Origin: a gamma proteobacterium symbiont of Ctena orbiculata
Lineage (GTDB): Bacteria > Pseudomonadota > Gammaproteobacteria > Chromatiales > Chromatiaceae
Assembly: GCA_003058495.1 (NCBI GenBank)
Contig: QBVC01000013.1
Location: 1-64,000 of the forward strand
Length of the DNA stretch: 64,000 nt
Direction: 5' to 3'
Positions within the stretch are counted from its first letter, which is position 1, and the number at the start of each line of letters is the position of its first letter. A program made the position numbers and the translations under genes. This document shows positions 1 through 64,000 of this stretch, piece by piece. The notes beneath the pieces were generated by a model that saw only the letters and a program-made list of their open reading frames with translations, made no database searches and had not been told where the DNA came from.

Positions 1-1
1 G

Positions 2-301
2 GGAGCGTTTCAGCGTGAACAGCCGATCATGATCCTGGGCATTGCCGCGATCCTGATCCAGGGGGTTGTGATCGGCTATCTCTTCCCTCTCTTCTACAGA
101 CAGGGCTCACCCATCGTCCAGGGGATCAAGTTCAATCTCATCATCGGCCTGATGACCTATAGCGCCATGGGCTTTGCCACCGCGGCCAAGTTTCAGATCG
201 AGCCGGTCGGACAGTTTCTTCTCTCTCACACGGTCTTTCAGGCCATTCAATTCATCCTGACCGGCACCGCGCTGGGGCTGATCTTCAGGAAAACGACCTA
301 G
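2..301 (+). CDS. Hypothetical integral membrane protein, 5' end outside window
   Basis: The reading frame is open from the first bases of the window, so the gene is truncated at its N-terminus; an internal ATG at 29 is the first visible methionine but need not be the start. The visible part is almost entirely hydrophobic, with about three membrane segments (near residues 1-18, 34-56 and 68-88 counted from that methionine) and a short charged tail ending in RKTT. It ends 16 bases before the next gene, so the two may be co-transcribed. I do not recognise the family; small four-helix inner-membrane proteins look like this. No catalytic residues are apparent. Confidence 0.6.
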   Translation, partial: GAFQREQPIMILGIAAILIQGVVIGYLFPLFYRQGSPIVQGIKFNLIIGLMTYSAMGFATAAKFQIEPVGQFLLSHTVFQAIQFILTGTALGLIFRKTT

Positions 302-317
302 ACAAAGGAGCGAACCA

Positions 318-644
318 ATGCCCGAATTCATCTTCACTTACCACGGCGGCAAGATGCCGGAGACACCGGAGGAAGGCGCCGAAGGGATGGCCAAATGGCA
401 GGCCTGGGCCGACTCCCTCGGCTCCACGCTGATCAACCCGGGCACGCCGGTGGGCGTCACCAGGGTGTTGACCCCTGACGGCGTCTCGGCAGAATCCGCC
501 TCCAATCCGATTATGGGATTCTCCATTATCGAGGCCGAAAACATGGAGGCGGCACTGGCGCTGCTCAAGGAGTGCCCGCACCTTGAGTATGGCGGTACAC
601 TCGAGGTATCGGAAATGCTGCCGATGCCGGGCGGCGGAAGTTAA
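318..644 (+). CDS. YCII/DGPF-domain protein
   Basis: This 108-residue protein has the hallmarks of the YCII-related superfamily: an N-terminal strand reading EFIFTYHGG, a central helix with MAKWQAWADSLG, and the late strand G-x-SIIEAEN followed by a helix ending in CPHLEYGGTLEVSEM. Family members are small ferredoxin-like alpha+beta barrel proteins, often dimeric, of mostly unknown role, and are frequently fused to or encoded near ECF sigma factors, which are absent here. The ATG at 318 follows a purine-rich AAAGGAG at a good distance. Domain assignment is fairly secure; function is unknown. Confidence 0.8.
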   Translation: MPEFIFTYHGGKMPETPEEGAEGMAKWQAWADSLGSTLINPGTPVGVTRVLTPDGVSAESASNPIMGFSIIEAENMEAALALLKECPHLEYGGTLEVSEMLPMPGGGS

Positions 645-673
645 GGTCAACCGATTGCGGAAGCCATCTCCGG

Positions 674-1288
674 TTAACGCGAGAGGATCGAGCAACCCCT
701 TGTTGTATTGCGATAGTCATGTCGCAGCTCCGGATAATGCTCCTGCCATTGTCTCACAATCGCCTGTTCATCCTCTCTAGCGGCATCGTCCAGAAAGATC
801 ACGCAGTGCTCGGAAAGGCGAGGATGACAGAGCGGAAGCGCGGGATAACGCGAGTGCTTCTGGATAAAGCCGGAAGGCCCGTCGATAACCAGCATGTCGA
901 TAGCCGTCCCGGGAATGGCATCCGTTGAGTACCATTGGTAGCTGTTGCCATCCACGGCCGTCTCCTGCAAAGGGGCATGGATCACCGAGGCGAAATCACC
1001 GAGGCCGTATCGATCGATATAGCCACGGGTGTCATCGGCATACTGCAGGCCATCCTCCAGGCTGACCACATGGCCATCTCCATTGATCTGGCAGCAGCGG
1101 GCCAGCATCAGGGTTGTCAAACCGCTGCTGCACTCCAGGATCTGTTTGGGTCGGTTATTCAGACAGGCGTCGACGATGAGCTGTATGAAATCCGCCCCGG
1201 CCGACCAGTTGGGGGTGAAGGGTATGCCTTGTGTCAGTTCGAGCCGGGCTTGTAGTGCGTGGTATTGCTGTGGATCGTCTGTCACCAT
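674..1288 (-). CDS. Class I SAM-dependent methyltransferase-like protein
   Basis: The 204-residue product shows a Rossmann methyltransferase layout: motif I is ILECSSGLTTLML (about residues 50-62), the acidic end of strand 2 is VVSLEDG (about 74-80), and strand 4 is MLVIDGPSG (about 132-140), the VIDGP motif typical of the Methyltransf_24/FkbM-like group. A late LDDAARED element follows strand 5. The first motif has cysteine-serine where many homologues have glycine-x-glycine, which is seen in this subgroup. The substrate cannot be told from sequence. It is convergent with the YCII gene, whose stop lies 29 bases away, and no operon partner is evident. Confidence 0.75.
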   Translation of the reverse strand: MVTDDPQQYHALQARLELTQGIPFTPNWSAGADFIQLIVDACLNNRPKQILECSSGLTTLMLARCCQINGDGHVVSLEDGLQYADDTRGYIDRYGLGDFASVIHAPLQETAVDGNSYQWYSTDAIPGTAIDMLVIDGPSGFIQKHSRYPALPLCHPRLSEHCVIFLDDAAREDEQAIVRQWQEHYPELRHDYRNTTRGCSILSR

Positions 1289-1399
1289 CTATTTTCCTGG
1301 CACTTGTAATATTTCACCCCGGTCAATGGTAATTACTATTGGATATAAGACTTGTCTGCAACTCGTCCCCTGACTAAATATCCTCGTCAGTTAAAGCCG

Positions 1400-1675
1400 C
1401 TAACCATCAACGGGTTTAATGTATTCCGCTTCGATCTCTCCTTCCAAATAGGGTCCATCGCCATCAGTATCTGTCTGAGGCGTATCGAACTTAACCCAGT
1501 AAAATACAATCGATCCCTTTTTTCTCTTAACAGTTCGCTTGATGCCATTCCGCAGCTTCTGGTCAGGCATGTGTTCAACCGAGGATTTTGGAGGTTTCGA
1601 AATGGTTCCCGTGCAGCCGTTGGGAAAATTCCAATGACCTTCTATGAAAACCCTGTCACCGAGCTTGAATTTCAT
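1400..1675 (-). CDS. Small conserved-type hypothetical protein with KOW/SH3-like start
   Basis: I place the start at an internal ATG (1675), giving 91 residues beginning MKFKLGDRVFIEGHW, because an AAGG element lies upstream and this opening resembles the beta-barrel entry of KOW/SH3-like small proteins. The protein is basic in its middle (RTVKRKKGS) and ends in an acidic, glycine-rich stretch followed by EAEYIKPVDG. The frame continues upstream for 8 more codons. There is no signal peptide or membrane segment. It lies on the same strand as, and 37 bases downstream of, the sirtuin gene, so co-transcription is plausible. Function unknown. Confidence 0.5.
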   Translation of the reverse strand: MKFKLGDRVFIEGHWNFPNGCTGTISKPPKSSVEHMPDQKLRNGIKRTVKRKKGSIVFYWVKFDTPQTDTDGDGPYLEGEIEAEYIKPVDG

Positions 1676-1712
1676 CTCGAACCTTGAAGCCTTTTGCAAA
1701 ACAGATCATCGG

Positions 1713-2423
1713 TCAGGTCGCTGCGCCGGCTTCCATCCAGCGACGTACGATAGTCGGCACAAGATCAACCGCCTTGCCTTGCATGCAGTGAAAACCGTAG
1801 GGCCTTTGCTCAATATCGAGGCTCAGCAAAATCTTTTCCGCCTGCTGATGCGCCTCGGTAACCATGCCCGCAGCGGGATAGACAGTGAGAGACGTTCCAA
1901 CCACCAGTACTTTTCCAGCTGTTCTTATATGGTCTATTGACAATTCGTGGTTATGGATTTCTTCGCCAAACCATACTATATGGGGTCTGAGTTGGGAACC
2001 TTTGTCGCAAACATCACCCAGGTTGATTTCCTTCCCGCCGATTTCATAGACAAGCGATGGATCCGCCGTACTCCGCGCCTTGACCAGTTCACCATGCACA
2101 TGAATGACCTTTGTGGATCCCGCCCTTTCATGCAGATCGTCCACATTCTGAGTGATTACCCTTACCTCGTATTTTTCTTCCAGAGCGGCAATCGCCTTAT
2201 GGGCATCGTTCGGCAATGCGGCTACCGCCTTTTTTCTGCGCTCATTGTAGAACTCCAAGACCAGGCGGGGATTTCTCTCCCAGGCGTCCGGTGTGGCCAC
2301 TTCGTCTATGGAGTAGGCGTTCCAGAGTCCATTCATATCCCTGAATGTTTGCAAACCGCTCTCCGCGCTTATTCCTGCCCCGGTAAGCACCACGACTTTA
2401 TTGTGATCGATTTGATCTGGCAT
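1713..2423 (-). CDS. Sir2-family NAD-dependent protein deacylase without zinc cysteines
   Basis: The 236-residue protein contains the sirtuin NAD-binding motif GAGISAESG (residues 15-23), the TQNVDDLHERAG motif (91-102), the catalytic-histidine motif VHGE (His110) and the RPHIVWFGE motif. It also has Tyr59 and Arg62 in FYNERR, the Y-x-x-R pair that in CobB and SIRT5 favours succinyl/malonyl lysine substrates. The two zinc-binding CxxC pairs of ordinary sirtuins are missing: only isolated cysteines occur at about 139 and 216. Zinc-less sirtuins of this kind exist in several bacterial phyla. It probably removes acyl groups from lysines in the cytoplasm. A small ORF begins just upstream on the same strand. 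Confidence 0.88.
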   Translation of the reverse strand: MPDQIDHNKVVVLTGAGISAESGLQTFRDMNGLWNAYSIDEVATPDAWERNPRLVLEFYNERRKKAVAALPNDAHKAIAALEEKYEVRVITQNVDDLHERAGSTKVIHVHGELVKARSTADPSLVYEIGGKEINLGDVCDKGSQLRPHIVWFGEEIHNHELSIDHIRTAGKVLVVGTSLTVYPAAGMVTEAHQQAEKILLSLDIEQRPYGFHCMQGKAVDLVPTIVRRWMEAGAAT

Positions 2424-2446
2424 TTATTACCAACGCTCAAAAGATG

Positions 2447-2632
2447 TCATGTTTCATCAGCATCACCAAGCCATGCTATTCCATAAGATTTCAGGGCCGT
2501 CACGGTTTCCGGGACGATACAATTCATCTCCTTTTGAAACGGACTTGTTTGCCACCGATCGTCTTTTGGCGGGAGCAATCCCATCCACCAGGGATCGTAA
2601 TCAGCAAAGTAGTTGTCAGCCAATTTCGACAT
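2447..2632 (-). CDS. Short hypothetical ORF upstream of the sirtuin gene
   Basis: A 61-codon frame starts at ATG 2632 (a TTG lies directly before it) and ends 23 bases before the sirtuin start on the same strand. The product is rich in tryptophan and acidic residues, with NYFADYDPWWMGLLPPKDD near the start and GIAWLGDADET at the end. The frame is open only 11 codons further upstream, with no methionine there. It may be a genuine small partner of the sirtuin or the surviving tail of a longer decayed gene. No signal peptide or membrane helix is present and I recognise no family. Confidence 0.35.
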   Translation of the reverse strand: MSKLADNYFADYDPWWMGLLPPKDDRWQTSPFQKEMNCIVPETVTALKSYGIAWLGDADET

Positions 2633-2845
2633 CAACCTGGGCCTGAGGGCGGCAAGGCGTACATATTATTCTTCTCCAGTCAGATTGACCGCAAACCTTC
2701 CGTGAACCGCCCTCTTCCCCTGAATTGCAAAAGGTCAGGCATCATTGATTTGATAAATTTAGTTTCGACAATTGGCCATTATGTTAGGCTATAACCAAGA
2801 GCCTGCCGAAACAACCTGGCGTATAATTTGGCCACTGACTTCACC

Positions 2846-4153
2846 ATGAGATACAGGATTCATATAAGTAAACTTCTGTCTGTTGGTCTCATTCTCATCA
2901 CCCTCACGAGCGGCTGTGGAAAAGGAACGGATTCAACGGCGGACCTCACCCTGCTCAGCGTCTGGGCCCATGCCGGACAGGAGAGCGAGCGTTCCGTTCT
3001 GCAGCAGCAGGTCGCCCGCTTCAATCAAGCCCATCCCGACATCGAGGTTCAACTCACCCTGATCCCCGAGGGGAGCTACAACGCCCAGATCCAGGCCGCG
3101 GCCGTCGCCGGGGAGTTGCCCGACCTGATCGAGCTGGACGGACCCTTTCTCTCGGCCTACGCCTGGCAGGGGCATCTGCAACCGCTGGATGATCTGCTCG
3201 ACCCTGGGCTGGTGGCCGATCTGCTGCCCTCGATCATCGCCCAGGGGAGCTATGCAGACCGGCTTTGGGCGGTCGGCGTGTTTGACTCGGGCCTCGGCCT
3301 CTATGCCGACCGTGCCAAGCTAAATCAGGCGAAACTGCGCATCCCCACCCTGCAGCAGCCCTGGTCCCTGCAGGAGTTCGAGACGGCGCTCGGGCAATTG
3401 GCGATGAAGGATCCGGATGGCCGGGTGCTCGACCTCAAGCTCAACTACGCGGGGGAGTGGTATACCTACGGCCTGTCACCGCTGCTGCAATCGGCGGGGG
3501 GCGATCTCATTGAAAGGGACCAGCTGCGCAGCGCTGACGGCGTGCTCAATGGGGCAGAGAGCAGGGCCATACTGACCCGACTGCAAAACTGGATCACCGG
3601 GAGGCTCATCGATCCCAACATCGACGACGCCGCCTTTACCGGCCGCCGCGTACCCTTGGCCCTGGGCGGTCACTGGAACTATCGGCAATATCGTGCAAGC
3701 CTGGGTGACGACCTGCTCCTGCTGCCGATGCCCGATCTCGGCACGGGCAGCAAGACAGGCATGGGCTCCTGGTGCTGGGCGATCACCACCACCGCCGCGA
3801 ACCCTCGGGTTGCCGCCGGGTTCATCGCCTTTCTGCTCACCACCGAGGAGGTGCTGGCGATGGCAAACGCCAACGGCGCCGTCCCCGCCATCCGCTCCGC
3901 CATCGATGCATCCCCCCGCTATCGGGCGGGGGGGCCGCTGCACCTCTTCTACCAACAGCTCGACAAGGGTCACGGGGTCCCGCGCCCGCGCACACCGGCC
4001 TATCCGATCATCACCGCCGAGTTCCAAGGGATCGTCGATCGCATCCGCAGCGGCAGCGATGTGGCGGCCGCACTCGACAGTGCCGTCAACAAGATCGACC
4101 GCGAGATTGCAGCCAACCGGGGCTACCCGCTGCCGGGAGAACAACAGCCTTGA
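2846..4153 (+). CDS. ABC transporter extracellular solute-binding lipoprotein (family 1)
   Basis: I start at ATG 2846 because it opens a lipoprotein signal peptide: a basic N-terminus, a hydrophobic core and the lipobox LTSGC with the acylated Cys at residue 24. The mature protein has the layout of family 1 sugar-binding proteins: LTLLSVWAHAG near the start, FNQAHPDIEVQL, AGELPDLIELDGP, and a late MGSWCWAITTTAANP segment typical of UgpB/MalE-like receptors. It should capture a sugar, polyol or glycerophosphodiester in the periplasm and deliver it to the permeases encoded next. Its stop overlaps the first permease start. The ligand cannot be named from sequence. A TTG at 2828 would give a longer, non-secretory start. 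Confidence 0.88.
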   Translation: MRYRIHISKLLSVGLILITLTSGCGKGTDSTADLTLLSVWAHAGQESERSVLQQQVARFNQAHPDIEVQLTLIPEGSYNAQIQAAAVAGELPDLIELDGPFLSAYAWQGHLQPLDDLLDPGLVADLLPSIIAQGSYADRLWAVGVFDSGLGLYADRAKLNQAKLRIPTLQQPWSLQEFETALGQLAMKDPDGRVLDLKLNYAGEWYTYGLSPLLQSAGGDLIERDQLRSADGVLNGAESRAILTRLQNWITGRLIDPNIDDAAFTGRRVPLALGGHWNYRQYRASLGDDLLLLPMPDLGTGSKTGMGSWCWAITTTAANPRVAAGFIAFLLTTEEVLAMANANGAVPAIRSAIDASPRYRAGGPLHLFYQQLDKGHGVPRPRTPAYPIITAEFQGIVDRIRSGSDVAAALDSAVNKIDREIAANRGYPLPGEQQP

Positions 4154-5052
4154 GCAGGCGTAGGCGGCTCAACGATCAGACGGCGCCGGCCCTGCTGCTG
4201 GCCATGCCCGCCCTGCTCGGCCTGCTGCTGTTTATCCTGCTGCCCTTCGCCACCGCCCTGGTACTCGCGTTCACCGACCTGAGGCTGGGCTCGCCGCTGG
4301 CGGTGAATCTTGTCGGCCTCGACCAGTTCCTCTATCTCTTCAACGATCCCGACTTCATGCGGGCGCTGCTCAACAACCTCCTCTTCGCGGCAGTGGCGGT
4401 CCCGCTGCAGACCCTGCTCGCGCTTGCCCTGGCCCTGTTGCTGAACCGGGGATTGCCGGGGACCCTGGCCTTCCGCACCCTCTTCTTCATGCCGGTGGTC
4501 TTCCCCATGTCCCTGGTGGCGGTGATCTGGTCCCTGATCTACGCCCCCGGCCCAAACGGTATGATGAACGCCTTTCTCCAGTGGGCGAGCTTCGGCCTCT
4601 GGGAGGCCAAAGACTTTCTCCGCGATCCCCTGCTCGCGATGCCTGCGATCATGCTGCTGTCGATCTGGCAGGGCGTGGGGTTTCAGATGGTGATCCTGCT
4701 CGCCGGGCTGCAGGGCATTCCACAGACCCTCTATGAGGCCGCGGCCCTGGACGGCGCGGGACGCTGGCGGCAGCTCTTGCATATCACCCTGCCCCAGCTG
4801 CGCAACCCGCTGATCTTCGTCATCCTGGTCACCACCATTCTCGCCTTTCGTCTCTTCGACCAGGTGCAGATCATGACAAGGGGAGGTCCTGAGAACGCCA
4901 CAACCACCGTAATCTATGAAACCGTGCAGGCGGCCTTTGCCCGCCAGCAGGTGGCGCTCGCCAGCGCCATGACGGTGGTCTTCTTTCTCCTCGTACTCGC
5001 CATCACCCTGCTGCAGCGCCGTTTCACCCATCACCAGCGGGAGGTCGCATGA
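4150..5052 (+). CDS. Sugar-type ABC transporter permease, MalF/UgpA-like
   Basis: The frame is open far upstream in the shadow of the binding-protein gene, but the product becomes protein-like at the TTG at 4150, whose second and third bases sit in the preceding stop codon; this gives 300 residues beginning LSRRRRLNDQT. About six membrane helices follow. The EAA loop that docks on the ATPase is LYEAAALDGAGRWRQLLHIT, close to the MalF/UgpA consensus, and a NLLFAAVAVPLQTLLALALA stretch matches the start of the binding-protein-dependent transport domain. It pairs with the next permease to form the membrane channel. A four-base ATGA overlap links it to the next gene. Confidence 0.87.
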   Translation: MSRRRRLNDQTAPALLLAMPALLGLLLFILLPFATALVLAFTDLRLGSPLAVNLVGLDQFLYLFNDPDFMRALLNNLLFAAVAVPLQTLLALALALLLNRGLPGTLAFRTLFFMPVVFPMSLVAVIWSLIYAPGPNGMMNAFLQWASFGLWEAKDFLRDPLLAMPAIMLLSIWQGVGFQMVILLAGLQGIPQTLYEAAALDGAGRWRQLLHITLPQLRNPLIFVILVTTILAFRLFDQVQIMTRGGPENATTTVIYETVQAAFARQQVALASAMTVVFFLLVLAITLLQRRFTHHQREVA

Positions 5053-5882
5053 GACCCGGGCCCGGCTCGACCCTAATGACTTATCTGCTCCTTGCAGGAA
5101 TGGCGGCACTCTTCATCGCACCCCTGCTGATGATGTTTCTCGGCAGCCTCAAGGCGGATCACAGGGTATTGCTGGAGAGCGGCTCACTGACCGCATTCCT
5201 GCCCCGGGAACTCTCCCTGCAGAACTACAGCGATGTGTTTCGGCGCAGTGAATTTCCGCGCTTCTTTTTCAATTCCCTGTTCATCACCAGCTGCATCGTC
5301 GTCTGCGGCCTGGTGGTGAATTCTCTGGCCGCCTACGCCTTCGCCCGCCTGCAGTGGCGTGGTCGGGACCTGCTCTTCAACCTGGTGCTGGCGCTGATGA
5401 TCCTGCCCTTCGAGGCGATCGCCGTGCCCCTCTTCTACGGCGCCTCCATTCTCGGCCTGCGCGATACCTATGCCGTGCAGATACTCCCCTTCATCGCCAA
5501 CGCCTTCGCCATCTATCTCTTCTACAGCTTCTTTATCGGCATGCCCAGAGAGCTGGAAGAGGCGGCCCGCATCGATGGCGCCTCCACCCTGCGCATCTTT
5601 TTCAGCATCATCGCGCCCAACGCCAAGCCGGTATTCGCCAGTGTCGCCATCCTCACCTTTCTCACCTGGTGGGGCAGCTATCTCTGGCCCACCATGGTGA
5701 CCATCGGCCCGACGGTGCGCCCCCTGCCGGTGGCCATTGCCAGCTTCTATACCCTGCCGCCCCTGCAATGGGGGGACATCCTCGCCTTCGGGGTGATGAT
5801 GGTGGCGCCGGTAGTGCTGCTGTTTGTCATCTTCCAGCGCTGGTTCGTGGCCGGGGTGGCCAGCTCGGCGCTAAAGGGTTGA
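5049..5882 (+). CDS. Sugar-type ABC transporter permease, MalG/UgpE-like
   Basis: This 277-residue membrane protein starts at an ATG that overlaps the previous stop by four bases, a sign of translational coupling. It shows about six helices, the early periplasmic segment with FLPRELSLQNYSDVF that is common to MalG/UgpE proteins, and the EAA loop ELEEAARIDGASTLRIFF, which contacts the ATPase. The C-terminus ends in the usual QRWFVAGVASSALKG signature. It forms the second half of the heterodimeric importer channel. Only two bases separate it from the ATPase gene. Confidence 0.9.
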   Translation: MRPGPGSTLMTYLLLAGMAALFIAPLLMMFLGSLKADHRVLLESGSLTAFLPRELSLQNYSDVFRRSEFPRFFFNSLFITSCIVVCGLVVNSLAAYAFARLQWRGRDLLFNLVLALMILPFEAIAVPLFYGASILGLRDTYAVQILPFIANAFAIYLFYSFFIGMPRELEEAARIDGASTLRIFFSIIAPNAKPVFASVAILTFLTWWGSYLWPTMVTIGPTVRPLPVAIASFYTLPPLQWGDILAFGVMMVAPVVLLFVIFQRWFVAGVASSALKG

Positions 5883-5884
5883 AC

Positions 5885-7018
5885 ATGGCAGCCATCGAAT
5901 TCAACAATCTCACCAAGCGTTATGACAGCGGCATCCATGGGATCCACAGATTGAACCTCAAGGTCGGCGACGGCGAGCTGATGGTGCTCGTCGGCCCCTC
6001 CGGCTGCGGCAAGTCCACCCTGTTGCGCATGACGGCGGGGCTGGAGGAGGTCAGTTCAGGTGAGATCCGGATAGACGACCGGGTGGTCAACCATATCCCC
6101 CCACAGCAGCGCAACGTCGCCATGGTGTTTCAGAACTATGCCCTCTATCCCCACATGACGGTGCGCGGCAACCTGGCATTTCCCCTGCGCATGCAGAAGC
6201 AGCCGGCCATGCTGATCGAGGAGAGGGTAAGGCGTATCGCGGAGATACTTGATCTGACACCACTCCTGGATCGCAGACCCAAGGCCCTGTCGGGAGGACA
6301 GCGCCAGCGGGTGGCGATGGGACGGGCGATCATACGCAAAGCCGATATCTTCCTGATGGATGAACCCCTCTCCAACCTGGATGCCCGACTGCGGGTGGAG
6401 ATCCGTGGCGAGATCGCCCGGCTGCAGCGCCAACTCGCCATCACCACCCTCTACGTCACCCACGACCAGGCAGAGGCCATGACCCTGGGACAACGGGTGG
6501 CCGTCATCGATCGAGGCCTGTTACAGCAGGTGGGATCCCCCCAGGAGATCTATGAGCGCCCCGCGAATGCCTTCGTTGCGCGATTTATCGGCTCTCCAGG
6601 CATGAATCTGATTCAATCCTCACTCTACCGGGAGAACGGCGGGATCCAGCTCCAACTGGGCCCGAGACGTCTCCCGATACCGCAGCGGGTATTGACCGAT
6701 TTCCCGGGGCTTGCAACTCACAGCGAAGAGAGCGTGCTGGTGGGGATCCGCCCCCATGCAATCCATCTCTCCGATACAGACTCGAACGAGACCCTACCCG
6801 CCCGTGTCTGCACGACTGAAGCGATGGGGCACGAGACAATCGTGCATCTCGATACAGCGCTGGCCATCGACAACAGCCACCAGGCCAGGGGCGATCAAAC
6901 TCACTTGCTGGTCCAATTGACCGGACACCATAATTTCAGCGCAGGTGAACAACTCGCGATACGGATAGGGATCGATGATCTCTGCTTTTTCGATAGTGAC
7001 GGGGAGGCGATCCGCTAG
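5885..7018 (+). CDS. ABC transporter ATP-binding protein, MalK/UgpC-like
   Basis: The 377-residue protein starts at ATG 5885, two bases after the permease stop; the open frame upstream of it is a shadow of that permease. Walker A is GPSGCGKST (37-45), the Q-loop is VFQNYALYPH (81-90), the ABC signature is LSGGQ (135-139), Walker B is IFLMDEP (155-161), and the switch histidine is in YVTHDQAEAM (His193). After about residue 235 there is an OB-fold regulatory extension typical of the CUT1/MalK group, with GIRPHAIHL as the recognisable TOBE-region motif. It energises import of the substrate bound by the upstream lipoprotein, completing a four-gene operon. Confidence 0.92.
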   Translation: MAAIEFNNLTKRYDSGIHGIHRLNLKVGDGELMVLVGPSGCGKSTLLRMTAGLEEVSSGEIRIDDRVVNHIPPQQRNVAMVFQNYALYPHMTVRGNLAFPLRMQKQPAMLIEERVRRIAEILDLTPLLDRRPKALSGGQRQRVAMGRAIIRKADIFLMDEPLSNLDARLRVEIRGEIARLQRQLAITTLYVTHDQAEAMTLGQRVAVIDRGLLQQVGSPQEIYERPANAFVARFIGSPGMNLIQSSLYRENGGIQLQLGPRRLPIPQRVLTDFPGLATHSEESVLVGIRPHAIHLSDTDSNETLPARVCTTEAMGHETIVHLDTALAIDNSHQARGDQTHLLVQLTGHHNFSAGEQLAIRIGIDDLCFFDSDGEAIR

Positions 7019-7213
7019 TCCCTGTGCGGCCAGTCAAGCTGGCACCGAATTCACCGCGCGGATGATATTGCGCAATGAACTCAGCCGATATTCAGACTAT
7101 ATTGAAAGTATCACAACCACTGGGGCTTTGCGGTAGATGGCTCGTCTGGAAAGTTGTGACGAATTGGATTTTTTGACTAAGGATTGTTTAAAAAACTACT
7201 GGAAATAAGAAAA

Positions 7214-7945
7214 ATGAAGTACCGCTCTCTCTTTTATCTGCTACTCCTGGTGATTGGCGCCGGTCCGTTCAGCATAGCCCATGCCGACAATCCGCTGCAG
7301 GCAGCCATGGAGCTTGAAGGCGCCCTCCACCTCGCACCGGATATTGAAAACGGCAAGCGTGTCTACCGTACCTGCATGGTGTGTCATCAACCCGAAGCCT
7401 GGGGCACCGAAAACGGCTACTATCCGCAGATTGCCGGCCAGATACGGACCGTCATCATCAAGCAGCTGGCGGACATTCGCGCGCGTAACCGTGACAATCC
7501 CACCATGCTGCCCTTCACCAGGCTGGACATGCTCACCCTGCAGGAGATCGCGGATGTCAGCGCCTATATCGCCGAGATGCCGATGACCCGCCACAACGGG
7601 GTCGGCCCGGGATCGGACCTGGTTCACGGAAGAAAGATCTATGAGGAGTATTGCGCCGAGTGTCACGGGCCGCGGGGGGAAGGGGTCGTGGATGACCATA
7701 TACCCCTGCTCCAGGGTCAGCACTACCAATATCTCTATCGCCAGTTCCTCTGGATCCGGGACGGGCGCAGGCGCAACGCCGACAAGAAGATGGTGAAGCA
7801 GATCCAGGGCTTTAACATCCGCGACATCAGCGCCGTGATGGACTATGTCTCGCGACTCAAGCCACCGCAAGAGAGGCTGGCGCCGGCGGACTGGCGCAAT
7901 CCCGATTTTCCCAACTACCGGCGCGAGAGGAAGCGCCGGCCCTGA
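7214..7945 (+). CDS. Diheme c-type cytochrome, cytochrome c4-like
   Basis: Starting at ATG 7214, the 243-residue protein has a cleavable signal peptide ending near AHA (about residue 24). Two heme-attachment motifs, CMVCH (54-58) and CAECH (147-151), define two class I cytochrome domains. Methionines in NPTMLPF (about 98) and ADKKMVKQ are placed as the distal heme ligands, as in cytochrome c4 and related periplasmic electron carriers. The spacing, and the YPQIAGQ and LLQGQH segments after each heme motif, fit that family. The C-terminal tail is basic and proline-rich (DFPNYRRERKRRP). A TTG-initiated longer frame exists upstream but lacks sense as a signal peptide. It probably shuttles electrons to a terminal oxidase or reductase. 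Confidence 0.88.
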   Translation: MKYRSLFYLLLLVIGAGPFSIAHADNPLQAAMELEGALHLAPDIENGKRVYRTCMVCHQPEAWGTENGYYPQIAGQIRTVIIKQLADIRARNRDNPTMLPFTRLDMLTLQEIADVSAYIAEMPMTRHNGVGPGSDLVHGRKIYEEYCAECHGPRGEGVVDDHIPLLQGQHYQYLYRQFLWIRDGRRRNADKKMVKQIQGFNIRDISAVMDYVSRLKPPQERLAPADWRNPDFPNYRRERKRRP

Positions 7946-7963
7946 GACCTTTTCGCCCCGTCC

Positions 7964-9355
7964 CTAAAGCTGAAACTGGTCCCCCATATCGGGCACGGAT
8001 GCCTTGAAACCCATTTCCGCTTCGAGCAGATCCCGCAGATCCCGCTTCGACTCCGGCTCCCCATGGACCACATGGATATGGGTTGAGCCCTTGCTGAAAC
8101 TGCCCAGCCAGCGCTTCAGATCATCCACGTCGGCATGGGCAGAGAGGCCGCCGACGGTATGGATCTTCGCCTTGACCCTGTACTCGTCGCCATGGATCCG
8201 CACCCGTGGCTTGCCATCGACCAGCGCCCGGCCCAGGGTACCGTTGGCCTGGTAGCCGACGATCATGATATGGGCGCCGCTGCGGGAGACATTGTGCTTG
8301 AGATGGTGGATGATCCTGCCGCCGGTGAGCATGCCGCTGGCGGAGATGATGATCGCCCCGCTCTTGATGCGGTTGATCGCCATCGACTCCTGCGGCGACT
8401 CGGTCAGCCTGAGATTCTGCAGGTGCGGCATCTCGTGGATCTTCCTGCGCAGCTTGGTCGCCTCCTCGTCATAGAGATGGGGGTAGTCCCAATAGACCCT
8501 GCTCGCCCGGATCGCCATGGGGCTGTCGAGAAAGACCTCCCAACGCCCCAACTCCCACTCATCGTAGTATTTGCCCAGGTAGTAGAGGATCTCCTGGCTG
8601 CGGCCGATGGAGAAGGCGGGAATCAGCAGGTTGCCCCGCTGATGGGCCGCCTCGCGGATGATCCCACCGATCTCCTCGATGGTGCTCTGGCGTTCCCGGT
8701 GGCGGCGGTTACCGTAGGTGCTCTCGACGATGACATGGTCCGCCTCCTCGATCACCGCGGGATCGTTGAGGATGGGGGTATCGTACTGACCCAGATCGCC
8801 GCTGAAGACGATCTTGCGCTGCTTGCCGCCCTCGTTCAGCCAGACCTCCACGCTGGACGAGCCGAGGATATGCCCCGCGTCCTGAAAACGGATCGATATC
8901 CCCGGCAGGATCTCCCGCTTCTCCCTGTACCTGAGACCGACAATATTGTTGAGGGCGTCCCGGGCGTCGGCAACGGTATAGAGGGGATCGATGAACGGCT
9001 TGCCCTTGCGCTTGCGCCATTTGTTCTCGTACTGCGCATCCTTCTCCTGGAGAAAGGCGGAGTCCTGCAGCATGATGTCGCACAGCTCCATGGTCGCGTT
9101 CTGTGCATAGATCGGCCCCTGGTAGCCCTGCTTCACCAGCAGCGGGATGCGTCCCGAATGGTCGATATGGCCGTGGCTGAGCACCACCGCGCTGATCTCA
9201 TGGGGAGAGAAGGGAAAGGGCCGGCGGTTCTTCTCCATCTCCTCCCTGCGTCCCTGAATCAATCCGCAATCGAGCAGGATTGTCTCGCCGTTGACGCGGA
9301 GAATATGACAGGAGCCCGTTATGCCGCTGGTTGCACCATAGAATTCAATCTGCAT
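7964..9355 (-). CDS. Metallo-beta-lactamase / beta-CASP RNA-type hydrolase
   Basis: The 463-residue protein begins MQIEFYGATSGITGSCH, the standard opening of bacterial beta-CASP proteins, and carries the zinc-binding HGHIDHSG motif (61-68). Later metal ligands fit DAGHILGSSSVEV and FSGDLG, and the beta-CASP insert includes ESTYGNRRH, IPAFSIGRSQEIL, SASGMLTGGR and a final LSAHAD motif followed by VHGEP. These are the hallmarks of the KH-less CPSF73/YSH1-like group that cleaves RNA. The length is normal. It lies convergent with the cytochrome gene and divergent from the next gene. The RNA substrate in bacteria of this type is not established. Confidence 0.9.
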   Translation of the reverse strand: MQIEFYGATSGITGSCHILRVNGETILLDCGLIQGRREEMEKNRRPFPFSPHEISAVVLSHGHIDHSGRIPLLVKQGYQGPIYAQNATMELCDIMLQDSAFLQEKDAQYENKWRKRKGKPFIDPLYTVADARDALNNIVGLRYREKREILPGISIRFQDAGHILGSSSVEVWLNEGGKQRKIVFSGDLGQYDTPILNDPAVIEEADHVIVESTYGNRRHRERQSTIEEIGGIIREAAHQRGNLLIPAFSIGRSQEILYYLGKYYDEWELGRWEVFLDSPMAIRASRVYWDYPHLYDEEATKLRRKIHEMPHLQNLRLTESPQESMAINRIKSGAIIISASGMLTGGRIIHHLKHNVSRSGAHIMIVGYQANGTLGRALVDGKPRVRIHGDEYRVKAKIHTVGGLSAHADVDDLKRWLGSFSKGSTHIHVVHGEPESKRDLRDLLEAEMGFKASVPDMGDQFQL

Positions 9356-9573
9356 GTGGATCTGCCCTTTTGAGGATCTTATTAGTCAATTTTCAATCGA
9401 TAGTGGAAGGTCGATTCAACAGCTTACCATGAAGAGGCGCCAAAGCGCCCGCATCAGCCGCCAAAAGCTACAAATTTAAACATTCACATCGACAGCAGAG
9501 GAGTATACTTACCGAATAGAGGGTATCGCGTGCTGGCTGACGCCACATCATTAACTCATAATCCCGGGTGGTC

Positions 9574-10281
9574 ATGATGACGACGAGTACAGAGCAATTA
9601 GAGAGTCCGGCGACCAAGAGCGGCCTGCGTGGCATCCACATCCTGTGGATCGTCTTGGCAACCATTCTGGTCACCGCGGCACTGACCTATTGGGCAGTGC
9701 GCACCTACGTCTATGCCAAGGACTTTACCCCGGTGCAGCTCAACCAAACCGAGCAGCAGGTACTCAACGATAAACTCAAGCAACTGGGTTACCAGCCCGG
9801 CCCGGACTCGGGGCCCGCTCGGCAGGCTCAACCGAAGGAGAGTGACGAGCAGTGGCTTAGAGCGGAGCGCTACAATGAAGCAGGCGCCAAACGTGAAGTC
9901 AATTTCAGTGAAAGGGAGCTCAATGCCATGGTGGCGAACAACCGGGACCTGGCGAAAAAACTCGCCATCGACCTGGGCGACGACCTGGTCAGCGCAAGAC
10001 TGCTGGTGCCTGTCGATAAGGACTTCCCCATCCTCGGCGGCAAGACCCTGCGCGTCTCCACCGGCGTGGAGATGGCATTCCGCAACGCCAAACCCGTGGT
10101 GATCCTGAAGGGTGTCAGCATCATGGGCGTACCCATACCCAACGCCTGGTTGGGCGGCATCAAGAATATCGACCTGATCAGCGAGTTTGGCGATGAGCAG
10201 GGCTTTTGGGCGGGCTTTGCCGAGGGTGTCGAGAATATACGCGTCGAAGAGGGCGAATTGAAGATCAAACTCAAGGAGTAA
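9574..10281 (+). CDS. Membrane-anchored conserved-type hypothetical protein
   Basis: The start could be either of two adjacent ATGs (9574, 9577); a GTG lies six bases upstream of the first. The product is about 235 residues with one hydrophobic helix near residues 21-45 (IHILWIVLATILVTAALTYW) and an otherwise soluble C-terminal part, so it is probably an inner-membrane protein with a periplasmic domain. The linker contains a Q/T-rich stretch and a proline-glycine-rich segment, followed by an alpha/beta-looking domain with FSERELNAMVANNRDLAKKL and a terminal VEEGELKIKLKE. I do not recognise a catalytic motif. The promoter should lie in the 218-base gap shared with the beta-CASP gene. Confidence 0.6.
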   Translation: MMTTSTEQLESPATKSGLRGIHILWIVLATILVTAALTYWAVRTYVYAKDFTPVQLNQTEQQVLNDKLKQLGYQPGPDSGPARQAQPKESDEQWLRAERYNEAGAKREVNFSERELNAMVANNRDLAKKLAIDLGDDLVSARLLVPVDKDFPILGGKTLRVSTGVEMAFRNAKPVVILKGVSIMGVPIPNAWLGGIKNIDLISEFGDEQGFWAGFAEGVENIRVEEGELKIKLKE

Positions 10282-10345
10282 TCGGTTCTCCCGGGATGGC
10301 AGGCCGATTTCACATCCCCTCACCCTCTATCCAACCCTGCGCACT

Positions 10346-10363
10346 CCCACGCAGCAGCGTGGG
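10346..10363. terminator. Perfect 7-bp hairpin between convergent genes
   Basis: CCCACGC and GCGTGGG form a perfect stem around a four-base loop (AGCA) in the gap between the convergent genes ending at 10281 and 10411. There is no clear U-tract after it on either strand, so it may be a weak bidirectional terminator or simply a stable structure. Confidence 0.35.
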
Positions 10364-10410
10364 GACGATTAGAGTAGTTGATTTGCCTGGCTTTGATTTG
10401 CAAATCCGGT

Positions 10411-11838
10411 CTAGTTGGCGGCAAAGTCAAAGGCGTCGCGTAAAATGCCGCAAGTGGAAAAACCTTCACCGCCACCTTCATATTCGGAGTTGATCACCAA
10501 GCTCGCCTCCACGCCGTACGGCAGCACTGCAACACAAGCGCGGGACGACTTGCGGTATTCATATACCGTATCGAGCTTAAACGGCAGATCGATGAAGAGA
10601 CCGCCATCATCGGGATTGGTATCCACTGCATAGCTACTAAACCAGGCACCGTTCTTAGTATATTTACCATCATAGGCATAGTCCCATCCCAGTGCCTCGG
10701 AATTGATCAGACCTAACTGCGCCAAGGTAAGTATCCAATCACTGTGACGCAGGTAGGCGAGATATTTTGCCAACTCAGTAGCGGAGAGTCGCAGACCGGC
10801 GTGACCGCCACAACCACTGTTCAAATTTATTTGGTGGGCAATTCCGCCAGTTTCAACATGGTCGAAACTGTATGCCAGCGCTTCCGAATAGGCGGGTTGC
10901 ATCCAACATACAACGTTGTGAATCCCGATGGGATCGAAGATGTAGTTCTGCAGATAAGCCAAGTACAACAGTTCGTGATTAGCCGCTGTCACTTCCGTGT
11001 AAGGCGCACCCCCCATCTGCACCCAGATTTGGGGAATCAATATTCGCAACAACGCAGTGTTGGCATTTTTGTAGCTGTAACCGGAGCCTGGTGAAGCGTC
11101 GAGGGAAATAACGTACTCCAATCCATCCCAACGGTTATTCCAGTCAGCGGTCTCTTCATCTGTCAATGTATCCCACAGCTGACCCCATCCAGTGGCATGG
11201 GTCAACAAATGGCGAAATTTCAGATTGGCAACGTTGGCGCCCAAATCCCAACCTGCCGGCAAATAGTCAGCGATATTGGTTTCTATCGATAGGCCTGCCT
11301 CGTGCAAAATCTTAACTGTGGCCACGGAGGTGATCTGCTTGGTGACACTGGCAATAAAACTGCGGGTGTGAATCGACATACTCTCACCACCGTCCTCCGG
11401 GGTTTTCGCATATCCATCGGCGTTCCACGCTTGGGGTGCACCGTCGTTATTAATGACATAGGCGTATCCCACAACCCGATCCTGTAAATGACTATCGATA
11501 TAGGCAGCCATCCAATCGAAAGCCACAGATCCTTGTGCATCCTGTTTAAAGCCCGACGGGCCCACGGGATCATCGTCGTCGATTGCTATTAGATCTGCAG
11601 GTCCGGGATCATGGGGTGGCGTATATTCCATCCAACCGTCTTCCCCTGCGGTTGTCAGCTGAACAATGGATGTGTCTGCCGCACCATCGCCGCCGGTCGT
11701 ATCAACGTCAACTTTCGCTTCGCTAGCATGGTATGCATCACCTGTAACCCTTGTTGACACGACCTCCGCTAGAGCGGAGTGTTGATTCAAAGTAAACGTC
11801 AACAACAGTAACGACAAAAATGGAATCTGCTTCATCAT
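10411..11838 (-). CDS. Secreted serine hydrolase of the class C beta-lactamase family
   Basis: I start at ATG 11838, preceded by a strong GGGAGAG, giving 475 residues with a signal peptide cleaved near SALA. The frame remains open 35 codons further upstream but without secretory features. The active-site S-x-x-K is SVTK (Ser164, Lys167) and the tyrosine motif is YKN (256-258), as in DD-peptidases, esterases and class C beta-lactamases (PF00144). Between the signal peptide and the catalytic domain lies an 80-residue acidic linker rich in Asp, Gly and Pro (for example IAIDDDDPVGP). It probably hydrolyses an ester or peptide outside the inner membrane; true beta-lactamase activity is not implied. 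It lies downstream of the zinc operon on the same strand. Confidence 0.85.
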   Translation of the reverse strand: MMKQIPFLSLLLLTFTLNQHSALAEVVSTRVTGDAYHASEAKVDVDTTGGDGAADTSIVQLTTAGEDGWMEYTPPHDPGPADLIAIDDDDPVGPSGFKQDAQGSVAFDWMAAYIDSHLQDRVVGYAYVINNDGAPQAWNADGYAKTPEDGGESMSIHTRSFIASVTKQITSVATVKILHEAGLSIETNIADYLPAGWDLGANVANLKFRHLLTHATGWGQLWDTLTDEETADWNNRWDGLEYVISLDASPGSGYSYKNANTALLRILIPQIWVQMGGAPYTEVTAANHELLYLAYLQNYIFDPIGIHNVVCWMQPAYSEALAYSFDHVETGGIAHQINLNSGCGGHAGLRLSATELAKYLAYLRHSDWILTLAQLGLINSEALGWDYAYDGKYTKNGAWFSSYAVDTNPDDGGLFIDLPFKLDTVYEYRKSSRACVAVLPYGVEASLVINSEYEGGGEGFSTCGILRDAFDFAAN

Positions 11839-12037
11839 ACTCTCCCTGTACGTGTAGGTAGGATTTGATGACAATTCTATTTTCTTGTGACTGTTCAGGT
11901 AGGTAAAACCACACCTGGCGGCTGTGATAAAGTCACAAATCAATTACCAACAGCGATGAAAAAAAGACGAATGATGGTGAATCTAGCCGGGCATTCTGGC
12001 GGATTCGGCGCTTGCTGTTGTTGTTTCCACTGCCCGC

Positions 12038-12334
12038 TCAGGGAAGTTGGCCCTCCCCTCCCTTTGACCGCATCATGTCCAGCGGGGCGATGCTCTCCAT
12101 GCCGATTGGATCTTGCGTGCAGTGGCATCTTCCCCGCGAGCTGAAGCGTTCCAGATTGAGCTGTTCACACTCCGCCTGATTACCTACCGCGGGTATCACC
12201 AGGGGCTGGTTGCTGAACGGTGTGTAGTCGTCCGGCGCATGGATGTGGCACACAGCCTCCCTGGCATGGAGATGGGGACAAATGAGCGCATAGAGGAGAG
12301 TTGCGGAGATGAATGATCGCCAAACCCTATTCAT
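12038..12334 (-). CDS. Small secreted Cys/His-rich hypothetical protein, last gene of zinc operon
   Basis: The ATG overlaps the stop of the DUF3299 gene in an ATGA arrangement, strongly suggesting translational coupling within the zinc operon. The 98-residue product has a signal peptide (RVWRSFISATLLYALICPH, cleavage near AREA) and a mature part with cysteines at about 29, 56, 70 and 72 plus several histidines (CHIHAPDD, GRCHCT). I do not recognise a family. The Cys/His content and coupling suggest a periplasmic metal-associated accessory, but this is inference. Confidence 0.65.
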   Translation of the reverse strand: MNRVWRSFISATLLYALICPHLHAREAVCHIHAPDDYTPFSNQPLVIPAVGNQAECEQLNLERFSSRGRCHCTQDPIGMESIAPLDMMRSKGGEGQLP

Positions 12335-12852
12335 TCGTAAGCCGTCACCTCTTCCGCCTCTATCTGGTAACCGGCGGTCGCCAGATCGCTGTCAAAGGAT
12401 TTGGCACTCAGAACACCGGAGACCCAGACCGTATCGAAGGCCTCGCGAATCTTGGCGTCGCCCTTTGGCACCTTCACATAGACGGTCTGATTGGCCGGCG
12501 GGGGCGGCACGTGGATGCAGGCGCCATAGTAAGGCACCAACAGAAACTCGGTGAGCTTCTTGCCGTCGCCCTCGATCGGCACCACGAAACCGGGAAGCTT
12601 GACCCGCTTGCCGTCCAGGCTCTCGACCACCGGCGCCTCCTTCCAGGCCGCTTCGAGCTCATCCAGTATCTTTTGCGCCCTGGGATCATCGTCCTCGAGG
12701 GCATTGATATCGCCGAACTGCGCCATGATCTTGTCAGGGCGGTAGTCCTCGGGAATCATCGCATCCCACTCCAGTTCCTGCACTGGCTCGGCATGTAGAG
12801 GCGTCAGGGAGAGCAGTGAGGAAAATAACAGTACGGCAATCCGGAATTTCAT
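12331..12852 (-). CDS. DUF3299 periplasmic protein of the Zrg-type zinc operon
   Basis: The 173-residue protein has a clear signal peptide (MKFRIAVLLFSSLLSLTPLHA) and the DUF3299 core with MIPEDYRPD, LDGKRVKLPGFVVPIEGDG, FLLVPYYGACIHVPPPPANQ and a VSGVL segment. The conserved cysteine-histidine in GACIHVPPPPANQ is a family hallmark and a plausible metal or thiol site. DUF3299 genes accompany DUF2796 and a LolD/MacB-type ABC pair in the zinc-regulated Zrg system described in Vibrio. It is the fourth gene of this operon and overlaps the next one. Its exact biochemical role is not settled. Confidence 0.85.
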   Translation of the reverse strand: MKFRIAVLLFSSLLSLTPLHAEPVQELEWDAMIPEDYRPDKIMAQFGDINALEDDDPRAQKILDELEAAWKEAPVVESLDGKRVKLPGFVVPIEGDGKKLTEFLLVPYYGACIHVPPPPANQTVYVKVPKGDAKIREAFDTVWVSGVLSAKSFDSDLATAGYQIEAEEVTAYE

Positions 12853-12862
12853 GTCTGGCCCT

Positions 12863-14122
12863 CTAGATTCGTATGCTCATGCCATCGGCAAGGGAGTAGC
12901 GGTAGGCGCGGTAACCGGGTATTAGGCCAATGATCAGCGCGGAAGTTCCAACCAGCCCCAGGATCAACCACTCCCGCAACGAGGGGAGGCCGATCGGCAG
13001 GTGGAGGCCATAGTGGGTCTCGATAAAGGATTGCGCAAAGATCAGTCCGGCATAGAGCAGCAGCAGTCCCAGGGTGATCCCGACCAGGCTGAGCAGCAGG
13101 CTCTCACCGGTGACCAGAAGCAGGATGTGGCCCGGGCGCGCCCCCACCGAGCGCAGGATCGCCATCTCCCGCCGCCGTTCATTGAGGCTGGCCAGCATCA
13201 CGGTCAGGATGCCGATCAGGCCGACGGCCACCACCAGCAGGGTGATGATCAGGAGGGCGTTTTCCGCCACCCCGATCAGGTCCCAGAGCTGCTGCAGCGC
13301 CACCCCGGGGAGCACCGCAAGCAGGGGCTCCTTGCGGTAGTCGTTGATCTCGCGCTGAACCCGAAAGGTGGCGATCTTGCTCTTGAGCCCCACCAGGAAG
13401 GCGGTGATCGCCTTCGGCGTCAGGTCCTTCTCCAGGGCCTGGTCCGCGCTGATATTGAGGCCTCTCACCTGCCTCCCGGCAATCCAATCCGCATGGATGG
13501 CCTCGATACCCTCCAGCGGGACATGCACGGTACGATCCACCGGCGTGCCCGTGGGCTCGAGTACGCCCACCACCTTGAACGGCTTGTCATCGTGGAGGGT
13601 GAAGCTGGTCTTGCCGGCGCCGTGGGCGATTACGATCTCCTGCCCCAGCCGGTAGCCGAGCTCAGCGGCCACCTCATGCCCCAGTACGGCTTGATAGACA
13701 TTGTCGAATGGTTGACCTGTGTGGAATGCCAAGGATCGCTTATCGGCGTACTTGTAGAATTGGAAATAGTCCCGGCTGGTCCCCATCACCCGGTAACCCA
13801 GGTGTGAATCGCCCAGCGAGATAGGGATGGTCCATTTCACCAGGGGGTGTTCGGCAAATTTTTTATAGCTCTTCCATGAAATATTATTGGTTGCATCACC
13901 GATGCGGAAGACCGAATAGAGCAGCAGGTTGATGGCGCCGCTGCGGGCACCGACGACCAGATCCGTACCGGAGATGGTGTTGGCGAAGCTGTTGCGTGAC
14001 TCCACCCGCAACCGCTCGACCCCGAGCAACAGCGCGACGCTCAGGGCGATGCTCAGCAGCACCAGGCTCGCGGTAAAACGGCGGTTCAGCAGGCTTTTCA
14101 AGGCAAGCGAGAGGATCGCCAT
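12863..14122 (-). CDS. ABC transporter permease of the FtsX/MacB type (Zrg-type system)
   Basis: The true start is the ATG at 14122, which overlaps the upstream ATPase stop in a TGATG arrangement; a GTG one codon earlier is possible. The 419-residue protein has one N-terminal helix (about 12-35), a large periplasmic domain of about 230 residues and three closely spaced C-terminal helices, which is the MacB/LolC topology. The cytoplasmic coupling loop reads LNERRREMAILRSVGARPGH, the usual FtsX-family motif that engages the ATPase. With the ATPase it should form a mechanotransmission-type complex rather than a classical solute importer. The operon context links it to zinc. Confidence 0.88.
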   Translation of the reverse strand: MAILSLALKSLLNRRFTASLVLLSIALSVALLLGVERLRVESRNSFANTISGTDLVVGARSGAINLLLYSVFRIGDATNNISWKSYKKFAEHPLVKWTIPISLGDSHLGYRVMGTSRDYFQFYKYADKRSLAFHTGQPFDNVYQAVLGHEVAAELGYRLGQEIVIAHGAGKTSFTLHDDKPFKVVGVLEPTGTPVDRTVHVPLEGIEAIHADWIAGRQVRGLNISADQALEKDLTPKAITAFLVGLKSKIATFRVQREINDYRKEPLLAVLPGVALQQLWDLIGVAENALLIITLLVVAVGLIGILTVMLASLNERRREMAILRSVGARPGHILLLVTGESLLLSLVGITLGLLLLYAGLIFAQSFIETHYGLHLPIGLPSLREWLILGLVGTSALIIGLIPGYRAYRYSLADGMSIRI

Positions 14123-14835
14123 CACGCCTCCCCCCGCCCCAGCCGGTTGATCTCATCCAGGGCGATATGGCGCTCGAACAGGGACTCGAGCTGGCGGTCG
14201 TGGCTGACGAAGAGCAGGGTCGAGCCGGTCTCTTCACACTCCTGAAACAGCAGCCGGAGAAATGCCTGTCGCATATCGCTGTCGAGGGCAGAGGTCGGTT
14301 CGTCGGCGATGATGATCTCGGGCGCGCCGATCAGGGCGCGCGCCGTGGCCACGCGTTGCTGCTGACCGACACTCAGCTCGGTCACCGGGCGATCGATGAG
14401 ATCCTCATCCGCCATGTCCAGGTGCGCCAGCAACCGCATGGCTTCATCCTGGAGACTGGTTGCCGATGCAGTCGCCCTCTCCTTTCGCGAACGGGAGAAG
14501 CGACAAGGCAGGGTAACGTTGTCCAGCACAGAGAGATAGGGGATGAGATTGAACAGTTGGAATATGAAACCGATATGATCGGACCGGTAGTGGTCCCGCC
14601 TGGCGCTGGAGAGACGGTTGATGGCCTCCCCAAGGATATTCACCTCGCCCCCGGTTGGCAGATTGACCCCGGCGAGCAGCGCCAGCAGGGTGCTCTTGCC
14701 GCTGCCGCTGGCGCCGCGAATAAAGATGCGCTCGCCACGGGCCACCTCGAGTGTCTCGATGCGCAACACCTCAGGAAGCGCTTTACGCCATCTGAAGCGG
14801 AGGTTCTTGACCTCTATCGCGGCTGTTTGCGGCAT
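14122..14835 (-). CDS. ABC transporter ATP-binding protein, LolD/MacB type (Zrg-type system)
   Basis: This 237-residue ATPase shows Walker A GASGSGKST (about 40-48), an Q-loop FIFQLFNLIPYLSV, the ABC signature in ELSVGQQQRVATARAL (LSVGQ, the form common in LolD/MacB proteins) and Walker B IIIADEPTSALD followed by the FVSHDRQL switch histidine. It energises the adjoining FtsX-type permease, whose start overlaps its stop. It lies 28 bases downstream of the DUF2796 gene, so the operon order is DUF2796, ATPase, permease, DUF3299 and a small secreted protein. Confidence 0.9.
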   Translation of the reverse strand: MPQTAAIEVKNLRFRWRKALPEVLRIETLEVARGERIFIRGASGSGKSTLLALLAGVNLPTGGEVNILGEAINRLSSARRDHYRSDHIGFIFQLFNLIPYLSVLDNVTLPCRFSRSRKERATASATSLQDEAMRLLAHLDMADEDLIDRPVTELSVGQQQRVATARALIGAPEIIIADEPTSALDSDMRQAFLRLLFQECEETGSTLLFVSHDRQLESLFERHIALDEINRLGRGEA

Positions 14836-14863
14836 CAGGTTATCTGCACAGTTTCAACTACCC

Positions 14864-15448
14864 CTAGAGCTCAAGCGTACTCTCTCCCGGCGTCAAGTCT
14901 ATCTTCTGTTGCCCCCGTTTTGAAACACTCTGCACCTCGATGACCTCGGTACCCGGGAAGAGTTTGAAGAGCTTGACCTCTATCCTCTCCAGACGTGACA
15001 TCTCCGCGCATCGGAAATGATAGTGACCTGTGAAGTTGGAATGAGTCTCTTCTTCATGATCGTGATCGGCATGTTCGGCATGTTCGGCATGTTCGGCATG
15101 TTCGGCATGTTCGGCAAGAGGAGACTCCACCTCGATGGCGACAGGTTCACATTTGGCCCCGGAGGGGATGCCGAATACCAGCTCCGCTTGCTTCAGGGTG
15201 CCGATGGCGGCTTCGACTGCCTCCATCTGAGCCTTATCGGCCGGCTGATGTTCAAAGCCCACGATATTCATCGCCGGACTGCGAAACTCGATTTCGAGGG
15301 CATCGCCCTCGATGGCGATCAATAGCTCCGCCTCTCCATGGACATGGGCCTCGTGATGTTCGTGGTCCGACTCAGCCGCCTGTATCTGGACTGAACCGCC
15401 AAGCAGGGACAGTGACAATACAATTGCTCCCGGATTGATTTTAGTCAT
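14864..15448 (-). CDS. DUF2796 zinc-associated periplasmic protein, ZrgA-like
   Basis: The 194-residue protein has a signal peptide (cleavage near QIQA) and the DUF2796/ZrgA layout: an early histidine cluster (ESDHEHHEAHVHGEAEL), a core with ALEIEFRSPAMNIVGFEH, a second histidine-rich loop at about residues 112-135 built from repeated H-A-E, and a C-terminal half with FTGHYHFRC. ZrgA of Vibrio belongs to a zinc-uptake ABC system and the histidines are the likely zinc ligands. It is the first gene of the operon and sits 30 bases downstream of a Zur-type palindrome. The H-A-E loop is encoded by a perfect 9-bp tandem repeat. Confidence 0.88.
   Translation of the reverse strand: MTKINPGAIVLSLSLLGGSVQIQAAESDHEHHEAHVHGEAELLIAIEGDALEIEFRSPAMNIVGFEHQPADKAQMEAVEAAIGTLKQAELVFGIPSGAKCEPVAIEVESPLAEHAEHAEHAEHAEHADHDHEEETHSNFTGHYHFRCAEMSRLERIEVKLFKLFPGTEVIEVQSVSKRGQQKIDLTPGESTLEL
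15071..15115. repeat. 9-bp tandem repeat inside the ZrgA-like gene
   Basis: Five exact head-to-tail copies of ATGTTCGGC lie within the coding region; on the minus strand they encode repeated His-Ala-Glu units in the histidine-rich loop. Because the unit is a multiple of three, copy-number changes by slippage would alter the number of histidines without a frameshift. Confidence 0.95.
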
Positions 15449-15478
15449 ATAGCTAGGGCCTCCTGTCTCGTGATTTTA

Positions 15479-15497
15479 AATGTTATAACATAACATT
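15479..15497. promoter_or_regulatory. Zur-type operator upstream of the zinc operon
   Basis: AATGTTATAACATAACATT contains two perfectly inverted 8-bp arms (AATGTTAT and ATAACATT) around a 3-bp centre and matches the known gammaproteobacterial Zur consensus GTTATANNATAAC almost exactly. It lies about 30 bases before the DUF2796 start, so zinc-loaded Zur should block transcription of the operon when zinc is plentiful. No other copy was noticed in the window. Confidence 0.85.
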
Positions 15498-15821
15498 ATT
15501 GTCCAGATACAGCATTTAGTTCCACAACTGCGTGATGGATCATCAAGCATTGAGTACAGTGATTGGAATATGACAGTTTAATTAAAACATCTCGTCCCTG
15601 GCTTAATAACCTTGGTCGCTTTTTTCTGTTTCGAGGCGCTTTCGGTTTCAATCAGGCCAGGCGGATAGTCGCCTCCCTGAAAAGCCAATTTGGCCAAACT
15701 GTCGCCAACCGGAAATGGATTCCGTTACCAGCCTACAGGTGTGGTGGTCGCAGGTCAGGCACCATTCTCGATGAGCTACACTTGCAATTAAGAATGAGAC
15801 AAAATTTCGCAGGCAGACTTT

Positions 15822-16055
15822 ATGGACCTGATGCACCTCAAAGCGGAATTCGAGACGGGCCGGCTTAGCGAGGCGGTAGCGGAACCCGCGGAACAGCGCG
15901 AAGGTTGGCGGCTGCTGTTTCATACGTTGAGCGGCGAAACGCTGGTGTTGACCGACCACTCCGGACGGGAGCGTGTCTATCACAGCCTGGATCACGCCAC
16001 CGAGGTCGGGCGGGATATCGGTTTCGACTCAGTACGGGTAGAGGAGCACTTCTGA
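15822..16055 (+). CDS. Small hypothetical protein
   Basis: A 77-residue acidic, soluble product starts at ATG 15822, with a second ATG three codons later; an AGGCAG lies 9-14 bases upstream. The sequence opens MDLMHLKAEFETGRL and contains GWRLLFHTLSGETLVLTDHSGRERVYHSL, which looks like three beta strands followed by a helix (DHATEVGRDIGF). No signal peptide, membrane helix or known motif is apparent. It stands alone between the zinc-operon promoter region and the TetR gene, with which it is convergent. The 372 bases before it (15450-15821) hold the Zur box and no other gene I can see. Confidence 0.55.
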   Translation: MDLMHLKAEFETGRLSEAVAEPAEQREGWRLLFHTLSGETLVLTDHSGRERVYHSLDHATEVGRDIGFDSVRVEEHF

Positions 16056-16120
16056 CAAGACGATATACCTGACCTGGATAACGGGGGTGCGCATTCTTTC
16101 AACCCGGTTCGCGCAGGAAA

Positions 16121-16723
16121 CTATTGCGAAAACGCCGGTAGCAGCTGGGTCAGCACCTCATCCGCCAACTGAAGCTTTTCCTCTCGATCACTCTCCTTGG
16201 CGACCGGGCCGTCAACGAACAGACAGGCCAATCCATGCACCGCGGACCAGGCCAGCAGCTCATGCGGGCTGAAGTCGCAGGGGTCCTCGTCGGCGATGGT
16301 TCTTACGAACCCCTCCTGAAGATAACTCGCCAGGCGCTCCGTCGCGGCGAGGTAGTCTGCATCCCTCGAGTAGATCATCTCCTCGCGCCACATGGCGCGA
16401 AAAAAGGCCGGCTTGGTCAGGGCGAAACGGACATAGGCCATGCAGACGGCGTGGAGCGCGTCGTCCCCCTTTTCCTGCGCCTGCAGCATGGCCACTTCCA
16501 TCGCATCGGCGAGCTGATTCAGCGCCCGGGTGGCAAACACGGTCAACAGCGCCCGCTTGTCCGTATAGTGCCGGAAGGCGGATGCGGGTGATACGCCGAT
16601 GCGTTTGGCGCACCCCCGCAGGGTGACCGCCTCGATGCCGAACTGCGATGCGATCTCGTCCACGGCATCCAGCAGCGACTCCGCCAGGTGACCGTGATGG
16701 TAGGGACCGTTTCTCTTCTTCAT
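16121..16723 (-). CDS. TetR/AcrR-family transcriptional regulator, WHG C-terminal type
   Basis: The 200-residue protein has the N-terminal TetR helix-turn-helix: YHHGHLAESLLDAV, then TLRGCAKRIGVSPASAFRHY (about 34-53) and TDKRALLTVFA. The C-terminal ligand domain includes ALHAVCMAYVRFALTKPAFFRAMW and AWSAVHGLACLFVDGP, which identifies the WHG subgroup (TetR_C_33-like). Such proteins act as small-molecule-responsive repressors. It is divergent from the DUF2852 gene at 16886 with a 162-base gap, so that promoter is a candidate target. The ligand is unknown. Confidence 0.85.
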   Translation of the reverse strand: MKKRNGPYHHGHLAESLLDAVDEIASQFGIEAVTLRGCAKRIGVSPASAFRHYTDKRALLTVFATRALNQLADAMEVAMLQAQEKGDDALHAVCMAYVRFALTKPAFFRAMWREEMIYSRDADYLAATERLASYLQEGFVRTIADEDPCDFSPHELLAWSAVHGLACLFVDGPVAKESDREEKLQLADEVLTQLLPAFSQ

Positions 16724-16885
16724 GAATTAGTTGTAGCACCAAAAGTGATCATTGTTAACATTTTCTCCCGGAATCCTTGAAATATTCCCTGATTTCATCT
16801 AAATTGTAAGTTAACAGCGTTTACATCTGGCCTTGGAATATGTTCCAAGCCACTGTAATCCATAGATTAACGGAGGATACTGACA

Positions 16886-17332
16886 ATGTCGTCAACAGAC
16901 TATTCAACAGCAGACAGATCGCGCGGGCAGTGTTTCAACGGCCCTATGGGGTCATGCGGGCGCGGTCACTGGAGCGGCGCGAATATCGTCGCCATGGTGT
17001 TGGGTTTCATCATCTTTCCGCCATTGGGTTTTATAGTCCTGTTGTGGACAATCCTGGGTCACCCCATCCAGGAGCTTCCCGGTTGGGTGCGCGACAAGTG
17101 GAACCAGCTCTTCCGAAACAACAAGGCGGGGGCATACAAGGAGAGTGACAACACCATATTCAACGAGTATCAACAGACCCAATACGACCGCATCCGCGAA
17201 ATCAAGGAGGAGATCAAGAAGCGGGCGGAGGCGTTCCGCTCATTTCGCTTCGACGCGAAGCGGCGCAAAGACCAGAAAGAGTTCGACGAGTTCATGGCAA
17301 GCAAACCTACAGACAACAGTGATGCGCCCTGA
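16886..17332 (+). CDS. DUF2852-like membrane protein
   Basis: The start at ATG 16886 follows a strong GGAGG. The 148-residue protein has a Gly/Ser/Cys-rich N-terminus (DRSRGQCFNGPMGSCGRGHW), one or two membrane helices (IVAMVLGFIIFPPLGFIVLL), a HPIQELPGWVRDKW segment and a long charged helix with predicted coiled-coil character (YDRIREIKEEIKKRAEAFRS) that ends in FDEFMASKP. This matches the DUF2852 pattern of a membrane anchor plus cytoplasmic helix. Function is unknown. It may be controlled by the divergent TetR regulator. A GCCACCC/GGGTGGC hairpin at 17366-17391 could terminate it, but lacks a U-tract. Confidence 0.7.
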   Translation: MSSTDYSTADRSRGQCFNGPMGSCGRGHWSGANIVAMVLGFIIFPPLGFIVLLWTILGHPIQELPGWVRDKWNQLFRNNKAGAYKESDNTIFNEYQQTQYDRIREIKEEIKKRAEAFRSFRFDAKRRKDQKEFDEFMASKPTDNSDAP

Positions 17333-18155
17333 TCGCCTGAGATCCGATTGTCACCGTCGAGAAATGCCACCCGTGCGGGATGCAGGGTGGCTCTATAACG
17401 TCAGCCACGATATTTACTCTATCGCTCACTCTGCACTATTTTCATCCTGCCAGGACCTGGTGGACGGTTCCTACACATCATCAGCGAAGGCGATCGCTTA
17501 TTAGCTCTGCATAGGAATAGGGCAGATGCCGGCTATTTAACTTACTGTAGGGACCTCTGGCACTAGAGCATGATTATATTGCAGTGGATTAGACCCATTT
17601 CGGCCAAAAGCTGACCTGTATCTGCGCAGGCAATATTAATCCCGATTACTTCATAGCGGACATTCGGGAAGCTTCTCTGCACAGAAACCGCCTACAAATA
17701 TGACAACGCTCGGTCCGTCCCAGTTGGACCGAGGAATTTTTTGTACTGCTATCAAAGGCCTTTTTAACTGATCAAATGGACTGCACACATGCTTGTGATC
17801 GTGCGTCATTGTCCTCTCCACATTCAGAGATTGCAAAACGAGATATTGATTCTAAGTGATTGATATTGAATTAATTACAATGTGTTATATAAAAGTTTCG
17901 CTATATAAAAACTAGAGGTCTCGGCAATAAAGCTGAGAACTAAATAAGACACCCACCCCAAATCCCACCCCAAAGTTTACTTTTTTTGAACACACCCACT
18001 TATTCATTTCAGGCATATATCACTCACATAAACATTGAAATTGCTGCTTGCTGGATCAGATATCCCTATCAATCAGTCTGAAAGTGAAACAGCAAACACC
18101 CTCAACCCTCAGCAGGAGGCTGATTCTGTATTTGACTTGTTTCAGGAAAGAACCT
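17333..18155. other. AT-rich intergenic region with left end of RAYT element
   Basis: I see no convincing gene in these 823 bases. The composition is clearly more AT-rich than the flanks. It contains a weak hairpin at 17366-17391, a CTCGGC/GCTGAG hairpin near 17919-17937, and the left inverted repeat of the transposase element starting at 17941. Short frames here have no ribosome-binding sites or protein-like composition. Confidence 0.6.
17941..17962. repeat. Left inverted repeat of RAYT unit
   Basis: This copy reads TAAATAAGACACCCACCCCA followed by AA. A small hairpin (CTCGGC/GCTGAG) sits directly outside it at 17919-17937, as is common in REP elements. Confidence 0.6.
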
Positions 18156-19151
18156 TTAGCTGAGGTAGTGTATGGCAGCGCCGAGATTTGGCGTTCGTTG
18201 ATAGCCCATTCGTTGACAGGCTTCTTTGAGCTTATAGCTTGCGCCGACAATGCCCTTGAACCGGCTTTCGAAATGCTGGGTCATGTAGAGCCAATGCTGG
18301 GGGTCGATTTGCAATCTATTTAGTATGGGTGGTTGATTGCCCGGGATAGAGCCGCGCTTGTGTTCAAGAATGGCGCGTCCTGTCCAATCAATGAGCTCGA
18401 GATAGTCCTTCAGTCGAAACGGCAGGCCCCTGGGCATGCTTTTGCGTGGATTTCCGGCAAATGGGTGCAAGTCGGCAGGGTTTTTTGCTTTCTTTGTCCG
18501 GTTGCGACTTTGCTTGAGCATGGTTGTCCGCTCAGCAATAGAGGTGTACTCGGATTGTTCCGGCGTCTTGGCCATCCCTGCCCTGACCGGGTTGAGATCC
18601 ACATAGGTCATGCAGGCAGCCAGGGCCTTTTCATCCAGCAGGGCCTGGGATTTGTACCGGCCCTCCCAGTAGCGACCGGTGCATCCGTCCTCCTGGTTGG
18701 CCTGGCGTGCGATCGGTTCGTTGATGCAGCGCATGAACCAGCTGATGTCATGCAGGCGCTTACGCCATTTGGTGACCAATTCGGAGATTACATCGCGTTC
18801 TGCTTTGCTGAGGGCTTCCATTGCGCGATAACGCTGTACGAGTACGGGCAGGGAAAAGAGCCGCTCCCAGCGTTCGATGACAACCTGCTCACTCCACCCG
18901 GCCGCGTTCTCGGCATCGATATGGAGGATGACGTGGTAGTGGTTGTACATCACCGCGTAGGCACAGATGTCGATGGCGAAGATCTCCGCCAGCTGTTTCA
19001 TGCGATCGACGATCCACTGGCGCCTATGTTCAAAGCTCTTGCCGCTATGTGAATCCACGCCGCAGAGAAAGGCGCGACGGACACAGCGGGAGACGCAGTG
19101 ATAATAAGGGGTGGTTTCCAGTGAAACCTGGGCTTTCCTTGGCTTGGGCAT
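18156..19151 (-). CDS. REP-associated tyrosine transposase, IS200/IS605 Y1-like
   Basis: The 331-residue protein starts at an ATG preceded by AAGGAG. The N-terminal region has YYHCVSRCVRRAF and the metal-binding histidine pair in YNHYHVILHID, the HuH motif of Y1 single-strand transposases. The usual catalytic tyrosine region is less certain, but the RYWEGRYKSQALLDEKALAA and YVDLNPVRAGM segments are characteristic of RAYT (TnpA_REP) proteins. RAYT enzymes cleave single-stranded REP hairpins and are mostly domesticated single-copy genes. The gene looks intact and ends in AAIHYLS. Inverted repeats flank it, and AT-rich surroundings suggest transfer. Confidence 0.85.
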   Translation of the reverse strand: MPKPRKAQVSLETTPYYHCVSRCVRRAFLCGVDSHSGKSFEHRRQWIVDRMKQLAEIFAIDICAYAVMYNHYHVILHIDAENAAGWSEQVVIERWERLFSLPVLVQRYRAMEALSKAERDVISELVTKWRKRLHDISWFMRCINEPIARQANQEDGCTGRYWEGRYKSQALLDEKALAACMTYVDLNPVRAGMAKTPEQSEYTSIAERTTMLKQSRNRTKKAKNPADLHPFAGNPRKSMPRGLPFRLKDYLELIDWTGRAILEHKRGSIPGNQPPILNRLQIDPQHWLYMTQHFESRFKGIVGASYKLKEACQRMGYQRTPNLGAAIHYLS

Positions 19152-19214
19152 GATATCGCTCCTTGATATCGGGTGTGAACTGGGAGATTGCCAGATTTGA
19201 TGGTTTTTGGCAAA

Positions 19215-19236
19215 TTAGGGGTGGATGTCCTATTTA
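19215..19236. repeat. Right inverted repeat of RAYT unit
   Basis: This copy reads GGGGTGGATGTCCTATTTA at its 3' part and lies 63 bases upstream of the transposase start. It differs from the reverse complement of the left copy at three of 22 positions. Confidence 0.6.
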
Positions 19237-19280
19237 ACTAGTTGCATAAGGTTGCCAACACTTAACCCAGGATAGTTAAT

Positions 19281-21131
19281 ATGGAAATTGAAGTTATTTA
19301 CCAGTTTATTATACAACGTTTGTTCATCCTGCTTTGTTTTTTATCGCTGATCCTATTCATCACGTTCATTCTGTACCACAAGCCAGCACCTGATGATCAG
19401 AAGGTGGTTCAAAATACTGCGGTCACAGGTGGAAAAGGCGATACTCTAGTGGTCCTGTTGCATGCCTACACAGCACGAGGCGATAAACTGGGTGAGATTA
19501 GGGAAGTGCTTGATAGCCTCGACGAATATTCAGACGCCGACTTTATAATCCCTGACTTGCCGTTTGGCTTATTTTCTATGGAAAGCTCCAGCAAGGTGAC
19601 GGCTGAACTTGTGTCTGCTATCGATGAAGCATGGGACAATCGCGTCCAGTCACAGAATCCTTACAAACGTGTGCTACTCATCGGCCATAGTATTGGGGCT
19701 CTGTATGCGAGAAAACTATTTATTGTCGCATGCGGTGAAAACGAGGATGCCCGATTCGAGTCTGATCTACGCACATTGCTCGCTGATAGCGCATACCACG
19801 TCGACAAACCAAGGCCATGGGCGCAGGCCGTTGATCGCATTGTTCAACTTGCAGGCATGAACCGTGGCTGGTCGATATCACACCACATGTCTATACCGCG
19901 AGCGATCCAGATGGAGATAGGCGTTTTTGCAGGCCGTGTATTCCAGTGGGTGTACGGGAGGCCACCGATAATCTTTACGATACGACGCGGCGCCCCCTTC
20001 ATCACTCAGTTGCGGCTGCAATGGCTATCGATGAAGAAACAAGCGCATGAGAAAGGGCTGTCGAATGCTTTAACGGTTCAGCTACTGGGCAGTATCGATG
20101 ATTTGGTGTCTCCCGAAGACAATTTAGATCTTATCTCAGGCGCCGACTTCATCTACATGGATATCCCAATGTCGGGGCACTCCAATGTTGTCGAGATGAG
20201 TGATCCAATCGCCGGGCATGCTCGGCGAGAGAAGCTTGTTGAGGCGCTTGAGGTGGATGGCTCCGAGAAGAAGCAGCAGGATATTGCAGATGAGACAGTT
20301 AGCGACGTAGTGTTCGTGATCCATGGGATCAGAGATGAAGGTTACTGGACACAGAAAATCGCACGCAAGGTACTGGAGCTCAATAAGAATAACCCGAACA
20401 GGAGGATTAAGACAGAGACATCAAGTTACGGGTATTTTCCCTTGCTGTCATTCCTGATGCCCGGCAAGCGACAAGAGAAGGTGGAATGGTTCATGGATCG
20501 CTATACGGAGGCGAAAGCGCGATACCCGGAAGCCCGATTCCACTTCATAGGCCACAGTCACGGTACTTATCTTCTGGCTAAGGCACTTCAGGACTATGAT
20601 TCGGTACGTTTCGACCAGGTGCTATTCGCTGGCAGTGTTGTTCATCAGGACTACGAGTGGGAAAAGTTCATAGATACTTCCCGTGTCAAGCATGTCTACA
20701 ATTTCGAGGCTACGGCTGACTGGGTAGTGGCGTTTTTTCCCAAAGCTATCCAGAGTATTGGTATCCAGGATCTGGGGAGCGCCGGGCACGATGGTTTCAC
20801 CGTAGCAGAACAGTTGCCTGGCAAAGTGAAAAATAAGTCTTACATTATCGGAGGGCACTCAGCGGCCATACAGGAGGCAATGTGGGATTCAATCGCTGAG
20901 TTTGTGCTGACGGGAGAATTCGTTACGCCGCCTGAATTACTGGTGGCCGAAGATCAGGAATTCTATGTAAAGTGGCCAGCGAAAATTTCCCCGTTGATCT
21001 GGCTGGTCGGCATCCTTTTGCTGGTATGTCTGTTCAATTATCTGCTGAAGCTCGATATCAGGGAATGGAAAAAGACGCTCTTACTGACACTATATATATA
21101 CGGATTATGGATCATATTGACCAGGGTTTAA
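19281..21131 (+). CDS. Membrane-anchored protein with two tandem alpha/beta-hydrolase domains
   Basis: The 616-residue protein has a hydrophobic helix at each end: about residues 13-31 and two helices at about 570-588 and 598-614. Between them are two alpha/beta-hydrolase domains. The first has the oxyanion-region strand TLVVLLHAYTARGD, nucleophile elbow GHSIG (Ser137), acidic GSIDDLVSPED (about Asp273/274) and a late SGH (His300). The second repeats the plan: VVFVIHGIRDEGYW, GHSHG (Ser426), a candidate Asp480 in EATADWVV and His526 in IGGHSAA. Both triads look intact, suggesting a lipase- or esterase-like enzyme held at the membrane. It lies just beyond the RAYT unit in an AT-richer island. 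The substrate is unknown. Confidence 0.75.
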   Translation: MEIEVIYQFIIQRLFILLCFLSLILFITFILYHKPAPDDQKVVQNTAVTGGKGDTLVVLLHAYTARGDKLGEIREVLDSLDEYSDADFIIPDLPFGLFSMESSSKVTAELVSAIDEAWDNRVQSQNPYKRVLLIGHSIGALYARKLFIVACGENEDARFESDLRTLLADSAYHVDKPRPWAQAVDRIVQLAGMNRGWSISHHMSIPRAIQMEIGVFAGRVFQWVYGRPPIIFTIRRGAPFITQLRLQWLSMKKQAHEKGLSNALTVQLLGSIDDLVSPEDNLDLISGADFIYMDIPMSGHSNVVEMSDPIAGHARREKLVEALEVDGSEKKQQDIADETVSDVVFVIHGIRDEGYWTQKIARKVLELNKNNPNRRIKTETSSYGYFPLLSFLMPGKRQEKVEWFMDRYTEAKARYPEARFHFIGHSHGTYLLAKALQDYDSVRFDQVLFAGSVVHQDYEWEKFIDTSRVKHVYNFEATADWVVAFFPKAIQSIGIQDLGSAGHDGFTVAEQLPGKVKNKSYIIGGHSAAIQEAMWDSIAEFVLTGEFVTPPELLVAEDQEFYVKWPAKISPLIWLVGILLLVCLFNYLLKLDIREWKKTLLLTLYIYGLWIILTRV

Positions 21132-21418
21132 TAATATTGAGGTCAGAGTAAAAACTCTATCTTTTAGAATTAAGGAGGCCAGAGACAATTTTGGTAAGCC
21201 CATGATTGTTGAAATAATATACTTGAATTGGTGTCTGTTTTTGGTACGAAACAGCAATAAGTGGGGTCAGATGAAACTTAATGACAGTTTTTGGCGAACA
21301 GCGGAAGTTAATATATAAAGCCCTATAGCTTCAGCTTCGGTCGCGTTTCAGACCAAACCACCCTACACCTACTGTCAATTTCCCCTGACAGCCAGAGATC
21401 CCTGAACAGAGACCACTT
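21132..21418. other. Intergenic region with GGTCAGA-type repeat motifs
   Basis: Two related motifs occur here: GAGGTCAGAGTAAAAA near 21139-21154 and GTGGGGTCAGATGAAAC near 21261-21277. Sequences of the form GGGGTCAGAGTAAA are commonly found beside Y1-like transposase genes in gammaproteobacteria (recalled, not searched). No gene is evident. Confidence 0.4.
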
Positions 21419-24214
21419 CTACAGATCCCGCACCAGTCGAACATAGTTATAGATACGCGCAGCATCCCCCTGCGGGCTCATATCAAAATAGTAACCGTCA
21501 CTCGCATAACTATAACGACTGAAGTCCGCCTCCTTGCCGTCACTGCGCTGGGCTCCGGCGCCGTGGACATCCATCCAGGTTGAGTTCATGTAGCCCATGG
21601 CGCGCCCGAAGCAGAGATAGACCGCTGAGCTTCCCGATCCGTCGGAACGGATATGGGTGGTGCCGGTCCAGAACCAGGGATAGTCCGACTCACCCCCTTC
21701 ATTCACGATCGGGGTGATATTGAAAACCGGATCGATGGCCGCGCTGTCGGTCGCTCCGGGGGCGCGGGTGTAGTCGAGGATACTCTGCATCTCCTTCGCA
21801 TTCGGCAGCCGCCAATCACTGTGGCCCAGATGATTCTCCGCGTTCTTCTGCTCGACCCAGGCCAGGGCGTCGGCCCAGGCCATGCCGCTGCCGCTGTCAT
21901 CCCGGGACCACATCAAACCTGTGGCAGCGTCGCTGACCGTGCCATCACCGTTCTCTGTGAAATCGTTACTGCCATAGTCGGTGTTTCCCCTCACCAGGTA
22001 TACGTAGTTGGTCTTGACCATACCACCGCCACTGCTGGGATAACCCTTGATTCTGCCATCGGCGAGATTGAGTCCGAATGCGGCCTGCTGATTGTTGAAG
22101 ACATAGTCCACATAAACGTTGCCGGACCAGAACTGGGCATCGATGACGCGCTCGCCAGCGGCCAGGTCACCGTAGTCAAAGCCGAAATAGTCGGTGTCGA
22201 TGAACGGAATCAGCTGGCTGGTATCATCGCTCATCGGATCGGTGCCGTTGAAGTTCATCAGGGAATAGAGCTCTTTCATGGTCGGCAGACGCCAGTCGCT
22301 GTAGCCGCCATAATTCTCGGCATTCAAACTCTCCGGGTAACTTTGGGCCTCAGCGAAGGTCAGCTTGTCGTCGGCGTCGATGTCGCCGTCCCTATCCAGG
22401 TCGGCGGTTTGGGTCCAGGTAAGGCCTGTTACATTGTCATGAACGGTCAGGCCGTCATCGCTGAGACTATAGCTCGGTTGATTGCCATCGAATTGGGCAT
22501 CCTGGCCGTAGAACATATCGCCTTCACCGGGTGTCGTGATCCGGCTGCTGTTGCCGAAGAACTGCTGCTGCCCTGTGTCGACGATGGGATAGGTCAGCAC
22601 CTTGGCAGCACCATCGGACACCGTGACTGTGGCTCTATCCGTATCGCTGTTTCCTGAATCGTCAGTCACCTGCAACGCGATAGTGAATGAACCGACAGCC
22701 GCCGCCGAGTAGTCGGCAGTGATACCGCTGGCATCGTCATAGAGACCGTCGTTGTCCAGATCCCAGGCGTAGTTCGTTATCCAGCCGTCACTGTCTTGAG
22801 AGGCCGATCCGTCCAGGGTTAACAGGGTACCCAGCGACCCGCTGTAGGGTCCCCCGGCATCTGCTTCGGGCGTTTGATTCGATGTCTCATCGTCCAGCGG
22901 TGTGCCGTCGAAACCCCGATAATCAGCACTGTATCGCTCCACCCTGAAGACCGCCCCGCTGGATTGATAATCCCACACCGTTTCACCCAATGAGGTGACC
23001 TCGAAGAAATAGGCGCCAGGTCCGTCGCAGATCAGGGTATTGCCGTTGGCCAGGCGCTGCTGGCCGGAGATATTCATGGCATAGAAATCGGTCGGCGTCT
23101 CCGCGCTGTAGCTCCACACTGTCTCGTCTGGGCCGAATGCGGCGCCAGCCAGATAGGTGTAGCTGCCATCCCCTTCGAGTGGTGGAGTGATCTCCTCGAC
23201 GGAGGAGTAGTTGCCCTCGGGACGCCCGCCGCCGTTGTTGAAGATCAACAGGTTGCCCGCGCCGGGATAGCCCGCCTCGATCCACTCCGCGTCATGGGGC
23301 AGGAACAGCCGCTGATCATCGCTGCTCCCCGCGCCATAGGCCCGGGGATTGCCCCAGCGATAGAGCAGATCGCCACCCCGACCGCTGTTACCCCCCGTGT
23401 GTCCCGCCGCCTCGGCGGTGGTGGTGCTGTGGTCGATGATCCAGACCTCGCTGAAGTTGTGCACGGTGAGCAGGATCTGATCCAGCTCGGCGTTGTAGTC
23501 GATGGCGTTGATTTGGTGCCAGTCGGCACTGCCGTTCATGGCGTGGTTGAGATCGATCAACTCCGGATGTTCGGCGACCGCACCATAGTTGGACTTACCG
23601 GGGTCATACTCCTGCACCAGGTGATCCCAGCTGTGCCACTGCCAGACGATCTCTCCCGAGTCGGCGCCCGTGGGCCGGACCTCGATCACGCTGTCGGGCC
23701 AGAGCTCACCCTCAGTGAGCAGGGAGGGATCACGGCCCGCGGCAATCGCCTCGGCTTCGCTCTTGGATTGCCAGGCGATCATCAGCAGATTGCCGTTGGG
23801 CAGCATCTCCACATCGTGATGCTGAAGATAGCTGCTGCTGGAATAGCGGTATTCCCAGGTCACCCCGCCGTCCCAGTCGAGGGTCTCCACCACACCGCCC
23901 GCGCCCCCTGCATCGAATCGGCCGTTGCCGAGATTGCCCGTGTGCAGCAGTTCACCATTCTCCAGCAGATAGACCGCATTTCCCGGCCGATAGTCACTCA
24001 CCCAGGCGTGAACCGGGCTCCCCTCGTTGTCTATCAGATAGGTGGTGGTTGAATCCAGGGGGGCATACAGGTTATAGCCCTCCGATGAGAGACTCTGCTC
24101 ATCCACCAATGCGCTATCCTGTCCATCGCCGCCCGACGAACCGCCGCCACATCCCGCAACGAGCATCGACAACGAACAGAAGAGGCACAAGCCGGTTATC
24201 TTAACTCTGTGCAT
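21419..24214 (-). CDS. Arylsulfotransferase-like lipoprotein with PKD and two DUF1566 domains
   Basis: From ATG 24214 (a GTG at 24220 has the better-placed GGGGTGG) the protein is 931 residues. A lipobox LVAGC is followed by a glycine/serine linker. Residues ~45-430 resemble bacterial arylsulfotransferases: YNLYAPLDSTTTYLIDNEG, GNLLMIAWQSKSEAEA, NHAMNGSADWHQINAIDY and FLPHDAEW, with repeated beta-propeller blades. A PKD domain follows (ADAGGPYSGSLGTLLTLDGS, about 455-535), then two DUF1566 modules, recognisable by GLTWTQTADLDRDGDID...YSDWRLPTMKELYSLM and GLMWSRDDSGSGMAW...SDWRLPNAKEMQSI. The combination suggests an outer-surface lipoprotein that binds or modifies sulfated or aromatic ligands. 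Enzyme activity is uncertain. Confidence 0.8.
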   Translation of the reverse strand: MHRVKITGLCLFCSLSMLVAGCGGGSSGGDGQDSALVDEQSLSSEGYNLYAPLDSTTTYLIDNEGSPVHAWVSDYRPGNAVYLLENGELLHTGNLGNGRFDAGGAGGVVETLDWDGGVTWEYRYSSSSYLQHHDVEMLPNGNLLMIAWQSKSEAEAIAAGRDPSLLTEGELWPDSVIEVRPTGADSGEIVWQWHSWDHLVQEYDPGKSNYGAVAEHPELIDLNHAMNGSADWHQINAIDYNAELDQILLTVHNFSEVWIIDHSTTTAEAAGHTGGNSGRGGDLLYRWGNPRAYGAGSSDDQRLFLPHDAEWIEAGYPGAGNLLIFNNGGGRPEGNYSSVEEITPPLEGDGSYTYLAGAAFGPDETVWSYSAETPTDFYAMNISGQQRLANGNTLICDGPGAYFFEVTSLGETVWDYQSSGAVFRVERYSADYRGFDGTPLDDETSNQTPEADAGGPYSGSLGTLLTLDGSASQDSDGWITNYAWDLDNDGLYDDASGITADYSAAAVGSFTIALQVTDDSGNSDTDRATVTVSDGAAKVLTYPIVDTGQQQFFGNSSRITTPGEGDMFYGQDAQFDGNQPSYSLSDDGLTVHDNVTGLTWTQTADLDRDGDIDADDKLTFAEAQSYPESLNAENYGGYSDWRLPTMKELYSLMNFNGTDPMSDDTSQLIPFIDTDYFGFDYGDLAAGERVIDAQFWSGNVYVDYVFNNQQAAFGLNLADGRIKGYPSSGGGMVKTNYVYLVRGNTDYGSNDFTENGDGTVSDAATGLMWSRDDSGSGMAWADALAWVEQKNAENHLGHSDWRLPNAKEMQSILDYTRAPGATDSAAIDPVFNITPIVNEGGESDYPWFWTGTTHIRSDGSGSSAVYLCFGRAMGYMNSTWMDVHGAGAQRSDGKEADFSRYSYASDGYYFDMSPQGDAARIYNYVRLVRDL

Positions 24215-24306
24215 TTTCACGGTTACCACCCCATGATTTCCGATCTGGTTTCAGGCTAAGAGTCAAGTTCCAAAGATTCACCACGAAGTGATTCCTGGCG
24301 AATCAT

Positions 24307-24645
24307 TCAACGCCGGCCGCCCGGTCGCCCTGCCCTCTCATGCCAGAGACGATAGGCCTCAAGCTGCTCGATCTGGGTCTCGCTCAGGAGGGCCGCGAGC
24401 CGCTCTCGTGTCTCCGCGCGATGCTGCTCCATCTCGTCGTGATGGCGCTTGTGCATCAATAGGCGGCTCTGAAACCGTTCTTCCATGATTGTCTGCAGGC
24501 TGGCCGCCTGCTCCTCGTTGAGATCCAGCTGCTGCTGCAGGGATTGGCTGCCGGATCCGCCGCAGGCACCGCCAAACGGCGGCATGGCAACGGCTGAACT
24601 CGCCACAAAAATAACCAGAGATGCGACCAGTGCTCTTTTCATCAT
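24307..24645 (-). CDS. Spy/CpxP-like periplasmic protein
   Basis: I start at ATG 24645, seven bases after GGAG; an upstream in-frame start would add six residues. The 112-residue product has a signal peptide (KRALVASLVIFVASSAVA) and a mature part that is helical and rich in Gln, Glu, His and Arg, with QQLDLNEEQAASLQTIMEER and LLSETQIEQLEAYRLW. These two LTxxQ-like segments are the hallmark of Spy/CpxP periplasmic chaperones and metal-sensor relatives. Tandem histidines in MHKRHHDEMEQH may bind metal. It is followed on the same strand by the arylsulfotransferase-like lipoprotein gene, 93 bases away. Confidence 0.72.
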   Translation of the reverse strand: MMKRALVASLVIFVASSAVAMPPFGGACGGSGSQSLQQQLDLNEEQAASLQTIMEERFQSRLLMHKRHHDEMEQHRAETRERLAALLSETQIEQLEAYRLWHERAGRPGGRR

Positions 24646-24781
24646 CTGTTGCTCCAGGCTCATGGTGATTGAGTGAAATGGATCGAGCCGATCAAACGGG
24701 CCCGTTCACTATCGAGTCTAAGCAGGGATATGACAGGGACGGAGGAGAAAGTGTGGAGAAATTGTAGAGATGTCGGCGGGT

Positions 24782-25798
24782 CTAGCGATGACAGGTATAG
24801 GGCCAGATCATGCGTGTATCGGGGGGATAGCGTTCACCGTTTTCCAGCATGTAGGAGATGGGGACAGCCTTCTCCTGCTTCGGCAGGGCCGCCATGGCCC
24901 GGGAATCGACAGGCATGGATTTACGAAACAGCGCATTCGGATCCATCCAGTGCGCCTCGTAGGGGATCACCATGGCGCCGTTGTCGTAATAGTTCTCATT
25001 GCCGGAGTAGAGGATGTCGAAGTGGAGCACCGGTCGGCGGGACTTCCGGCAGATCTCATGCTTCAGCTCGCAGCTCAATACCCCGGTGTTGCCGGTGGGA
25101 CCGATGACATCGCCCATCTTCAGGCGCTGCCCCACCTCGACCTCGGGCAGGCGTTGGAAATGGGTGTAGCGACTGTAGAGATAGAGAGGAAGACCGCTCT
25201 CCTCCGGGGTATGCCGCATCACCACCTCGATGCCGCGGGGACTGCGTTTACCCTCGTAGACCGCAATCACCTCGCCATCCATCACCGCGTGGACGGGCGT
25301 GCCGAAGGGGGCGGGGATATCGACACCGCCGTGGTAGGCCTGCCTGGGGCGCAGGCGGGAGTAGTCCATGGCATACCAGTGGTCGATGCCACGGCATGTG
25401 ACATCCTTGGCCCACACAGGATGGAGCCCGGTTTCGATCAGGCCGCGATCCTTCAGATCCTGCACATTGTCATGAGGTCCGCGACGCACGGCGCTGATGG
25501 AGGCCGGGTCGGGCATATCGATGCCGCTCCCGGGATCAGGGGTTCTTTCACCCAAGCGTATCTGCAGCTCCTGAAGGGATACGGCACCGTCTCCATCCAG
25601 GTCGACCTTGTCGAAAATCCGTTTCTTGCGCCACTCCTCCCGGCTGATGCTACCGTCGCCGTTACGATCCAGCTTCGACATGATTCCCGCGGCTGTCTTT
25701 TGCGCGCAAACCTCTGCCGCCGGGGTGGCGAGAATGAGTAGTAACAGCAGCTTCAGTGCTGTTGAAGGATTACGACTCACGGCAATATCCCGTTCCAT
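24782..25798 (-). CDS. Periplasmic M23-family peptidase with EF-hand pair
   Basis: The 338-residue protein starts at an ATG preceded by GAGGTGAT. A signal peptide (about 14-32) is followed by two calcium-binding EF-hand loops, DRNGDGSISREEW (about 44-56) and DLDGDGAVSLQEL (about 66-78). The catalytic half contains the LytM/M23 motifs HGGVDIPAPFGTPV (zinc His and Asp) and the later LHFDILYSG (H-x-D/H type), plus TGNTG in between. M23 enzymes cleave glycine-containing or cross-link peptides in peptidoglycan. The fusion suggests calcium-dependent wall hydrolysis or localisation. Cys pairs in the core may form disulfides. Confidence 0.85.
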   Translation of the reverse strand: MERDIAVSRNPSTALKLLLLLILATPAAEVCAQKTAAGIMSKLDRNGDGSISREEWRKKRIFDKVDLDGDGAVSLQELQIRLGERTPDPGSGIDMPDPASISAVRRGPHDNVQDLKDRGLIETGLHPVWAKDVTCRGIDHWYAMDYSRLRPRQAYHGGVDIPAPFGTPVHAVMDGEVIAVYEGKRSPRGIEVVMRHTPEESGLPLYLYSRYTHFQRLPEVEVGQRLKMGDVIGPTGNTGVLSCELKHEICRKSRRPVLHFDILYSGNENYYDNGAMVIPYEAHWMDPNALFRKSMPVDSRAMAALPKQEKAVPISYMLENGERYPPDTRMIWPYTCHR

Positions 25799-25948
25799 TC
25801 TGTATCACCTCAGACCCTGTCTCGCCATGGAGAGGCTGATGCGCACCCTCATCATGCAAACTCAGCGTTGTCTGATCCGTCACCCACTGTCGTTGCAAGA
25901 ACCGGTTACCAGACTTGAATATCGGTAAGACAGCTTCCCTTGTCCCCC

Positions 25949-26440
25949 TCACTCCTGGGGGCCGACCGAGGCCTTGCTCCGCTCCATGACCTGCTGGGCC
26001 AGGTAGCTTTCGCCAAAGCGTTTCACATTATCGCTTTCACTGTCGAACTGGCCGAAGTGACGCTCTTCATCCATCACCAGATCCTCGAACAGCTTCTTGG
26101 TCGCGGAATCCGCATGGTTGGCGCACTCGAGGGCGAATCCGTTATACATCCTGATCGCAGACTGCTCGGAGTTGTCGGCCCATTCCAGCATCGCCATGAC
26201 ATCATGGATCGGCTCCACCTTCGCAGCCGCCTCCAGGACCACATCCCCCTTGAGAAAAAGAATCCGGTCGGCGAGACGCTCGATGTGCATCATCTCCTCG
26301 ATGGCGGTGCGCTTGAACAGCGCCGAAAGCAGCTCGATGCCCTGGTCGTCGCAGTGGAAGTGGAAGTACATATATTGGTGAACCGCCGTCAGTTCATCGG
26401 CCACAGCCTGATTCAACAGTTCGATGCTCTTTTCATACAT
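25949..26440 (-). CDS. Bacterioferritin/ferritin-like diiron protein
   Basis: The start is placed at ATG 26440, ten bases after AAGGAAG; the longer open frame upstream lacks any ferritin similarity. The 163-residue product is a four-helix bundle. Helix A has LLNQAVADELTAVHQYMYFHFH, helix B IEEMMHIERLADRI with the E-x-x-H ferroxidase pair, helix C QSAIRMYNGFALECANH and helix D LVMDEERHFGQFD with a second E-x-x-H. Those Glu/His residues would hold a diiron centre. It should store iron or scavenge peroxide in the cytoplasm. A heme-ligand methionine typical of bacterioferritin is not certain. The adjacent divergent gene is a putative metal transporter. Confidence 0.85.
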   Translation of the reverse strand: MYEKSIELLNQAVADELTAVHQYMYFHFHCDDQGIELLSALFKRTAIEEMMHIERLADRILFLKGDVVLEAAAKVEPIHDVMAMLEWADNSEQSAIRMYNGFALECANHADSATKKLFEDLVMDEERHFGQFDSESDNVKRFGESYLAQQVMERSKASVGPQE

Positions 26441-26578
26441 TTTGATTTCACTTCCTTCAATAGCAATTCTATTCAGAGGAGAGAATACATCATCTGTTCC
26501 AGGATGGAATGCCCACAGTGGCTTTACACCATCATTGGCGGGGCGAAGCAGTGCCCTACCCATTCGGACAGGGCGTAG

Positions 26579-26596
26579 GGTGCGGCTCGCCGCACC
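26579..26596. repeat. Short palindromic intergenic repeat (REP-like)
   Basis: GGTGCGG and CCGCACC form a perfect 7-bp stem around CTCG, next to a GCCCTACCC...GGGCGTAGGG half-repeat at 26553-26580. This GTAGGGTGCGG type of repeat is common between gammaproteobacterial genes. The gap 26441-26829 otherwise holds no gene; an AT-rich stretch with AAATAA-TTG-TTATTT at 26733-26747 precedes the transporter gene. Confidence 0.55.
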
Positions 26597-26829
26597 GTAT
26601 GGCTATCACCTCATGCCTAATTTAATGCCTAGTCGTTCTCAACCAATCCAGGCACATCCTCTCGAAACAAGCCCCATCTCACAGATGAACCGATGATTCA
26701 TCAGAGTGAAGAGTAGGCGTCCTGATTATAGGAAATAATTGTTATTTACTATTAATTAATTTTGTATAAACGATTTTTTCTATCATTAAACCAGCGCTAG
26801 AGTAGAGGGTAGCAGAGAGGAGCCAAACA

Positions 26830-28026
26830 ATGACAGCACTGGTACAAAGCGTCCGCCAGATCGGTAGCGGGATTGGATTCAATCCTACCCCGATCGTTCG
26901 CCGGCTTGCACCATTGACCTGCCTGATCGCGGTGATCTCGGTCGTGCCGGAAGGCTGGACCGGCGCCCTCGACGCGCTCAGCGAGGCCTACCTGGCGGTC
27001 TCCGTTTTTGTCGCCGGGACCCTGGCGCTGATCTACGCTGCGGAGCGGGGATTCAAGACCGATCTCGGCACCTGGCTGATGCGCTACCGCCAATGGCAGG
27101 TGCCGGCCGGCGCATTGCTGGGGGCCTTTCCCGGCTGCGGCGGCGCGATCGTGGCCATGACCCAGTACACCCGGGGCTATCTCAGTTTCGGCGGCGTGGT
27201 CGCCACCCTGACGGCAACCATGGGGGACGCCATGTTCCTGCTCCTCGCCAGCGAGCCCGTGACCGGTATGGGCGTGCTTGCCATGGGCGTGGTCCTGGGC
27301 ACCTTGAGCGGCTACCTCATCGACGCCATTCACGGTGACGGCTTCATGCGTCCTGAACAGGCATGCATTTACCGCTCTACCCCAATGGAAAGACCGACCG
27401 ATCAGGAGGGCCTCCCGCTGGCCGACAAGGTCTGGCTGGCGCTTGTGATCCCCGGCCTTGTCATTGGTGTAATGTCAGCCTTTCAGATCGATTTCGACGG
27501 TCTCATCAGCGGTGTCACCTCCGGGGATCCCGGCTATTGGCTTGGCGTGTCGGGTGCGATCCTGGCGATGGCCATGTGGGCCGGTCGCGGCGGGAGCAAG
27601 GAAGACCGTTCCTGCAGAGGCGGCGAAGCCTGTGAGGCGCCAAACCGATCCATGGCACGCCGCATCATCGACGACACCAATTTCATCACGACCTGGGTCG
27701 TCTTCGCCTTCATCGGCTATGAACTCCTGGTCGCCGCATTCGGTTTGGACCCGGGCGCGGCACTGGCTGTCTGGGCGCCGCTGGTCCCCGCCATGGCTGT
27801 CGCCATCGGCCTGATACCCGGGTGCGGGCCGCAGATCCTGGTGACTTCACTCTATGTCAGCGGGGCGATTCCCCTCTCCGCCCAGCTCGGCAACGCGCTT
27901 GCCAACGACGGGGATGCGCTGCTGCCTGCCATAGCGGTAGCCCCCAGGGCTGCGCTGGTCGCCACCCTCTACAGTGCGGTACCGGCCATACTGGCGGCGT
28001 ATGCCTGGTACATGGTTATGGAATGA
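26830..28026 (+). CDS. Putative 10-TM metal (manganese-type) transporter
   Basis: ATG 26830 follows GAGAGGAG. The 398-residue protein is hydrophobic with about ten helices in two halves. Each half carries a glycine-cysteine motif, FPGCGGAIVAM (about 99-109) and IPGCGPQILV (about 324-333), which are the duplicated signatures of the arsenic-permease-like PF11449 family annotated as putative manganese transporters. A cysteine-rich cytoplasmic loop (CRGGEACEAPNR) separates the halves and could sense metal. Transport of manganese or another divalent cation is inferred from the family name, not shown. It is divergent from the ferritin gene. Confidence 0.75.
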   Translation: MTALVQSVRQIGSGIGFNPTPIVRRLAPLTCLIAVISVVPEGWTGALDALSEAYLAVSVFVAGTLALIYAAERGFKTDLGTWLMRYRQWQVPAGALLGAFPGCGGAIVAMTQYTRGYLSFGGVVATLTATMGDAMFLLLASEPVTGMGVLAMGVVLGTLSGYLIDAIHGDGFMRPEQACIYRSTPMERPTDQEGLPLADKVWLALVIPGLVIGVMSAFQIDFDGLISGVTSGDPGYWLGVSGAILAMAMWAGRGGSKEDRSCRGGEACEAPNRSMARRIIDDTNFITTWVVFAFIGYELLVAAFGLDPGAALAVWAPLVPAMAVAIGLIPGCGPQILVTSLYVSGAIPLSAQLGNALANDGDALLPAIAVAPRAALVATLYSAVPAILAAYAWYMVME

Positions 28027-28162
28027 GGCATTCAAAAATGCTTACTGATTGCCCATCATTCTATGCCATCGAATCTATGGGCTATTAATGTGTAGTGTAT
28101 GAGTGGTGTTGGCTTATTATCTACCCAAGCTTGACTACTCACTGTCCTATTGCGCTGTACAT

Positions 28163-28222
28163 GGCGGGGCAGGCCCCACCCTACACACTATCGCGATAGG
28201 TAGGGTGGGGCCCTGCCCCACC
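28163..28222. repeat. 60-bp near-perfect inverted repeat, MITE/REP-like
   Basis: The left arm (28163-28184, starting GGCGGGGCAG and ending CCCACCCTAC) is matched by the right arm (28200-28222, GTAGGGTGGGG to CTGCCCCACC) with one inserted base and one mismatch. The loop itself contains CTATCGCGATAG. Together they fold into one long GC-rich hairpin. The surrounding gap (28027-28261) has no gene. Sequences with TAGGGTGGGG arms are frequent dispersed intergenic repeats (recalled, not searched). Confidence 0.8.
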
Positions 28223-28261
28223 GCTGCACTGATCAGTATGGGCAATCAGGTAAGGCTAAAA

Positions 28262-28747
28262 ATGAGTAATAGCGAAAATATAATCATCAAGCCCATGGAA
28301 AGGGGCGATCTCGATTCAGTCAACGCAATCGTCGAGGCCTGCGTCGCGGGCTGGGATCTGCCTGAACGGGTAAAACGCCTCTCCCTTGGCAGTTACCGTT
28401 ACAGCGAACATGATCTAGACCATCTAACAGCCGTTGTTGCAGTTATTAAAAATGATGAGATCATAGGAGTCGCCACCTGGGAATCCGCGGACAGCAGCGA
28501 GCTACCGCAGAATCAGCAGGGCATGCTGCTCCATGGGCTCTATGTCGCACCTGGATACCAGGGGCGTGGAGTTGGCCGCCGCTTGATCAACCCTGCCCTG
28601 GAAGCCGCGCGCAGACAAGGGATGGATGGCTTGCTGGTGAAAGCGCAAAGCGATGCGGTTGGCTACTTTCAGTCACGGGGATTTACCTACCTGCCGATTG
28701 AAAATGCGCAGAGGGATTATCCGCACAGATGGTGGTTGGCGATATAA
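28262..28747 (+). CDS. GNAT-family N-acetyltransferase
   Basis: The ATG at 28262 is supported by AGGTAAGG upstream; the longer frame running through the preceding palindromic repeat is not credible. The 161-residue enzyme contains the acetyl-CoA-binding motif LYVAPGYQGRGVGRRLI (V-x-x-x-x-Q/R-G-x-G) and the preceding strand MLLHGLYV, with a late FQSRGFTYL beta-bulge region. The start MSNSENIIIKPMERGDLDSV is typical of GNATs. It should transfer an acetyl group to an amine; the acceptor is unknown. It ends with a short DYPHRWWLAI tail. Confidence 0.82.
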   Translation: MSNSENIIIKPMERGDLDSVNAIVEACVAGWDLPERVKRLSLGSYRYSEHDLDHLTAVVAVIKNDEIIGVATWESADSSELPQNQQGMLLHGLYVAPGYQGRGVGRRLINPALEAARRQGMDGLLVKAQSDAVGYFQSRGFTYLPIENAQRDYPHRWWLAI

Positions 28748-28890
28748 GAGACAAAAGTCACCGATAGCCTTTACCCCGTTCAAGGCAGTCCCGATTCAAG
28801 CCCTTTATCACTCTGCCGGGTATTGTGATACTTCACGGTCAGCACAATGTGATCGATACGGTTTATCTTCATTTTTAACAATCGCTCTAT

Positions 28891-30273
28891 TCATTTCTGC
28901 TGCTCCTCTTCCATGCCGTACTTCTTTAGTTTGCGCCACAGCGAAACACGATCGATGCCGAGCACCTTTGCCGCCCGGGTGCGGTTCCGGCCGCTGCGTT
29001 CGAGCACATACTCGATATAATCCGCTTCCCGTTCCGCCAGGGTGGGCAGGCGTCCTGCCTCTTCCCGCACCACATGGATCGCCCCTTCCACCAGGGCCGG
29101 GGGCAAATCGGCGGTTGTCAGCAATCGATCCCTGGCGAGGGTGACCGCCCGCTCGATGATGTTCTCCAGTTCACGGATGTTCCCCGGATAGTCGTAGTCA
29201 CTCAACACCGCCAATGCCTCGGGATCTATATCATCCGTCATGCGCTCCATCCTGGCTGCATGTTTGCGCATAAAATAGAAGGCGAGCAGAGGAATATCGT
29301 CTTTGCGCTCCGCCAACGGCGGCAGGGCCAGCTCCACCACATGAAGGCGATAGTAGAGGTCTTGGCGAAAGCGGCCCGCGGCAACCTCTTTCTGCAGATC
29401 GCGATGGGTGGCGGTAATCAGGTGGATATCCACTGCGCGCACCCTGGTCGAGCCCAGGCGCTGCACCTCACGCTCCTGAATCACACGCAACAGTTTGACC
29501 TGCATCGAGAGGGACATCTCCGCAATCTCATCGAGAAACAGCGTACCCCCATGGGCCGCCTCGATCAGCCCCTGTCTCGCTTCATTGGCACCGGTATAGG
29601 CCCCCTTCTCATGGCCGAAGAGTTCGTTGGCCAGCAGATCTTCCTGCAGCGCGCCGCAGTTGACCGCCATGAAGCTCTCCCTGTCGCGGCCACTGTGGCC
29701 ATGTATGTATCGGGCCAGCAGCTCCTTGCCGGTACCGCTCTCACCGGTAATCAGGATATTGGTGTCGCTTGACGCAACCTGTCTCGCCATCTCCATCAGG
29801 CGCTGCATGATGACGTTCTGGGTGATGATGGAAGGCGCGAGACGGTTGCTGTTGAGTTGCTCCTTCAGCTGCCGGTTCTCCCTTTTCAGACCGACCAGTT
29901 CCAGGGCGTTGCGTACAACCTCGCGCACCTCATCCAGACGGAAGGGTTTGGCAATATAGTGAAACGCCCCCGCCTTCATGGCCGCCACGGCGGAGTCGAC
30001 AGTGGCATAGCCTGTTATCAGCACCACGGCGATCTCCGGGTCCAGCTCCTTGGCGCGCCTGAGCACCGCCATGCCATCGACCTTTTCCATCTGCAGATCG
30101 GTAAGCACCAGGTCGAAGCGGTCCTTCTCCAGGGCGTCGACGGCCCCCGCGCCACTGGTGCGCGTGGTTACCTGATAGCCCTGCTTGCGGCATACATGGG
30201 CCAGATTTTCAACCGCGGTCGCCTCGTCATCGACTATGAGGATGCTGGCCTTCTCCGTCAATGCCTCAGCCAT
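28891..30273 (-). CDS. Sigma-54-dependent response regulator, NtrC family
   Basis: From ATG 30273 (good GAGGAG upstream) the protein is 460 residues. The receiver domain (about 9-125) has ILIVDDE and the phospho-Asp59 in LVLTDLQ. The AAA+ domain has Walker A GESGTGKE (177-184), the sigma-54-contacting GAYTGA loop (224-229), Walker B GGTLFLDEI and the R-finger region. A FIS-type helix-turn-helix ends the protein (NRTRAAKVLGIDRVSLWRKL). It overlaps the histidine-kinase gene by eight bases, giving an obvious cognate pair. Once phosphorylated it should activate a -24/-12 promoter, most likely the one found at 31950. Confidence 0.92.
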   Translation of the reverse strand: MAEALTEKASILIVDDEATAVENLAHVCRKQGYQVTTRTSGAGAVDALEKDRFDLVLTDLQMEKVDGMAVLRRAKELDPEIAVVLITGYATVDSAVAAMKAGAFHYIAKPFRLDEVREVVRNALELVGLKRENRQLKEQLNSNRLAPSIITQNVIMQRLMEMARQVASSDTNILITGESGTGKELLARYIHGHSGRDRESFMAVNCGALQEDLLANELFGHEKGAYTGANEARQGLIEAAHGGTLFLDEIAEMSLSMQVKLLRVIQEREVQRLGSTRVRAVDIHLITATHRDLQKEVAAGRFRQDLYYRLHVVELALPPLAERKDDIPLLAFYFMRKHAARMERMTDDIDPEALAVLSDYDYPGNIRELENIIERAVTLARDRLLTTADLPPALVEGAIHVVREEAGRLPTLAEREADYIEYVLERSGRNRTRAAKVLGIDRVSLWRKLKKYGMEEEQQK

Positions 30274-31759
30274 TTGCCTGCTCCTCACCGGGAAACAGCG
30301 CGATCACCTTGGCCCCCTCCCCGGCACGGGAAGCGATAGCCAGGCAGCCGTCATGTTCCCCCACTATCTCCTGAACGATGAACATCCCAAGCCCGACACC
30401 CTTTCCGGGCTCGCTGGTGGTAAAAAAGGGATCGAACACCTTGGGCAGCGTCTCTTGGGGTATGCCGGGTCCATCGTCGGCGACCAGTATCTCGATGAAG
30501 GGCCCATGGTGATCGGTGACACATTTGAGGTTACCGGCCACCTCGGCGCCCTCGGGAAACATCGCACCGCCATTGTCACGCCGGATGGCGCTGATCTTTA
30601 TCTGCGCCCCCTTGCCGGCGGCATGCAGCGCATTCTGGATCAGATTGATAAACAGCTGCTGGATTCGCTGCTTGTCCGCGGTCAGCACAAGATCCTGCGG
30701 AATATTGACCGTCAGCTTCGCGCTGTGCTGCAGCAGCGCCTTGCCGATAAGGGATTGCGTCTCGTTGACCAGATCCAGGAGTCTGACGGGGCGCTTTTGG
30801 AACACCTTCTGACTGCCGAAGTCGAGCATGGTCCGGATAATCCTTTTTCCACGCTCGGTCTCACTGTCGATCTGCCTCAGCCAGGTGCGGAGCTGCTCGG
30901 GATCGGCATCCTGCTCGTCAAACTCCTCCAGCAACAGCTGAGTCGACGAGGAGATATTCGAGAGCGGATTGTTCAACTCATGGGCCACCCCCGAAGCCAG
31001 AATGCCAAGGGAGGCCAGCTTTTCACTCTGCAGCATGCGCCGCTGGCGGATCTCCAGCTCTCTGAGCATGCGATTGAAGGCATCGGTGAAGGTGACGAAC
31101 TCGCGATCATCCGAGGGAGGCTGGAGATGATCGAAACGCCCGTCGGCAATCGGCTTTAGGTGCGACTCCAGTTTTTTCAGCGGCAGCAGAACCACGGGCC
31201 TGAGCAGGCGCCCGACCATAAAGATCGCAAGCCCGATGATGGGCAGGGATATCAGCAAGAACCACTGCGACTTCCTCACGGTCGCCTCGAGCATGATGCG
31301 CTCCTGCCTGGACATCGATTCCACCGCCAGGTAGACCTGGTGGCCGATCTCTCTTACGTCCTCTTCGAGCCGGCCAGGATCGATCCGGAACGCCTCATCC
31401 CAATCCCTCAGCCTGGATCGGTAGGCCTCGAGCCTTTCGATCAGGCCCGAAGGGGCCGATTGCCGCATCAGCGGCGCCAGCGAGGCCCCATGGTTGTGCA
31501 GAATTTCGAGGGATGACTCGGCGTAGAGATCCGCCCTGCTGCGGGCTTCACTGTCTGCATAGAGAAACAGATTCTTCTCCTCTCTGCGCATCTCCAGGAC
31601 GGCCTCCTGAAGATCGGAGACAACCTCCCCCTCCCTGATCTGGCGCTGCAGAAACAGCAGATCGAGAGCGGCGATCACGGCAAGCGCCAGGGTGCCGAGC
31701 ACCAGGGCGATGTAGGCCGTGGTGATCTTGCCCCGCAGACTGGAGAGATCGAATAACAT
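30266..31759 (-). CDS. Membrane sensor histidine kinase
   Basis: I start at ATG 31759, giving 497 residues; a TTG 18 bases upstream is possible. A first helix (about 13-36), a helical periplasmic region of about 130 residues (EMRREEKNLFLYADSEARSR suggests a four-helix bundle sensor), and a second helix (about 167-188) precede a HAMP-like linker. The dimerisation/phospho-acceptor box is GVAHELNNPLSN (His260), followed by an ATPase domain with N-box FINLIQNALHAAG, G1 DDGPGI and G2 GVGLGMFIVQEI. It should phosphorylate the adjoining NtrC-type regulator. No ligand-binding motif identifies the signal. Confidence 0.9.
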   Translation of the reverse strand: MLFDLSSLRGKITTAYIALVLGTLALAVIAALDLLFLQRQIREGEVVSDLQEAVLEMRREEKNLFLYADSEARSRADLYAESSLEILHNHGASLAPLMRQSAPSGLIERLEAYRSRLRDWDEAFRIDPGRLEEDVREIGHQVYLAVESMSRQERIMLEATVRKSQWFLLISLPIIGLAIFMVGRLLRPVVLLPLKKLESHLKPIADGRFDHLQPPSDDREFVTFTDAFNRMLRELEIRQRRMLQSEKLASLGILASGVAHELNNPLSNISSSTQLLLEEFDEQDADPEQLRTWLRQIDSETERGKRIIRTMLDFGSQKVFQKRPVRLLDLVNETQSLIGKALLQHSAKLTVNIPQDLVLTADKQRIQQLFINLIQNALHAAGKGAQIKISAIRRDNGGAMFPEGAEVAGNLKCVTDHHGPFIEILVADDGPGIPQETLPKVFDPFFTTSEPGKGVGLGMFIVQEIVGEHDGCLAIASRAGEGAKVIALFPGEEQANG

Positions 31760-31782
31760 CGCTATTACAAATCGCAATACAT

Positions 31783-31797
31783 CGTTTCAAATTGAAA
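31783..31797. promoter_or_regulatory. Palindromic candidate activator site (UAS)
   Basis: GTTTCAAATTGAAAC is a 7-1-7 perfect inverted repeat located 150-180 bases upstream of the sigma-54 promoter at 31950, the usual distance for an NtrC-family upstream activating sequence. It is close to the 5' end of the histidine-kinase gene, so it could also affect that gene. That the adjacent regulator binds it is an inference. Confidence 0.5.
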
Positions 31798-31949
31798 CAA
31801 CTCTAGCAAATATCATCAATCCCCGCACCCTCGGGGCAAGGATAAGGATTCGGCCCGGAACCGAGTGGGCAGGTATTGCATTTCGCAACATCCCTGCTGA
31901 TCAAATTCATAATAACAACCATCTATCAATAACTTACGAGCTTCCCAAC

Positions 31950-31965
31950 TTGGCATGCCTATTGC
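31950..31965 (+). promoter_or_regulatory. Sigma-54 (-24/-12) promoter
   Basis: TTGGCATGCCTATTGC carries the invariant GG and GC with the correct spacing (TGGCAxG-N4-TTGC) and matches the sigma-54 consensus at all but one important position. It lies 38 bases before ATG 32003 of the USP-like gene. The NtrC-type activator gene lies beyond the kinase gene on the opposite strand. Confidence 0.75.
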
Positions 31966-32002
31966 GATTACCAGGCTGAACGAACACCTGGAAGCAGTAC
32001 CC

Positions 32003-32557
32003 ATGTTTAAACTGAACGATGACCTGAAAAAAATATTATCCAGCCTGGCCTATCAGGATGCCGGGGAATATTTGACCACCAGGGGCAAGATGAAGCTCCT
32101 CGGTATCGGGCCGGAACCGCATGATACCGCCGCTCCGCCGCCCCTGAAGAGGGTAAAAAAGCCCGTCACCCGCCGCATCGCTTTCATCAGTGACGGCAGA
32201 GGGCACGGGGCGCCCCTCGACTACGCCATCGAAACCTGCTCGCGAATGGAGGCGAAGATAGACCTGCTGATCCAGGGTTCAGCCGACAGCACACATGTCG
32301 CCGCCCTGGAGGAACGGATCAGAGCGGCGGATATCCACTGCCGGACCGTCCGGCTTGGCGCAAACCCCGTGGAAGAGATCATCAACTACATCCAGCACCA
32401 GCCCTCCGTCGCTTCGATCGTGGCGATGCCCGACGACGACACAGCCAAAACGATCATGGACGAGATTGTTTCGGGACGCGGCGGATCCATGCCCGTGCCG
32501 CTGGTACTCATCGAGGACAGAAGCGCCACCCCCCCGGCCAAGCAGTCCGCGGCCTGA
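32003..32557 (+). CDS. Universal-stress-like (USP-fold) protein
   Basis: From ATG 32003 (GGAAG upstream) the 184-residue product has a short helical N-terminus (FKLNDDLKKILSSLAYQDAGEY) and, after a basic linker, an alpha/beta domain: RRIAFISDGRGHGAPLDYAIETC, IDLLIQGS, and ASIVAMPDDDTAKTIMDEI, with a terminal VPLVLIEDRS. This resembles a USP or Rossmann-like domain, though the ATP-binding G-2x-G-9x-G motif is not clear. It is the first gene behind the sigma-54 promoter and lies 28 bases before the SLC13-type permease, so it may regulate that transporter. Confidence 0.68.
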   Translation: MFKLNDDLKKILSSLAYQDAGEYLTTRGKMKLLGIGPEPHDTAAPPPLKRVKKPVTRRIAFISDGRGHGAPLDYAIETCSRMEAKIDLLIQGSADSTHVAALEERIRAADIHCRTVRLGANPVEEIINYIQHQPSVASIVAMPDDDTAKTIMDEIVSGRGGSMPVPLVLIEDRSATPPAKQSAA

Positions 32558-32585
32558 GAATCACCCGACCCAAGACGACCCACCC

Positions 32586-34616
32586 ATGCAGATGACAGCC
32601 AACACAGTAAAACTACAGAACCAGAGCATGAACAAACTTGCAGATGAAGAGACGACCATCGCAACACCCGGCATATTCACCCGAAAGCAGTTGATTGCGG
32701 CGGTGCTTTTTGCCGTCCTGGGACTCTATCTGTCTACCATCGTCCCGACCCTTGAGATCGCCTGGGTCGGCGCCATCCTGCTGCTCACCATCTACCTGTT
32801 CGCCTTTGAGGTGGTCGGTGTCGATGTGGCGGCGGCCACGGTGATGGTGATGTTGGGATTGACCTCCCTGCTGGCCCCGATGATGGGCCTGGAACAGGGC
32901 CTGGTCGACAACAGACATCTCTTCGATGGCTTCTCTTCCAACGCGGTGATCTCCATCATCGCGGTGATGATCATCGGCGCCGGTCTCGACAAGACCGGCA
33001 TCATGAGCAGGGTGGCCGCCTTTATCTTGAAGATCGGCGGCACCACCGAGTCGCGCATCATTCCGATCATATCCGCCACCGTGGGTTTTATCTCCTCATT
33101 CATGCAGAACGTGGGCGCCGCCGCGCTGTTCCTGCCGGTGGTTTCCAGAATCTCCGCGCGCTCCGGATTGTCCATGGCGCGGCTGCTGATGCCCATGGGT
33201 TTTACCGCCATCCTCGGCGGCACCATGACCATGGTCGGCTCCAGCCCGCTTATCCTGCTCAACGATCTGATCCTGACCTCCAACAAGGCCCTGCCCGCCG
33301 AGCAGCAGATGGAGACCTGGGGGCTCTTCTCGGTGACCCCGGTGGGCGTGGCGTTGATCGTCACCGGCATCATCTATTTCGTGATCGCCGGGCGCTATGT
33401 CCTGCCCAAGACCAAGAGCGAAAGCAGCACCGTGGGTTCCGATCCCATGGCCTACTTCAACAAGGTCTATGGGGTCGATTACGCCGTCAACGAGATCGTG
33501 GTGAAGGATGAGAGCGACCTGATCGGCAAGAAGCTGGATGACGTGGAGACATCCTACAGGATCCGGGTAATCGCCAGTAAACAGCCGGGGGAAGAGGCGA
33601 GAGTCGGCCCAGGCACCATCGGTCGCGATACCCAGTTCCGCGCCGGCATGGTGTTGGGTATAGTCGCCGATCCCTTCGATCTGGCCCACTTCGTGGACAA
33701 GTACAACCTGAAAAAACGCCGCGAGCTGCGTACCTTTGCCGAATCGCTCTCGGCGAATAAATCGGGTATCGGCGAAGTGGTCATTCCGCCGGGCTCCAGC
33801 CTGATCGGCAAGAGCGCGCGGGATGTCTGGATGCGCAAGACCTATGGCCTGGCGATGATCGGCCTGCATCGTCACGGCGAAACCATGCGCGAAGGCGACG
33901 ATATCCGCAACATGAACCTTCAGGCCGGTGACACCCTGGTCGTGCACACCGCCTGGAACGTGCTGCAGCGTATCGAGCAGGATCGCGATTTCGTGGTCGT
34001 CACCACCGAGTATCCCCATGAAGAGGAGCTGCGGCCCAACAAGATCCTACCCGCCGCGATCTTTTTCAGCATTGCGTTGTTCATGGTGCTGTTTACCGAT
34101 ATCCGCCTCTCCGTGGCGCTTCTCACCGGGGCCATGGGGATGGTGTTGTCGGGGGTTCTGAAGATCGAAGAGGCCTATGAGGCGGTTAGCTGGAAAACGG
34201 TATTCCTGCTTGCATCCCTGATCCCGTTGGGATTGGCGGTGGAGACATCGGGCACGGCGAAATGGATCGCAGAGCAGGTGCTCTCCGTCGTCGGCGACAT
34301 GCCGATCTGGGTTATCCAGGGGGCGGTCGCTCTGCTCGCAACCTTCTTCACCCTGGTCATGTCGAATGTGGGCGCAACCGTGCTGTTGGTTCCTCTGGCG
34401 GTGAATATCGCCATTGGCGCAGATGCGAACCCCGCGGTCTTTGCCCTGACTGTCGCCATAGCCACCTCCAACTCGTTCCTCATTCCCACCCACCAGGTGA
34501 ACGCGCTGATCATGGGTCCGGCCGGTTACCGGGTAACCGATTTCATGAAGGCCGGCGGTATCATGACCGTTCTCTTTCTGGTGGTAATGATCAGTGTGAT
34601 GAGTCTGGTGTTCTGA
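32586..34616 (+). CDS. SLC13/DASS-type anion permease with two RCK_C (TrkA_C) domains
   Basis: The 676-residue protein starts at ATG 32586 (later ATGs at 32592 or 32628 are possible; no strong ribosome-binding site decides). Helices flank two cytoplasmic RCK_C domains at about residues 300-370 (DYAVNEIVVKDESDLIGKKL) and 393-465 (GIGEVVIPPGSSLIGKSARD), the layout of bacterial SLC13-family transporters such as sulfate and dicarboxylate permeases. The repeated SFMQNVGAAALFLP and VMSNVGATVLLVPL motifs form the two substrate/Na+ sites. RCK_C domains usually bind small ligands that gate transport. It should import an anion with Na+. It is followed by a Na+/H+ antiporter gene. Confidence 0.85.
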   Translation: MQMTANTVKLQNQSMNKLADEETTIATPGIFTRKQLIAAVLFAVLGLYLSTIVPTLEIAWVGAILLLTIYLFAFEVVGVDVAAATVMVMLGLTSLLAPMMGLEQGLVDNRHLFDGFSSNAVISIIAVMIIGAGLDKTGIMSRVAAFILKIGGTTESRIIPIISATVGFISSFMQNVGAAALFLPVVSRISARSGLSMARLLMPMGFTAILGGTMTMVGSSPLILLNDLILTSNKALPAEQQMETWGLFSVTPVGVALIVTGIIYFVIAGRYVLPKTKSESSTVGSDPMAYFNKVYGVDYAVNEIVVKDESDLIGKKLDDVETSYRIRVIASKQPGEEARVGPGTIGRDTQFRAGMVLGIVADPFDLAHFVDKYNLKKRRELRTFAESLSANKSGIGEVVIPPGSSLIGKSARDVWMRKTYGLAMIGLHRHGETMREGDDIRNMNLQAGDTLVVHTAWNVLQRIEQDRDFVVVTTEYPHEEELRPNKILPAAIFFSIALFMVLFTDIRLSVALLTGAMGMVLSGVLKIEEAYEAVSWKTVFLLASLIPLGLAVETSGTAKWIAEQVLSVVGDMPIWVIQGAVALLATFFTLVMSNVGATVLLVPLAVNIAIGADANPAVFALTVAIATSNSFLIPTHQVNALIMGPAGYRVTDFMKAGGIMTVLFLVVMISVMSLVF

Positions 34617-34636
34617 GATAACAGGTAGTCATAACA

Positions 34637-36064
34637 GTGTTGCGCATTTTACAAACGTTTGGCCTTCTCTCGCTTGTTTGTCTGCTACCCATAACCGCAG
34701 TCGCAGCTGAACTGGAGACAGATCACATAGACTTGACTGCCAATTGGGTGGGTTTCTTGGCCATTGGCGTATTTCTCATGGCCTACCTGTTGGTAATGGT
34801 CGAGGAGTACACCCACCTTCGCAAATCCAAACCCGTGATCATCGCTGCCGGTGTGATCTGGGGATTTATCGCCTGGGTCTACGCCAGCCACGACATGCCT
34901 GATGCGGCAGCCAACGCGGTGCGCCACAATCTTTTGGAATATTCAGAGCTGATGCTCTTTCTGCTGGTGGCGATGACCTATATCAACACCATGGAGGAGC
35001 GGCGCATATTCGATGCCTTGCGTGCCTGGTTGATCCGCAGCGGCTTCGGTTTTCGCTCACTCTTCTGGATCACCGGCATCCTGGCCTTTTTCATCTCGCC
35101 GATCGCCGACAATCTCACCACCGCGCTGTTGATGTGCGCCGTGGTGATGGCGGTTGGCGGCGACAACAGCCGATTCATCAATCTGGCCTGTATCAATATC
35201 GTGGTAGGCGCAAATGCGGGCGGCGCCTTCTCGCCCTTTGGCGACATAACCACACTGATGGTCTGGCAGAAGGGCATCATCGAGTTCTGGACCTTTTTTA
35301 CCCTGTTCATTCCGTCAGCCGTAAATTTCCTGGTGCCGGCCGCCATCATGCACTTCGCCGTTCCGGATATTAAGCCGGCTGCCTCGACAGAGACTATCGT
35401 GATGCAGCGGGGGGCAAAACGCATCATCGCCCTGTTCCTGGCCACCATCGCAACCGCCGTCTCATTTCATAACTTTCTTCACATGCCGCCGGTGATCGGC
35501 ATGCTGTGCGGTCTAGGCTACCTGCAACTTTTCGGCTTTTACCTGAAACGAACCGCCCACAGGGATCACCATGGCAGACCCGATAACATCGAACACGATG
35601 GAGAGATGGGATCGCCCGTCGCATTCGACGTCTTCACCCCGGTTGCCAGGGCCGAATGGGACACCCTGCTCTTCTTCTACGGCGTCGTTCTCTGTGTCGG
35701 CGGGCTTGGTTTCCTGGGCTATCTGGGCATGGTATCGGAGTTGATGTATACGGGATGGGGAGCCACCTCCGCCAATGTGGCGATCGGTGTGCTCTCGGCC
35801 ATTGTCGACAATATCCCGGTGATGTTCGCGGTACTGACAATGAACCCCGATATGTCCATCGGTCAATGGCTGCTGGTCACCCTGACCGCGGGTGTCGGTG
35901 GTTCCCTGCTTTCCGTCGGCTCGGCTGCGGGCGTCGCGCTCATGGGGCAGGCCAGGGGTAGATATACCTTTTTCAGCCATCTGAAATGGACCCCCGCCAT
36001 CGCCATCGGCTATATCGGCTGCATACTTGCCCACATGGCGGTTAACAGCGGCTATTTCACATGA
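34637..36064 (+). CDS. nhaD: NhaD-type Na+/H+ antiporter
   Basis: GTG 34637 opens a 475-residue protein with a hydrophobic signal-like N-terminus (ILQTFGLLSLVCLLPITAVAA) and about twelve helices. It carries the NhaD/CitM-type motifs ISPIADNLTTALLM and ANAGGAFSPFGDITTLMVWQ, and the matching second-half VDNIPVMFAVLTMNP. NhaD exchanges cytoplasmic Na+ or Li+ for H+ in marine and alkaliphilic gammaproteobacteria. It lies 20 bases after the SLC13-type gene, consistent with an operon in which Na+ brought in by symport is pumped out again. The gap afterwards (36065-36624) holds no gene apart from a palindromic repeat pair. Confidence 0.88.
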   Translation: MLRILQTFGLLSLVCLLPITAVAAELETDHIDLTANWVGFLAIGVFLMAYLLVMVEEYTHLRKSKPVIIAAGVIWGFIAWVYASHDMPDAAANAVRHNLLEYSELMLFLLVAMTYINTMEERRIFDALRAWLIRSGFGFRSLFWITGILAFFISPIADNLTTALLMCAVVMAVGGDNSRFINLACINIVVGANAGGAFSPFGDITTLMVWQKGIIEFWTFFTLFIPSAVNFLVPAAIMHFAVPDIKPAASTETIVMQRGAKRIIALFLATIATAVSFHNFLHMPPVIGMLCGLGYLQLFGFYLKRTAHRDHHGRPDNIEHDGEMGSPVAFDVFTPVARAEWDTLLFFYGVVLCVGGLGFLGYLGMVSELMYTGWGATSANVAIGVLSAIVDNIPVMFAVLTMNPDMSIGQWLLVTLTAGVGGSLLSVGSAAGVALMGQARGRYTFFSHLKWTPAIAIGYIGCILAHMAVNSGYFT

Positions 36065-36337
36065 CATTGATCATGGTCAGACAACCAAATTCCAGCAAAA
36101 AACCTGTTGGGTCAGGAATATGCGCATCGATATATCGCACGGCCGCTTACACATGCATGTCGGAGCAAACTTCCTGAACATGATTCATGCTCACAGAGTC
36201 AGGTTGGTAAAGTCATAGGAACGACGATTTGTCGCTTATCTTACTGTTCTAGCATCAAACCCCTGCCGGAGCATTTAAAACCCGTTGAAACACCCGTGAG
36301 TTGTATTACTTAGGGAGCCTCTGACTCATTCTCTTTA

Positions 36338-36406
36338 CGTCATCCCGGCGTATGCCGGGATCCAGGAAAATCAAGCATATAGATTCCGGCTTTCGCCGGA
36401 ATGACG
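36338..36406. repeat. Inverted pair of REP-like hairpins (BIME-like)
   Basis: Hairpin one (36342-36361) is ATCCCGGC-GTAT-GCCGGGAT; hairpin two (36383-36402) is ATTCCGGC-TTTC-GCCGGAAT. They are linked by an outer CGTCAT...ATGACG repeat, so the unit is a mirrored pair. GTCATTCCGGCGAAAGCCGGAATCC-type repeats are a common dispersed intergenic family. It may also act as a terminator for the nhaD operon. Confidence 0.8.
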
Positions 36407-36624
36407 AATTAATCAGAGCTTACTTAGTTATCAAATCACCCCAAGTAAGCAGCATTCCTCTCGGATGCGGAATTCCCACTTGGTGACATGGAATCCAGTG
36501 CCATTCAGACCACACAGGATGGATCAGCCACTGTATCAGGCTTCTTTTTTGTTTTTACTAGCGACAAACAATGGCTAACTCGGTTATTCTTCCGAAACAA
36601 ATACCTACACCAGGACAGTGATCC

Positions 36625-37443
36625 ATGCCTGAATCCAGCCCAACACAAAACATGGCCATCTTTTGCGACTTCGAGAATGTTGCATTGGGAGTGCGTGATG
36701 CCAACTATGCGGCCTTTGACATTCAAAAGGTGCTGGAGCATCTATTGCTTAAAGGCAATATTGTGGTGAAAAAGGCCTATTGCGATTGGGATCGTTACAA
36801 AGAGTTCAAGGCCACCATGCACGAAGCGGCATTCGAATTAATCGAGATTCCCCACGTACGTCAATCAGGCAAGAACTCGGCGGATATCAGGATGGTGGTT
36901 GACGCACTTGATCTCTGCTACACCAAGCTTCATCTCGACACTTTCATCATTATCAGTGGAGACTCAGACTTCTCCCCACTCGTCAGCAAGTTGCGTGAAA
37001 ACAACAAAGTAGTCATCGGTGTCGGCGTCAAGAACTCCACATCAGACCTGCTTACAGCCAATTGCGACGAGTTCATCTTCTATGACGATCTGGTGAGAGA
37101 GAGCAAAAAGTCCATTCGAACTCGACGTAAAAGTTCCAGCAAAAAAACCGTTAAAAAGAAATCCTCGCAGAAACAACTCAGTGAAGACGAGAAGAGAAAA
37201 CTGGAGGCACTTGACCTGGTTGTTTCCACGGTGGAAGACCTGATTCGGGAACGCGGAGAAACGGGAAAAGTATGGGGCTCAATGGTCAAACAAACCCTGA
37301 AGCGCCGCAAACCCGGTTTCAGCGAGCGATATCATGGCTTCAGTACTTTCAACGCGCTACTCGAAGAGGCGCAGGAACGAAACCTGTTGATCCTGGAAGC
37401 CGACGAAAAGTCCGGTGGCTATATGATAAAAAGTGCCGCATAG
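36625..37443 (+). CDS. NYN-domain ribonuclease-like protein with C-terminal LOTUS/OST-HTH domain
   Basis: ATG 36625 follows CAGGA. Residues 1-~155 form a NYN (PIN-like) nuclease domain with the acidic residues Asp15 (FCDFENVA), Asp87 (NSADIRMVVDALD), Asp113 and Asp115 (SGDSDFSPLV), which coordinate the catalytic metal. A lysine/serine-rich linker (RTRRKSSSKKTVKKKSSQKQ) leads to a C-terminal LOTUS/OST-HTH-like domain from about 195 (VWGSMVKQTLKRRKPGF, YHGFSTFNALLEEA). LabA/DUF88 proteins of this architecture are RNA-linked and of poorly known function. The surroundings are isolated intergenic sequence. Confidence 0.82.
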   Translation: MPESSPTQNMAIFCDFENVALGVRDANYAAFDIQKVLEHLLLKGNIVVKKAYCDWDRYKEFKATMHEAAFELIEIPHVRQSGKNSADIRMVVDALDLCYTKLHLDTFIIISGDSDFSPLVSKLRENNKVVIGVGVKNSTSDLLTANCDEFIFYDDLVRESKKSIRTRRKSSSKKTVKKKSSQKQLSEDEKRKLEALDLVVSTVEDLIRERGETGKVWGSMVKQTLKRRKPGFSERYHGFSTFNALLEEAQERNLLILEADEKSGGYMIKSAA

Positions 37444-37920
37444 TCAAAACATAAGACAGATAGAAACCAGCTCACCGGGAAGTTCTTAGATAATTCTTAC
37501 GAATATCGCCTGAGCGAATCAAGATTGACCCATCATCAGGGGTATATTCTTGAGTTTTAACGCTGGGCCGCTCCTTGCCCTGATCCTCTCCGTAGAGTTG
37601 GTGGATTATTGCCGATTTACAGTTGTTTACAATTCGGGAGCTGTTGATCGATAGCTCTTGTCCTGGATCACCCACCCTCTCGAACCCACAACCCACAAAA
37701 GGCTTACTTTCTGATTTTACTTATTTTTTTGCAGATACTGGACCCTGGCAGATTCAGCTCCACCCCTCGTTCGTCTATTAATCTGATAGCAGTCTGGAAT
37801 GCCAAACCCAATCCTCCCGCATCTCAGGCAGCGGTGACAATCAAACCGCTAAAGATTGCGACTCGCCTGGCGATACAGTTGTAACAAAAAAATTTGTCAC
37901 TGATATTTACGACCACTCTG
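37444..37920. other. Gene-free gap before the PilZ protein gene
   Basis: No convincing gene. A minus-strand frame at 37472-37696 exists (74 codons) but has no ribosome-binding site and no recognisable protein signature. A TCGAACCC motif near 37680 looks like a tRNA T-arm but has no matching acceptor or anticodon arms. The stretch before 37921 contains the promoter of the next gene, with an AT-rich region at 37885-37905. Confidence 0.5.
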
Positions 37921-40386
37921 ATGCAAACGAAAAGAATTCAATCAGAAGGGACGAACAACACCAGGCAGGGATCCAACGCTTCAATCGAGTTTCTTCAACG
38001 TGTCGAGCGCCAACGCCTCGACAGCGAGTGCATCTACCCGCTCGATCTCAGGATGCATGTAAAGCATCCGTGTAAACGTTTTTCCTATCGCGGCCGAATC
38101 CTGTGGCTCGACACAGAGGCGCACCGTCTCTTCCTTGACGGCTTGAGGAAAAATGCGGGGGTGTTCACCGTTGAGACCTATGAATCCATTCTCAGGCGCC
38201 ATGCCGACAAAATAACGGAACCGAAGCAAACAGGCGGTGTGACCGATTTTGACGGCGCGACTGGGGTATCTCCATCAACTGCGCCTGGAGCAACTGTCTC
38301 CAACCCCTCCTCTGCTGCGGATCGGCCCGGTAACAATCTTGCAATCGACCTCTCCTACTTCGAAAAAAGGATCTATGACCGATACAAAATCACCCTGAAC
38401 ATGGATTTGATCTGGAATGGCCAGACCTACGCCGCTGAAACCCGCGACATCTCCCAATCCGGTTTGCAGCTCCGCTTGAAGACGCCCATTGACGTTTCAG
38501 AGAGTGACTTGGTGAGGGTCGATGTCATGCCCTCGGTCTGGCGCCAGCTCGACCATCCAGAGATCAATTACCGCGTTGTGCGGATCCGTCGCCTGTTGAA
38601 CGATACCCTTCTGGCGCTGCAGTGTGTCGAGAGTGAAGCGAAGGATGGCCTGGCGGTGATATCGGAACACATCAAGGGTTCTGCGCAGACAGCCGTGTCT
38701 GAACAGACCGACCCGGAAGACGCCCTGCTCACGGCACAGGCATTGCTGGCGGAACGTTTCTATATGCGCTCCACATCCATAATGCCCTTCTTCATATTCG
38801 ATAGCCAGGACGGTGACTCGCCTCTGCGCATCATTTTCGGCAATCAGGTTAATCTGCGTTCCCTGAACGCCTTCAGCAACGCCCAAGGCGGATTCGATTT
38901 CTCCACCCTGGTCACGGCAAAACGTATAAAGCTGTTGACCAGGCTGGCAATAAGGAACAGCAAGGCGGACACCCTGATCGCGGTCTATCGTTCCCCGGAT
39001 CATGAGAAACCGCAGATCGTAGCCGATCTTGAGTGCACGAGCCATAGACAGTGGTGTCAACTCCTGAAGCGATATATGTATCAGCCGTTTTTCCGCGTAT
39101 TCAAGGTTGTTGCACGGGTAGCCAACAGGCCTGTGGAGATGCGAATCGATGAGGCACTGGCTCCGCTTCCCGATGAGAGTGACAAGTTCGTCCGCAAGCT
39201 GCTCATGGATGCCATATCGCTGTCATTCGTAGGCGCCATGATCGACGTCACTGAACAGGTTCGTAAATGGCGCCATGGCGACCACAGCTCTGAGCAGAAC
39301 ACATTTGAGAACCCGACCATCTATAGCGAATACCAGCACTCCCTAACACCTCCTCAAATGGTGCCCATCCACTATATCCAGGAAAAACGAAGCGAAGACC
39401 GCTATCTGGGCCAGATGCAGGTCGAGGTCGATATCGACGGACAACGCTATCCCGGCAAGACCCGCGATGTATCGGCGCATGGATTGTCTGTTCATATCGC
39501 AGACTCGGATCTCTCTCATGTCGGCAAGGGAAAGGCTACGGTGACCTTCACGAAACTCGAGGCGCGAAGCTCGAGCATGAGCCGTATTAAAGGCACCTTT
39601 CGCAAGGTTCCGGCTGAAATTGTCGGCGCACCGGCAGCCGGGGAACAATTGTTGCGTCTCAAGATCAGTGACACCCCGAAAGGCAACCAGTTTGCCCATG
39701 CGTTTTCCGGTTTTTTGGCCAAGCGTCAATCAGACCTGCGTCTGGAGACCTCGCATACACTTCGCGCCGTCACCTCACGCCTCTACTCATCGATCTTTAT
39801 CGAAAGCACAGCGACCCTACCCCTCTTCATCTATTGCAGATCACAGAACGACTGGACCTTCAGACTCGGCATCACTGCCTCCCCCTCCCCTCTGGTTGAC
39901 TATTTCGAGGTCGCTGACGGCGAATTCGATTTCAGTGTAATGACCATGAATGGCCGCTTGCAGCGAATAATGCAGGAGGTGATCGAATCCGGCTCGGCTG
40001 AGATCATCCTCTACCTCAGTAAAGAACGTCGTGGAGACGCGGCCGAGTTCAAAATCGACTCTCTGGCCGACTTTGAAATCAGCGATGAGTCACAACGATC
40101 TGATTTCGTGCGCCGCGCCATGGAGCATGATTTTCGTTGCGTCAAACTGATTGTAAATCAACCGGATGTACCGCCGAAGGCCGAGATCGAACAGGCAATC
40201 GACCGGCTGGTAAAACTCTCCCCGGGCAGGAGCAAACGCCTGAAGACCGAGTTCGAAAACCTGATTGCGATCGGTGATGCAGTGGATATCACCGGACTGG
40301 TGGATGACGTATGGACCGATGGGCCTTCCCAAAGTGATGCTGAAGAGATCATCGGATTAGATGTAGAGTATGGCATCGGCGACTAG
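37921..40386 (+). CDS. Large c-di-GMP-binding protein with duplicated PilZ modules
   Basis: The likely start is ATG 37921 (a TTG lies nine codons earlier), giving 821 residues. The first PilZ domain has R-x-x-x-R at 150-154 (RIYDR) and D-x-S-x-x-G at 176-181 (DISQSG). The second has RSEDR at 490-494 and DVSAHG at 516-521; both sets of c-di-GMP-binding residues are intact. Each PilZ is followed by a similar ~190-residue region: FYMRSTSIMPFFIFD...GGFDFSTLV and IFIESTATLPLFIYC...GEFDFSVMT. The whole is an internal duplication of a PilZ-plus-unknown module. There is no membrane segment. It is likely a cytoplasmic c-di-GMP effector for motility or adhesion. Confidence 0.85.
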   Translation: MQTKRIQSEGTNNTRQGSNASIEFLQRVERQRLDSECIYPLDLRMHVKHPCKRFSYRGRILWLDTEAHRLFLDGLRKNAGVFTVETYESILRRHADKITEPKQTGGVTDFDGATGVSPSTAPGATVSNPSSAADRPGNNLAIDLSYFEKRIYDRYKITLNMDLIWNGQTYAAETRDISQSGLQLRLKTPIDVSESDLVRVDVMPSVWRQLDHPEINYRVVRIRRLLNDTLLALQCVESEAKDGLAVISEHIKGSAQTAVSEQTDPEDALLTAQALLAERFYMRSTSIMPFFIFDSQDGDSPLRIIFGNQVNLRSLNAFSNAQGGFDFSTLVTAKRIKLLTRLAIRNSKADTLIAVYRSPDHEKPQIVADLECTSHRQWCQLLKRYMYQPFFRVFKVVARVANRPVEMRIDEALAPLPDESDKFVRKLLMDAISLSFVGAMIDVTEQVRKWRHGDHSSEQNTFENPTIYSEYQHSLTPPQMVPIHYIQEKRSEDRYLGQMQVEVDIDGQRYPGKTRDVSAHGLSVHIADSDLSHVGKGKATVTFTKLEARSSSMSRIKGTFRKVPAEIVGAPAAGEQLLRLKISDTPKGNQFAHAFSGFLAKRQSDLRLETSHTLRAVTSRLYSSIFIESTATLPLFIYCRSQNDWTFRLGITASPSPLVDYFEVADGEFDFSVMTMNGRLQRIMQEVIESGSAEIILYLSKERRGDAAEFKIDSLADFEISDESQRSDFVRRAMEHDFRCVKLIVNQPDVPPKAEIEQAIDRLVKLSPGRSKRLKTEFENLIAIGDAVDITGLVDDVWTDGPSQSDAEEIIGLDVEYGIGD

Positions 40387-40514
40387 AGTCAACTCAGGTC
40401 GACGCCGCGATTCAAGCCATCGATGAAATCGCCGTTTATCCTGCCCCGCATGCTGTCCGCATCGGTGTAGATCAGGCCCAGGCGATCAGCTGGCAGCTGG
40501 GTACAGTGATTGTT

Positions 40515-42971
40515 TCAATCCTCGGCATCACAGGATGAAAGCCCCGATATCCACTCCCGCACAACGGCCACCGCCTGGTTGTCGACCTCGCCGCTGCCCA
40601 GAGGCGGCATCCGTGTCTCACCCAGGGTCTCCATGCGCAGTACCAGTATGGAGTTGTCCGGATCACCCGGTTTCAGCAGCACCGGATTGTTCAGCCCGAG
40701 ATCCCCTGCCAGGGGCGCCTGGTTACAGAGACCGGTAGCGGCAAGGCTCGCGCTCATGCGCATGTCGAGATCGCCACCGCCGGTACCGCCGGGCTGGTGG
40801 CACATGGCGCAGTTGCTGTGGAGATAGCTGCGTGCGCGACGCTCCGCCGCATAGGCCGTGTCGTCAATGGCGTAGAAGACCGTCGATTTCTGGGCGTCGC
40901 TGAGTGGGTCGGCCAGGAGGCCGATGGCCTCGTAGGTTTGCAACTGATTCGCGCTCTGTGCGGGATAGGGAAAGTCCCGATTCAGCTGACCCAGCTCCGG
41001 ACCAAGGGCGATACCGGCAATGCCGGTATGACAAAGCAGACACTCGGCGGGACTCGGGTAGTGCCAGGTCTGGTTGGCGAACGCCTTGTCCTTGGCGGTG
41101 TCGAGCAGAACCGCATCGGTCAGGGTGTCGTTCCACTCATAGCTGTAGCCGCGCCAGCCGCTGTTGGCGTGACGCATCAGCAGACGGGTCTCGATCAGCT
41201 CGCCGTCGAGGCGAAAGTGTTTACCCAGCACGCTGCCGGGAGGAAAGACAAAGCGCCCTTCGGCATCGATGGTGATGGCGCTGCCATCGGGTAGCGCCAT
41301 GAAGCGCTCCTTGTCGGCGAAGTCCGTCCACAACAGGGCATTGATGTTGTAGGGGATGACATTGTCGGAGAAGCGCTCCACATCGCCGGCTTGGAAGCAG
41401 CCCCAGGCGGAGAGCAGGGTCGGTACCGTTCCGCCGCCCGAGGTCGCGGCTGTCAGTTGGCGGATGCTTCCCCCCAGATCCAGTACATAGAGTTCGCCCG
41501 ACTGGTCTTCGGCAAAGGAGGCGATATTGAGATCGCTGTCCAGGAGCTCCTCGGCGCTATAGCCACCGGCCCCGTCATCCGCCAGCCCCCAGATCCTGCC
41601 GGAGCCGTAATCGCCGTAGAGATAGCGCCCCGCCAACTGCGGCAATGCGCTGCCGCGGTAGACATAACCGCCGGTTATCGAAATACCCTGGGTATGGTCA
41701 TACTCCGCCACCGGCAGCGTCAGTCCAGTCGCATCGCAATCGGCGGAGGCGGGATAGCAGTGGTTCCCCTCCATCAGGTTCCAGCCGTAGTTGCCGCCGG
41801 GTTGGATGATGTCCACCTCCTCGTAGGCGTTCTGTCCCACGTCCCCCAGCCAGAGATCCCCCGCCTGCCGGTCGAAGCTCCAACGCCAGGGATTGCGCAG
41901 ACCGTAGGCGTAGATCTCCGCCGCGCCGCCCCCCGAAGCGAAGGGATTGTCGGCGGGTATGGTATAACCGCCGAGGCCGTCGCCCGCGTCGATGCGCAGC
42001 ATCGCGCCCAGCAGGGTCGCCCTATTCTGCCCATGACCCAGTGGATCGCCGCCGGAACCGCCGTCACCCAGCCCGATATAGAGCAGGCCATCGGGACCGA
42101 AGGCGATATGTCCTCCGTTGTGGTTGCTGTAGGGTTGGGATACCGTCAACAGGATCTGCTCCGAGCCGGGATCGAGGGCCTGGGTGGCGCTGTCGAGACT
42201 GAAGCGCGAGATACGCGACTCCAAGCCACCGGCAGGGACGGCGGTATAAGAGAGGTAGACAAAGCCGTTGTCGGCATAGTCGGGATGGAAGGCCATCCCC
42301 AGCAGCCCCTTCTCGCCACCGTAGTCGACCCGATCGCTGATATCGATGAAGGTTTGGACAGCGCTCACCCCGGGGTCGTTGTCGAACCGCATGACCTGAC
42401 CCGTCTGCCGCACTGCATACCACTGGCGGTTATCCCCCGGCACCTGGAACAGCCCCACCAGCGGACTCAATGAAGGCAGCGAGGGATAGGGCGTGGAGAG
42501 CTGGATGTCTGTCGTGGTCCCTGCATCCGCCGGCGCGACGCACTGATCCTGATTGGCCGGCAGGGCAGCGAGCCCTGACGGACCCGCGGCCCTGGTGTTG
42601 ACGGTCACCCGCAACAGATCGCTCGCGGAGAGACCTTGATCGCTCACCGCCAGCATCAGCTGGTAGCTGCCGTCGGCGGGAAATTCGATCACCGGCGACG
42701 CCGCAGATGGATCCGAAAAGCCGACCGAAGCGGGTCCGCCAAGTTGACTCCAGGCATAGCTCACCTGATTCGACGGTGGCGCACCGTCGACCAGCACGCT
42801 CGGATCGGGGATCAAGCTATCGGGCAGGGAGAGGGTGCGGGCGGCTCCGACATCGACCTGAAGGCCCCCGGCCGGGGCAGAATCCCCACCGCCACCGCCG
42901 CCGCAACCGGCGATCCATCCCAACAGGGGAATCAACACGACAAGCGCAAACCGTTCAAAATGGACAGGCAT
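40515..42971 (-). CDS. PQQ-dependent glucose/sorbosone dehydrogenase-like lipoprotein with diheme C-terminus
   Basis: I start at ATG 42971 (strong GGAGG upstream), giving 818 residues; the long upstream frame is not supported. The lipobox is WIAGC followed by glycines. After a PKD-like segment, the beta-propeller of the glucose/sorbosone dehydrogenase family appears: EKGLLGMAFHPDYADNGFVYLSY, HNGGHIAFGPDGLLYIGLGDGG, LRNPWRWSFDRQAGDLWLGDVG. The C-terminus resembles the SO_2930/HNE_0200 family (YNINALLWTDFADKERFMAL, TRLLMRHANSGWRGYSYEWND) and has two heme motifs, CLLCH (644-648) and CAMCH (721-725). It should oxidise a sugar and pass electrons through its own hemes. The frame continues 41 codons beyond the stop. 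Confidence 0.85.
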   Translation of the reverse strand: MPVHFERFALVVLIPLLGWIAGCGGGGGGDSAPAGGLQVDVGAARTLSLPDSLIPDPSVLVDGAPPSNQVSYAWSQLGGPASVGFSDPSAASPVIEFPADGSYQLMLAVSDQGLSASDLLRVTVNTRAAGPSGLAALPANQDQCVAPADAGTTTDIQLSTPYPSLPSLSPLVGLFQVPGDNRQWYAVRQTGQVMRFDNDPGVSAVQTFIDISDRVDYGGEKGLLGMAFHPDYADNGFVYLSYTAVPAGGLESRISRFSLDSATQALDPGSEQILLTVSQPYSNHNGGHIAFGPDGLLYIGLGDGGSGGDPLGHGQNRATLLGAMLRIDAGDGLGGYTIPADNPFASGGGAAEIYAYGLRNPWRWSFDRQAGDLWLGDVGQNAYEEVDIIQPGGNYGWNLMEGNHCYPASADCDATGLTLPVAEYDHTQGISITGGYVYRGSALPQLAGRYLYGDYGSGRIWGLADDGAGGYSAEELLDSDLNIASFAEDQSGELYVLDLGGSIRQLTAATSGGGTVPTLLSAWGCFQAGDVERFSDNVIPYNINALLWTDFADKERFMALPDGSAITIDAEGRFVFPPGSVLGKHFRLDGELIETRLLMRHANSGWRGYSYEWNDTLTDAVLLDTAKDKAFANQTWHYPSPAECLLCHTGIAGIALGPELGQLNRDFPYPAQSANQLQTYEAIGLLADPLSDAQKSTVFYAIDDTAYAAERRARSYLHSNCAMCHQPGGTGGGDLDMRMSASLAATGLCNQAPLAGDLGLNNPVLLKPGDPDNSILVLRMETLGETRMPPLGSGEVDNQAVAVVREWISGLSSCDAED

Positions 42972-43245
42972 GGTGCTCACCCCCTCCTTGCGCCGTGCTC
43001 GTGCGAAATCCCTGGATCCAGCGTTCGCAGGAGGTCGGCAAAAATCATCTCGACTTGCAGAGACGTCGGCGTCGAAAGCTATCGTCAAGCCCTGAAACAA
43101 TATTGCCTAAAATCGACAGATGCGGAAGCGACAAGATCGCGACAGCCGGCGTACTGGATCACAGATTGGGCTATTTTCGGTAATCCAGGGAGCTCCCGCC
43201 GGCAGCGAGCAGCAGCTCGCTCGACCCGGGCGGTCAGCGGGTTAT

Positions 43246-45831
43246 CTATTGCCCGTCTCCCGCTTGCACCGGTTTTGCAGCAGCCTGGGGTTTGATCGTG
43301 GAGATGTCCATTGGCGGCGAGAGGAAGTGTCCCTGCACATAGTTCACCCCGGACTCGTAGAGGAATTGAAGGATTTCAGCATTCTCAACATATTCGGCGA
43401 TGGTCTGTTTACCCAGGGAGTGGGCGATATCGTTGATGGAATGGACAATCGCACGATCGCTTGGATCCTGCCCCACCCCCCTGACAAAGAGACCGTCGAT
43501 CTTTATGAAGTCCACCGGGAGATTCTTTAAATGGGAAAACGAAGAGAAGCCACTGCCGAAGTCGTCCAGGGCAAAACGGCAGCCAAGCGCACTCAGCCTG
43601 GCGATCAGTTCGTTGGCGGAGACGAGATTGGATACCGCCGAGGTCTCGGTGATCTCGAAAATCACTTTACGAGGATCTATATCGAGATTGACAACAAGTT
43701 CCTCGATGTCCTCGATCATTCCCTTATTGGCGATAGACTGCCCCGAGAGATTGATGGTGAATATTCCCGTAAAGCCCGCATGCTGCAGCATTGCCAGCTT
43801 TTTCAGCGCGGCGCCGATGACCCAGTAGTCGATCTTATCCATCATGTTGAAGCGCTCGGCGGTGGGCAGGAATGCCCCGGGAAATACCATCCCCCACACC
43901 GGGTCGTCGAGGCGCAGCAAGACCTCGTTGAGCTGCGCCTCCTGGGGAACGACCGAGAGCAGCTGACGGTAGATCGGCCCCCCATCCAGCGACCTCAACG
44001 CGGACGGGATGTGCTCCACCGGGACGATGGGCTGATAGTGGAGCAGCAGGTGGTTTTGCTCCAGGGCGCTGTGCAGGCGTGACGACCAGCCCAGGTCCAG
44101 GTCCATCGCCTTCTTGCTGTCGTTCTCCTGGATGAAGAGATGGGTTCTGTTTCGCCCCTCGCCTTTCGCGATATGGCAGGCGATGTCCGCATTGGCGAGG
44201 ACCTCACCCGCCGATTCGGTATCCCGCTCGATCAGGGCGATGCCGATTGTACCGTTTATCCTGTACTGCTTGCCGTTATGGATGAACATATACTGGTCAA
44301 GCACCCCACGGTAGTCGTCGGCCACCTGGTGCACGCTCTTGCTACACACATTGCGCAGGATCAGGGCGAATTCATCACCGCCAAGGCGGGCGAGCAGATC
44401 GGACTTTCTCAGGCGCTTCGTCAGTTGTTGCGCCACCTCGACCAACAACCGATCCCCCGCGGCATGGCCGGCGGTGTCGTTGATATATTTAAACCGATCG
44501 AGATCGACATAGAGCAATGCACTGGTCTCGCTGCTGCGCTTGATGCGTTCCGCCTCCTGGGTCAGTTGTTCCTCGAAATAGCGCCGGTTGTAGAGCTTGG
44601 TCAAGGCATCGTGACTGGCTTGCCAGCGCAACTCCTCCTCAAGCTGCTTGCGTTCGGAGATGTCGCGAAAGGCGACCACGGAGCCCTCGCGCTTCTCTTC
44701 TATGGTGAGGGGATAGACCGTGCACTCCACGGCTATCGGTCTGCCTGTCTTATGCCAGAAGATGGTCTCCTGCGCCTCCATGGAATCGCCCACCGCATAG
44801 GTATGCTGAAGAAGCGAGCGCTCTTCATCGATGAGGTTGCCCTCCGCATCGGTATAGTGAAACAGCGCCAATGCGGATCTACCTATCAGACGCTCATCCG
44901 GCTCATACCCCAGGATACGTCTGCATGCCGGATTGACGAAAGATATATGGCCCTCCGCATCCACCCCATAGACCCCATCACCCACCGATCTGAGGATACC
45001 GCCGAGGCGTTCTCGCTCTTTCTCAATCGCCTTGTGGGCGCGGATATGCCTGCTCATGGCGTCTATCCGGGTCAGGAAGAGATCATCACTTTCGTTCTTG
45101 AACATACACTCCACCGCGCCCGCCTCAAGGGATTGCTTGATAGCCTTGTCGAGATAGGTGCCGGTGATGATCGCGGTGGTGACTGTGGCCGTGGCTTCAT
45201 GGTCTCGCAGCCGTTGACAGAGAACGTCGCCGGTGGCATCCGGCATGAAGTAGTCGATGATTGCGATGTCGTATTGGGATGCAACGGCCTTATCGAATCC
45301 CTCTGCGACGGTAGCGGCAGTCGCGGCATGATAGCCGTTTGCCGTCAGCAGCCGCTGATACTTGACCCGTACCGTGCGTGAATCATCGACAAACAGCACC
45401 CGGATCGGCTGAACGATCGGCTTGGTACCCGTCTGCCTGGGTTTTCGACTGCTGGCATCGACAAGCAGCTGGGCAAGCAGGTCCGGCGATCTACCGCATT
45501 GCGCCCAGAGGAGAAAGGCGGCGTTGGGTCTCGACGCCACGCGATCGGTGATCTCGGACTCCGCTTCATGGGCGAGGATCAATACCGGCAGGCTGGCATA
45601 GGTCTCCCGCTCCAGTATCGAATAGAGCGCCTCCGCTCCGGGAATCGTCATGTCCGGCCAACCCAGCACCACCCCATCGAACGCGCCACCCTCTTCCGAA
45701 CCCGGCCTGAAACGCACGAGCGCGGACCTGAAGTCGAGATCGGTCTCCACTTCGTAACCCGCCTTGATCAGGAGATTCCTTTCAATGTGACGAACCGTGG
45801 CAGAGAGTTCGATCAGCAATATTCGAGGCAA
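43246..45831 (-). CDS. REC-REC-PAS-GGDEF-EAL cyclic-di-GMP signalling protein
   Basis: The domains are best explained by a TTG start at 45831 (giving LPRILLIELS, 861 residues), though the frame is open to 46008. The first receiver is degenerate (ILLIELS lacks the acidic pair; the phospho-site is replaced in GVVLGWPD). The second is intact (VLFVDDS, IAIIDYFMP). A PAS domain follows (SVGDGVYGVDAEG), then an intact GGDEF (ARLGGDEFAL) and an EAL domain whose signature reads EVLLR instead of EALLR but keeps ETS, DDFGSG and KIDG. It may both make and degrade c-di-GMP; the balance is unknown. The adjacent PilZ protein is a candidate partner. The gap to 42971 holds no gene. Confidence 0.88.
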   Translation of the reverse strand: MPRILLIELSATVRHIERNLLIKAGYEVETDLDFRSALVRFRPGSEEGGAFDGVVLGWPDMTIPGAEALYSILERETYASLPVLILAHEAESEITDRVASRPNAAFLLWAQCGRSPDLLAQLLVDASSRKPRQTGTKPIVQPIRVLFVDDSRTVRVKYQRLLTANGYHAATAATVAEGFDKAVASQYDIAIIDYFMPDATGDVLCQRLRDHEATATVTTAIITGTYLDKAIKQSLEAGAVECMFKNESDDLFLTRIDAMSRHIRAHKAIEKERERLGGILRSVGDGVYGVDAEGHISFVNPACRRILGYEPDERLIGRSALALFHYTDAEGNLIDEERSLLQHTYAVGDSMEAQETIFWHKTGRPIAVECTVYPLTIEEKREGSVVAFRDISERKQLEEELRWQASHDALTKLYNRRYFEEQLTQEAERIKRSSETSALLYVDLDRFKYINDTAGHAAGDRLLVEVAQQLTKRLRKSDLLARLGGDEFALILRNVCSKSVHQVADDYRGVLDQYMFIHNGKQYRINGTIGIALIERDTESAGEVLANADIACHIAKGEGRNRTHLFIQENDSKKAMDLDLGWSSRLHSALEQNHLLLHYQPIVPVEHIPSALRSLDGGPIYRQLLSVVPQEAQLNEVLLRLDDPVWGMVFPGAFLPTAERFNMMDKIDYWVIGAALKKLAMLQHAGFTGIFTINLSGQSIANKGMIEDIEELVVNLDIDPRKVIFEITETSAVSNLVSANELIARLSALGCRFALDDFGSGFSSFSHLKNLPVDFIKIDGLFVRGVGQDPSDRAIVHSINDIAHSLGKQTIAEYVENAEILQFLYESGVNYVQGHFLSPPMDISTIKPQAAAKPVQAGDGQ

Positions 45832-46055
45832 AACCGCTATCCCCAGAGAGCCAATAAGCTGTGAATGAAACAAAACCCCTACTAATTGTGGTGATAACGG
45901 TAAGAGGTTGAAAAACTTTAGATCGGCATCGACAGCCACCGCTGCCTGGCAGCGCGCCACTTCCGGTTCCCAGGGTCGACCCGGATTCCGAAGCGGATGA
46001 ACGCGCAACCGTTGTCTTGAGAAGGATGCGGGCGGATACAGGGGCGGCCAGCGGG

Positions 46056-46922
46056 CTAGGCGGGTTTCCTGCAGATCACGAGATCCTGATGATTCAGGAT
46101 CCCTCTTTTCACGATCCTGACGATTTCGAAATAACTACCCCAGTGGCGCCTGACATATTGTTCAGTGTGAAAAGTGGTTTGATAAAAGCCGGGCAGGCCA
46201 TCAGTACCGCTACTCACCGAGTAAAAGAATCCCTGGTCACCCAGCGTTTGCTGGATCGCTTGCGGTGCCAGATCTTCGCCATGAATGGTTAATAGCAGAT
46301 AACCGCCCTTCCTGGTTACCCTCTGCAACTCTGCCAGCCACAATGTCTGCATATCTTCCGGGAGATGGGTAAACACCGAGATCGAGTAGACAAAATCAAA
46401 ATAGTCATTTTCGAACGGCAGGGGAGGCAAGGCACTGTTAACGCTGAACTCGCCTACATCCGCTAGATTTTCCCGGCACCAGGCAATGGCCTCGTGATCG
46501 ATATCACTCGCATGGAAGTGATTGTTGCCAAGCAGCCTGGCGAGAAAGCTGATCACGCGACCGCATCCACAGCCAAAATCGAATACCCGGTTGCCGCTCT
46601 CTTTATCAGTCAGCGAAACAAACGAAGAGAATAGATTATAGGATAAGAGCTTACCGACATTGATAAAGTCCTGCAGACTTTCGTCCCCGTGAACCCGTAA
46701 GCGCAGATTGCCCGGCGGAGGCTTCAATTCATCCCCGGGGTTATTCATATGCTCCTTGATAGCCGGCGGAAGCCCGGGACGATCCTCATAGATCCCATAG
46801 GTCAAACAGTGTTCCAGGCCGGAAGCAAACGATCGATTCTCTACAGCGGCTGACACATCGGGGTTGAGCTTCAAGTAGGTCGATTCATTAAAATCCTTCA
46901 ATAGCAATTGAGAGTCCGTCAT
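46056..46922 (-). CDS. SAM-dependent methyltransferase with N-terminal NPDV repeat
   Basis: ATG 46922 follows GGGTGAG. The 288-residue protein starts with a short repeat-like segment, FNESTYLKLNPDVSAAV...YGIYEDRPG, which matches a motif seen repeatedly in bacterial surface and glycosyltransferase proteins (x-YL-x-x-NPDV-x-x-A). The Rossmann methyltransferase domain then has motif I VFDFGCGCGRVISFLA (about 110-125), HASDIDHEAIAWC, and FVYSISVFTHLPE, typical of Methyltransf_11/25. A late FYQTTFHTEQYVRRHW is common in glycan methyltransferases. It may modify a glycan or lipid; the acceptor is not determinable here. Confidence 0.85.
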   Translation of the reverse strand: MTDSQLLLKDFNESTYLKLNPDVSAAVENRSFASGLEHCLTYGIYEDRPGLPPAIKEHMNNPGDELKPPPGNLRLRVHGDESLQDFINVGKLLSYNLFSSFVSLTDKESGNRVFDFGCGCGRVISFLARLLGNNHFHASDIDHEAIAWCRENLADVGEFSVNSALPPLPFENDYFDFVYSISVFTHLPEDMQTLWLAELQRVTRKGGYLLLTIHGEDLAPQAIQQTLGDQGFFYSVSSGTDGLPGFYQTTFHTEQYVRRHWGSYFEIVRIVKRGILNHQDLVICRKPA

Positions 46923-47274
46923 AACTCACCCTGTCATACATAGTCCTTTGATCCGTACCAGCATCCAAACCTCCTGCAGCGACTCTTCTCCGGTCGCTGC
47001 ACATGGAGGCGAATCGAGACAGTATCGATAGGCCGGTATCGGGGAAAATGAGGGTCTGGCAGGATCCCGCCGCGCTTGGCCAGATAGGGGTCGGCGTCAA
47101 CCGCCGAAGGCGTTCCAGATAAACCTATTGGCTGCATTCCCTGTCCCATCCCTGTAACGAGCAGCTTTTTATTTAACACAGATTCCATTCCCGCGATAGC
47201 CCTTTGCTATGCGGGCGGACCTCTCCAGGCGAGACCGAGCGGAGCTAACCAGCCGCCCTGCGTAGCCTGCTTGA
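46923..47274. other. Gene-free gap
   Basis: These 352 bases between the methyltransferase and the TRAP operon have no frame with a plausible protein; a minus-strand frame at 46934-47188 is low-complexity in composition and lacks a ribosome-binding site. The methyltransferase promoter must lie near 46925-47000. No obvious terminator was seen for the TRAP operon. Confidence 0.45.
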
Positions 47275-48639
47275 CTAGCCGTAGACCTGCCTCGGCAGCC
47301 ACAGCACCACTTCCGGAAAGATGATGCAGATCGCCAGTCCCACCGCCTGCAGGAGAAGAAACGGCAGGGAGGAGCGGTAGATCTGTCCCATGGTCACCCC
47401 CGGAGGTGCGACGCTCTTGAGATAGAAGAGGGCGTAGCCGAAGGGCGGACTGATGAAGGACATCTGCATGTTGACCATATAGACCACCCCGAACCAGAGG
47501 GGCAGATCCTCGGGGCTGACGCCGGGCAGGCCGAAGACGCCATCGAAACTCATGGTCCTCATCAACGGGATGAAGATCGGCACCGCCAGCAGCAGGATCC
47601 CGACCCAGTCGAGGAACATGCCGAGGATGACCAGGATCACCATCATCAATATCAGCACCCCATAGGGACCCAGGCCGGTGCCGGCGATGGATTCGTTGAC
47701 GAACTCCTGACCGCCGTTGACCACGTAGAAGCCGACAAAGAGGGTGGCGCCGAAGATGATCCAGAGCACCATGCCGGTGACCCGCAGGGTGGTGATGGCG
47801 GCGGAGCGGATGTTCTCGATGGTGAGACGCCGGTGCATGGCGGCCACCACCAGGGCGCCGAAGGTGCCGACGCCCGCGGCCTCCACCGGCGTGGCGATAC
47901 CGGCGAAGATGATGCCGAGCACCAGGGCGACCAGGATCAGCGGCGCGAACATATTCCCCAGCAGGCGGATCTTCTCCCGCGTGCTGACCCGCTCCTCTTT
48001 CGGCAGCGGCGGCCCCCAGGTAGGCTTTATCGTGGTCATGGTGGCCACGTAGAGGATGTAGAGACTGGAGAGAATCAGCCCGGGTATCACCGCGCCGATG
48101 AAGAGCTCACCCACCGACTGTTGCGCTATAACGGCGAACAGAATCGCCAGGATCGATGGCGGAATCAATATTCCCAGGGTGCCGCCGGCCAGGATCGAGC
48201 CGCAGGCGATGGTTGGATGGTAGTTGCGGCGAATCATGGCCGGGAGGGCGATCATGCCCATGGTCACCTCGGTGGCGCCGATGACGCCGCACATGGCGGC
48301 CAGCAGGGTGGAGGCGATGATCGTCGATATGGCCAGGCCGCCCCGCAGTCCGCCGAGGATCTTGTAGACCATGTCGTAGAGCTCTTCGATGATTCCCGCC
48401 CGCTCCAGCACCGAGGCCATGAAGATGAAGAGCGGGATCGCCGACAGCTGGTAGTTGGTCATCAGCGGAAAGATCCGCGACGGCAGAATGTTGAGCATTG
48501 CGGCATCGCCGAAGAGGAACAAAAACAGGCAGGCAAGACCGCCGGTGACGAAGGCCAGCGGCAGCCCGGCCATCAGCAGCACCAGCAGCGAGCCGAACAT
48601 GAGGACGGTCAGCCATACGATGTCTATCTCCAGCCCCAT
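47275..48639 (-). CDS. TRAP transporter large permease, DctM type
   Basis: The start at ATG 48639 is preceded by GGAGGGG and follows the small-permease stop by four bases. The 454-residue protein has about twelve helices and the DctM hallmarks: ILPSRIFPLMTNYQLSAIPL, ATEVTMGMIALPAMIRRNYH, ILAGGTLGILIPPSILAI, TPVEAAGVGTFGALV and GVVYMVNMQMSFISPPFGYA. It forms the main membrane channel of a tripartite Na+-driven importer. The SCIPPS-type motif (LGILIPPSI) is the likely substrate/Na+ site. It is the last gene of the operon. Confidence 0.93.
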   Translation of the reverse strand: MGLEIDIVWLTVLMFGSLLVLLMAGLPLAFVTGGLACLFLFLFGDAAMLNILPSRIFPLMTNYQLSAIPLFIFMASVLERAGIIEELYDMVYKILGGLRGGLAISTIIASTLLAAMCGVIGATEVTMGMIALPAMIRRNYHPTIACGSILAGGTLGILIPPSILAILFAVIAQQSVGELFIGAVIPGLILSSLYILYVATMTTIKPTWGPPLPKEERVSTREKIRLLGNMFAPLILVALVLGIIFAGIATPVEAAGVGTFGALVVAAMHRRLTIENIRSAAITTLRVTGMVLWIIFGATLFVGFYVVNGGQEFVNESIAGTGLGPYGVLILMMVILVILGMFLDWVGILLLAVPIFIPLMRTMSFDGVFGLPGVSPEDLPLWFGVVYMVNMQMSFISPPFGYALFYLKSVAPPGVTMGQIYRSSLPFLLLQAVGLAICIIFPEVVLWLPRQVYG

Positions 48640-48643
48640 GGCG

Positions 48644-49780
48644 CTACCCCTCCGATCCCGCTTCCGCGCCCAGCGCCGCGTTGTCCGGATTGATCGCAAT
48701 CATAATATCCTTGATCAATTGGGCGATTCCCTGGAGCAGCAACAATAGGGCCCCCAGGGAAAGCGACAGCTTGATCGGCCAATAGTGGATTCCCCATTCG
48801 GAGATTGAGACTTCGTTGACCTCGTAGGAGTCGTGGAAAAAGGTCCAGCCGGTGACCAGCAGGGTGAGCATGAAAATGAAGAAGAAAACCGAGGTGAAGA
48901 CATCCACCACCGCCTTGGCGCGGATCGACAGCTGATTGTAGATCACATCCACCCGCACATGGGCCCCTTCCCGCAGGACAAACCCGCCGGCGAGCAGATA
49001 CTGCATGCCGAACATCAGGAACATGCTCTCATGGGCCCAGTTGGTGGGTGAGTTGAAGACATAGCGGGCGATGACTTCGTAGTAGTAGACGAATACCGCA
49101 ATCACCGACCAGTAGGCGACGAACTCGCCCGCCATGCCGTTGATCCTGGAGATCACCCGGTTGAAGAGAAAGGGTTCCGGCCCGCCTTGGAACTCCGCCT
49201 TCACACTGGGGCAGTGGAAGCCCTCATCCGCTTTGAGCTGCTCGATCCGGTTGCGCTCCCTGATCAGTTTCGGCATCCACAGGATGTCGATGAGCAGCAG
49301 CAGGAGCATGCTGCCGCCCAGTACCTGCGCAATCGAGTTCCAGCGCCCGCTCTCCTCCTGGGCCATGCCGAGCGATGCCTCGGCAGCGGTCATCTTCTCC
49401 CTGGCCTTTGTCAGCTTCTGCTGCGCATTGCGACGCCCCTTCTCGACCGCCTTCTCCGCGCGCTGCAGCTTGAACTCGGCCAGCTTGATGGTGTTTTGCG
49501 CCGCCGAGAGATTGTCTCGCGAGCCCCGCACCTCCACGTTGATCATCAGCAGCGAAGTAAACAGAGCGATGAAGACGAGGGCCCAGGCACTCTTCAGATA
49601 GAGCCGGTGCACACCGATGAATCCGCCGACGATGAGCAGGAAATAGCCCAGTGAAAGCGAGAGGGGTTGCGACGGCTCTTTGGCAGCGCTGCGGCGAAAC
49701 AGCAGCATGGCGAACAGGGGAAAGAGGATCAGGCCGCTCCAGTAGAGCCAGTGGGGCAGGACAAAACTGATCTCGGGCAT
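48644..49780 (-). CDS. TRAP transporter small permease, DctQ domain with extra N-terminal region
   Basis: At 378 residues this is about twice the usual DctQ length. The C-terminal part (about 205-360) is the DctQ domain with NRVISRINGMAGEFVAYWSV, the NWAHESMFLMFGMQYLLAGG loop and REGAHVRVDVIY. The N-terminal extra region has helices at about 12-28 and 42-60, including a TM2-like GGFIGVHRLYLKS turn, another helix near 65-80 and then a charged helix (about 90-145, QNTIKLAEFKLQRAEKAVEK) likely to form a coiled coil. A further helix at about 152-170 leads into DctQ. The fusion suggests added anchoring or regulation. Stop and next start are four bases apart. Confidence 0.85.
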   Translation of the reverse strand: MPEISFVLPHWLYWSGLILFPLFAMLLFRRSAAKEPSQPLSLSLGYFLLIVGGFIGVHRLYLKSAWALVFIALFTSLLMINVEVRGSRDNLSAAQNTIKLAEFKLQRAEKAVEKGRRNAQQKLTKAREKMTAAEASLGMAQEESGRWNSIAQVLGGSMLLLLLIDILWMPKLIRERNRIEQLKADEGFHCPSVKAEFQGGPEPFLFNRVISRINGMAGEFVAYWSVIAVFVYYYEVIARYVFNSPTNWAHESMFLMFGMQYLLAGGFVLREGAHVRVDVIYNQLSIRAKAVVDVFTSVFFFIFMLTLLVTGWTFFHDSYEVNEVSISEWGIHYWPIKLSLSLGALLLLLQGIAQLIKDIMIAINPDNAALGAEAGSEG

Positions 49781-49888
49781 GGGATTGGATCTCCCGGCAG
49801 CACCCTAGCCCGGGTGCAGCAGTGATTCTTCGGTGGGTTGCCGGCCAGTCCGGGGCCCGCCCTCGGGCGGGCCCCGTGCGGCCATCGA

Positions 49889-51034
49889 TCAAGCCTTCAG
49901 GCTATGCCCTTTTATCATCTCCTTGTCCACATAACCCAGGGAACCGGACATCATGTATTCCAGCTGGATCTTGAAGGCCTTGGCGGCGAAAGCGTCCTTG
50001 TTTGCCCACTTGTACCAGAGGGGAACCGAGAGCAGGGTGAAGGCCTCGACGTCGTCCTCGGAGAGGCGGGTGACTTCGGTGCCGGCCTCCTCGAACTTCT
50101 TCCACGCCTTCTGGTCGGCGGCCTGGATCGCTGCATGGTGCAGATCGGAGTAGGTGTGAACCTCCATCTCGACGAACTGCTTCATCATCGGTGACAGCTT
50201 GTCCCAGGACTTCTTCGAGACCGTGAGATCCATCAGGTCGACCGGTTGATAGAGCGACATGAATCCGGGCGGTCCCATGGAGATGTACTTGGTCACCTGG
50301 TGAAAGCCGAGGGCGTGATTGATCGCCGGCCCCACGTAGTCGGCGACATCGATGGTTCCCTTCTCCAGCGCGGGGAAGATCTCCGAGCCGGGCAGCAGGG
50401 TGGTCTTCGCCCCGGCCGCCTGGAACACCTCCGCCACCATGCCCCCGGGCAGGCGCATCTTGCGGCCGCGAAAATCGTCGATGGAGCGGATCGGCACCTT
50501 GGAGTGGATGATGTTGGGTCCGTGGTGAATCGGCCCGACAAAATGGAGACCCATCCTGCCGAAGGCCTCCCGCGCCAACTCCAACCCGCCAAGACCGTAA
50601 TAGAAGGTATCCCACTCATGGGGATTGCGCAGACCCAGCGGATAGGAGGAGAGAAAGACCGCCACCGGCATCCGCCCCGCCCAATAGAGGGTAAAGGGAT
50701 TCATCGCATCGAGCACACCGTTCTTCACCGCATCGAAGAGCTGGAACTCGCCCACCACATCCTTCGCACCGAAGGGTTTGAAGGCCAGCTCGCCACCGGT
50801 CTTCTCCACGATACGGTTGCACCAATCCTTGAACACCTCGAGACCGATACCACCCGGCCAGGAGGTCTGGATCTTCCAGGTGGTGGTTTCAGCAGCGACC
50901 GCATTACCAATGAAAGGTGCGCCGGTAATGGTAAGTGCGCCTGCGGCTGCCGAGCTTTTGAGAAATTGACGACGTTGCATGTCAGTGGCGCTGTCAGGTA
51001 CAGCCTGACCCTGACTTTTTTCTGATTGAGTCAT
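49889..51034 (-). CDS. TRAP transporter substrate-binding protein with Tat signal
   Basis: ATG 51034 has GAGGAGGG five bases upstream. The N-terminus contains a twin-arginine motif (MQRRQFLKSSAAAGALTITG) so export in folded form by Tat is likely. The mature receptor has TTWKIQTSWPGGIGLEVFKD, the GAKDVVGEFQLFDAVKNGVLDAM segment, RGRKMRLPGGMVAEVFQAAG with the substrate-carboxylate arginine region, and FHQVTKYISMGPPG. These match the subgroup that binds 2-oxo acids or related monocarboxylates (TakP-like) better than C4-dicarboxylates. The ligand is not proven. It heads the operon, followed by the small and large permease genes. Confidence 0.9.
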   Translation of the reverse strand: MTQSEKSQGQAVPDSATDMQRRQFLKSSAAAGALTITGAPFIGNAVAAETTTWKIQTSWPGGIGLEVFKDWCNRIVEKTGGELAFKPFGAKDVVGEFQLFDAVKNGVLDAMNPFTLYWAGRMPVAVFLSSYPLGLRNPHEWDTFYYGLGGLELAREAFGRMGLHFVGPIHHGPNIIHSKVPIRSIDDFRGRKMRLPGGMVAEVFQAAGAKTTLLPGSEIFPALEKGTIDVADYVGPAINHALGFHQVTKYISMGPPGFMSLYQPVDLMDLTVSKKSWDKLSPMMKQFVEMEVHTYSDLHHAAIQAADQKAWKKFEEAGTEVTRLSEDDVEAFTLLSVPLWYKWANKDAFAAKAFKIQLEYMMSGSLGYVDKEMIKGHSLKA

Positions 51035-51274
51035 GTAACCCTCCTCGTTAGTTTTTACTCGCAATTATCGACTGGCTAGGAACCACTCGAATCCTATGCC
51101 TTGGTTTTTTATACATGCTTAACCACAACCTCAGCCTAGCAGCAACGGCAGACATAGACCAGTTTCCACCAAGAAAGTCATGTGTTTAGACAGGCCGGGT
51201 AGAGGCAAATCATGAGAATACCCTTATAATCTACCCTGCCAGGTCTCATCTTTTACAGGTTGTGCGCTGCAGAA

Positions 51275-52390
51275 ATGAACGATAAATCGAATACCCCACC
51301 GTTCCAGGAAGGTTTCCTGATCACCCTGCTGGTCCTCGCCATCGCGGGACTCGTCTGGTTGTTTCTGCCGTTCCTGCCCACACTCTTCTTTTCCCTGATC
51401 GTGGCTACGGCGACATACCAGCTGTTTCTCAAGCTTCAGCACCGTTGGAAGCTGAGCGATACCATCGCCGCCACCCTGATGAGCATCCTGATCTTTTTTA
51501 CCGTTATCGCACCCATCACCTACCTGCTGATCGAGATCTCGCTGCGCGCCAGCGAACTATACGGATCGGTGCAGGGCTGGGTCGATGCGCAGGATTCGGA
51601 GAGCTTGAAAAAGATCTACAGCGATACCGCGAAGCGACTGCCGTTCGATATCGGCGATCAAAGCGCCCTTCTCGCTCAACTGGACGCCAATCTCAACAAG
51701 CTGATCACGGTGGCGAAGAACACCATCGTGTTTCTGCTGCGCAGCGTCCTCAGCAATACCGCGGGATTCCTCACCTTCGTCTTTCTATCGGTTTTTGCCC
51801 TCTTCTTCTTCTATCGCGACGGGGATGATGTGGCACGCTACCTCAAGGTGCTGTCGCCGCTGCCCAACCGCTACGACGAGATGTTGATGGTGCGCTTCAG
51901 CAGCCTGGCGACGGTGTTGACCATCAGCGTGGTCGTGGTCGCCATCCTGCAGGGATTGAGTTTCGGCATCCTGATGAGCTTCATGGGGCTGCCGGCGCTG
52001 TTTCTCGGCATCGGCATCGCGGTCACCTCCTTCATCCCGGTAGTGGGATCCGCATTGATCTGGATACCGGTAGCCGTCTATCTCTATGTTCAGGGCGAGC
52101 TGTGGCAGGCGATCCTGGTCGCGGTGTGGGGGGCGGTGGTGATGGGATTCGTCATCGACAATATCCTGCGCCCGGTGATGATTCAAAAGATCTCCAAGGG
52201 CCTGCCCGACGGCGGCAACCTCGGGGCCCTCGATCATACCCTGCTGACCGTGCTCTCCACCCTGGCCGGCCTGATCCAGTTCGGCATCATAGGCATGCTG
52301 TTCGGCCCGGTCATCGCCGCCATGGCCATCGCCATTTTCGATGTCTACGAGCAGATTCACGGCGACCGTCTCGATCGGGAAAACGCATAG
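51275..52390 (+). CDS. AI-2E/PerM-family membrane transporter
   Basis: From ATG 51275 (a TTG at 51260 is possible, and no clear ribosome-binding site decides) the 371-residue protein has helices near 18-50, 70-95, and several in the C-terminal half. Diagnostic segments are EGFLITLLVLAIAGLVWLFL, ALFFFYRDGDD, LGIGIAVTSFIPVVGSALIW, and VWGAVVMGFVIDNILRPVMI, which define the PF01594 family. Members export or import varied small molecules and ions; a QseC or AI-2 role cannot be assumed. It is divergent from the TRAP operon with a 240-base shared gap in which no gene is seen. Confidence 0.88.
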   Translation: MNDKSNTPPFQEGFLITLLVLAIAGLVWLFLPFLPTLFFSLIVATATYQLFLKLQHRWKLSDTIAATLMSILIFFTVIAPITYLLIEISLRASELYGSVQGWVDAQDSESLKKIYSDTAKRLPFDIGDQSALLAQLDANLNKLITVAKNTIVFLLRSVLSNTAGFLTFVFLSVFALFFFYRDGDDVARYLKVLSPLPNRYDEMLMVRFSSLATVLTISVVVVAILQGLSFGILMSFMGLPALFLGIGIAVTSFIPVVGSALIWIPVAVYLYVQGELWQAILVAVWGAVVMGFVIDNILRPVMIQKISKGLPDGGNLGALDHTLLTVLSTLAGLIQFGIIGMLFGPVIAAMAIAIFDVYEQIHGDRLDRENA

Positions 52391-52515
52391 GCCGTCTGCA
52401 CGGGGCAGCAGCTGAAAAGCGCGAAATCTGAGAAGCCGCTTCCTGAACCGGGCTACATTCGCCGGGCAGCCTGCCGCTACAGGGTAAAGAATACCCCTCG
52501 ATCAGGAGTCGCCTA

Positions 52516-52719
52516 ATGGACGTTTCCGGAGCCAGCTCACCAAGCGCCAGCATGCTCGCCAATATCGCAACCAGAACGGAAGTCAGTGTCGCTGTGCAGA
52601 AGAAAGAGATGGAGATCGAGAAACAGGCCGCGGCACAGCTCATCGCCACCATTGAACAGAGCGCACCGAAACCGAACGACGGCGGCTCGGTGGGCACCAA
52701 TATCGACGTTATGGTCTGA
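52516..52719 (+). CDS. YjfB-like putative motility protein
   Basis: ATG 52516 follows AGGAG. The 67-residue product starts MDVSGASSPSASMLANIA and then has a helix EVSVAVQKKEMEIEKQAAAQ with a serine/proline-rich tail. This matches the small YjfB/PF14070 family described as putative motility proteins. No flagellar gene lies in the window. It stands alone between the AI-2E-type gene and the SAM-hydroxide enzyme gene. Confidence 0.7.
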   Translation: MDVSGASSPSASMLANIATRTEVSVAVQKKEMEIEKQAAAQLIATIEQSAPKPNDGGSVGTNIDVMV

Positions 52720-52844
52720 CCAACGCCGGACTGATCCCGCTCCAGGGCAGCCGGTTGTAATCCTGGATTCCACCTCTCTCGTCAGACGCGCGAGGCCTTC
52801 GTTCACGCTGTCCACGGAATACCCATCGGGTGTATTCTAACCCG

Positions 52845-53594
52845 ATGCAACTGAGCGAAACCCCGATCCCCCTGATTGCCAGCTATACCGACTTCGGCAC
52901 GACCGGCCCTTACCTCGGGCAGATGCATGCCGTGATCGCCACCCAGGCTCCAAGGGTACCCCGGATTACGCTGATGGCGGATGCGCCGATGTTCGACCCT
53001 GTATCAGCGGGCATTCTCCTCTCTTACCTCTGTGATGACCTGCCAGCCCAAACACTGATCCTGGCCGTGGTGGACCCGGGTGTGGGCGGAGGGCGCAGAC
53101 CCCTCATGCTCAAGGGCGAAAGGCTGCAGTTTGTCGGCCCCGACAACGGCCTCTTCGTCCCGGTCGTTCACCGTTATGAAGATTGCCTGATCGAAGCCAT
53201 TGACTGGCGCCCGCCCCGACTCTCCGACAGCTTTCACGGGCGGGATCTGTTTGCACCCGTGGCCGCCGCGTTGGCCACCGGCAAAGCGGTCGCGGGAACC
53301 CCCATCGAGCCCCGGGAACTGGTTGGATACGACTCGACCCACGACAGTAACCGAATCATCTACATAGACGCCTACGGCAATGCGATGACGGGGATCGAAG
53401 CCGATGGTCTCAGCGACGAGCGGACAATTTCCGTCAACGGCACGGCCCTGCCCTTTGCACGGACATTTTCCGAGGCCCACCCCGGTCAGCCATTCTGGTA
53501 CCGCAACTCCAACGGATTGGTGGAATTCGCGGTCAACCGGGGCAGCGCCTCCCGCCTGCTCAATCTCCGGCCGGGTATGCCCGTGCAGTATTAG
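52845..53594 (+). CDS. SAM hydroxide adenosyltransferase (SAM-dependent halogenase superfamily)
   Basis: From ATG 52845 (a GTG 15 bases upstream is an alternative) the 249-residue enzyme has the DUF62 motifs IASYTDFGTTGPYLGQMHAV, AVVDPGVGGGRRPL, VGPDNGLF and YIDAYGNAMTGI. These include the D-x-G and the H/D residues that activate water; the long loop that marks chlorinases and fluorinases is not seen. Members hydrolyse S-adenosylmethionine to adenosine and methionine. It is a stand-alone gene convergent with the secreted hypothetical protein at 53649. Confidence 0.88.
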   Translation: MQLSETPIPLIASYTDFGTTGPYLGQMHAVIATQAPRVPRITLMADAPMFDPVSAGILLSYLCDDLPAQTLILAVVDPGVGGGRRPLMLKGERLQFVGPDNGLFVPVVHRYEDCLIEAIDWRPPRLSDSFHGRDLFAPVAAALATGKAVAGTPIEPRELVGYDSTHDSNRIIYIDAYGNAMTGIEADGLSDERTISVNGTALPFARTFSEAHPGQPFWYRNSNGLVEFAVNRGSASRLLNLRPGMPVQY

Positions 53595-53648
53595 ACTCTT
53601 GCAACAGCCGTCTCCGCGCACAGGGTCGCTGCCATGCCTCACTCACGC

Positions 53649-54695
53649 TCACTCTGCGCTTAGACAGGATGGGTGAAGTAAAAATCTGGCATATTCCCCG
53701 TACTTCACCCTAGACCTCGAGCACGCCGCCTTGAGGCTGGGACACTCAAAGTCCGGATCGACGTCCCGTACGCGCTTCGCCACCTTTGCCTCGATCAGCG
53801 GATCGGCATAGCTGTTACAGTTGTTCCCCTCGTCCCAGCCTGCATCGATATACTCACCGATATCGAACTCGCTGCCAGTCTCCCAAGCCTTTACCACCTC
53901 GCCCGCCTTGAATGAATCGATAATCTGGATAGCGCAGGTGACATAGGGCCGCACCAGCAGATTGGCAATCACGCCTGACAGGGGGTCGTCCTGCTTGAGC
54001 AGCACCCTGTTCCAGAAGCGCATGCCGTTGAAGTTCGCGACCAGGTCGGCATAGGAAAAGATGCCCGTGGTGCTGTAGCCAAACAGGCCGGACTCTTTCT
54101 CCCTGCCCCAGGCGAGGGCGTCATAAAGCGTCTTGTCGTCGAACGCCACCATTTCGAAATAGCGCCAACCCTCGGCAAAGAAGTGTCCGAGCTTATCGAC
54201 ACCGATGAGCACCCCATCCACCTGCACCAGGTCGCTCAGCTCCTTCAGATTCAGGGAGATTCCCTCGAGATAGTCGATATCGCGATAGATCGAGTCATTC
54301 AGCGGCAGGGAGTAGCTCTTCCTGGCGAGCAGGCCGCGCAGCTGCAGATCGATATGGTAGCCCTTGAGCCCCCAGGTCGCGGTATTGGATTCGAAGATTG
54401 CCTTTCTCAGCTCCCTGTATAGCAGCTGTTCATCGCAATACTCCCCTTCCCGGTAGAGCTCGAGATCGCCGACCCGATGAATGCCTATCCGTTTCCGGTT
54501 CGCCTCGTCAATGCCCCTCTCGATGCGTTGATTGAAGATTCGGTTGATGTCGGCCCGGCTGTTTTCGAGTGTCACCCTTCTTGTCGTCACGCTGTCGATC
54601 TCAGCGGCGCGGATTACAGGGGATGCGATCATCAATAGCAGGAACTCGATGACGAGCAGTCGACACACAGCGGGAAGATTCAACCGGGATAACAT
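53649..54695 (-). CDS. Secreted hypothetical protein
   Basis: The 348-residue product begins with a signal peptide (LPAVCRLLVIEFLLLMIASP, cleavage near IRAA). The mature part is alpha-helical and charged, with LYREGEYCDEQLLYRELRKA, a conserved-looking VDKLGHFFAEGWRYFEMV in the middle, and cysteine-rich end CPSLKAACSRSRVKYGEYA. The DKLGHFFAEG segment with its His and Glu is the only candidate functional site. I recognise no named family. It is divergent from the ACT/V4R-like gene with a 355-base gap. Confidence 0.65.
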   Translation of the reverse strand: MLSRLNLPAVCRLLVIEFLLLMIASPVIRAAEIDSVTTRRVTLENSRADINRIFNQRIERGIDEANRKRIGIHRVGDLELYREGEYCDEQLLYRELRKAIFESNTATWGLKGYHIDLQLRGLLARKSYSLPLNDSIYRDIDYLEGISLNLKELSDLVQVDGVLIGVDKLGHFFAEGWRYFEMVAFDDKTLYDALAWGREKESGLFGYSTTGIFSYADLVANFNGMRFWNRVLLKQDDPLSGVIANLLVRPYVTCAIQIIDSFKAGEVVKAWETGSEFDIGEYIDAGWDEGNNCNSYADPLIEAKVAKRVRDVDPDFECPSLKAACSRSRVKYGEYARFLLHPSCLSAE

Positions 54696-55050
54696 CTATT
54701 TTCCATATCGTGATCAACAACAGCGGAATTCTATCCTGCCAACGCTAAAGAGATCCCCCGGCATTGGTCACTTTTTGCGCCGAACTGTTCAAGGCAAGCC
54801 GTGATATGGCGGGCGACATTCTGCCCGGATCATCCCGGGCCTCGATAGCTGGCCGATCGATGCGGGCTGCCGCCCGGTGGCATCCTGGTTTGAGCGGAAT
54901 CATCCCTGCACCCCGGGTCCCGATAGGAACTAATTTCCTATTAAACACGATTTGAATTGTATACAAAGAACCATATTATGCCTATATTAATACAGCTAAT
55001 GACTGTAGTCCCGTGTGCCAACCGAGGAGCGCGCGGAAGGAAATAGATCA
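54696..55050. other. Divergent intergenic region without a gene
   Basis: The gap between two divergent genes has no frame with protein-like composition. It becomes AT-rich toward 54940-55000, where ATTTGAATTGTATACAAAG could contain promoter elements for the plus-strand gene. No palindrome strong enough to name was found. Confidence 0.4.
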
Positions 55051-55857
55051 GTGGTCACAGAACTCGTACTGCAAATAGCATCGGCGCCAGGCATCCAACT
55101 GAGGGTAGTCAAACGACTGACACAACTCGGCCTGGTCTGTACCCGGAGAACGTTAAAGGACACGCCCTTCGTCGACACCCGTTACCTGGTGCTCGAGCTG
55201 GATGGAGCGGAGCTCTCCAAACAGCAGATCGTCGACCAGCTTAGAGGTGTGCATGGGATTCTGTCCGTCGACAAGCTGGTACTGCATAACAGCCCGGCTG
55301 ACGAGGAGACCGAACACAAGGGCGCGCAGGACCCGCAACTGGAGATTGCGCCGGAGGAGGGTGATACCGAGATACGCGACCGCATGCTCGTCTTCTCCCT
55401 GCTCAGCCGCTACCCCGACGTGGGCGGGCGCCTTCACGAAATCCTCAGCACCATACCCAAGGAAGAGCGCCTCACCCGGGCCAGGGAGCTTGGACACAGC
55501 TTCGGCCTCCACCTCTTCAAACAGCAGAAGCCCGCATCACCTATCTACAACCTGAACGACGCCCTCTCCCTCTTGATCCTGCCGGCGGTCTCGCCCATGG
55601 CGGAGGTCCATCTACAGAAAAACCTGCTCGCGGTCACTTCGTCAAGGATCAATGTCAGACGGAAAAAACCCCAGGAGCACGCCTGCCAGTTTCTCCTCGG
55701 CGCCCTCAAGGGTCTGCTGAATTCCGCCCTGCCGGAAGGGAAGCTGCATATTCAAAAACTCTGCTGCATGACGGATGGCGCCGATGATTGCAGGTATCAA
55801 TTTCACTACCAGCTTGAAAACCTGCAGAGCAGTGCGGTTTCATCCGGCGCGGAATGA
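55051..55857 (+). CDS. ACT-like and V4R-like domain protein
   Basis: I choose GTG 55051 because GAAGGA lies nine bases upstream; an upstream GTG at 55015 lacks this. The 268-residue product opens VTELVLQIASAPGIQLRVV followed by CTRRTLKDTPFVDTRYLVLE and a VHGILSVDKL segment, which looks like an ACT (small-ligand) domain. After an acidic linker, the C-terminal half has HACQFLLGALKGLLNSALPEG and CCMTDGADDCRYQFHYQ, matching the metal-binding Cys pattern of the 4-vinyl-reductase (V4R) domain. It may sense a small aromatic or hydrocarbon ligand. No DNA-binding domain is seen. Confidence 0.65.
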   Translation: MVTELVLQIASAPGIQLRVVKRLTQLGLVCTRRTLKDTPFVDTRYLVLELDGAELSKQQIVDQLRGVHGILSVDKLVLHNSPADEETEHKGAQDPQLEIAPEEGDTEIRDRMLVFSLLSRYPDVGGRLHEILSTIPKEERLTRARELGHSFGLHLFKQQKPASPIYNLNDALSLLILPAVSPMAEVHLQKNLLAVTSSRINVRRKKPQEHACQFLLGALKGLLNSALPEGKLHIQKLCCMTDGADDCRYQFHYQLENLQSSAVSSGAE

Positions 55858-55866
55858 GGGCGGGGC

Positions 55867-57816
55867 CTAGCGCCCGGTTTGATTCACTCTCCCCAACACC
55901 ACGCCGGCCCTCTTATCCGATACCACCGTCGCTTTGCCTTGCAAAGGCGGCGCTGTACGGGTTTCCACCCTGTATTCGCCGGGCGCGAGGTCGACGCCGT
56001 TGTCACCGACCCTACCGCTGGCGACCACCTTGCCGTTGGCGTCCACTACATCATAGGGCGCCTGCAGGGCATGGTTCATCGACCGCTTGAGGTCATCGGC
56101 GCCGGCGGCGTCGTGATAGTCGCCATCGCCAAGATCGGCCCAGTAGCGAAAGCGGGACTTCAGCGCCTCGTCGTCGATGGCAAATCCGACGATGTTGACG
56201 CGCACATCCATACCCTTGGCCTTCAATCCCTCGATGGCGGCGGCGGGATCGCCGCCGCAGGTCTCCTCGCCATCGGTAATCAGGATCACGATGCGCTCCC
56301 CGGCGACCCCGGCCAGATCCTCGGCCACCAGTTCCAGCGACCGGGCGATCGGTGTCTTGGCAAGGTTCATCGCCTGGACGCGTTTGATCCTTGCATCCAC
56401 CCGCTCCGGATCCAGCGGCGCGAGGGATTCTTCCAGGTCGGTGCGGCAGGCGTCGGCCTCCTTGTGGCCGAACACCCGCAGGGCGAACGGGGTGCCTGTC
56501 GGGATCGGATCACCGGTGAGGTCGAGCAGGACCTCGCGGGCGATCTCGATCCGGCGTTTGCCGTCCTGGCGCTTCAACATGCTGCCCGAGGCGTCGAGTA
56601 TGATCTCCACCGCGTCATTCGCGCCGAAGGCGGAGGCGCCGGGATCGAGGGTGACATCGAGATGACCCGGCGGCACGGGCGGGGGCGTGACCCGAAGGCC
56701 GTGCCTGGCCAGAATGGCGGCCGACTGTCCGGTCTGATAGCGAATCTCGTACTCACCGGCCTGCTGTGGCGCGCGCAACCGCGCGGGGGTGCCGTATCGT
56801 GTATAGGCCCATTTTCCCCTGGCCGGGGCGCGCTTGTCCGATCCGCTCTCCATTACGGCGATGTAGTCGCCCGGATTGTCCGGCCCGCTCCAGCCCATCT
56901 CGAACGGTGCGCCGCCCTCTACCTCCGCGGGACCCTCCAGGGTCGCGGTGACCGCGTCGACGGATATAAGCCTGCTTGCCAGGATGGCGTAGGACTGGCC
57001 TGTCTGGTAGCGCACCTCATAGCTGCCGGGTTCATCCGGCGCATGCAGGGTGACCGGCGAGCCCTTGCGAGTGTACTGGTAGTGATGGTACGCGCGATGA
57101 TCCGAGTCCTGCGCCGAGATGGCGATGAAATCCTGGCTGTTATCCGGACCGCTCCAGCTCACCTGGAACGCCTGGCCCGCCTTGACGCGGGCAGGCGCGT
57201 CCAGCTTGGCGGTGGTGCCGGCGACGCTCACCGCTGTCCTGGCCAGGATGTAGTATTTCACCCCGGTGCGATAGTGGATTTCGTAGCTGCCCGGCTTGTC
57301 CGGTGCCGTCAGCGTGACCGGATTGCCTTTTTTCGTATAGGCATAGGTAATCCACCTGCGTGCATTGCGATCCCCCTGGGGGTCGCTCAGGGCAATGAAA
57401 TCCTGTGGATTGTCGGGCCCGCTCCAGGTTATCTGAAACTTCGCCCCGGCATCGACCTGCGCGGGGGCCTCTACCTTTGCCTCAACCGGGATGACTGCCA
57501 GCGGCTGGCGTGCTTTCGTGGCATAGGGTGGATTGGCGTCCAGGTAGCGGATCTCATAGTCACCCGCATCTTCCGGTGCACGCAGTTCGACCCTGTTTTT
57601 GGAGCGCACGTATTTGTAATCGGAATAACCGCCCTCCGCCTCGCCCACAGGGACGATGGTGACGAAGTCGCGATTACCGGTCTCCCCATTCACGTCGATC
57701 ACTACCCGGGCGCCGGCGGGCACATCTGTCGGTGCGCTCAGGGTGAGTTCGGCGCGGAGCGCGGCGGAATAGAGACCCAGGAACAACAAGAGCCAGCCGG
57801 TTGTATGTCGTCGCAT
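55867..57816 (-). CDS. Secreted VWA protein with four tandem beta-sandwich repeats
   Basis: ATG 57816 has GAGGGG nine bases upstream. A signal peptide ends near ALRA. Four repeats of about 88-90 residues follow; repeats 2-4 each carry W-S-G-P-D-N-x-x-D-(F/Y)-I-A, then a Y-T segment, (P/A)-x-x-L-x-A-P, Y-E-(I/V)-(H/R)-Y and an LA(R/S) end, while repeat 1 is divergent (NGETGNRDFVTI). A VWA domain comes next with the MIDAS residues DASGS in IILDASGSML and TDGEETC near the second strand. A short carboxypeptidase-regulatory-like domain ends the protein (DLAPGEYRVETRTAP). It is likely a periplasmic or surface adhesive/scaffold protein. The gene seems intact at 649 residues. Confidence 0.82.
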   Translation of the reverse strand: MRRHTTGWLLLFLGLYSAALRAELTLSAPTDVPAGARVVIDVNGETGNRDFVTIVPVGEAEGGYSDYKYVRSKNRVELRAPEDAGDYEIRYLDANPPYATKARQPLAVIPVEAKVEAPAQVDAGAKFQITWSGPDNPQDFIALSDPQGDRNARRWITYAYTKKGNPVTLTAPDKPGSYEIHYRTGVKYYILARTAVSVAGTTAKLDAPARVKAGQAFQVSWSGPDNSQDFIAISAQDSDHRAYHHYQYTRKGSPVTLHAPDEPGSYEVRYQTGQSYAILASRLISVDAVTATLEGPAEVEGGAPFEMGWSGPDNPGDYIAVMESGSDKRAPARGKWAYTRYGTPARLRAPQQAGEYEIRYQTGQSAAILARHGLRVTPPPVPPGHLDVTLDPGASAFGANDAVEIILDASGSMLKRQDGKRRIEIAREVLLDLTGDPIPTGTPFALRVFGHKEADACRTDLEESLAPLDPERVDARIKRVQAMNLAKTPIARSLELVAEDLAGVAGERIVILITDGEETCGGDPAAAIEGLKAKGMDVRVNIVGFAIDDEALKSRFRYWADLGDGDYHDAAGADDLKRSMNHALQAPYDVVDANGKVVASGRVGDNGVDLAPGEYRVETRTAPPLQGKATVVSDKRAGVVLGRVNQTGR

Positions 57817-57861
57817 GCGTTTCCCCTCGATTGATTGCACCATCAGCGCCCTGAACCAAGG

Positions 57862-58596
57862 CTATTTGCTGAACACGGCATCTTCAACGATGACTGGATA
57901 GAAATAGCCATAACCAAAATCCTTGTTGACATACAAAACACCCTTGGCGATCACCTCGTCTCCAACAGCGATACCACCTTGCGTGGTACGCAATACGATC
58001 CTGTTGTTTTTTTCCGCAGCCGTTCCGCTACCGTCTTCGATGTGCACCCAGTCGCTTCCCATGATCTGCAGGGACAGTTTTGCTATTGTTCCCTTGATTT
58101 CAATAACCTTTCCGCCCAGCTCATCCTTTTTTTCAAAGATCTCCTCGATGGTGTAACGCCCGAAGGGATCTCCGAACTCTTTTGCGCTATTCGATGGGGC
58201 CTGTGGTTTGGGCGGTTTCCTGTTAGGAGAAGGATTCGCATTCACTCTTGTCGGCAGTTCCGCCCCCTCGCCAATCGCTTCCACAAACAGGATTCTGTCA
58301 AATGTCCGATTGAGTGAAGGGCTGGTGAAGTTTTCCATCAGCATCTGTTCGTAAAAACTGATCTCGTCACCAACCGCAACCCGGGTTTGGGGCAGTGCAA
58401 TCCAGAAGGTCCTGCCCTCTTCCTCAACCCGAATATAGGTATAGCCTGCAGTGGACATGGTCTCCAAGACAGTGGCGGTATGGGCGATGGCGCCCGCATT
58501 GTCGGCGGACATGCCTTTGTTCCCGGAGATTGCCACTGTGCTCGAAAAGGCCAGCAGAACGGAGAAGATCCTGAAAATCAGTGTTGCGTTATTCAT
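57862..58596 (-). CDS. Secreted protein with two OB-fold-like regions
   Basis: I start at ATG 58596, where the product has a signal-like N-terminus (NNATLIFRIFSVLLAFSSTV); the longer frame upstream is not supported. Residues about 35-110 read GYTYIRVEEEGRTFWIALPQ and VAVGDEISFYEQMLMENFTS, then after a proline-rich linker (SPNRKPPKPQAPSN) comes KVIEIKGTIAKLSLQIMGS, WVHIEDGSG and VAVGDEVIAKGVL. Both regions have the strand pattern of OB-fold or nucleic-acid-binding-like secreted domains found near cytochrome genes. A binding partner cannot be named. The ribosome-binding site is weak. Confidence 0.6.
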   Translation of the reverse strand: MNNATLIFRIFSVLLAFSSTVAISGNKGMSADNAGAIAHTATVLETMSTAGYTYIRVEEEGRTFWIALPQTRVAVGDEISFYEQMLMENFTSPSLNRTFDRILFVEAIGEGAELPTRVNANPSPNRKPPKPQAPSNSAKEFGDPFGRYTIEEIFEKKDELGGKVIEIKGTIAKLSLQIMGSDWVHIEDGSGTAAEKNNRIVLRTTQGGIAVGDEVIAKGVLYVNKDFGYGYFYPVIVEDAVFSK

Positions 58597-59039
58597 TGTT
58601 GGTTTCTCTGGTGTGAACAGCAAGGCGAACCGCAAACTCATCGGCAACAGCGAATAGCAACTGCCCGATATGCGGAGACCGCTTCTCTTCCTGATGTCTG
58701 GCAGTCGCCTGCAGTGTGATCAAGTTCAGCAAGCAGTTGACAACCAACTCCAGCGTGCCAGTATTGTTGCAACCGATCAAAAAAAATAATCCTGAGCATG
58801 CGCAAGGTTAAGCCCCGACATGGCTTCACTCATTATACTCAGTCATCCCTTCGTTCGTCGCTTTTTATTCGCACCATCGCATCTCTTGTGCCTGTTCTGC
58901 CTGCTTTCCGCCCCGGGCGGTGCAGATCGCCTTCTTCGGCTTTGGCCTTGCCATGGTGGGCCTGGGTCTGCTGCTGTTGCTTGGCGTGCTTCTCTTCGCA
59001 GTGGAACTAAGCCTATAGCTGGCGGATGCCAACCTGGGA
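58597..59039. other. Intergenic region with possible small membrane peptide
   Basis: No annotated-quality gene is present, but on the plus strand 58920-59018 a GTG start gives a 32-residue peptide of almost pure hydrophobic helix (starts QIAFFGFGLAMVGLGLLLLL). The frame is open upstream but there the sequence is not protein-like. No ribosome-binding site precedes it. Longer plus-strand frames around 58798-59062 are of low quality. Confidence 0.4.
58920..59018 (+). CDS. Possible 32-residue single-helix membrane peptide
   Basis: GTG 58920 opens a short frame ending at TAG 59018. It reads QIAFFGFGLAMVGLGLLLLL and ends LFAVELSL, which would span a membrane once. There is no ribosome-binding site and no homologue I recognise, so it could equally be a chance frame in a GC-rich stretch. 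Confidence 0.2.
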   Translation: MQIAFFGFGLAMVGLGLLLLLGVLLFAVELSL

Positions 59040-59459
59040 TCACCACTTGGGACAGCGGCTAAAGGTGAAGTTGTAGGTTTTGTCTTTCCAGGCCCCGCCC
59101 CAGATCCGGGTGAGATTCATCTCCTCCCCGTCCAGGCGCAGGATTTCGGTCACCGGTGTTCCCCAGCCGCGAATCGTTTTGGCCTCACAGGCTGTATAGG
59201 CTTGATTGCAGCTGAGAGCCGCCTCGTGGGTCCGCCCGCTGCGACCACCGCGGATGAACAGCTTCCCCTGCTCTACGGTGTACTGGGTGATCATGCGCTT
59301 CTTCTCTCGACACCACTCACCCATCAGCCCGACGGGCTCTGCGCCGGGCTCGGCCATCGCCGGCTCCGCCGCCGAAGCCATATTGCCATGAAGCGCCAGG
59401 ACGGCGACCAGGAGCCATGACCGGCAGCGCAGATCCGATGGCCTTTCAAACAGTATCAC
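59040..59459 (-). CDS. Small secreted cysteine-containing hypothetical protein
   Basis: GTG 59459 has AGGAGG six bases upstream, a strong start. The 139-residue product has a signal peptide (SWLLVAVLALHGNMASA) and a mature domain with GLMGEWCREKKRMITQYTVE, LSCNQAYTACEAKTI and a terminal TYNFTFSRCPKW. Four cysteines in the mature part suggest two disulfides. The WxxC and beta-strand-rich pattern resembles small periplasmic lipocalin-like or stress proteins but I do not recognise a family. Confidence 0.6.
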   Translation of the reverse strand: MILFERPSDLRCRSWLLVAVLALHGNMASAAEPAMAEPGAEPVGLMGEWCREKKRMITQYTVEQGKLFIRGGRSGRTHEAALSCNQAYTACEAKTIRGWGTPVTEILRLDGEEMNLTRIWGGAWKDKTYNFTFSRCPKW

Positions 59460-59915
59460 GCCACGCCTCCTGATTGGGTAAAGGGTGCCCGGGACACCCC
59501 TGGCGGGTGCTCCGGTAAGATCGCTAGGGATGATACCCCGTTAAGACAACCCCTGCCTACCGTCTGCCTGAGCGGCTGGAACAGACTGTTCACACCGATG
59601 AAAGCCGATTGAACGAATCGTTCAATGCAAATGATCCATGACCCAGTGCGGTGCATCCCTATCCTTCCAGGCAGACCGGACAACAGCCGGGCGGAGAGCC
59701 AGGCTAACGCGTTGTTATGGCCGGCTATTCGATAGCTGACACCGCCTGGGAGGAGCCTCTCCGCATGGCCTGTATCGCTCTCCGTCTCTATCGACTTGGA
59801 CTGGTATAATTCTTGCGAAATGAACTATTTATCGGGGTCCATGTCCCTCAGTAGGGCGGATGATCCGCTCACCGGGGACCCTTGTCTCCATCACTATAGA
59901 TCTAGGAGTTTTTAC
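59460..59915. other. Gap before the cytochrome c - DUF302 - TlpA cluster
   Basis: No gene is evident in these 456 bases. The last 120 bases should hold the cluster promoter, but no clear -35/-10 pair or operator was recognised. Confidence 0.4.
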
Positions 59916-60338
59916 ATGAAGAAGCTAGCTCTGGTTGCCTTGGCTGCGGCAATCGCCTTTCCCATGGCCAGTGTCGAGGTTGTGGCAATGGATGAAGCCA
60001 AAGCGATAAAAAAAATGGTAAAGAGAGGCAAGAAGGTTGCCATCAAGCAGTGTTTCGCCTGTCATGACATAACCGAAGACAAGCAAAACAGGGTCGGCCC
60101 CCCGCTGTGGGGTGTCTATGGCAGGTCAGCCGGCGCGGTTGATGGCTACCAATACTCAGAAGCGCATTTGAGCAAGGCCGATTCAATCGTTTGGGATGAA
60201 GCCACCCTCGACGCCTATCTGCAGGACCCGAAGGCCCTGGTACCCGGTAACAAAATGGCGTTTCCCGTCGCCGGTATGCCTGTCATGTCCGAGAAGCAGC
60301 GGAAGAATGTGATCGAATTCTTGAAGTCTCTGAAGTGA
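59916..60338 (+). CDS. Class I cytochrome c, monoheme
   Basis: ATG 59916 follows TAGGAG; the longer upstream frame is not supported. The 140-residue protein has a signal peptide (MKKLALVALAAAIAFPMA) and one heme motif, CFACH (about residues 54-58). NRVGPPLWGVYGRSAG follows the heme site as in mitochondrial-type and c2/c550-like cytochromes, and the distal ligand is Met in NKMAF. The end VIEFLKSLK is the usual C-terminal helix. It should carry electrons in the periplasm. Forty bases separate it from the DUF302 gene. Confidence 0.9.
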   Translation: MKKLALVALAAAIAFPMASVEVVAMDEAKAIKKMVKRGKKVAIKQCFACHDITEDKQNRVGPPLWGVYGRSAGAVDGYQYSEAHLSKADSIVWDEATLDAYLQDPKALVPGNKMAFPVAGMPVMSEKQRKNVIEFLKSLK

Positions 60339-60378
60339 TAGTCCTGTGTAAGCTCCGGCAGTAAGGAGGTCGTGAATC

Positions 60379-60816
60379 ATGAACATGTTGCGCACCGGGA
60401 CACTGTTACTCCCCTTACTTATCCTGTTCGTCTCCTCGCCCGCATTAGCGGACGACGGAGATGTCATAAAGATCGACACCAGGCAGACCGCAGCCGAGAC
60501 CGTTGAAAGCCTGAAAAAGCTGATAGCAGAAAAGCGGTTCAAGATCTTCTCGGTACATGACCATGGAGACACGAAATCCGTAAAGCAGGTTATTGCATTC
60601 GGAAAAACGAGTCATAATCAACGCATCATGTGGCACGATCCCGCCGCCGGTCTGGAGCTGCCACTGAAGATTGCTGTTTTCCAGGATGATGTAGGCACGC
60701 AAGTGATCTATCGCAAACCCACCTCCTTGCGTAACACCTATAGTCTGCAAAACTGCAACCTACTGGATGAGCTGGACCAGGTCGTGGCGGAGTTGGCTCA
60801 GAAAGCAGCCCAATGA
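60379..60816 (+). CDS. DUF302-family secreted protein
   Basis: ATG 60379 follows AAGGAGGT. The 145-residue protein has a signal peptide (LLLPLLILFVSSPALA) and a DUF302 core: TRQTAAETVESLKKLIAEKR, KIFSVHDHGD, and LPLKIAVFQDDVGTQVIYRKP. DUF302 proteins are small alpha/beta folds of uncertain role, often linked to sulfur- or cytochrome-related genes. Its stop overlaps the TlpA-like gene by four bases (ATGA), which indicates translational coupling. Confidence 0.82.
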   Translation: MNMLRTGTLLLPLLILFVSSPALADDGDVIKIDTRQTAAETVESLKKLIAEKRFKIFSVHDHGDTKSVKQVIAFGKTSHNQRIMWHDPAAGLELPLKIAVFQDDVGTQVIYRKPTSLRNTYSLQNCNLLDELDQVVAELAQKAAQ

Positions 60817-61403
60817 CGCTTTATACGCTTCGCCTTCTTTCATTGATCCTTATTGTCCTTGCGGCACTTCCAACAGTAGCGGTCTCTGCACCAGAGTCAC
60901 CTGAAAGTTGTGATAGTCGCTCTTTTGGCAGCGGTATCTTTCGCGCTTACGCCAACCCGATACCGATATCCAAACAGACGTTTACCAACGATGCGGGCAA
61001 AAAGATCGAGCTATCCAGTCTACCAGGGCCGCGCGCGCTGCTTGTCAATTTCTGGACCACCTGGTGCACCCCGTGCAGAGAGGAGATGCCCTCCCTGGAC
61101 CGGCTGCAGGGACGCGTCTCCAGTGAGCGGTTGCTGATCCTGCCATTGGTGCGGGATGGAAAAGGGTTGTCGGAGGCAGAGCGCTTCTATCGAACCCATG
61201 AAATCAGCAACCTGCCGGTCGCTGCCGACCGGTTCGGCAAGATCTCCCATGACCACCGTATCGGCGCACTGCCGCAGACACTGTTCGTCGACCGGCAGGG
61301 ATTGGTGAAAGGTGTCTTGATCGGCGGTGTGGATTGGGAGAGCGAGCCGGTGTTGGAGTTGTTGAACGACTGCCTGAATGTGAAGATCGACCAGGAAGCA
61401 TAA
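60813..61403 (+). CDS. TlpA/ResA-like periplasmic thioredoxin-fold protein
   Basis: The 196-residue product has a signal peptide (LRLLSLILIVLAALPTVAVS) and a thioredoxin-like domain with the redox motif WCTPC in LVNFWTTWCTPCREEMPSL. The cis-proline region is GALPQTLFVDRQG. Such membrane-tethered or periplasmic proteins reduce disulfides, for example apocytochrome c CXXCH sites before heme ligation. Coupling to DUF302 and a cytochrome gene fits such a maturation or thiol-redox role, but this remains inference. Confidence 0.88.
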   Translation: MTLYTLRLLSLILIVLAALPTVAVSAPESPESCDSRSFGSGIFRAYANPIPISKQTFTNDAGKKIELSSLPGPRALLVNFWTTWCTPCREEMPSLDRLQGRVSSERLLILPLVRDGKGLSEAERFYRTHEISNLPVAADRFGKISHDHRIGALPQTLFVDRQGLVKGVLIGGVDWESEPVLELLNDCLNVKIDQEA

Positions 61404-61815
61404 ACGGATAAATGAAACCTTTAACGAGGTTCGTATGAGTCGTGGTGATTGCCGCTGCTATTTCAGGGATGGTTTTCGACAGGCGTAACTAGGGAGAGTA
61501 CCCATCCAGACTGCCTAACTGTAGGAGTCGGTTCTTAGTCTGATAAAGGGTATCAGATCAGGCAACTCTGAATTGGGAATGCCAATCGGCATGCCTTGGA
61601 TGCCGTTGGCCATGAAAGAGTAACCTCTGGGCGTCCAGGCCGCCGTTCGCCACGATTCCCCGGGTGTTCTAGGGAGCCTGAAAATGAACCTCGGAGAGGC
61701 GGATAGCCATCAAGATTCCACCCCTGGCGCCGATAAATTAAACAGTACCGGTCCGCCGTAAGGCTGCTTGTGCCTCATCGGCTACCATCGGGTTTCATGA
61801 AGGGAGGAAAAGCAG
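61404..61815. other. Intergenic region with perfect 7-bp hairpin
   Basis: TCTGATA and TATCAGA (61539-61545 and 61551-61557) form a stem around AAGGG. The rest holds no gene. The hairpin has no U-tract and is about 260 bases before the next start, so an attenuator or small RNA element is possible but unsupported. The final bases before 61816 contain AGGGAGG. Confidence 0.45.
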
Positions 61816-62856
61816 ATGACTTTCGCGGTGGTCAGGAGTGCGTGGCGCTGGATTGCGGCGATCTTGATGTATTCGTTTATGAGTGGCTCGCAGGCCGTGG
61901 ATGTGTTGCTGATCAACAGTTACCATCAGACTGATGCCTGTGGTCAGCCCCAGTATGAGGCGGCCCTCGATGCGCTGGAGCAGGGCGGCCTGTCCGGGTT
62001 GACCACAAAGGCTTACTTCCTCGACGCCCGCATCCGGTCACGCGAAGAGATCTTGAAGACCGTGTGGCAGATCAAGCAGGACATGCGTGGGGATCGGCCC
62101 AAACTCGTGTTCACCTTCGATGATACGGCCTTCGCCCTGCTTTACGAGGATGTGCTTGCCCAACCGGAAACGAAGATGGTTTTCTCCGGACTGAACCGTG
62201 ACCTCAGTTACTACGACGGCCGCGCGCACTTCATCGAGGATCGAACTCCCGTCGCCAACATCACCGGCATCTTCGAATACCTTTTCATGCAGGAACAGTT
62301 CTCGATACTGGAGGCGATACTCAACCGACCGGTGAACCGGGTGGCTGTGCTTTACTCCACTGACCCGGTGGGCCAGATCCTCAAGGATCAGATCCTCGAT
62401 GAACTCAAGGGTACGCCCTATGCACAGCGCATTGAGTTGTTCCCGGCCGAGGATGTTCCGGCGATGCAGCGAAAAGCACGTGAAATTAACGACGATTCGG
62501 ATATCGATGCCTACATCCCGGTCACTATGTCGGTGCCGGATCCCGCTGATGGAAAGCGCAAGACCATGGATCAGCTGGCACCACTGCTCACAAACACCAT
62601 CCGCAAGATCGATCTCACCTTGAACTCGTCGTTCACCGAGTATGGATTTTTTGGCGGTGTCAGCATCGATTTCTACCAGATGGGCTTTCAGAGCGGCTAC
62701 CTGGCAACCAGGCTGCTCAAGGGAGGCGCAATCGAGGGGGCCCAGGTAGAGAATGCCAGGCGCTCGATCATTGCCATCAATCGTCGTCGCATGGGAGAGT
62801 TAGGTATCAGCCTCGGCCCCGAGTTACGCAGCATAGTCGACAAGTGGGTCGATTGA
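61816..62856 (+). CDS. PF04392-type ABC/periplasmic substrate-binding protein
   Basis: ATG 61816 has AGGGAGG upstream. The 346-residue protein has a signal peptide (SAWRWIAAILMYSFMSGSQA) and the PF04392 layout: VDVLLINSYHQTDACGQPQY, KLVFTFDDTAFALLYEDVL, MVFSGLNRDLSYYDG, VNRVAVLYSTDPVGQILKDQ and FFGGVSIDFYQMGFQSGYLA. Such proteins bind small ligands and pair with ABC permeases or with sensor proteins. No permease gene is adjacent; a multi-TM sensor follows immediately, suggesting it presents a ligand to that sensor. Confidence 0.82.
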   Translation: MTFAVVRSAWRWIAAILMYSFMSGSQAVDVLLINSYHQTDACGQPQYEAALDALEQGGLSGLTTKAYFLDARIRSREEILKTVWQIKQDMRGDRPKLVFTFDDTAFALLYEDVLAQPETKMVFSGLNRDLSYYDGRAHFIEDRTPVANITGIFEYLFMQEQFSILEAILNRPVNRVAVLYSTDPVGQILKDQILDELKGTPYAQRIELFPAEDVPAMQRKAREINDDSDIDAYIPVTMSVPDPADGKRKTMDQLAPLLTNTIRKIDLTLNSSFTEYGFFGGVSIDFYQMGFQSGYLATRLLKGGAIEGAQVENARRSIIAINRRRMGELGISLGPELRSIVDKWVD

Positions 62857-62882
62857 GCCTATAAATTCTTCGCTGGTACACC

Positions 62883-64000
62883 ATGGGTGATTCGGAACTA
62901 CTGCCATTGATACCTGATATGGTCAGACTGGGCCTAATCAGCGGACTTCTGCTGTTGGGCCTGAGCGCGGCAAGTTCGCACCGTTTCCGTCGCCAAGACA
63001 CCCTGGATGCGCGCAAGGATACCACCTTCTCGGTCATTTTCGCTGTGGCCTGGGCCCTTGCCGAGATGGGGCCTAAGCTGCCTGCCATTTCCACCCTGCC
63101 TATTAGGTTGACTGATCTCGGCCTGGCTCTCTCCATCGCTTCACTGGTTCTGCTGGGAGGAGGAAAGCACAGTCGACGGAGGGTCTGGCTCTACCGTCTG
63201 GCACTTGCCATCGCAGCCTTGCTGGCACTGTTCACAGGCGGACGTTTCACTGGCGTGTTAGCTCCGTTCGTGGCCGTACTGGCCCTGTGGCATTGTTGGC
63301 ATGCCACGGGTTTGCAGCGAAGGCTGGCAATAGGAGCCGGCACCCTGTTGCTGCTTGTGGCTGCGGCGTACTGGGGCTTTTCGGCCTGGAAAGCCAACCT
63401 GGCGGAGACCCTGCTCATCGCCTGGATGGTGTATGCGATTTGGGCTGATGCCGGTTTGCCCCGTCCGCAACGCCGCCTACTGCTGGCAGCGCTGGTGATT
63501 TCCCCAGCACTTCTGACGCTGGCTGGACAACATGTCGACAAGGTCGAGGATGCATTTCGCCATAGCCTGTTACAGGAGGCTTATGTCCGGCTGGATCTGG
63601 CCCGGCACCGGATGGAGGTTCTCGACAAATATGGTCTCGATATGTTGAAGATTGGCGCTGCGGATCCGATCACGCTTCGTGCACTGGCTGGCGTGCCAGG
63701 CCAGCATGACCTGAAGTTCCGAGTGCTCAACCGCAAGATGGGCGCAGATACCAGCTTGTTGTTGGATACCCGGGGGCAGGTGATCGTCTGTTCTGATCCG
63801 GCGATTAGCGGAAAGAATTTTGCCTGGCGGCCCTTCTTCAAGGCAGCGATGGCCGGCGACACCTCAGGCTACATGGCACGTGGCGCCGTAACCGGCCTGC
63901 CGCGGGTCTTCTTCGCGCGACCGGTGGTCGATGAAACGGCGACGACCAGGGCCGTTATGGTCGCCGGTTTCGATCTGGATGCCTTGCTGGGCGATAACGT
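62883..64000 (+). CDS. Multi-TM sensor protein with periplasmic dCache-like domain, 3' end outside window
   Basis: The gene starts at ATG 62883 (or 62919) and runs open to the window end, so only the first 372 residues are visible. The N-terminal ~215 residues contain about seven or eight helices (for example LGLISGLLLLGLSAA, LALAIAALLALFTGG, AIGAGTLLLLVAAAYWGF). A periplasmic region from ~220 follows with LLQEAYVRLDLARHRMEVLD, SLLLDTRGQVIVCSDPAISG, FAWRPFFKAAMAGDTSGYMA and VFFARPVVDETATT, typical of double-Cache sensors related to DctB. The output domain (kinase or GGDEF) lies outside the window. It begins 26 bases after the binding-protein stop, suggesting co-transcription. Confidence 0.75.
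   Translation, partial: MGDSELLPLIPDMVRLGLISGLLLLGLSAASSHRFRRQDTLDARKDTTFSVIFAVAWALAEMGPKLPAISTLPIRLTDLGLALSIASLVLLGGGKHSRRRVWLYRLALAIAALLALFTGGRFTGVLAPFVAVLALWHCWHATGLQRRLAIGAGTLLLLVAAAYWGFSAWKANLAETLLIAWMVYAIWADAGLPRPQRRLLLAALVISPALLTLAGQHVDKVEDAFRHSLLQEAYVRLDLARHRMEVLDKYGLDMLKIGAADPITLRALAGVPGQHDLKFRVLNRKMGADTSLLLDTRGQVIVCSDPAISGKNFAWRPFFKAAMAGDTSGYMARGAVTGLPRVFFARPVVDETATTRAVMVAGFDLDALLGDN

Follow-up and report, generated by a model that had tools for sequence, protein, structure and literature searches.

A candidate sigma-54 two-component switch for bicarbonate uptake, with an SLC13-like permease and NhaD in place of SulP

Introduction

The two-component systems AtoSC, NtrBC and CbrAB combine a receiver-AAA+-HTH response regulator with upstream palindromes, an IHF-type site and a -24/-12 promoter, and act on tens of targets. 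CbrA is a kinase with an SLC5-type transporter part, and CbrAB governs a wide carbon regulon. Here we describe a locus of the same general build, found in a 64,000-nucleotide stretch of DNA (the window) from a gammaproteobacterial symbiont of Ctena orbiculata, whose histidine kinase (HK) and response regulator (RR) differ from these systems in having one local target, an SLC13-like or a SulP carrier. It is not a CbrAB system, as its kinase comprises only HisKA, HATPase_c and a weak HAMP match and its operator is essentially unique per genome, even though one half of this operator resembles the CbrB half-sites TGTTAC/GTAACA as they appear in an excerpt of PMC6296734.

Little is known of how carbon-fixing chemolithoautotrophs perceive a shortage of inorganic carbon. 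A cyanobacterial bicA is paired with a Na+/H+ antiporter gene. The inorganic-carbon transporter families named in the accessible part of PMC10880623 are SbtA, BicA/SulP, Chr, CmpABCD and DAB, and the permease of our locus is a member of none of them. According to passages of a 2025 Thiomicrospira study (PMC12628692), such carriers are differentially induced, and a carboxysome-adjacent SulP of Thiomicrospira pelophila (SulP-CS) rescued Escherichia coli lacking carbonic anhydrase; the words two-component, sigma, histidine kinase and response regulator are absent from the accessible text of that study. Several SulP-type orthologs of our locus lie within or next to carboxysome loci as SulP-CS does, whereas the carrier in the window belongs to an unrelated family (SLC13-like, with NhaD). 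In the openly licensed PMC papers searched, including PMC12628692, PMC10880623, PMC9164163 and PMC13159521, these carriers are nowhere said to be controlled by sigma-54 or a two-component system, nor is SLC13/NhaD named as a bicarbonate system.

For the remaining components, the permeases of the SLT/SAC1 type and bacterial SLC13 permeases with TrkA_C share the domain make-up of the window's permease, but they are called Na+/sulfate carriers, whereas the wider context of the window's type is carbon fixation. From TeaD, the USP of the Halomonas TeaABC operon, the USP-like protein of our locus differs by an extra N-terminal motif, by having no recognisable nucleotide-binding pattern and by its place under a sigma-54-type promoter.

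Results and Discussion

Genes of the locus

The locus comprises two genes on the minus strand and three on the plus strand:

28891..30288, minus strand: RR, NtrC-family response regulator (Response_reg, Sigma54_activat, HTH_8; receiver, sigma-54 AAA+, Fis-type HTH)
30266..31759 (frame to 31777), minus strand: HK, histidine kinase (HisKA, HATPase_c, weak HAMP), likely start ATG 31759
32003..32557, plus strand: USP-fold protein according to a structure model, with counterparts in SLC13-type and SulP-type loci
32628..34616, plus strand: SLC13-like permease (CitMHS, two TrkA_C (RCK_C) stretches, Na_sulph_symp), candidate Na+-coupled bicarbonate carrier
34637..36064, plus strand: NhaD-type Na+/H+ antiporter (NF038006), candidate Na+ recycler

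Domains and gene layout bear out the first-pass annotation, which had described a histidine kinase and an NtrC-type activator divergent from genes for a USP-like protein, an SLC13-type permease with two RCK_C domains and NhaD. RR has the receiver, Sigma54_activat and Fis-type HTH domains of NtrC-type activators, and its orthologs are 50-92% identical; the window's genome has 31 matches to Sigma54_activat, some weak. The nearest named family in profile searches is AtoC, yet RR scores below the AtoC cut-off, as it does for every one of the best 25 named families listed. HK most likely starts at the ATG at 31759 (MLFDLSS), and the model of its sensor, at about residues 33-163, is a predicted periplasmic four-helix bundle, in which Arg58, Arg59 and Arg136 are invariant. 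Foldseek placed NarQ first among the neighbours of this fold (E-value 2.2e-3, with none below 1e-3), followed by unspecific bundles, and malate- and citrate-binding domains are among them. With such a best match, and with helical-bundle matches being unspecific according to the tool's own note, we rejected the sensor fold as a guide to the HK ligand and treat it as a hint only.

The protein encoded at 32003-32557 has no match in Pfam or NCBIfam, USP profile included, for which reason we call it USP-like; its model has the alpha/beta USP fold, in agreement with the earlier designation. Relatives share its N-terminal motif LKxxLxxLAYQDAGEYL. The glycine pattern usual for nucleotide binding in USPs is not recognisable in its sequence, and a PDB sequence search with it gave nothing useful. 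The permease most likely starts at the ATG at 32628 (MNKLADEE), a start that relatives share. It scores above the cut-offs of CitMHS (242.6 bits) and Na_sulph_symp (38.3 bits) and below that of TIGR00785 (105.8 bits, cut-off 198.6); by its sequence it is SLC13-like and outside the curated dass subfamily. Among 79 permease rows, the second, SNVGA-type motif is present in all 79 and the first, QNVGA-type motif in 62, the other 17 being unmatched by the pattern. NhaD is a clear member of NF038006 (665.8 bits, cut-off 80), scoring 455.7 bits against TIGR00775, under the cut-off of 577.1.

Operators and promoter

The divergent intergenic region contains four predicted elements:

31783..31799, no strand: predicted distal operator S1 CGTTTCAAATTGAAACA, with a perfect palindrome core at 31784-31798
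31874..31890, no strand: predicted proximal operator S2 TATTGCATTTCGCAACA, differing from the consensus at 2 positions and lying 91 bp downstream of S1
31924..31936, plus strand: IHF-type site TATCAATAACTTA, a perfect WATCAANNNNTTR
31950..31966, plus strand: predicted -24/-12 sigma-54 promoter TTGGCATGCCTATTGCG, with transcription predicted to start at about 31977

The proposed -24/-12 element is confirmed: TTGGCATGCCTATTGC lies exactly at 31950-31965, with GG-N10-GC spacing and TGGCAC and TTGC boxes. The perfect palindrome reported previously also exists, at 31784-31798 and not at 31783-31797, and to judge from the comparisons below it is half of a doubled operator of fixed spacing (31783-31799 and 31874-31890). 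The second operator at 31874-31890 and the IHF-type site at 31924-31936, whose consensus string WATCAANNNNTTR stands in a published paper, had both been missed.

We compared these elements across a set of SLC13 loci (L001-L080), in which 11 bear HK and 68 without it were counted, L042 being too short. The operator consensus was read from the HK-bearing loci, so that the 68 HK-less loci and those collected later constitute the test. A palindrome with at most one mismatch was present in 11/11 HK-bearing and 0/68 HK-less loci, and in 14 of 20,000 control windows of 240 bp, drawn only from the HK-less loci of the set; TGGC-N7-TTGC occurred on either strand in 282 of the 20,000. The distance between S1 and S2 is 79-81 bp in ten of the 11 loci (79 bp in L054, which has both sites) and 91 bp in L003, about one helical turn apart. 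A -24/-12 element precedes the divergent gene in 10/11, the exception, L077, retaining the -24 half and having neither the -12 box nor a USP gene. The IHF-type site is perfect in six of the 11, compared to 20 of 20,000 random same-strand windows and 53 of 11,000 shuffled versions of these AT-rich regions; with one mismatch allowed, it starts 26-29 bases 5' of TGGC in ten. The intergenic region has otherwise diverged, and among SLC13 loci the palindromes are kept only where the kinase and regulator are present. Operators, IHF-type site and -24/-12 element at conserved spacing thus argue for a sigma-54 promoter facing the two-component system, as had been proposed.

The promoter part of the prediction that relatives would share this neighbourhood therefore held in 10/11 loci; the five-gene order is not universal, with NhaD closely behind the permease in 4/11 HK-bearing loci (L009 and L054 have a contig edge at or near its place). 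Over the whole set, 33/80 loci have NhaD downstream of the permease at a distance of no more than about 2.5 kb.

A local switch

The first-pass annotation spoke of a regulon, a term that our searches do not support. The exact operator occurs in one place each in the genomes of three relatives (G016, G021, G030), always at the HK/SLC13 locus; three further genomes (G003, G009, G031) have the locus with mismatched operators and no exact copy. When one mismatch was allowed, GTTTCAAnTTGAAAC matched two places in the window's genome, the HK/SLC13 locus and C9:17384, and a looser operator matched 11 under the same limit, the locus included. Nine of the ten other places (all but C48:154655) have no TGGC-N7-TTGC within 1 kb; five of these nine fall within reading frames of 120 codons or more, and the other four do not. 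With an operator essentially unique per genome and nine of the ten extra places shown to lack a nearby TGGC-N7-TTGC, we rejected a wide regulon, and on this sequence evidence the HK/RR system looks like a local switch.

SulP-type loci and carbon fixation

In other genomes, the same kinase and regulator, with recognisably the same operator and promoter, are found opposite SulP permeases. In a tree with five other NtrC-type regulators, the regulators of SLC13-type and SulP-type loci form one clade (support 100/99). The kinase is present in 15 of 369 genomes in a sample of the class, and the divergent side is visible in 13 of these: USP-SLC13-NhaD in four, USP-SulP in six, SulP alone in two and neither in one. 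A search of 398 genomes of the phylum yielded ten fetched loci, three of them without SulP opposite the kinase, one of which is at a contig end. No -24/-12 match was found in the SulP locus L160, and L136, L165 and L166 have a weaker -12 box only. The SulP-type stretches that we retrieved gave no hit to an NhaD query.

RuBisCO is encoded in all 15 HK-bearing genomes, compared to 161 of the 354 others (Fisher p = 1.1e-5), and in at least 4/15 RbcL shares a contig with the kinase, at a distance of about 5-20 kb. Some of the SulP-type switch loci are in or near alpha-carboxysome loci, others before DabA. In L169, the order is USP-SulP-BMC-NUDIX-RbcL-RbcS-CsoS2-CsoSCA-shell genes-CbbR-like-DabB-DabA, with a similar arrangement in L170 and L171; in L190 and L193, the SulP that faces HK/RR has DabA, together with antiporter-like subunits, behind it. 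BMC genes occur in 8/15 kinase genomes of the class sample and DabA in 7/15. The window's genome and six relatives have no BMC gene and hence no sign of a carboxysome, and we rejected the carboxysome as a requirement of the system.

Beside the 11 HK-bearing SLC13 loci we found no carbon-fixation genes, save one SulP in L008, and the carbon-fixation queries detected none in the window, L175 or L176. Direct links between SLC13 and carbon fixation come solely from kinase-less loci: L006 has a NUDIX gene and an RbcL 92% identical to carboxysomal RbcL 2-3 kb from the permease, L047 has SLC13-NhaD beside a SulP and a CbbR-like gene, L057 and L071 have linked RbcL and CbbR-like genes, and L031 has a linked DabA. 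The switch SulPs are themselves not BicA: the four compared with NF050096 (L136, L160, L162, L166) scored 118-214 bits against a cut-off of 880, and all four exceed the cut-off of the general sulP model ('sulfate permease'). Two neighbouring SulPs outside the promoter control of the switch, in L170 and L047, reached 856 and 859 bits to BicA.

Bicarbonate and its alternatives

These comparisons suggest an undescribed way to turn on inorganic-carbon uptake, with HK/RR relatives standing beside carbon-fixation clusters. We consider a sigma-54 two-component switch for bicarbonate uptake, with SLC13 and NhaD in place of SulP, the best explanation (probability roughly 0.57). Bicarbonate is favoured over sulfate or a dicarboxylate as the substrate of the permease since orthologous regulators stand opposite SulP in carboxysome and DAB loci, so that the assignment reflects the regulator and its context. 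The membrane kinase would read a periplasmic cue through its four-helix-bundle sensor, probably inorganic-carbon supply, perhaps its shortage, or a closely linked condition. Phosphorylated RR would bind the two phased TGTTnCAnnnTGnAACA operators and, with IHF bending the DNA, open the sigma-54 polymerase at the -24/-12 element of the USP-permease-NhaD operon. The permease would then import bicarbonate with Na+, and NhaD would expel this Na+ against protons; the carrier may be tuned by the USP-fold protein and by the permease's own TrkA_C domains. The Na+ circuit is a conjecture, with NhaD away from several HK-bearing loci. In other autotrophs, this role would fall to a SulP permease driven by the same switch.

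The main rival is sulfate, because the switch SulPs score with the general sulP family and not with BicA, and because no carbon-fixation gene was found beside HK-bearing SLC13 loci. The operon would then move sulfate, for assimilation or for disposal after sulfur oxidation, and the kinase would read sulfate or a sulfur intermediate. As sulfate is abundant in seawater, a costly sigma-54 switch for its uptake is less expected. Both the SLC13 and the SulP family include sulfate carriers, many of the records are named for sulfur-oxidising lineages, and aprA is present in 10/15 kinase genomes (one a fragment) compared to 100/354 others (p = 0.003); in one (L172, genome G342), aprBA and the kinase are some 8 kb apart. 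Yet aprA was unseen in 5/15, where RuBisCO is in 15/15, and across several families the orthologous loci show linkage to genes for RuBisCO, the carboxysome, CbbR-like proteins and DabA, but to aprBA once. In the parts of the literature available, a Hydrogenovibrio thermophilus permease of the ArsB/NhaD superfamily, encoded close to genes for sulfate assimilation, is read as a sulfate permease (PMC5733100) and algal TrkA_C-bearing SLC13 relatives are called Na+/sulfate carriers (PMC8780407). Taken together, we give sulfate about one chance in four.

Two further readings appear much less probable. A dicarboxylate or other oxyanion, perceived by a chemoreceptor-like bundle and moved by a DASS-like carrier, would fit the DASS relatives of known structure, which carry dicarboxylates or citrate, the malate, citrate and NarQ neighbours of the sensor fold and the proximity of RR to AtoC. 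Characterised dicarboxylate carriers have SNT motifs, from which the SNVGA-type and QNVGA-type motifs differ, the fold matches are unspecific and the SulP and carboxysome context is left unexplained, so that we regard this reading as improbable. Slightly less probable still is a response to Na+ and pH stress with NhaD at its centre and the permease secondary: NhaD is a true member of its family and follows many SLC13 permeases, but stays close in just four of the 11 kinase-bearing loci, was not detected in the SulP-type stretches retrieved and is a less steady partner than the USP-like gene and the permease.

Returning to bicarbonate, a broader proposal seems to us possible, if somewhat doubtful: that SLC13-NhaD represents a new class of bicarbonate uptake coupled to Na+, and that the sigma-54 two-component switch in front of it is a sensor-regulator of inorganic-carbon supply, so far undescribed, that works across autotrophic Proteobacteria. 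This switch would have exchanged one target carrier for the other, SulP or SLC13, and kept its operator, its promoter and, in most cases, the USP-like partner. If true, such a carrier would extend the known list by one class and provide chemosynthetic symbionts without carboxysomes with a Na+ circuit. Because carboxysome loci contain a regulator whose operators are defined, the sensing of scarce inorganic carbon can be tested directly.

LysR regulators of carbon fixation, CbbR included, share the gene neighbourhoods of the switch, and many SLC13-NhaD pairs are LysR-controlled, but protein family and operator differ from those of RR. We rejected the LysR type as a guide to the ligand, since the LysR of an SLC13 locus was below the cut-off of several LysR profiles; against the CbbR model, the LysR of L023 scored 113 bits, compared to 232-287 for CbbR-like proteins.

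Promoter architecture of the kinase-bearing SLC13 loci

In the window, whose genome comprises 4.53 Mb in 51 contigs, a histidine kinase (HK) and an NtrC-type response regulator (RR) are divergent from genes for a USP-like protein, an SLC13-like permease and NhaD. The genome probably belongs with Candidatus Thiodiazotropha, since G003 and G009, of the same genus, gave HK and RR hit values equal to those of L002 and L001, loci named as Thiodiazotropha. These gene calls and the -24/-12 site, both made in the first-pass annotation, are real; so is the palindrome it had reported, although this lies at 31784-31798, one base from the position given there. Comparison of the window with the 11 HK/RR-bearing loci among 80 SLC13 loci (L001-L080) showed that the intergenic region has diverged apart from a few places:

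Distal operator: adjoins the HK start.
Proximal operator: starts 79-81 bp from the distal operator start in 10 loci.
IHF-type site: WATCAANNNNTTR.
-24/-12 sigma-54 promoter: TGGC 77-80 bp past the proximal operator start.

The window and L003 have their operators about one helical turn further apart (91 bp), and in L054 the TGGC is displaced by roughly one turn, to ~89-90 bp past the proximal operator start. Outside the 11-locus set, the two spacings are 80 and 78 bp in L156, and 66 and 78 bp in L157. Six of the 11 loci examined have a perfect IHF-type site (L077, scored separately, has two mismatches). Among controls, a perfect site turned up in 20 of 20000 windows of 62 bp on the same strand and in 53 of 11000 sequences made by shuffling these AT-rich regions. 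L077 is an exception, retaining the operators and the -24 box while having neither the -12 box nor the USP-like gene.

The letters of the operator (consensus TGTTnCAnnnTGnAACA) vary with its palindromy mostly retained (GTTTCA..TGAAAC, GTTACA..TGCAAC, GTTGCA..TGCAAC). Allowing one mismatch, it was found in all 11 examined HK-bearing SLC13 loci and in none of the 68 examined loci without the pair (L042, too short, was left out); of 20000 240-bp control windows, 14 had it. Genome searches located the exact operator once each in G016, G021 and G030, always at the HK/RR locus, and did not find it in G003, G009 and G031. The HK/RR pair with its operators looks like a dedicated local switch.

Elsewhere in the window's genome, a one-mismatch palindrome (contig C9, 17384-17398; L126:7385-7399), with a GG-N10-GC string ~250 bases further on, lies upstream of a gene for a short secreted-looking protein, whose C-terminus resembles PEP-CTERM signals.

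Proteins of the locus

The kinase sensor is predicted to be a periplasmic bundle of four helices (model mean pLDDT 78.7), for which Foldseek returned NarQ as top but weak match (E 2.2e-3), bundle matches being unspecific. Arg58, Arg59, Glu61, Asn63, Arg136 and Gly139 are invariant across 17 sensors with identities down to 26%, a pattern that would fit an anion ligand. TrkA_C domains are present in the permease, which is SLC13-like and scores below the curated DASS cut-off. In the model of the USP-like protein, the USP fold spans residues 53-175, and its fold matches include TeaD, by entry title the USP of the TeaABC transporter. Since its gene is broken in L007 (L007:5800-) and L009 (L009:1951-) and missing in L077 while SLC13 persists, the protein is probably dispensable or modulatory.

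The same switch opposite SulP carriers

When 369 sampled genomes of the class were searched with a profile of the sensor, 15 had it, and in two of them (G350, G035) the locus runs into a contig edge. Where the divergent side was visible, the kinase faced USP-SLC13-NhaD in 4/13 genomes (G000, the window's own, G332, G117, G251), USP-SulP in 6/13 (G342, G077, G079, G217, G186, G160), SulP without a USP-like gene in 2/13 (G367, G053) and neither carrier in 1/13 (G272). SulP-type loci retain the two operators, at a spacing of ~52 bp in six, 22 bp in G053 and 114 bp in G367, with a -24/-12-like site ~69 bp further on except in G367; the -12 box is weaker in G053, G186 and G160, and the IHF-type site showed no conservation in the SulP-type loci examined. 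In a broader draw of 398 genomes of the phylum, 34 had the sensor, and SulP lay opposite the kinase in 7 of 10 fetched loci (L189, L190, L191, L193, L194, L196, L197); L192 met a contig edge, and L195 and L198 had no SulP there.

A regulator tree that included five other NtrC-type regulators placed all 25 rows in a single clade (100/99) apart from them. With the long-branched L054 excluded, the SLC13-type rows form one set (100/99) inside SulP-type lineages, a placement whose deciding forks are weak (84/63, 89/82). Given this nesting, SLC13 may have replaced SulP as carrier of the switch.

In G272 (L164:3816-4062), all that follows the operators and a -24/-12-like site is a short frame, similar to the N-terminal motif of the USP-like protein and lacking a USP domain. 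In L189 (G601; 7383-9314), USP-SulP is followed by a Na_sulph_symp-type carrier and by a second Usp protein, this one recognised by Pfam, so that SulP has an SLC13-family carrier as its neighbour close to the same switch.

Linkage to carbon fixation and the nature of the cargo

Besides the DNA layout, conservation, orthology and linkage demonstrated here, we infer a biochemical mechanism in which the kinase would read a cue linked to inorganic carbon, the regulator, bound at two phased sites and aided by IHF bending, would fire sigma-54 transcription, the carrier would bring in HCO3- with Na+, and NhaD would export the Na+.

Bicarbonate is favoured as cargo by the linkage of the switch to carbon-fixation genes. 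RuBisCO is present in 15/15 kinase genomes versus 161/354 others (Fisher p 1.1e-5, the genomes not being independent); aprA, the sulfur-oxidation control, in 10/15 (one a fragment below the cut-off) versus 100/354 (p 0.003). RbcL lies on the kinase contig, ~5-20 kb away, in at least 4/15 genomes, and aprA within ~8 kb of the kinase in one (G342, L172). L169 reads USP-SulP-BMC-NUDIX-RbcL-RbcS-CsoS2-CsoSCA-shell genes-CbbR-like-DabB-DabA. In L170/L171, the HK/RR pair with its USP-SulP comes after a carboxysome operon, a CbbR-like gene, a SulP that scores 856 bits against BicA with its cut-off of 880, DabA and DabB. Carboxysomal RbcL is ~10 kb from the kinase in L167 and ~9 kb in L168. DabA and antiporter-like frames come after the divergent SulP in both L190 and L193, and one of these antiporter-like frames in L193 had no Pfam match. 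The link extends to SLC13 loci, though among the 80 it was confined to those in which no kinase was found: RbcL occurred in three (L006, L057, L071), close CbbR-like genes in three (L047, L057, L071), SulP at least 44% identical to the BicA-scoring SulP in nine and DabA in one (L031). RuBisCO and DabA are both present in the window's genome, in which no BMC gene was found.

Against bicarbonate, the SulP proteins of the switch score as general sulP rather than BicA in 4/4 tested, and beside the HK-bearing SLC13 loci, the window included, carbon-fixation queries found nothing except SulP in L008. Sulfate carriers occur in both the SLC13 and SulP families, and aprA is enriched in kinase genomes as well. 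On these grounds we keep sulfate as a less likely cargo of the operon.

As for bicarbonate uptake, the carboxysome-adjacent SulP of Thiomicrospira pelophila is reported to carry inorganic carbon in E. coli (PMC12628692), and the inorganic-carbon carriers listed in a 2024 review are SbtA, BicA/SulP, CmpABCD, Chr and DAC, a list without SLC13 (PMC10880623). Our literature searches found no account of this HK/RR sigma-54 carrier switch, which is an assembly of known parts in a new arrangement; SLC13-NhaD is probably a new carrier class.

Other SLC13 loci and neighbouring genes

Among the 68 examined SLC13 loci that do not carry the kinase pair, 26 (L012 to L073) show a second, unrelated control of SLC13(-NhaD): a conserved palindrome, [TC]ATTC[CT]N5[GA]GAAT[AG], lies at most 400 bp upstream, and many have a divergent LysR protein. 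The second SLC13 permease of the window's genome (L135; G000:C21:33000-46000), 79% identical, is LysR-type; relatives of its cluster hold aldehyde:ferredoxin oxidoreductase, ferredoxin and an SQR-like gene, and in some of them nitrate-reductase genes lie close by. In L031, a P-II family protein gene (11466-11810) adjoins DabA near the SLC13-NhaD pair. A gene for a lipid A phosphoethanolamine transferase, EptA-type as named from the L045 copy, recurs near SLC13 (L002:8065-9675, L045:8030-9640, L077:955-2553, also L051 and L061) and in L002 sits between SLC13 and NhaD.
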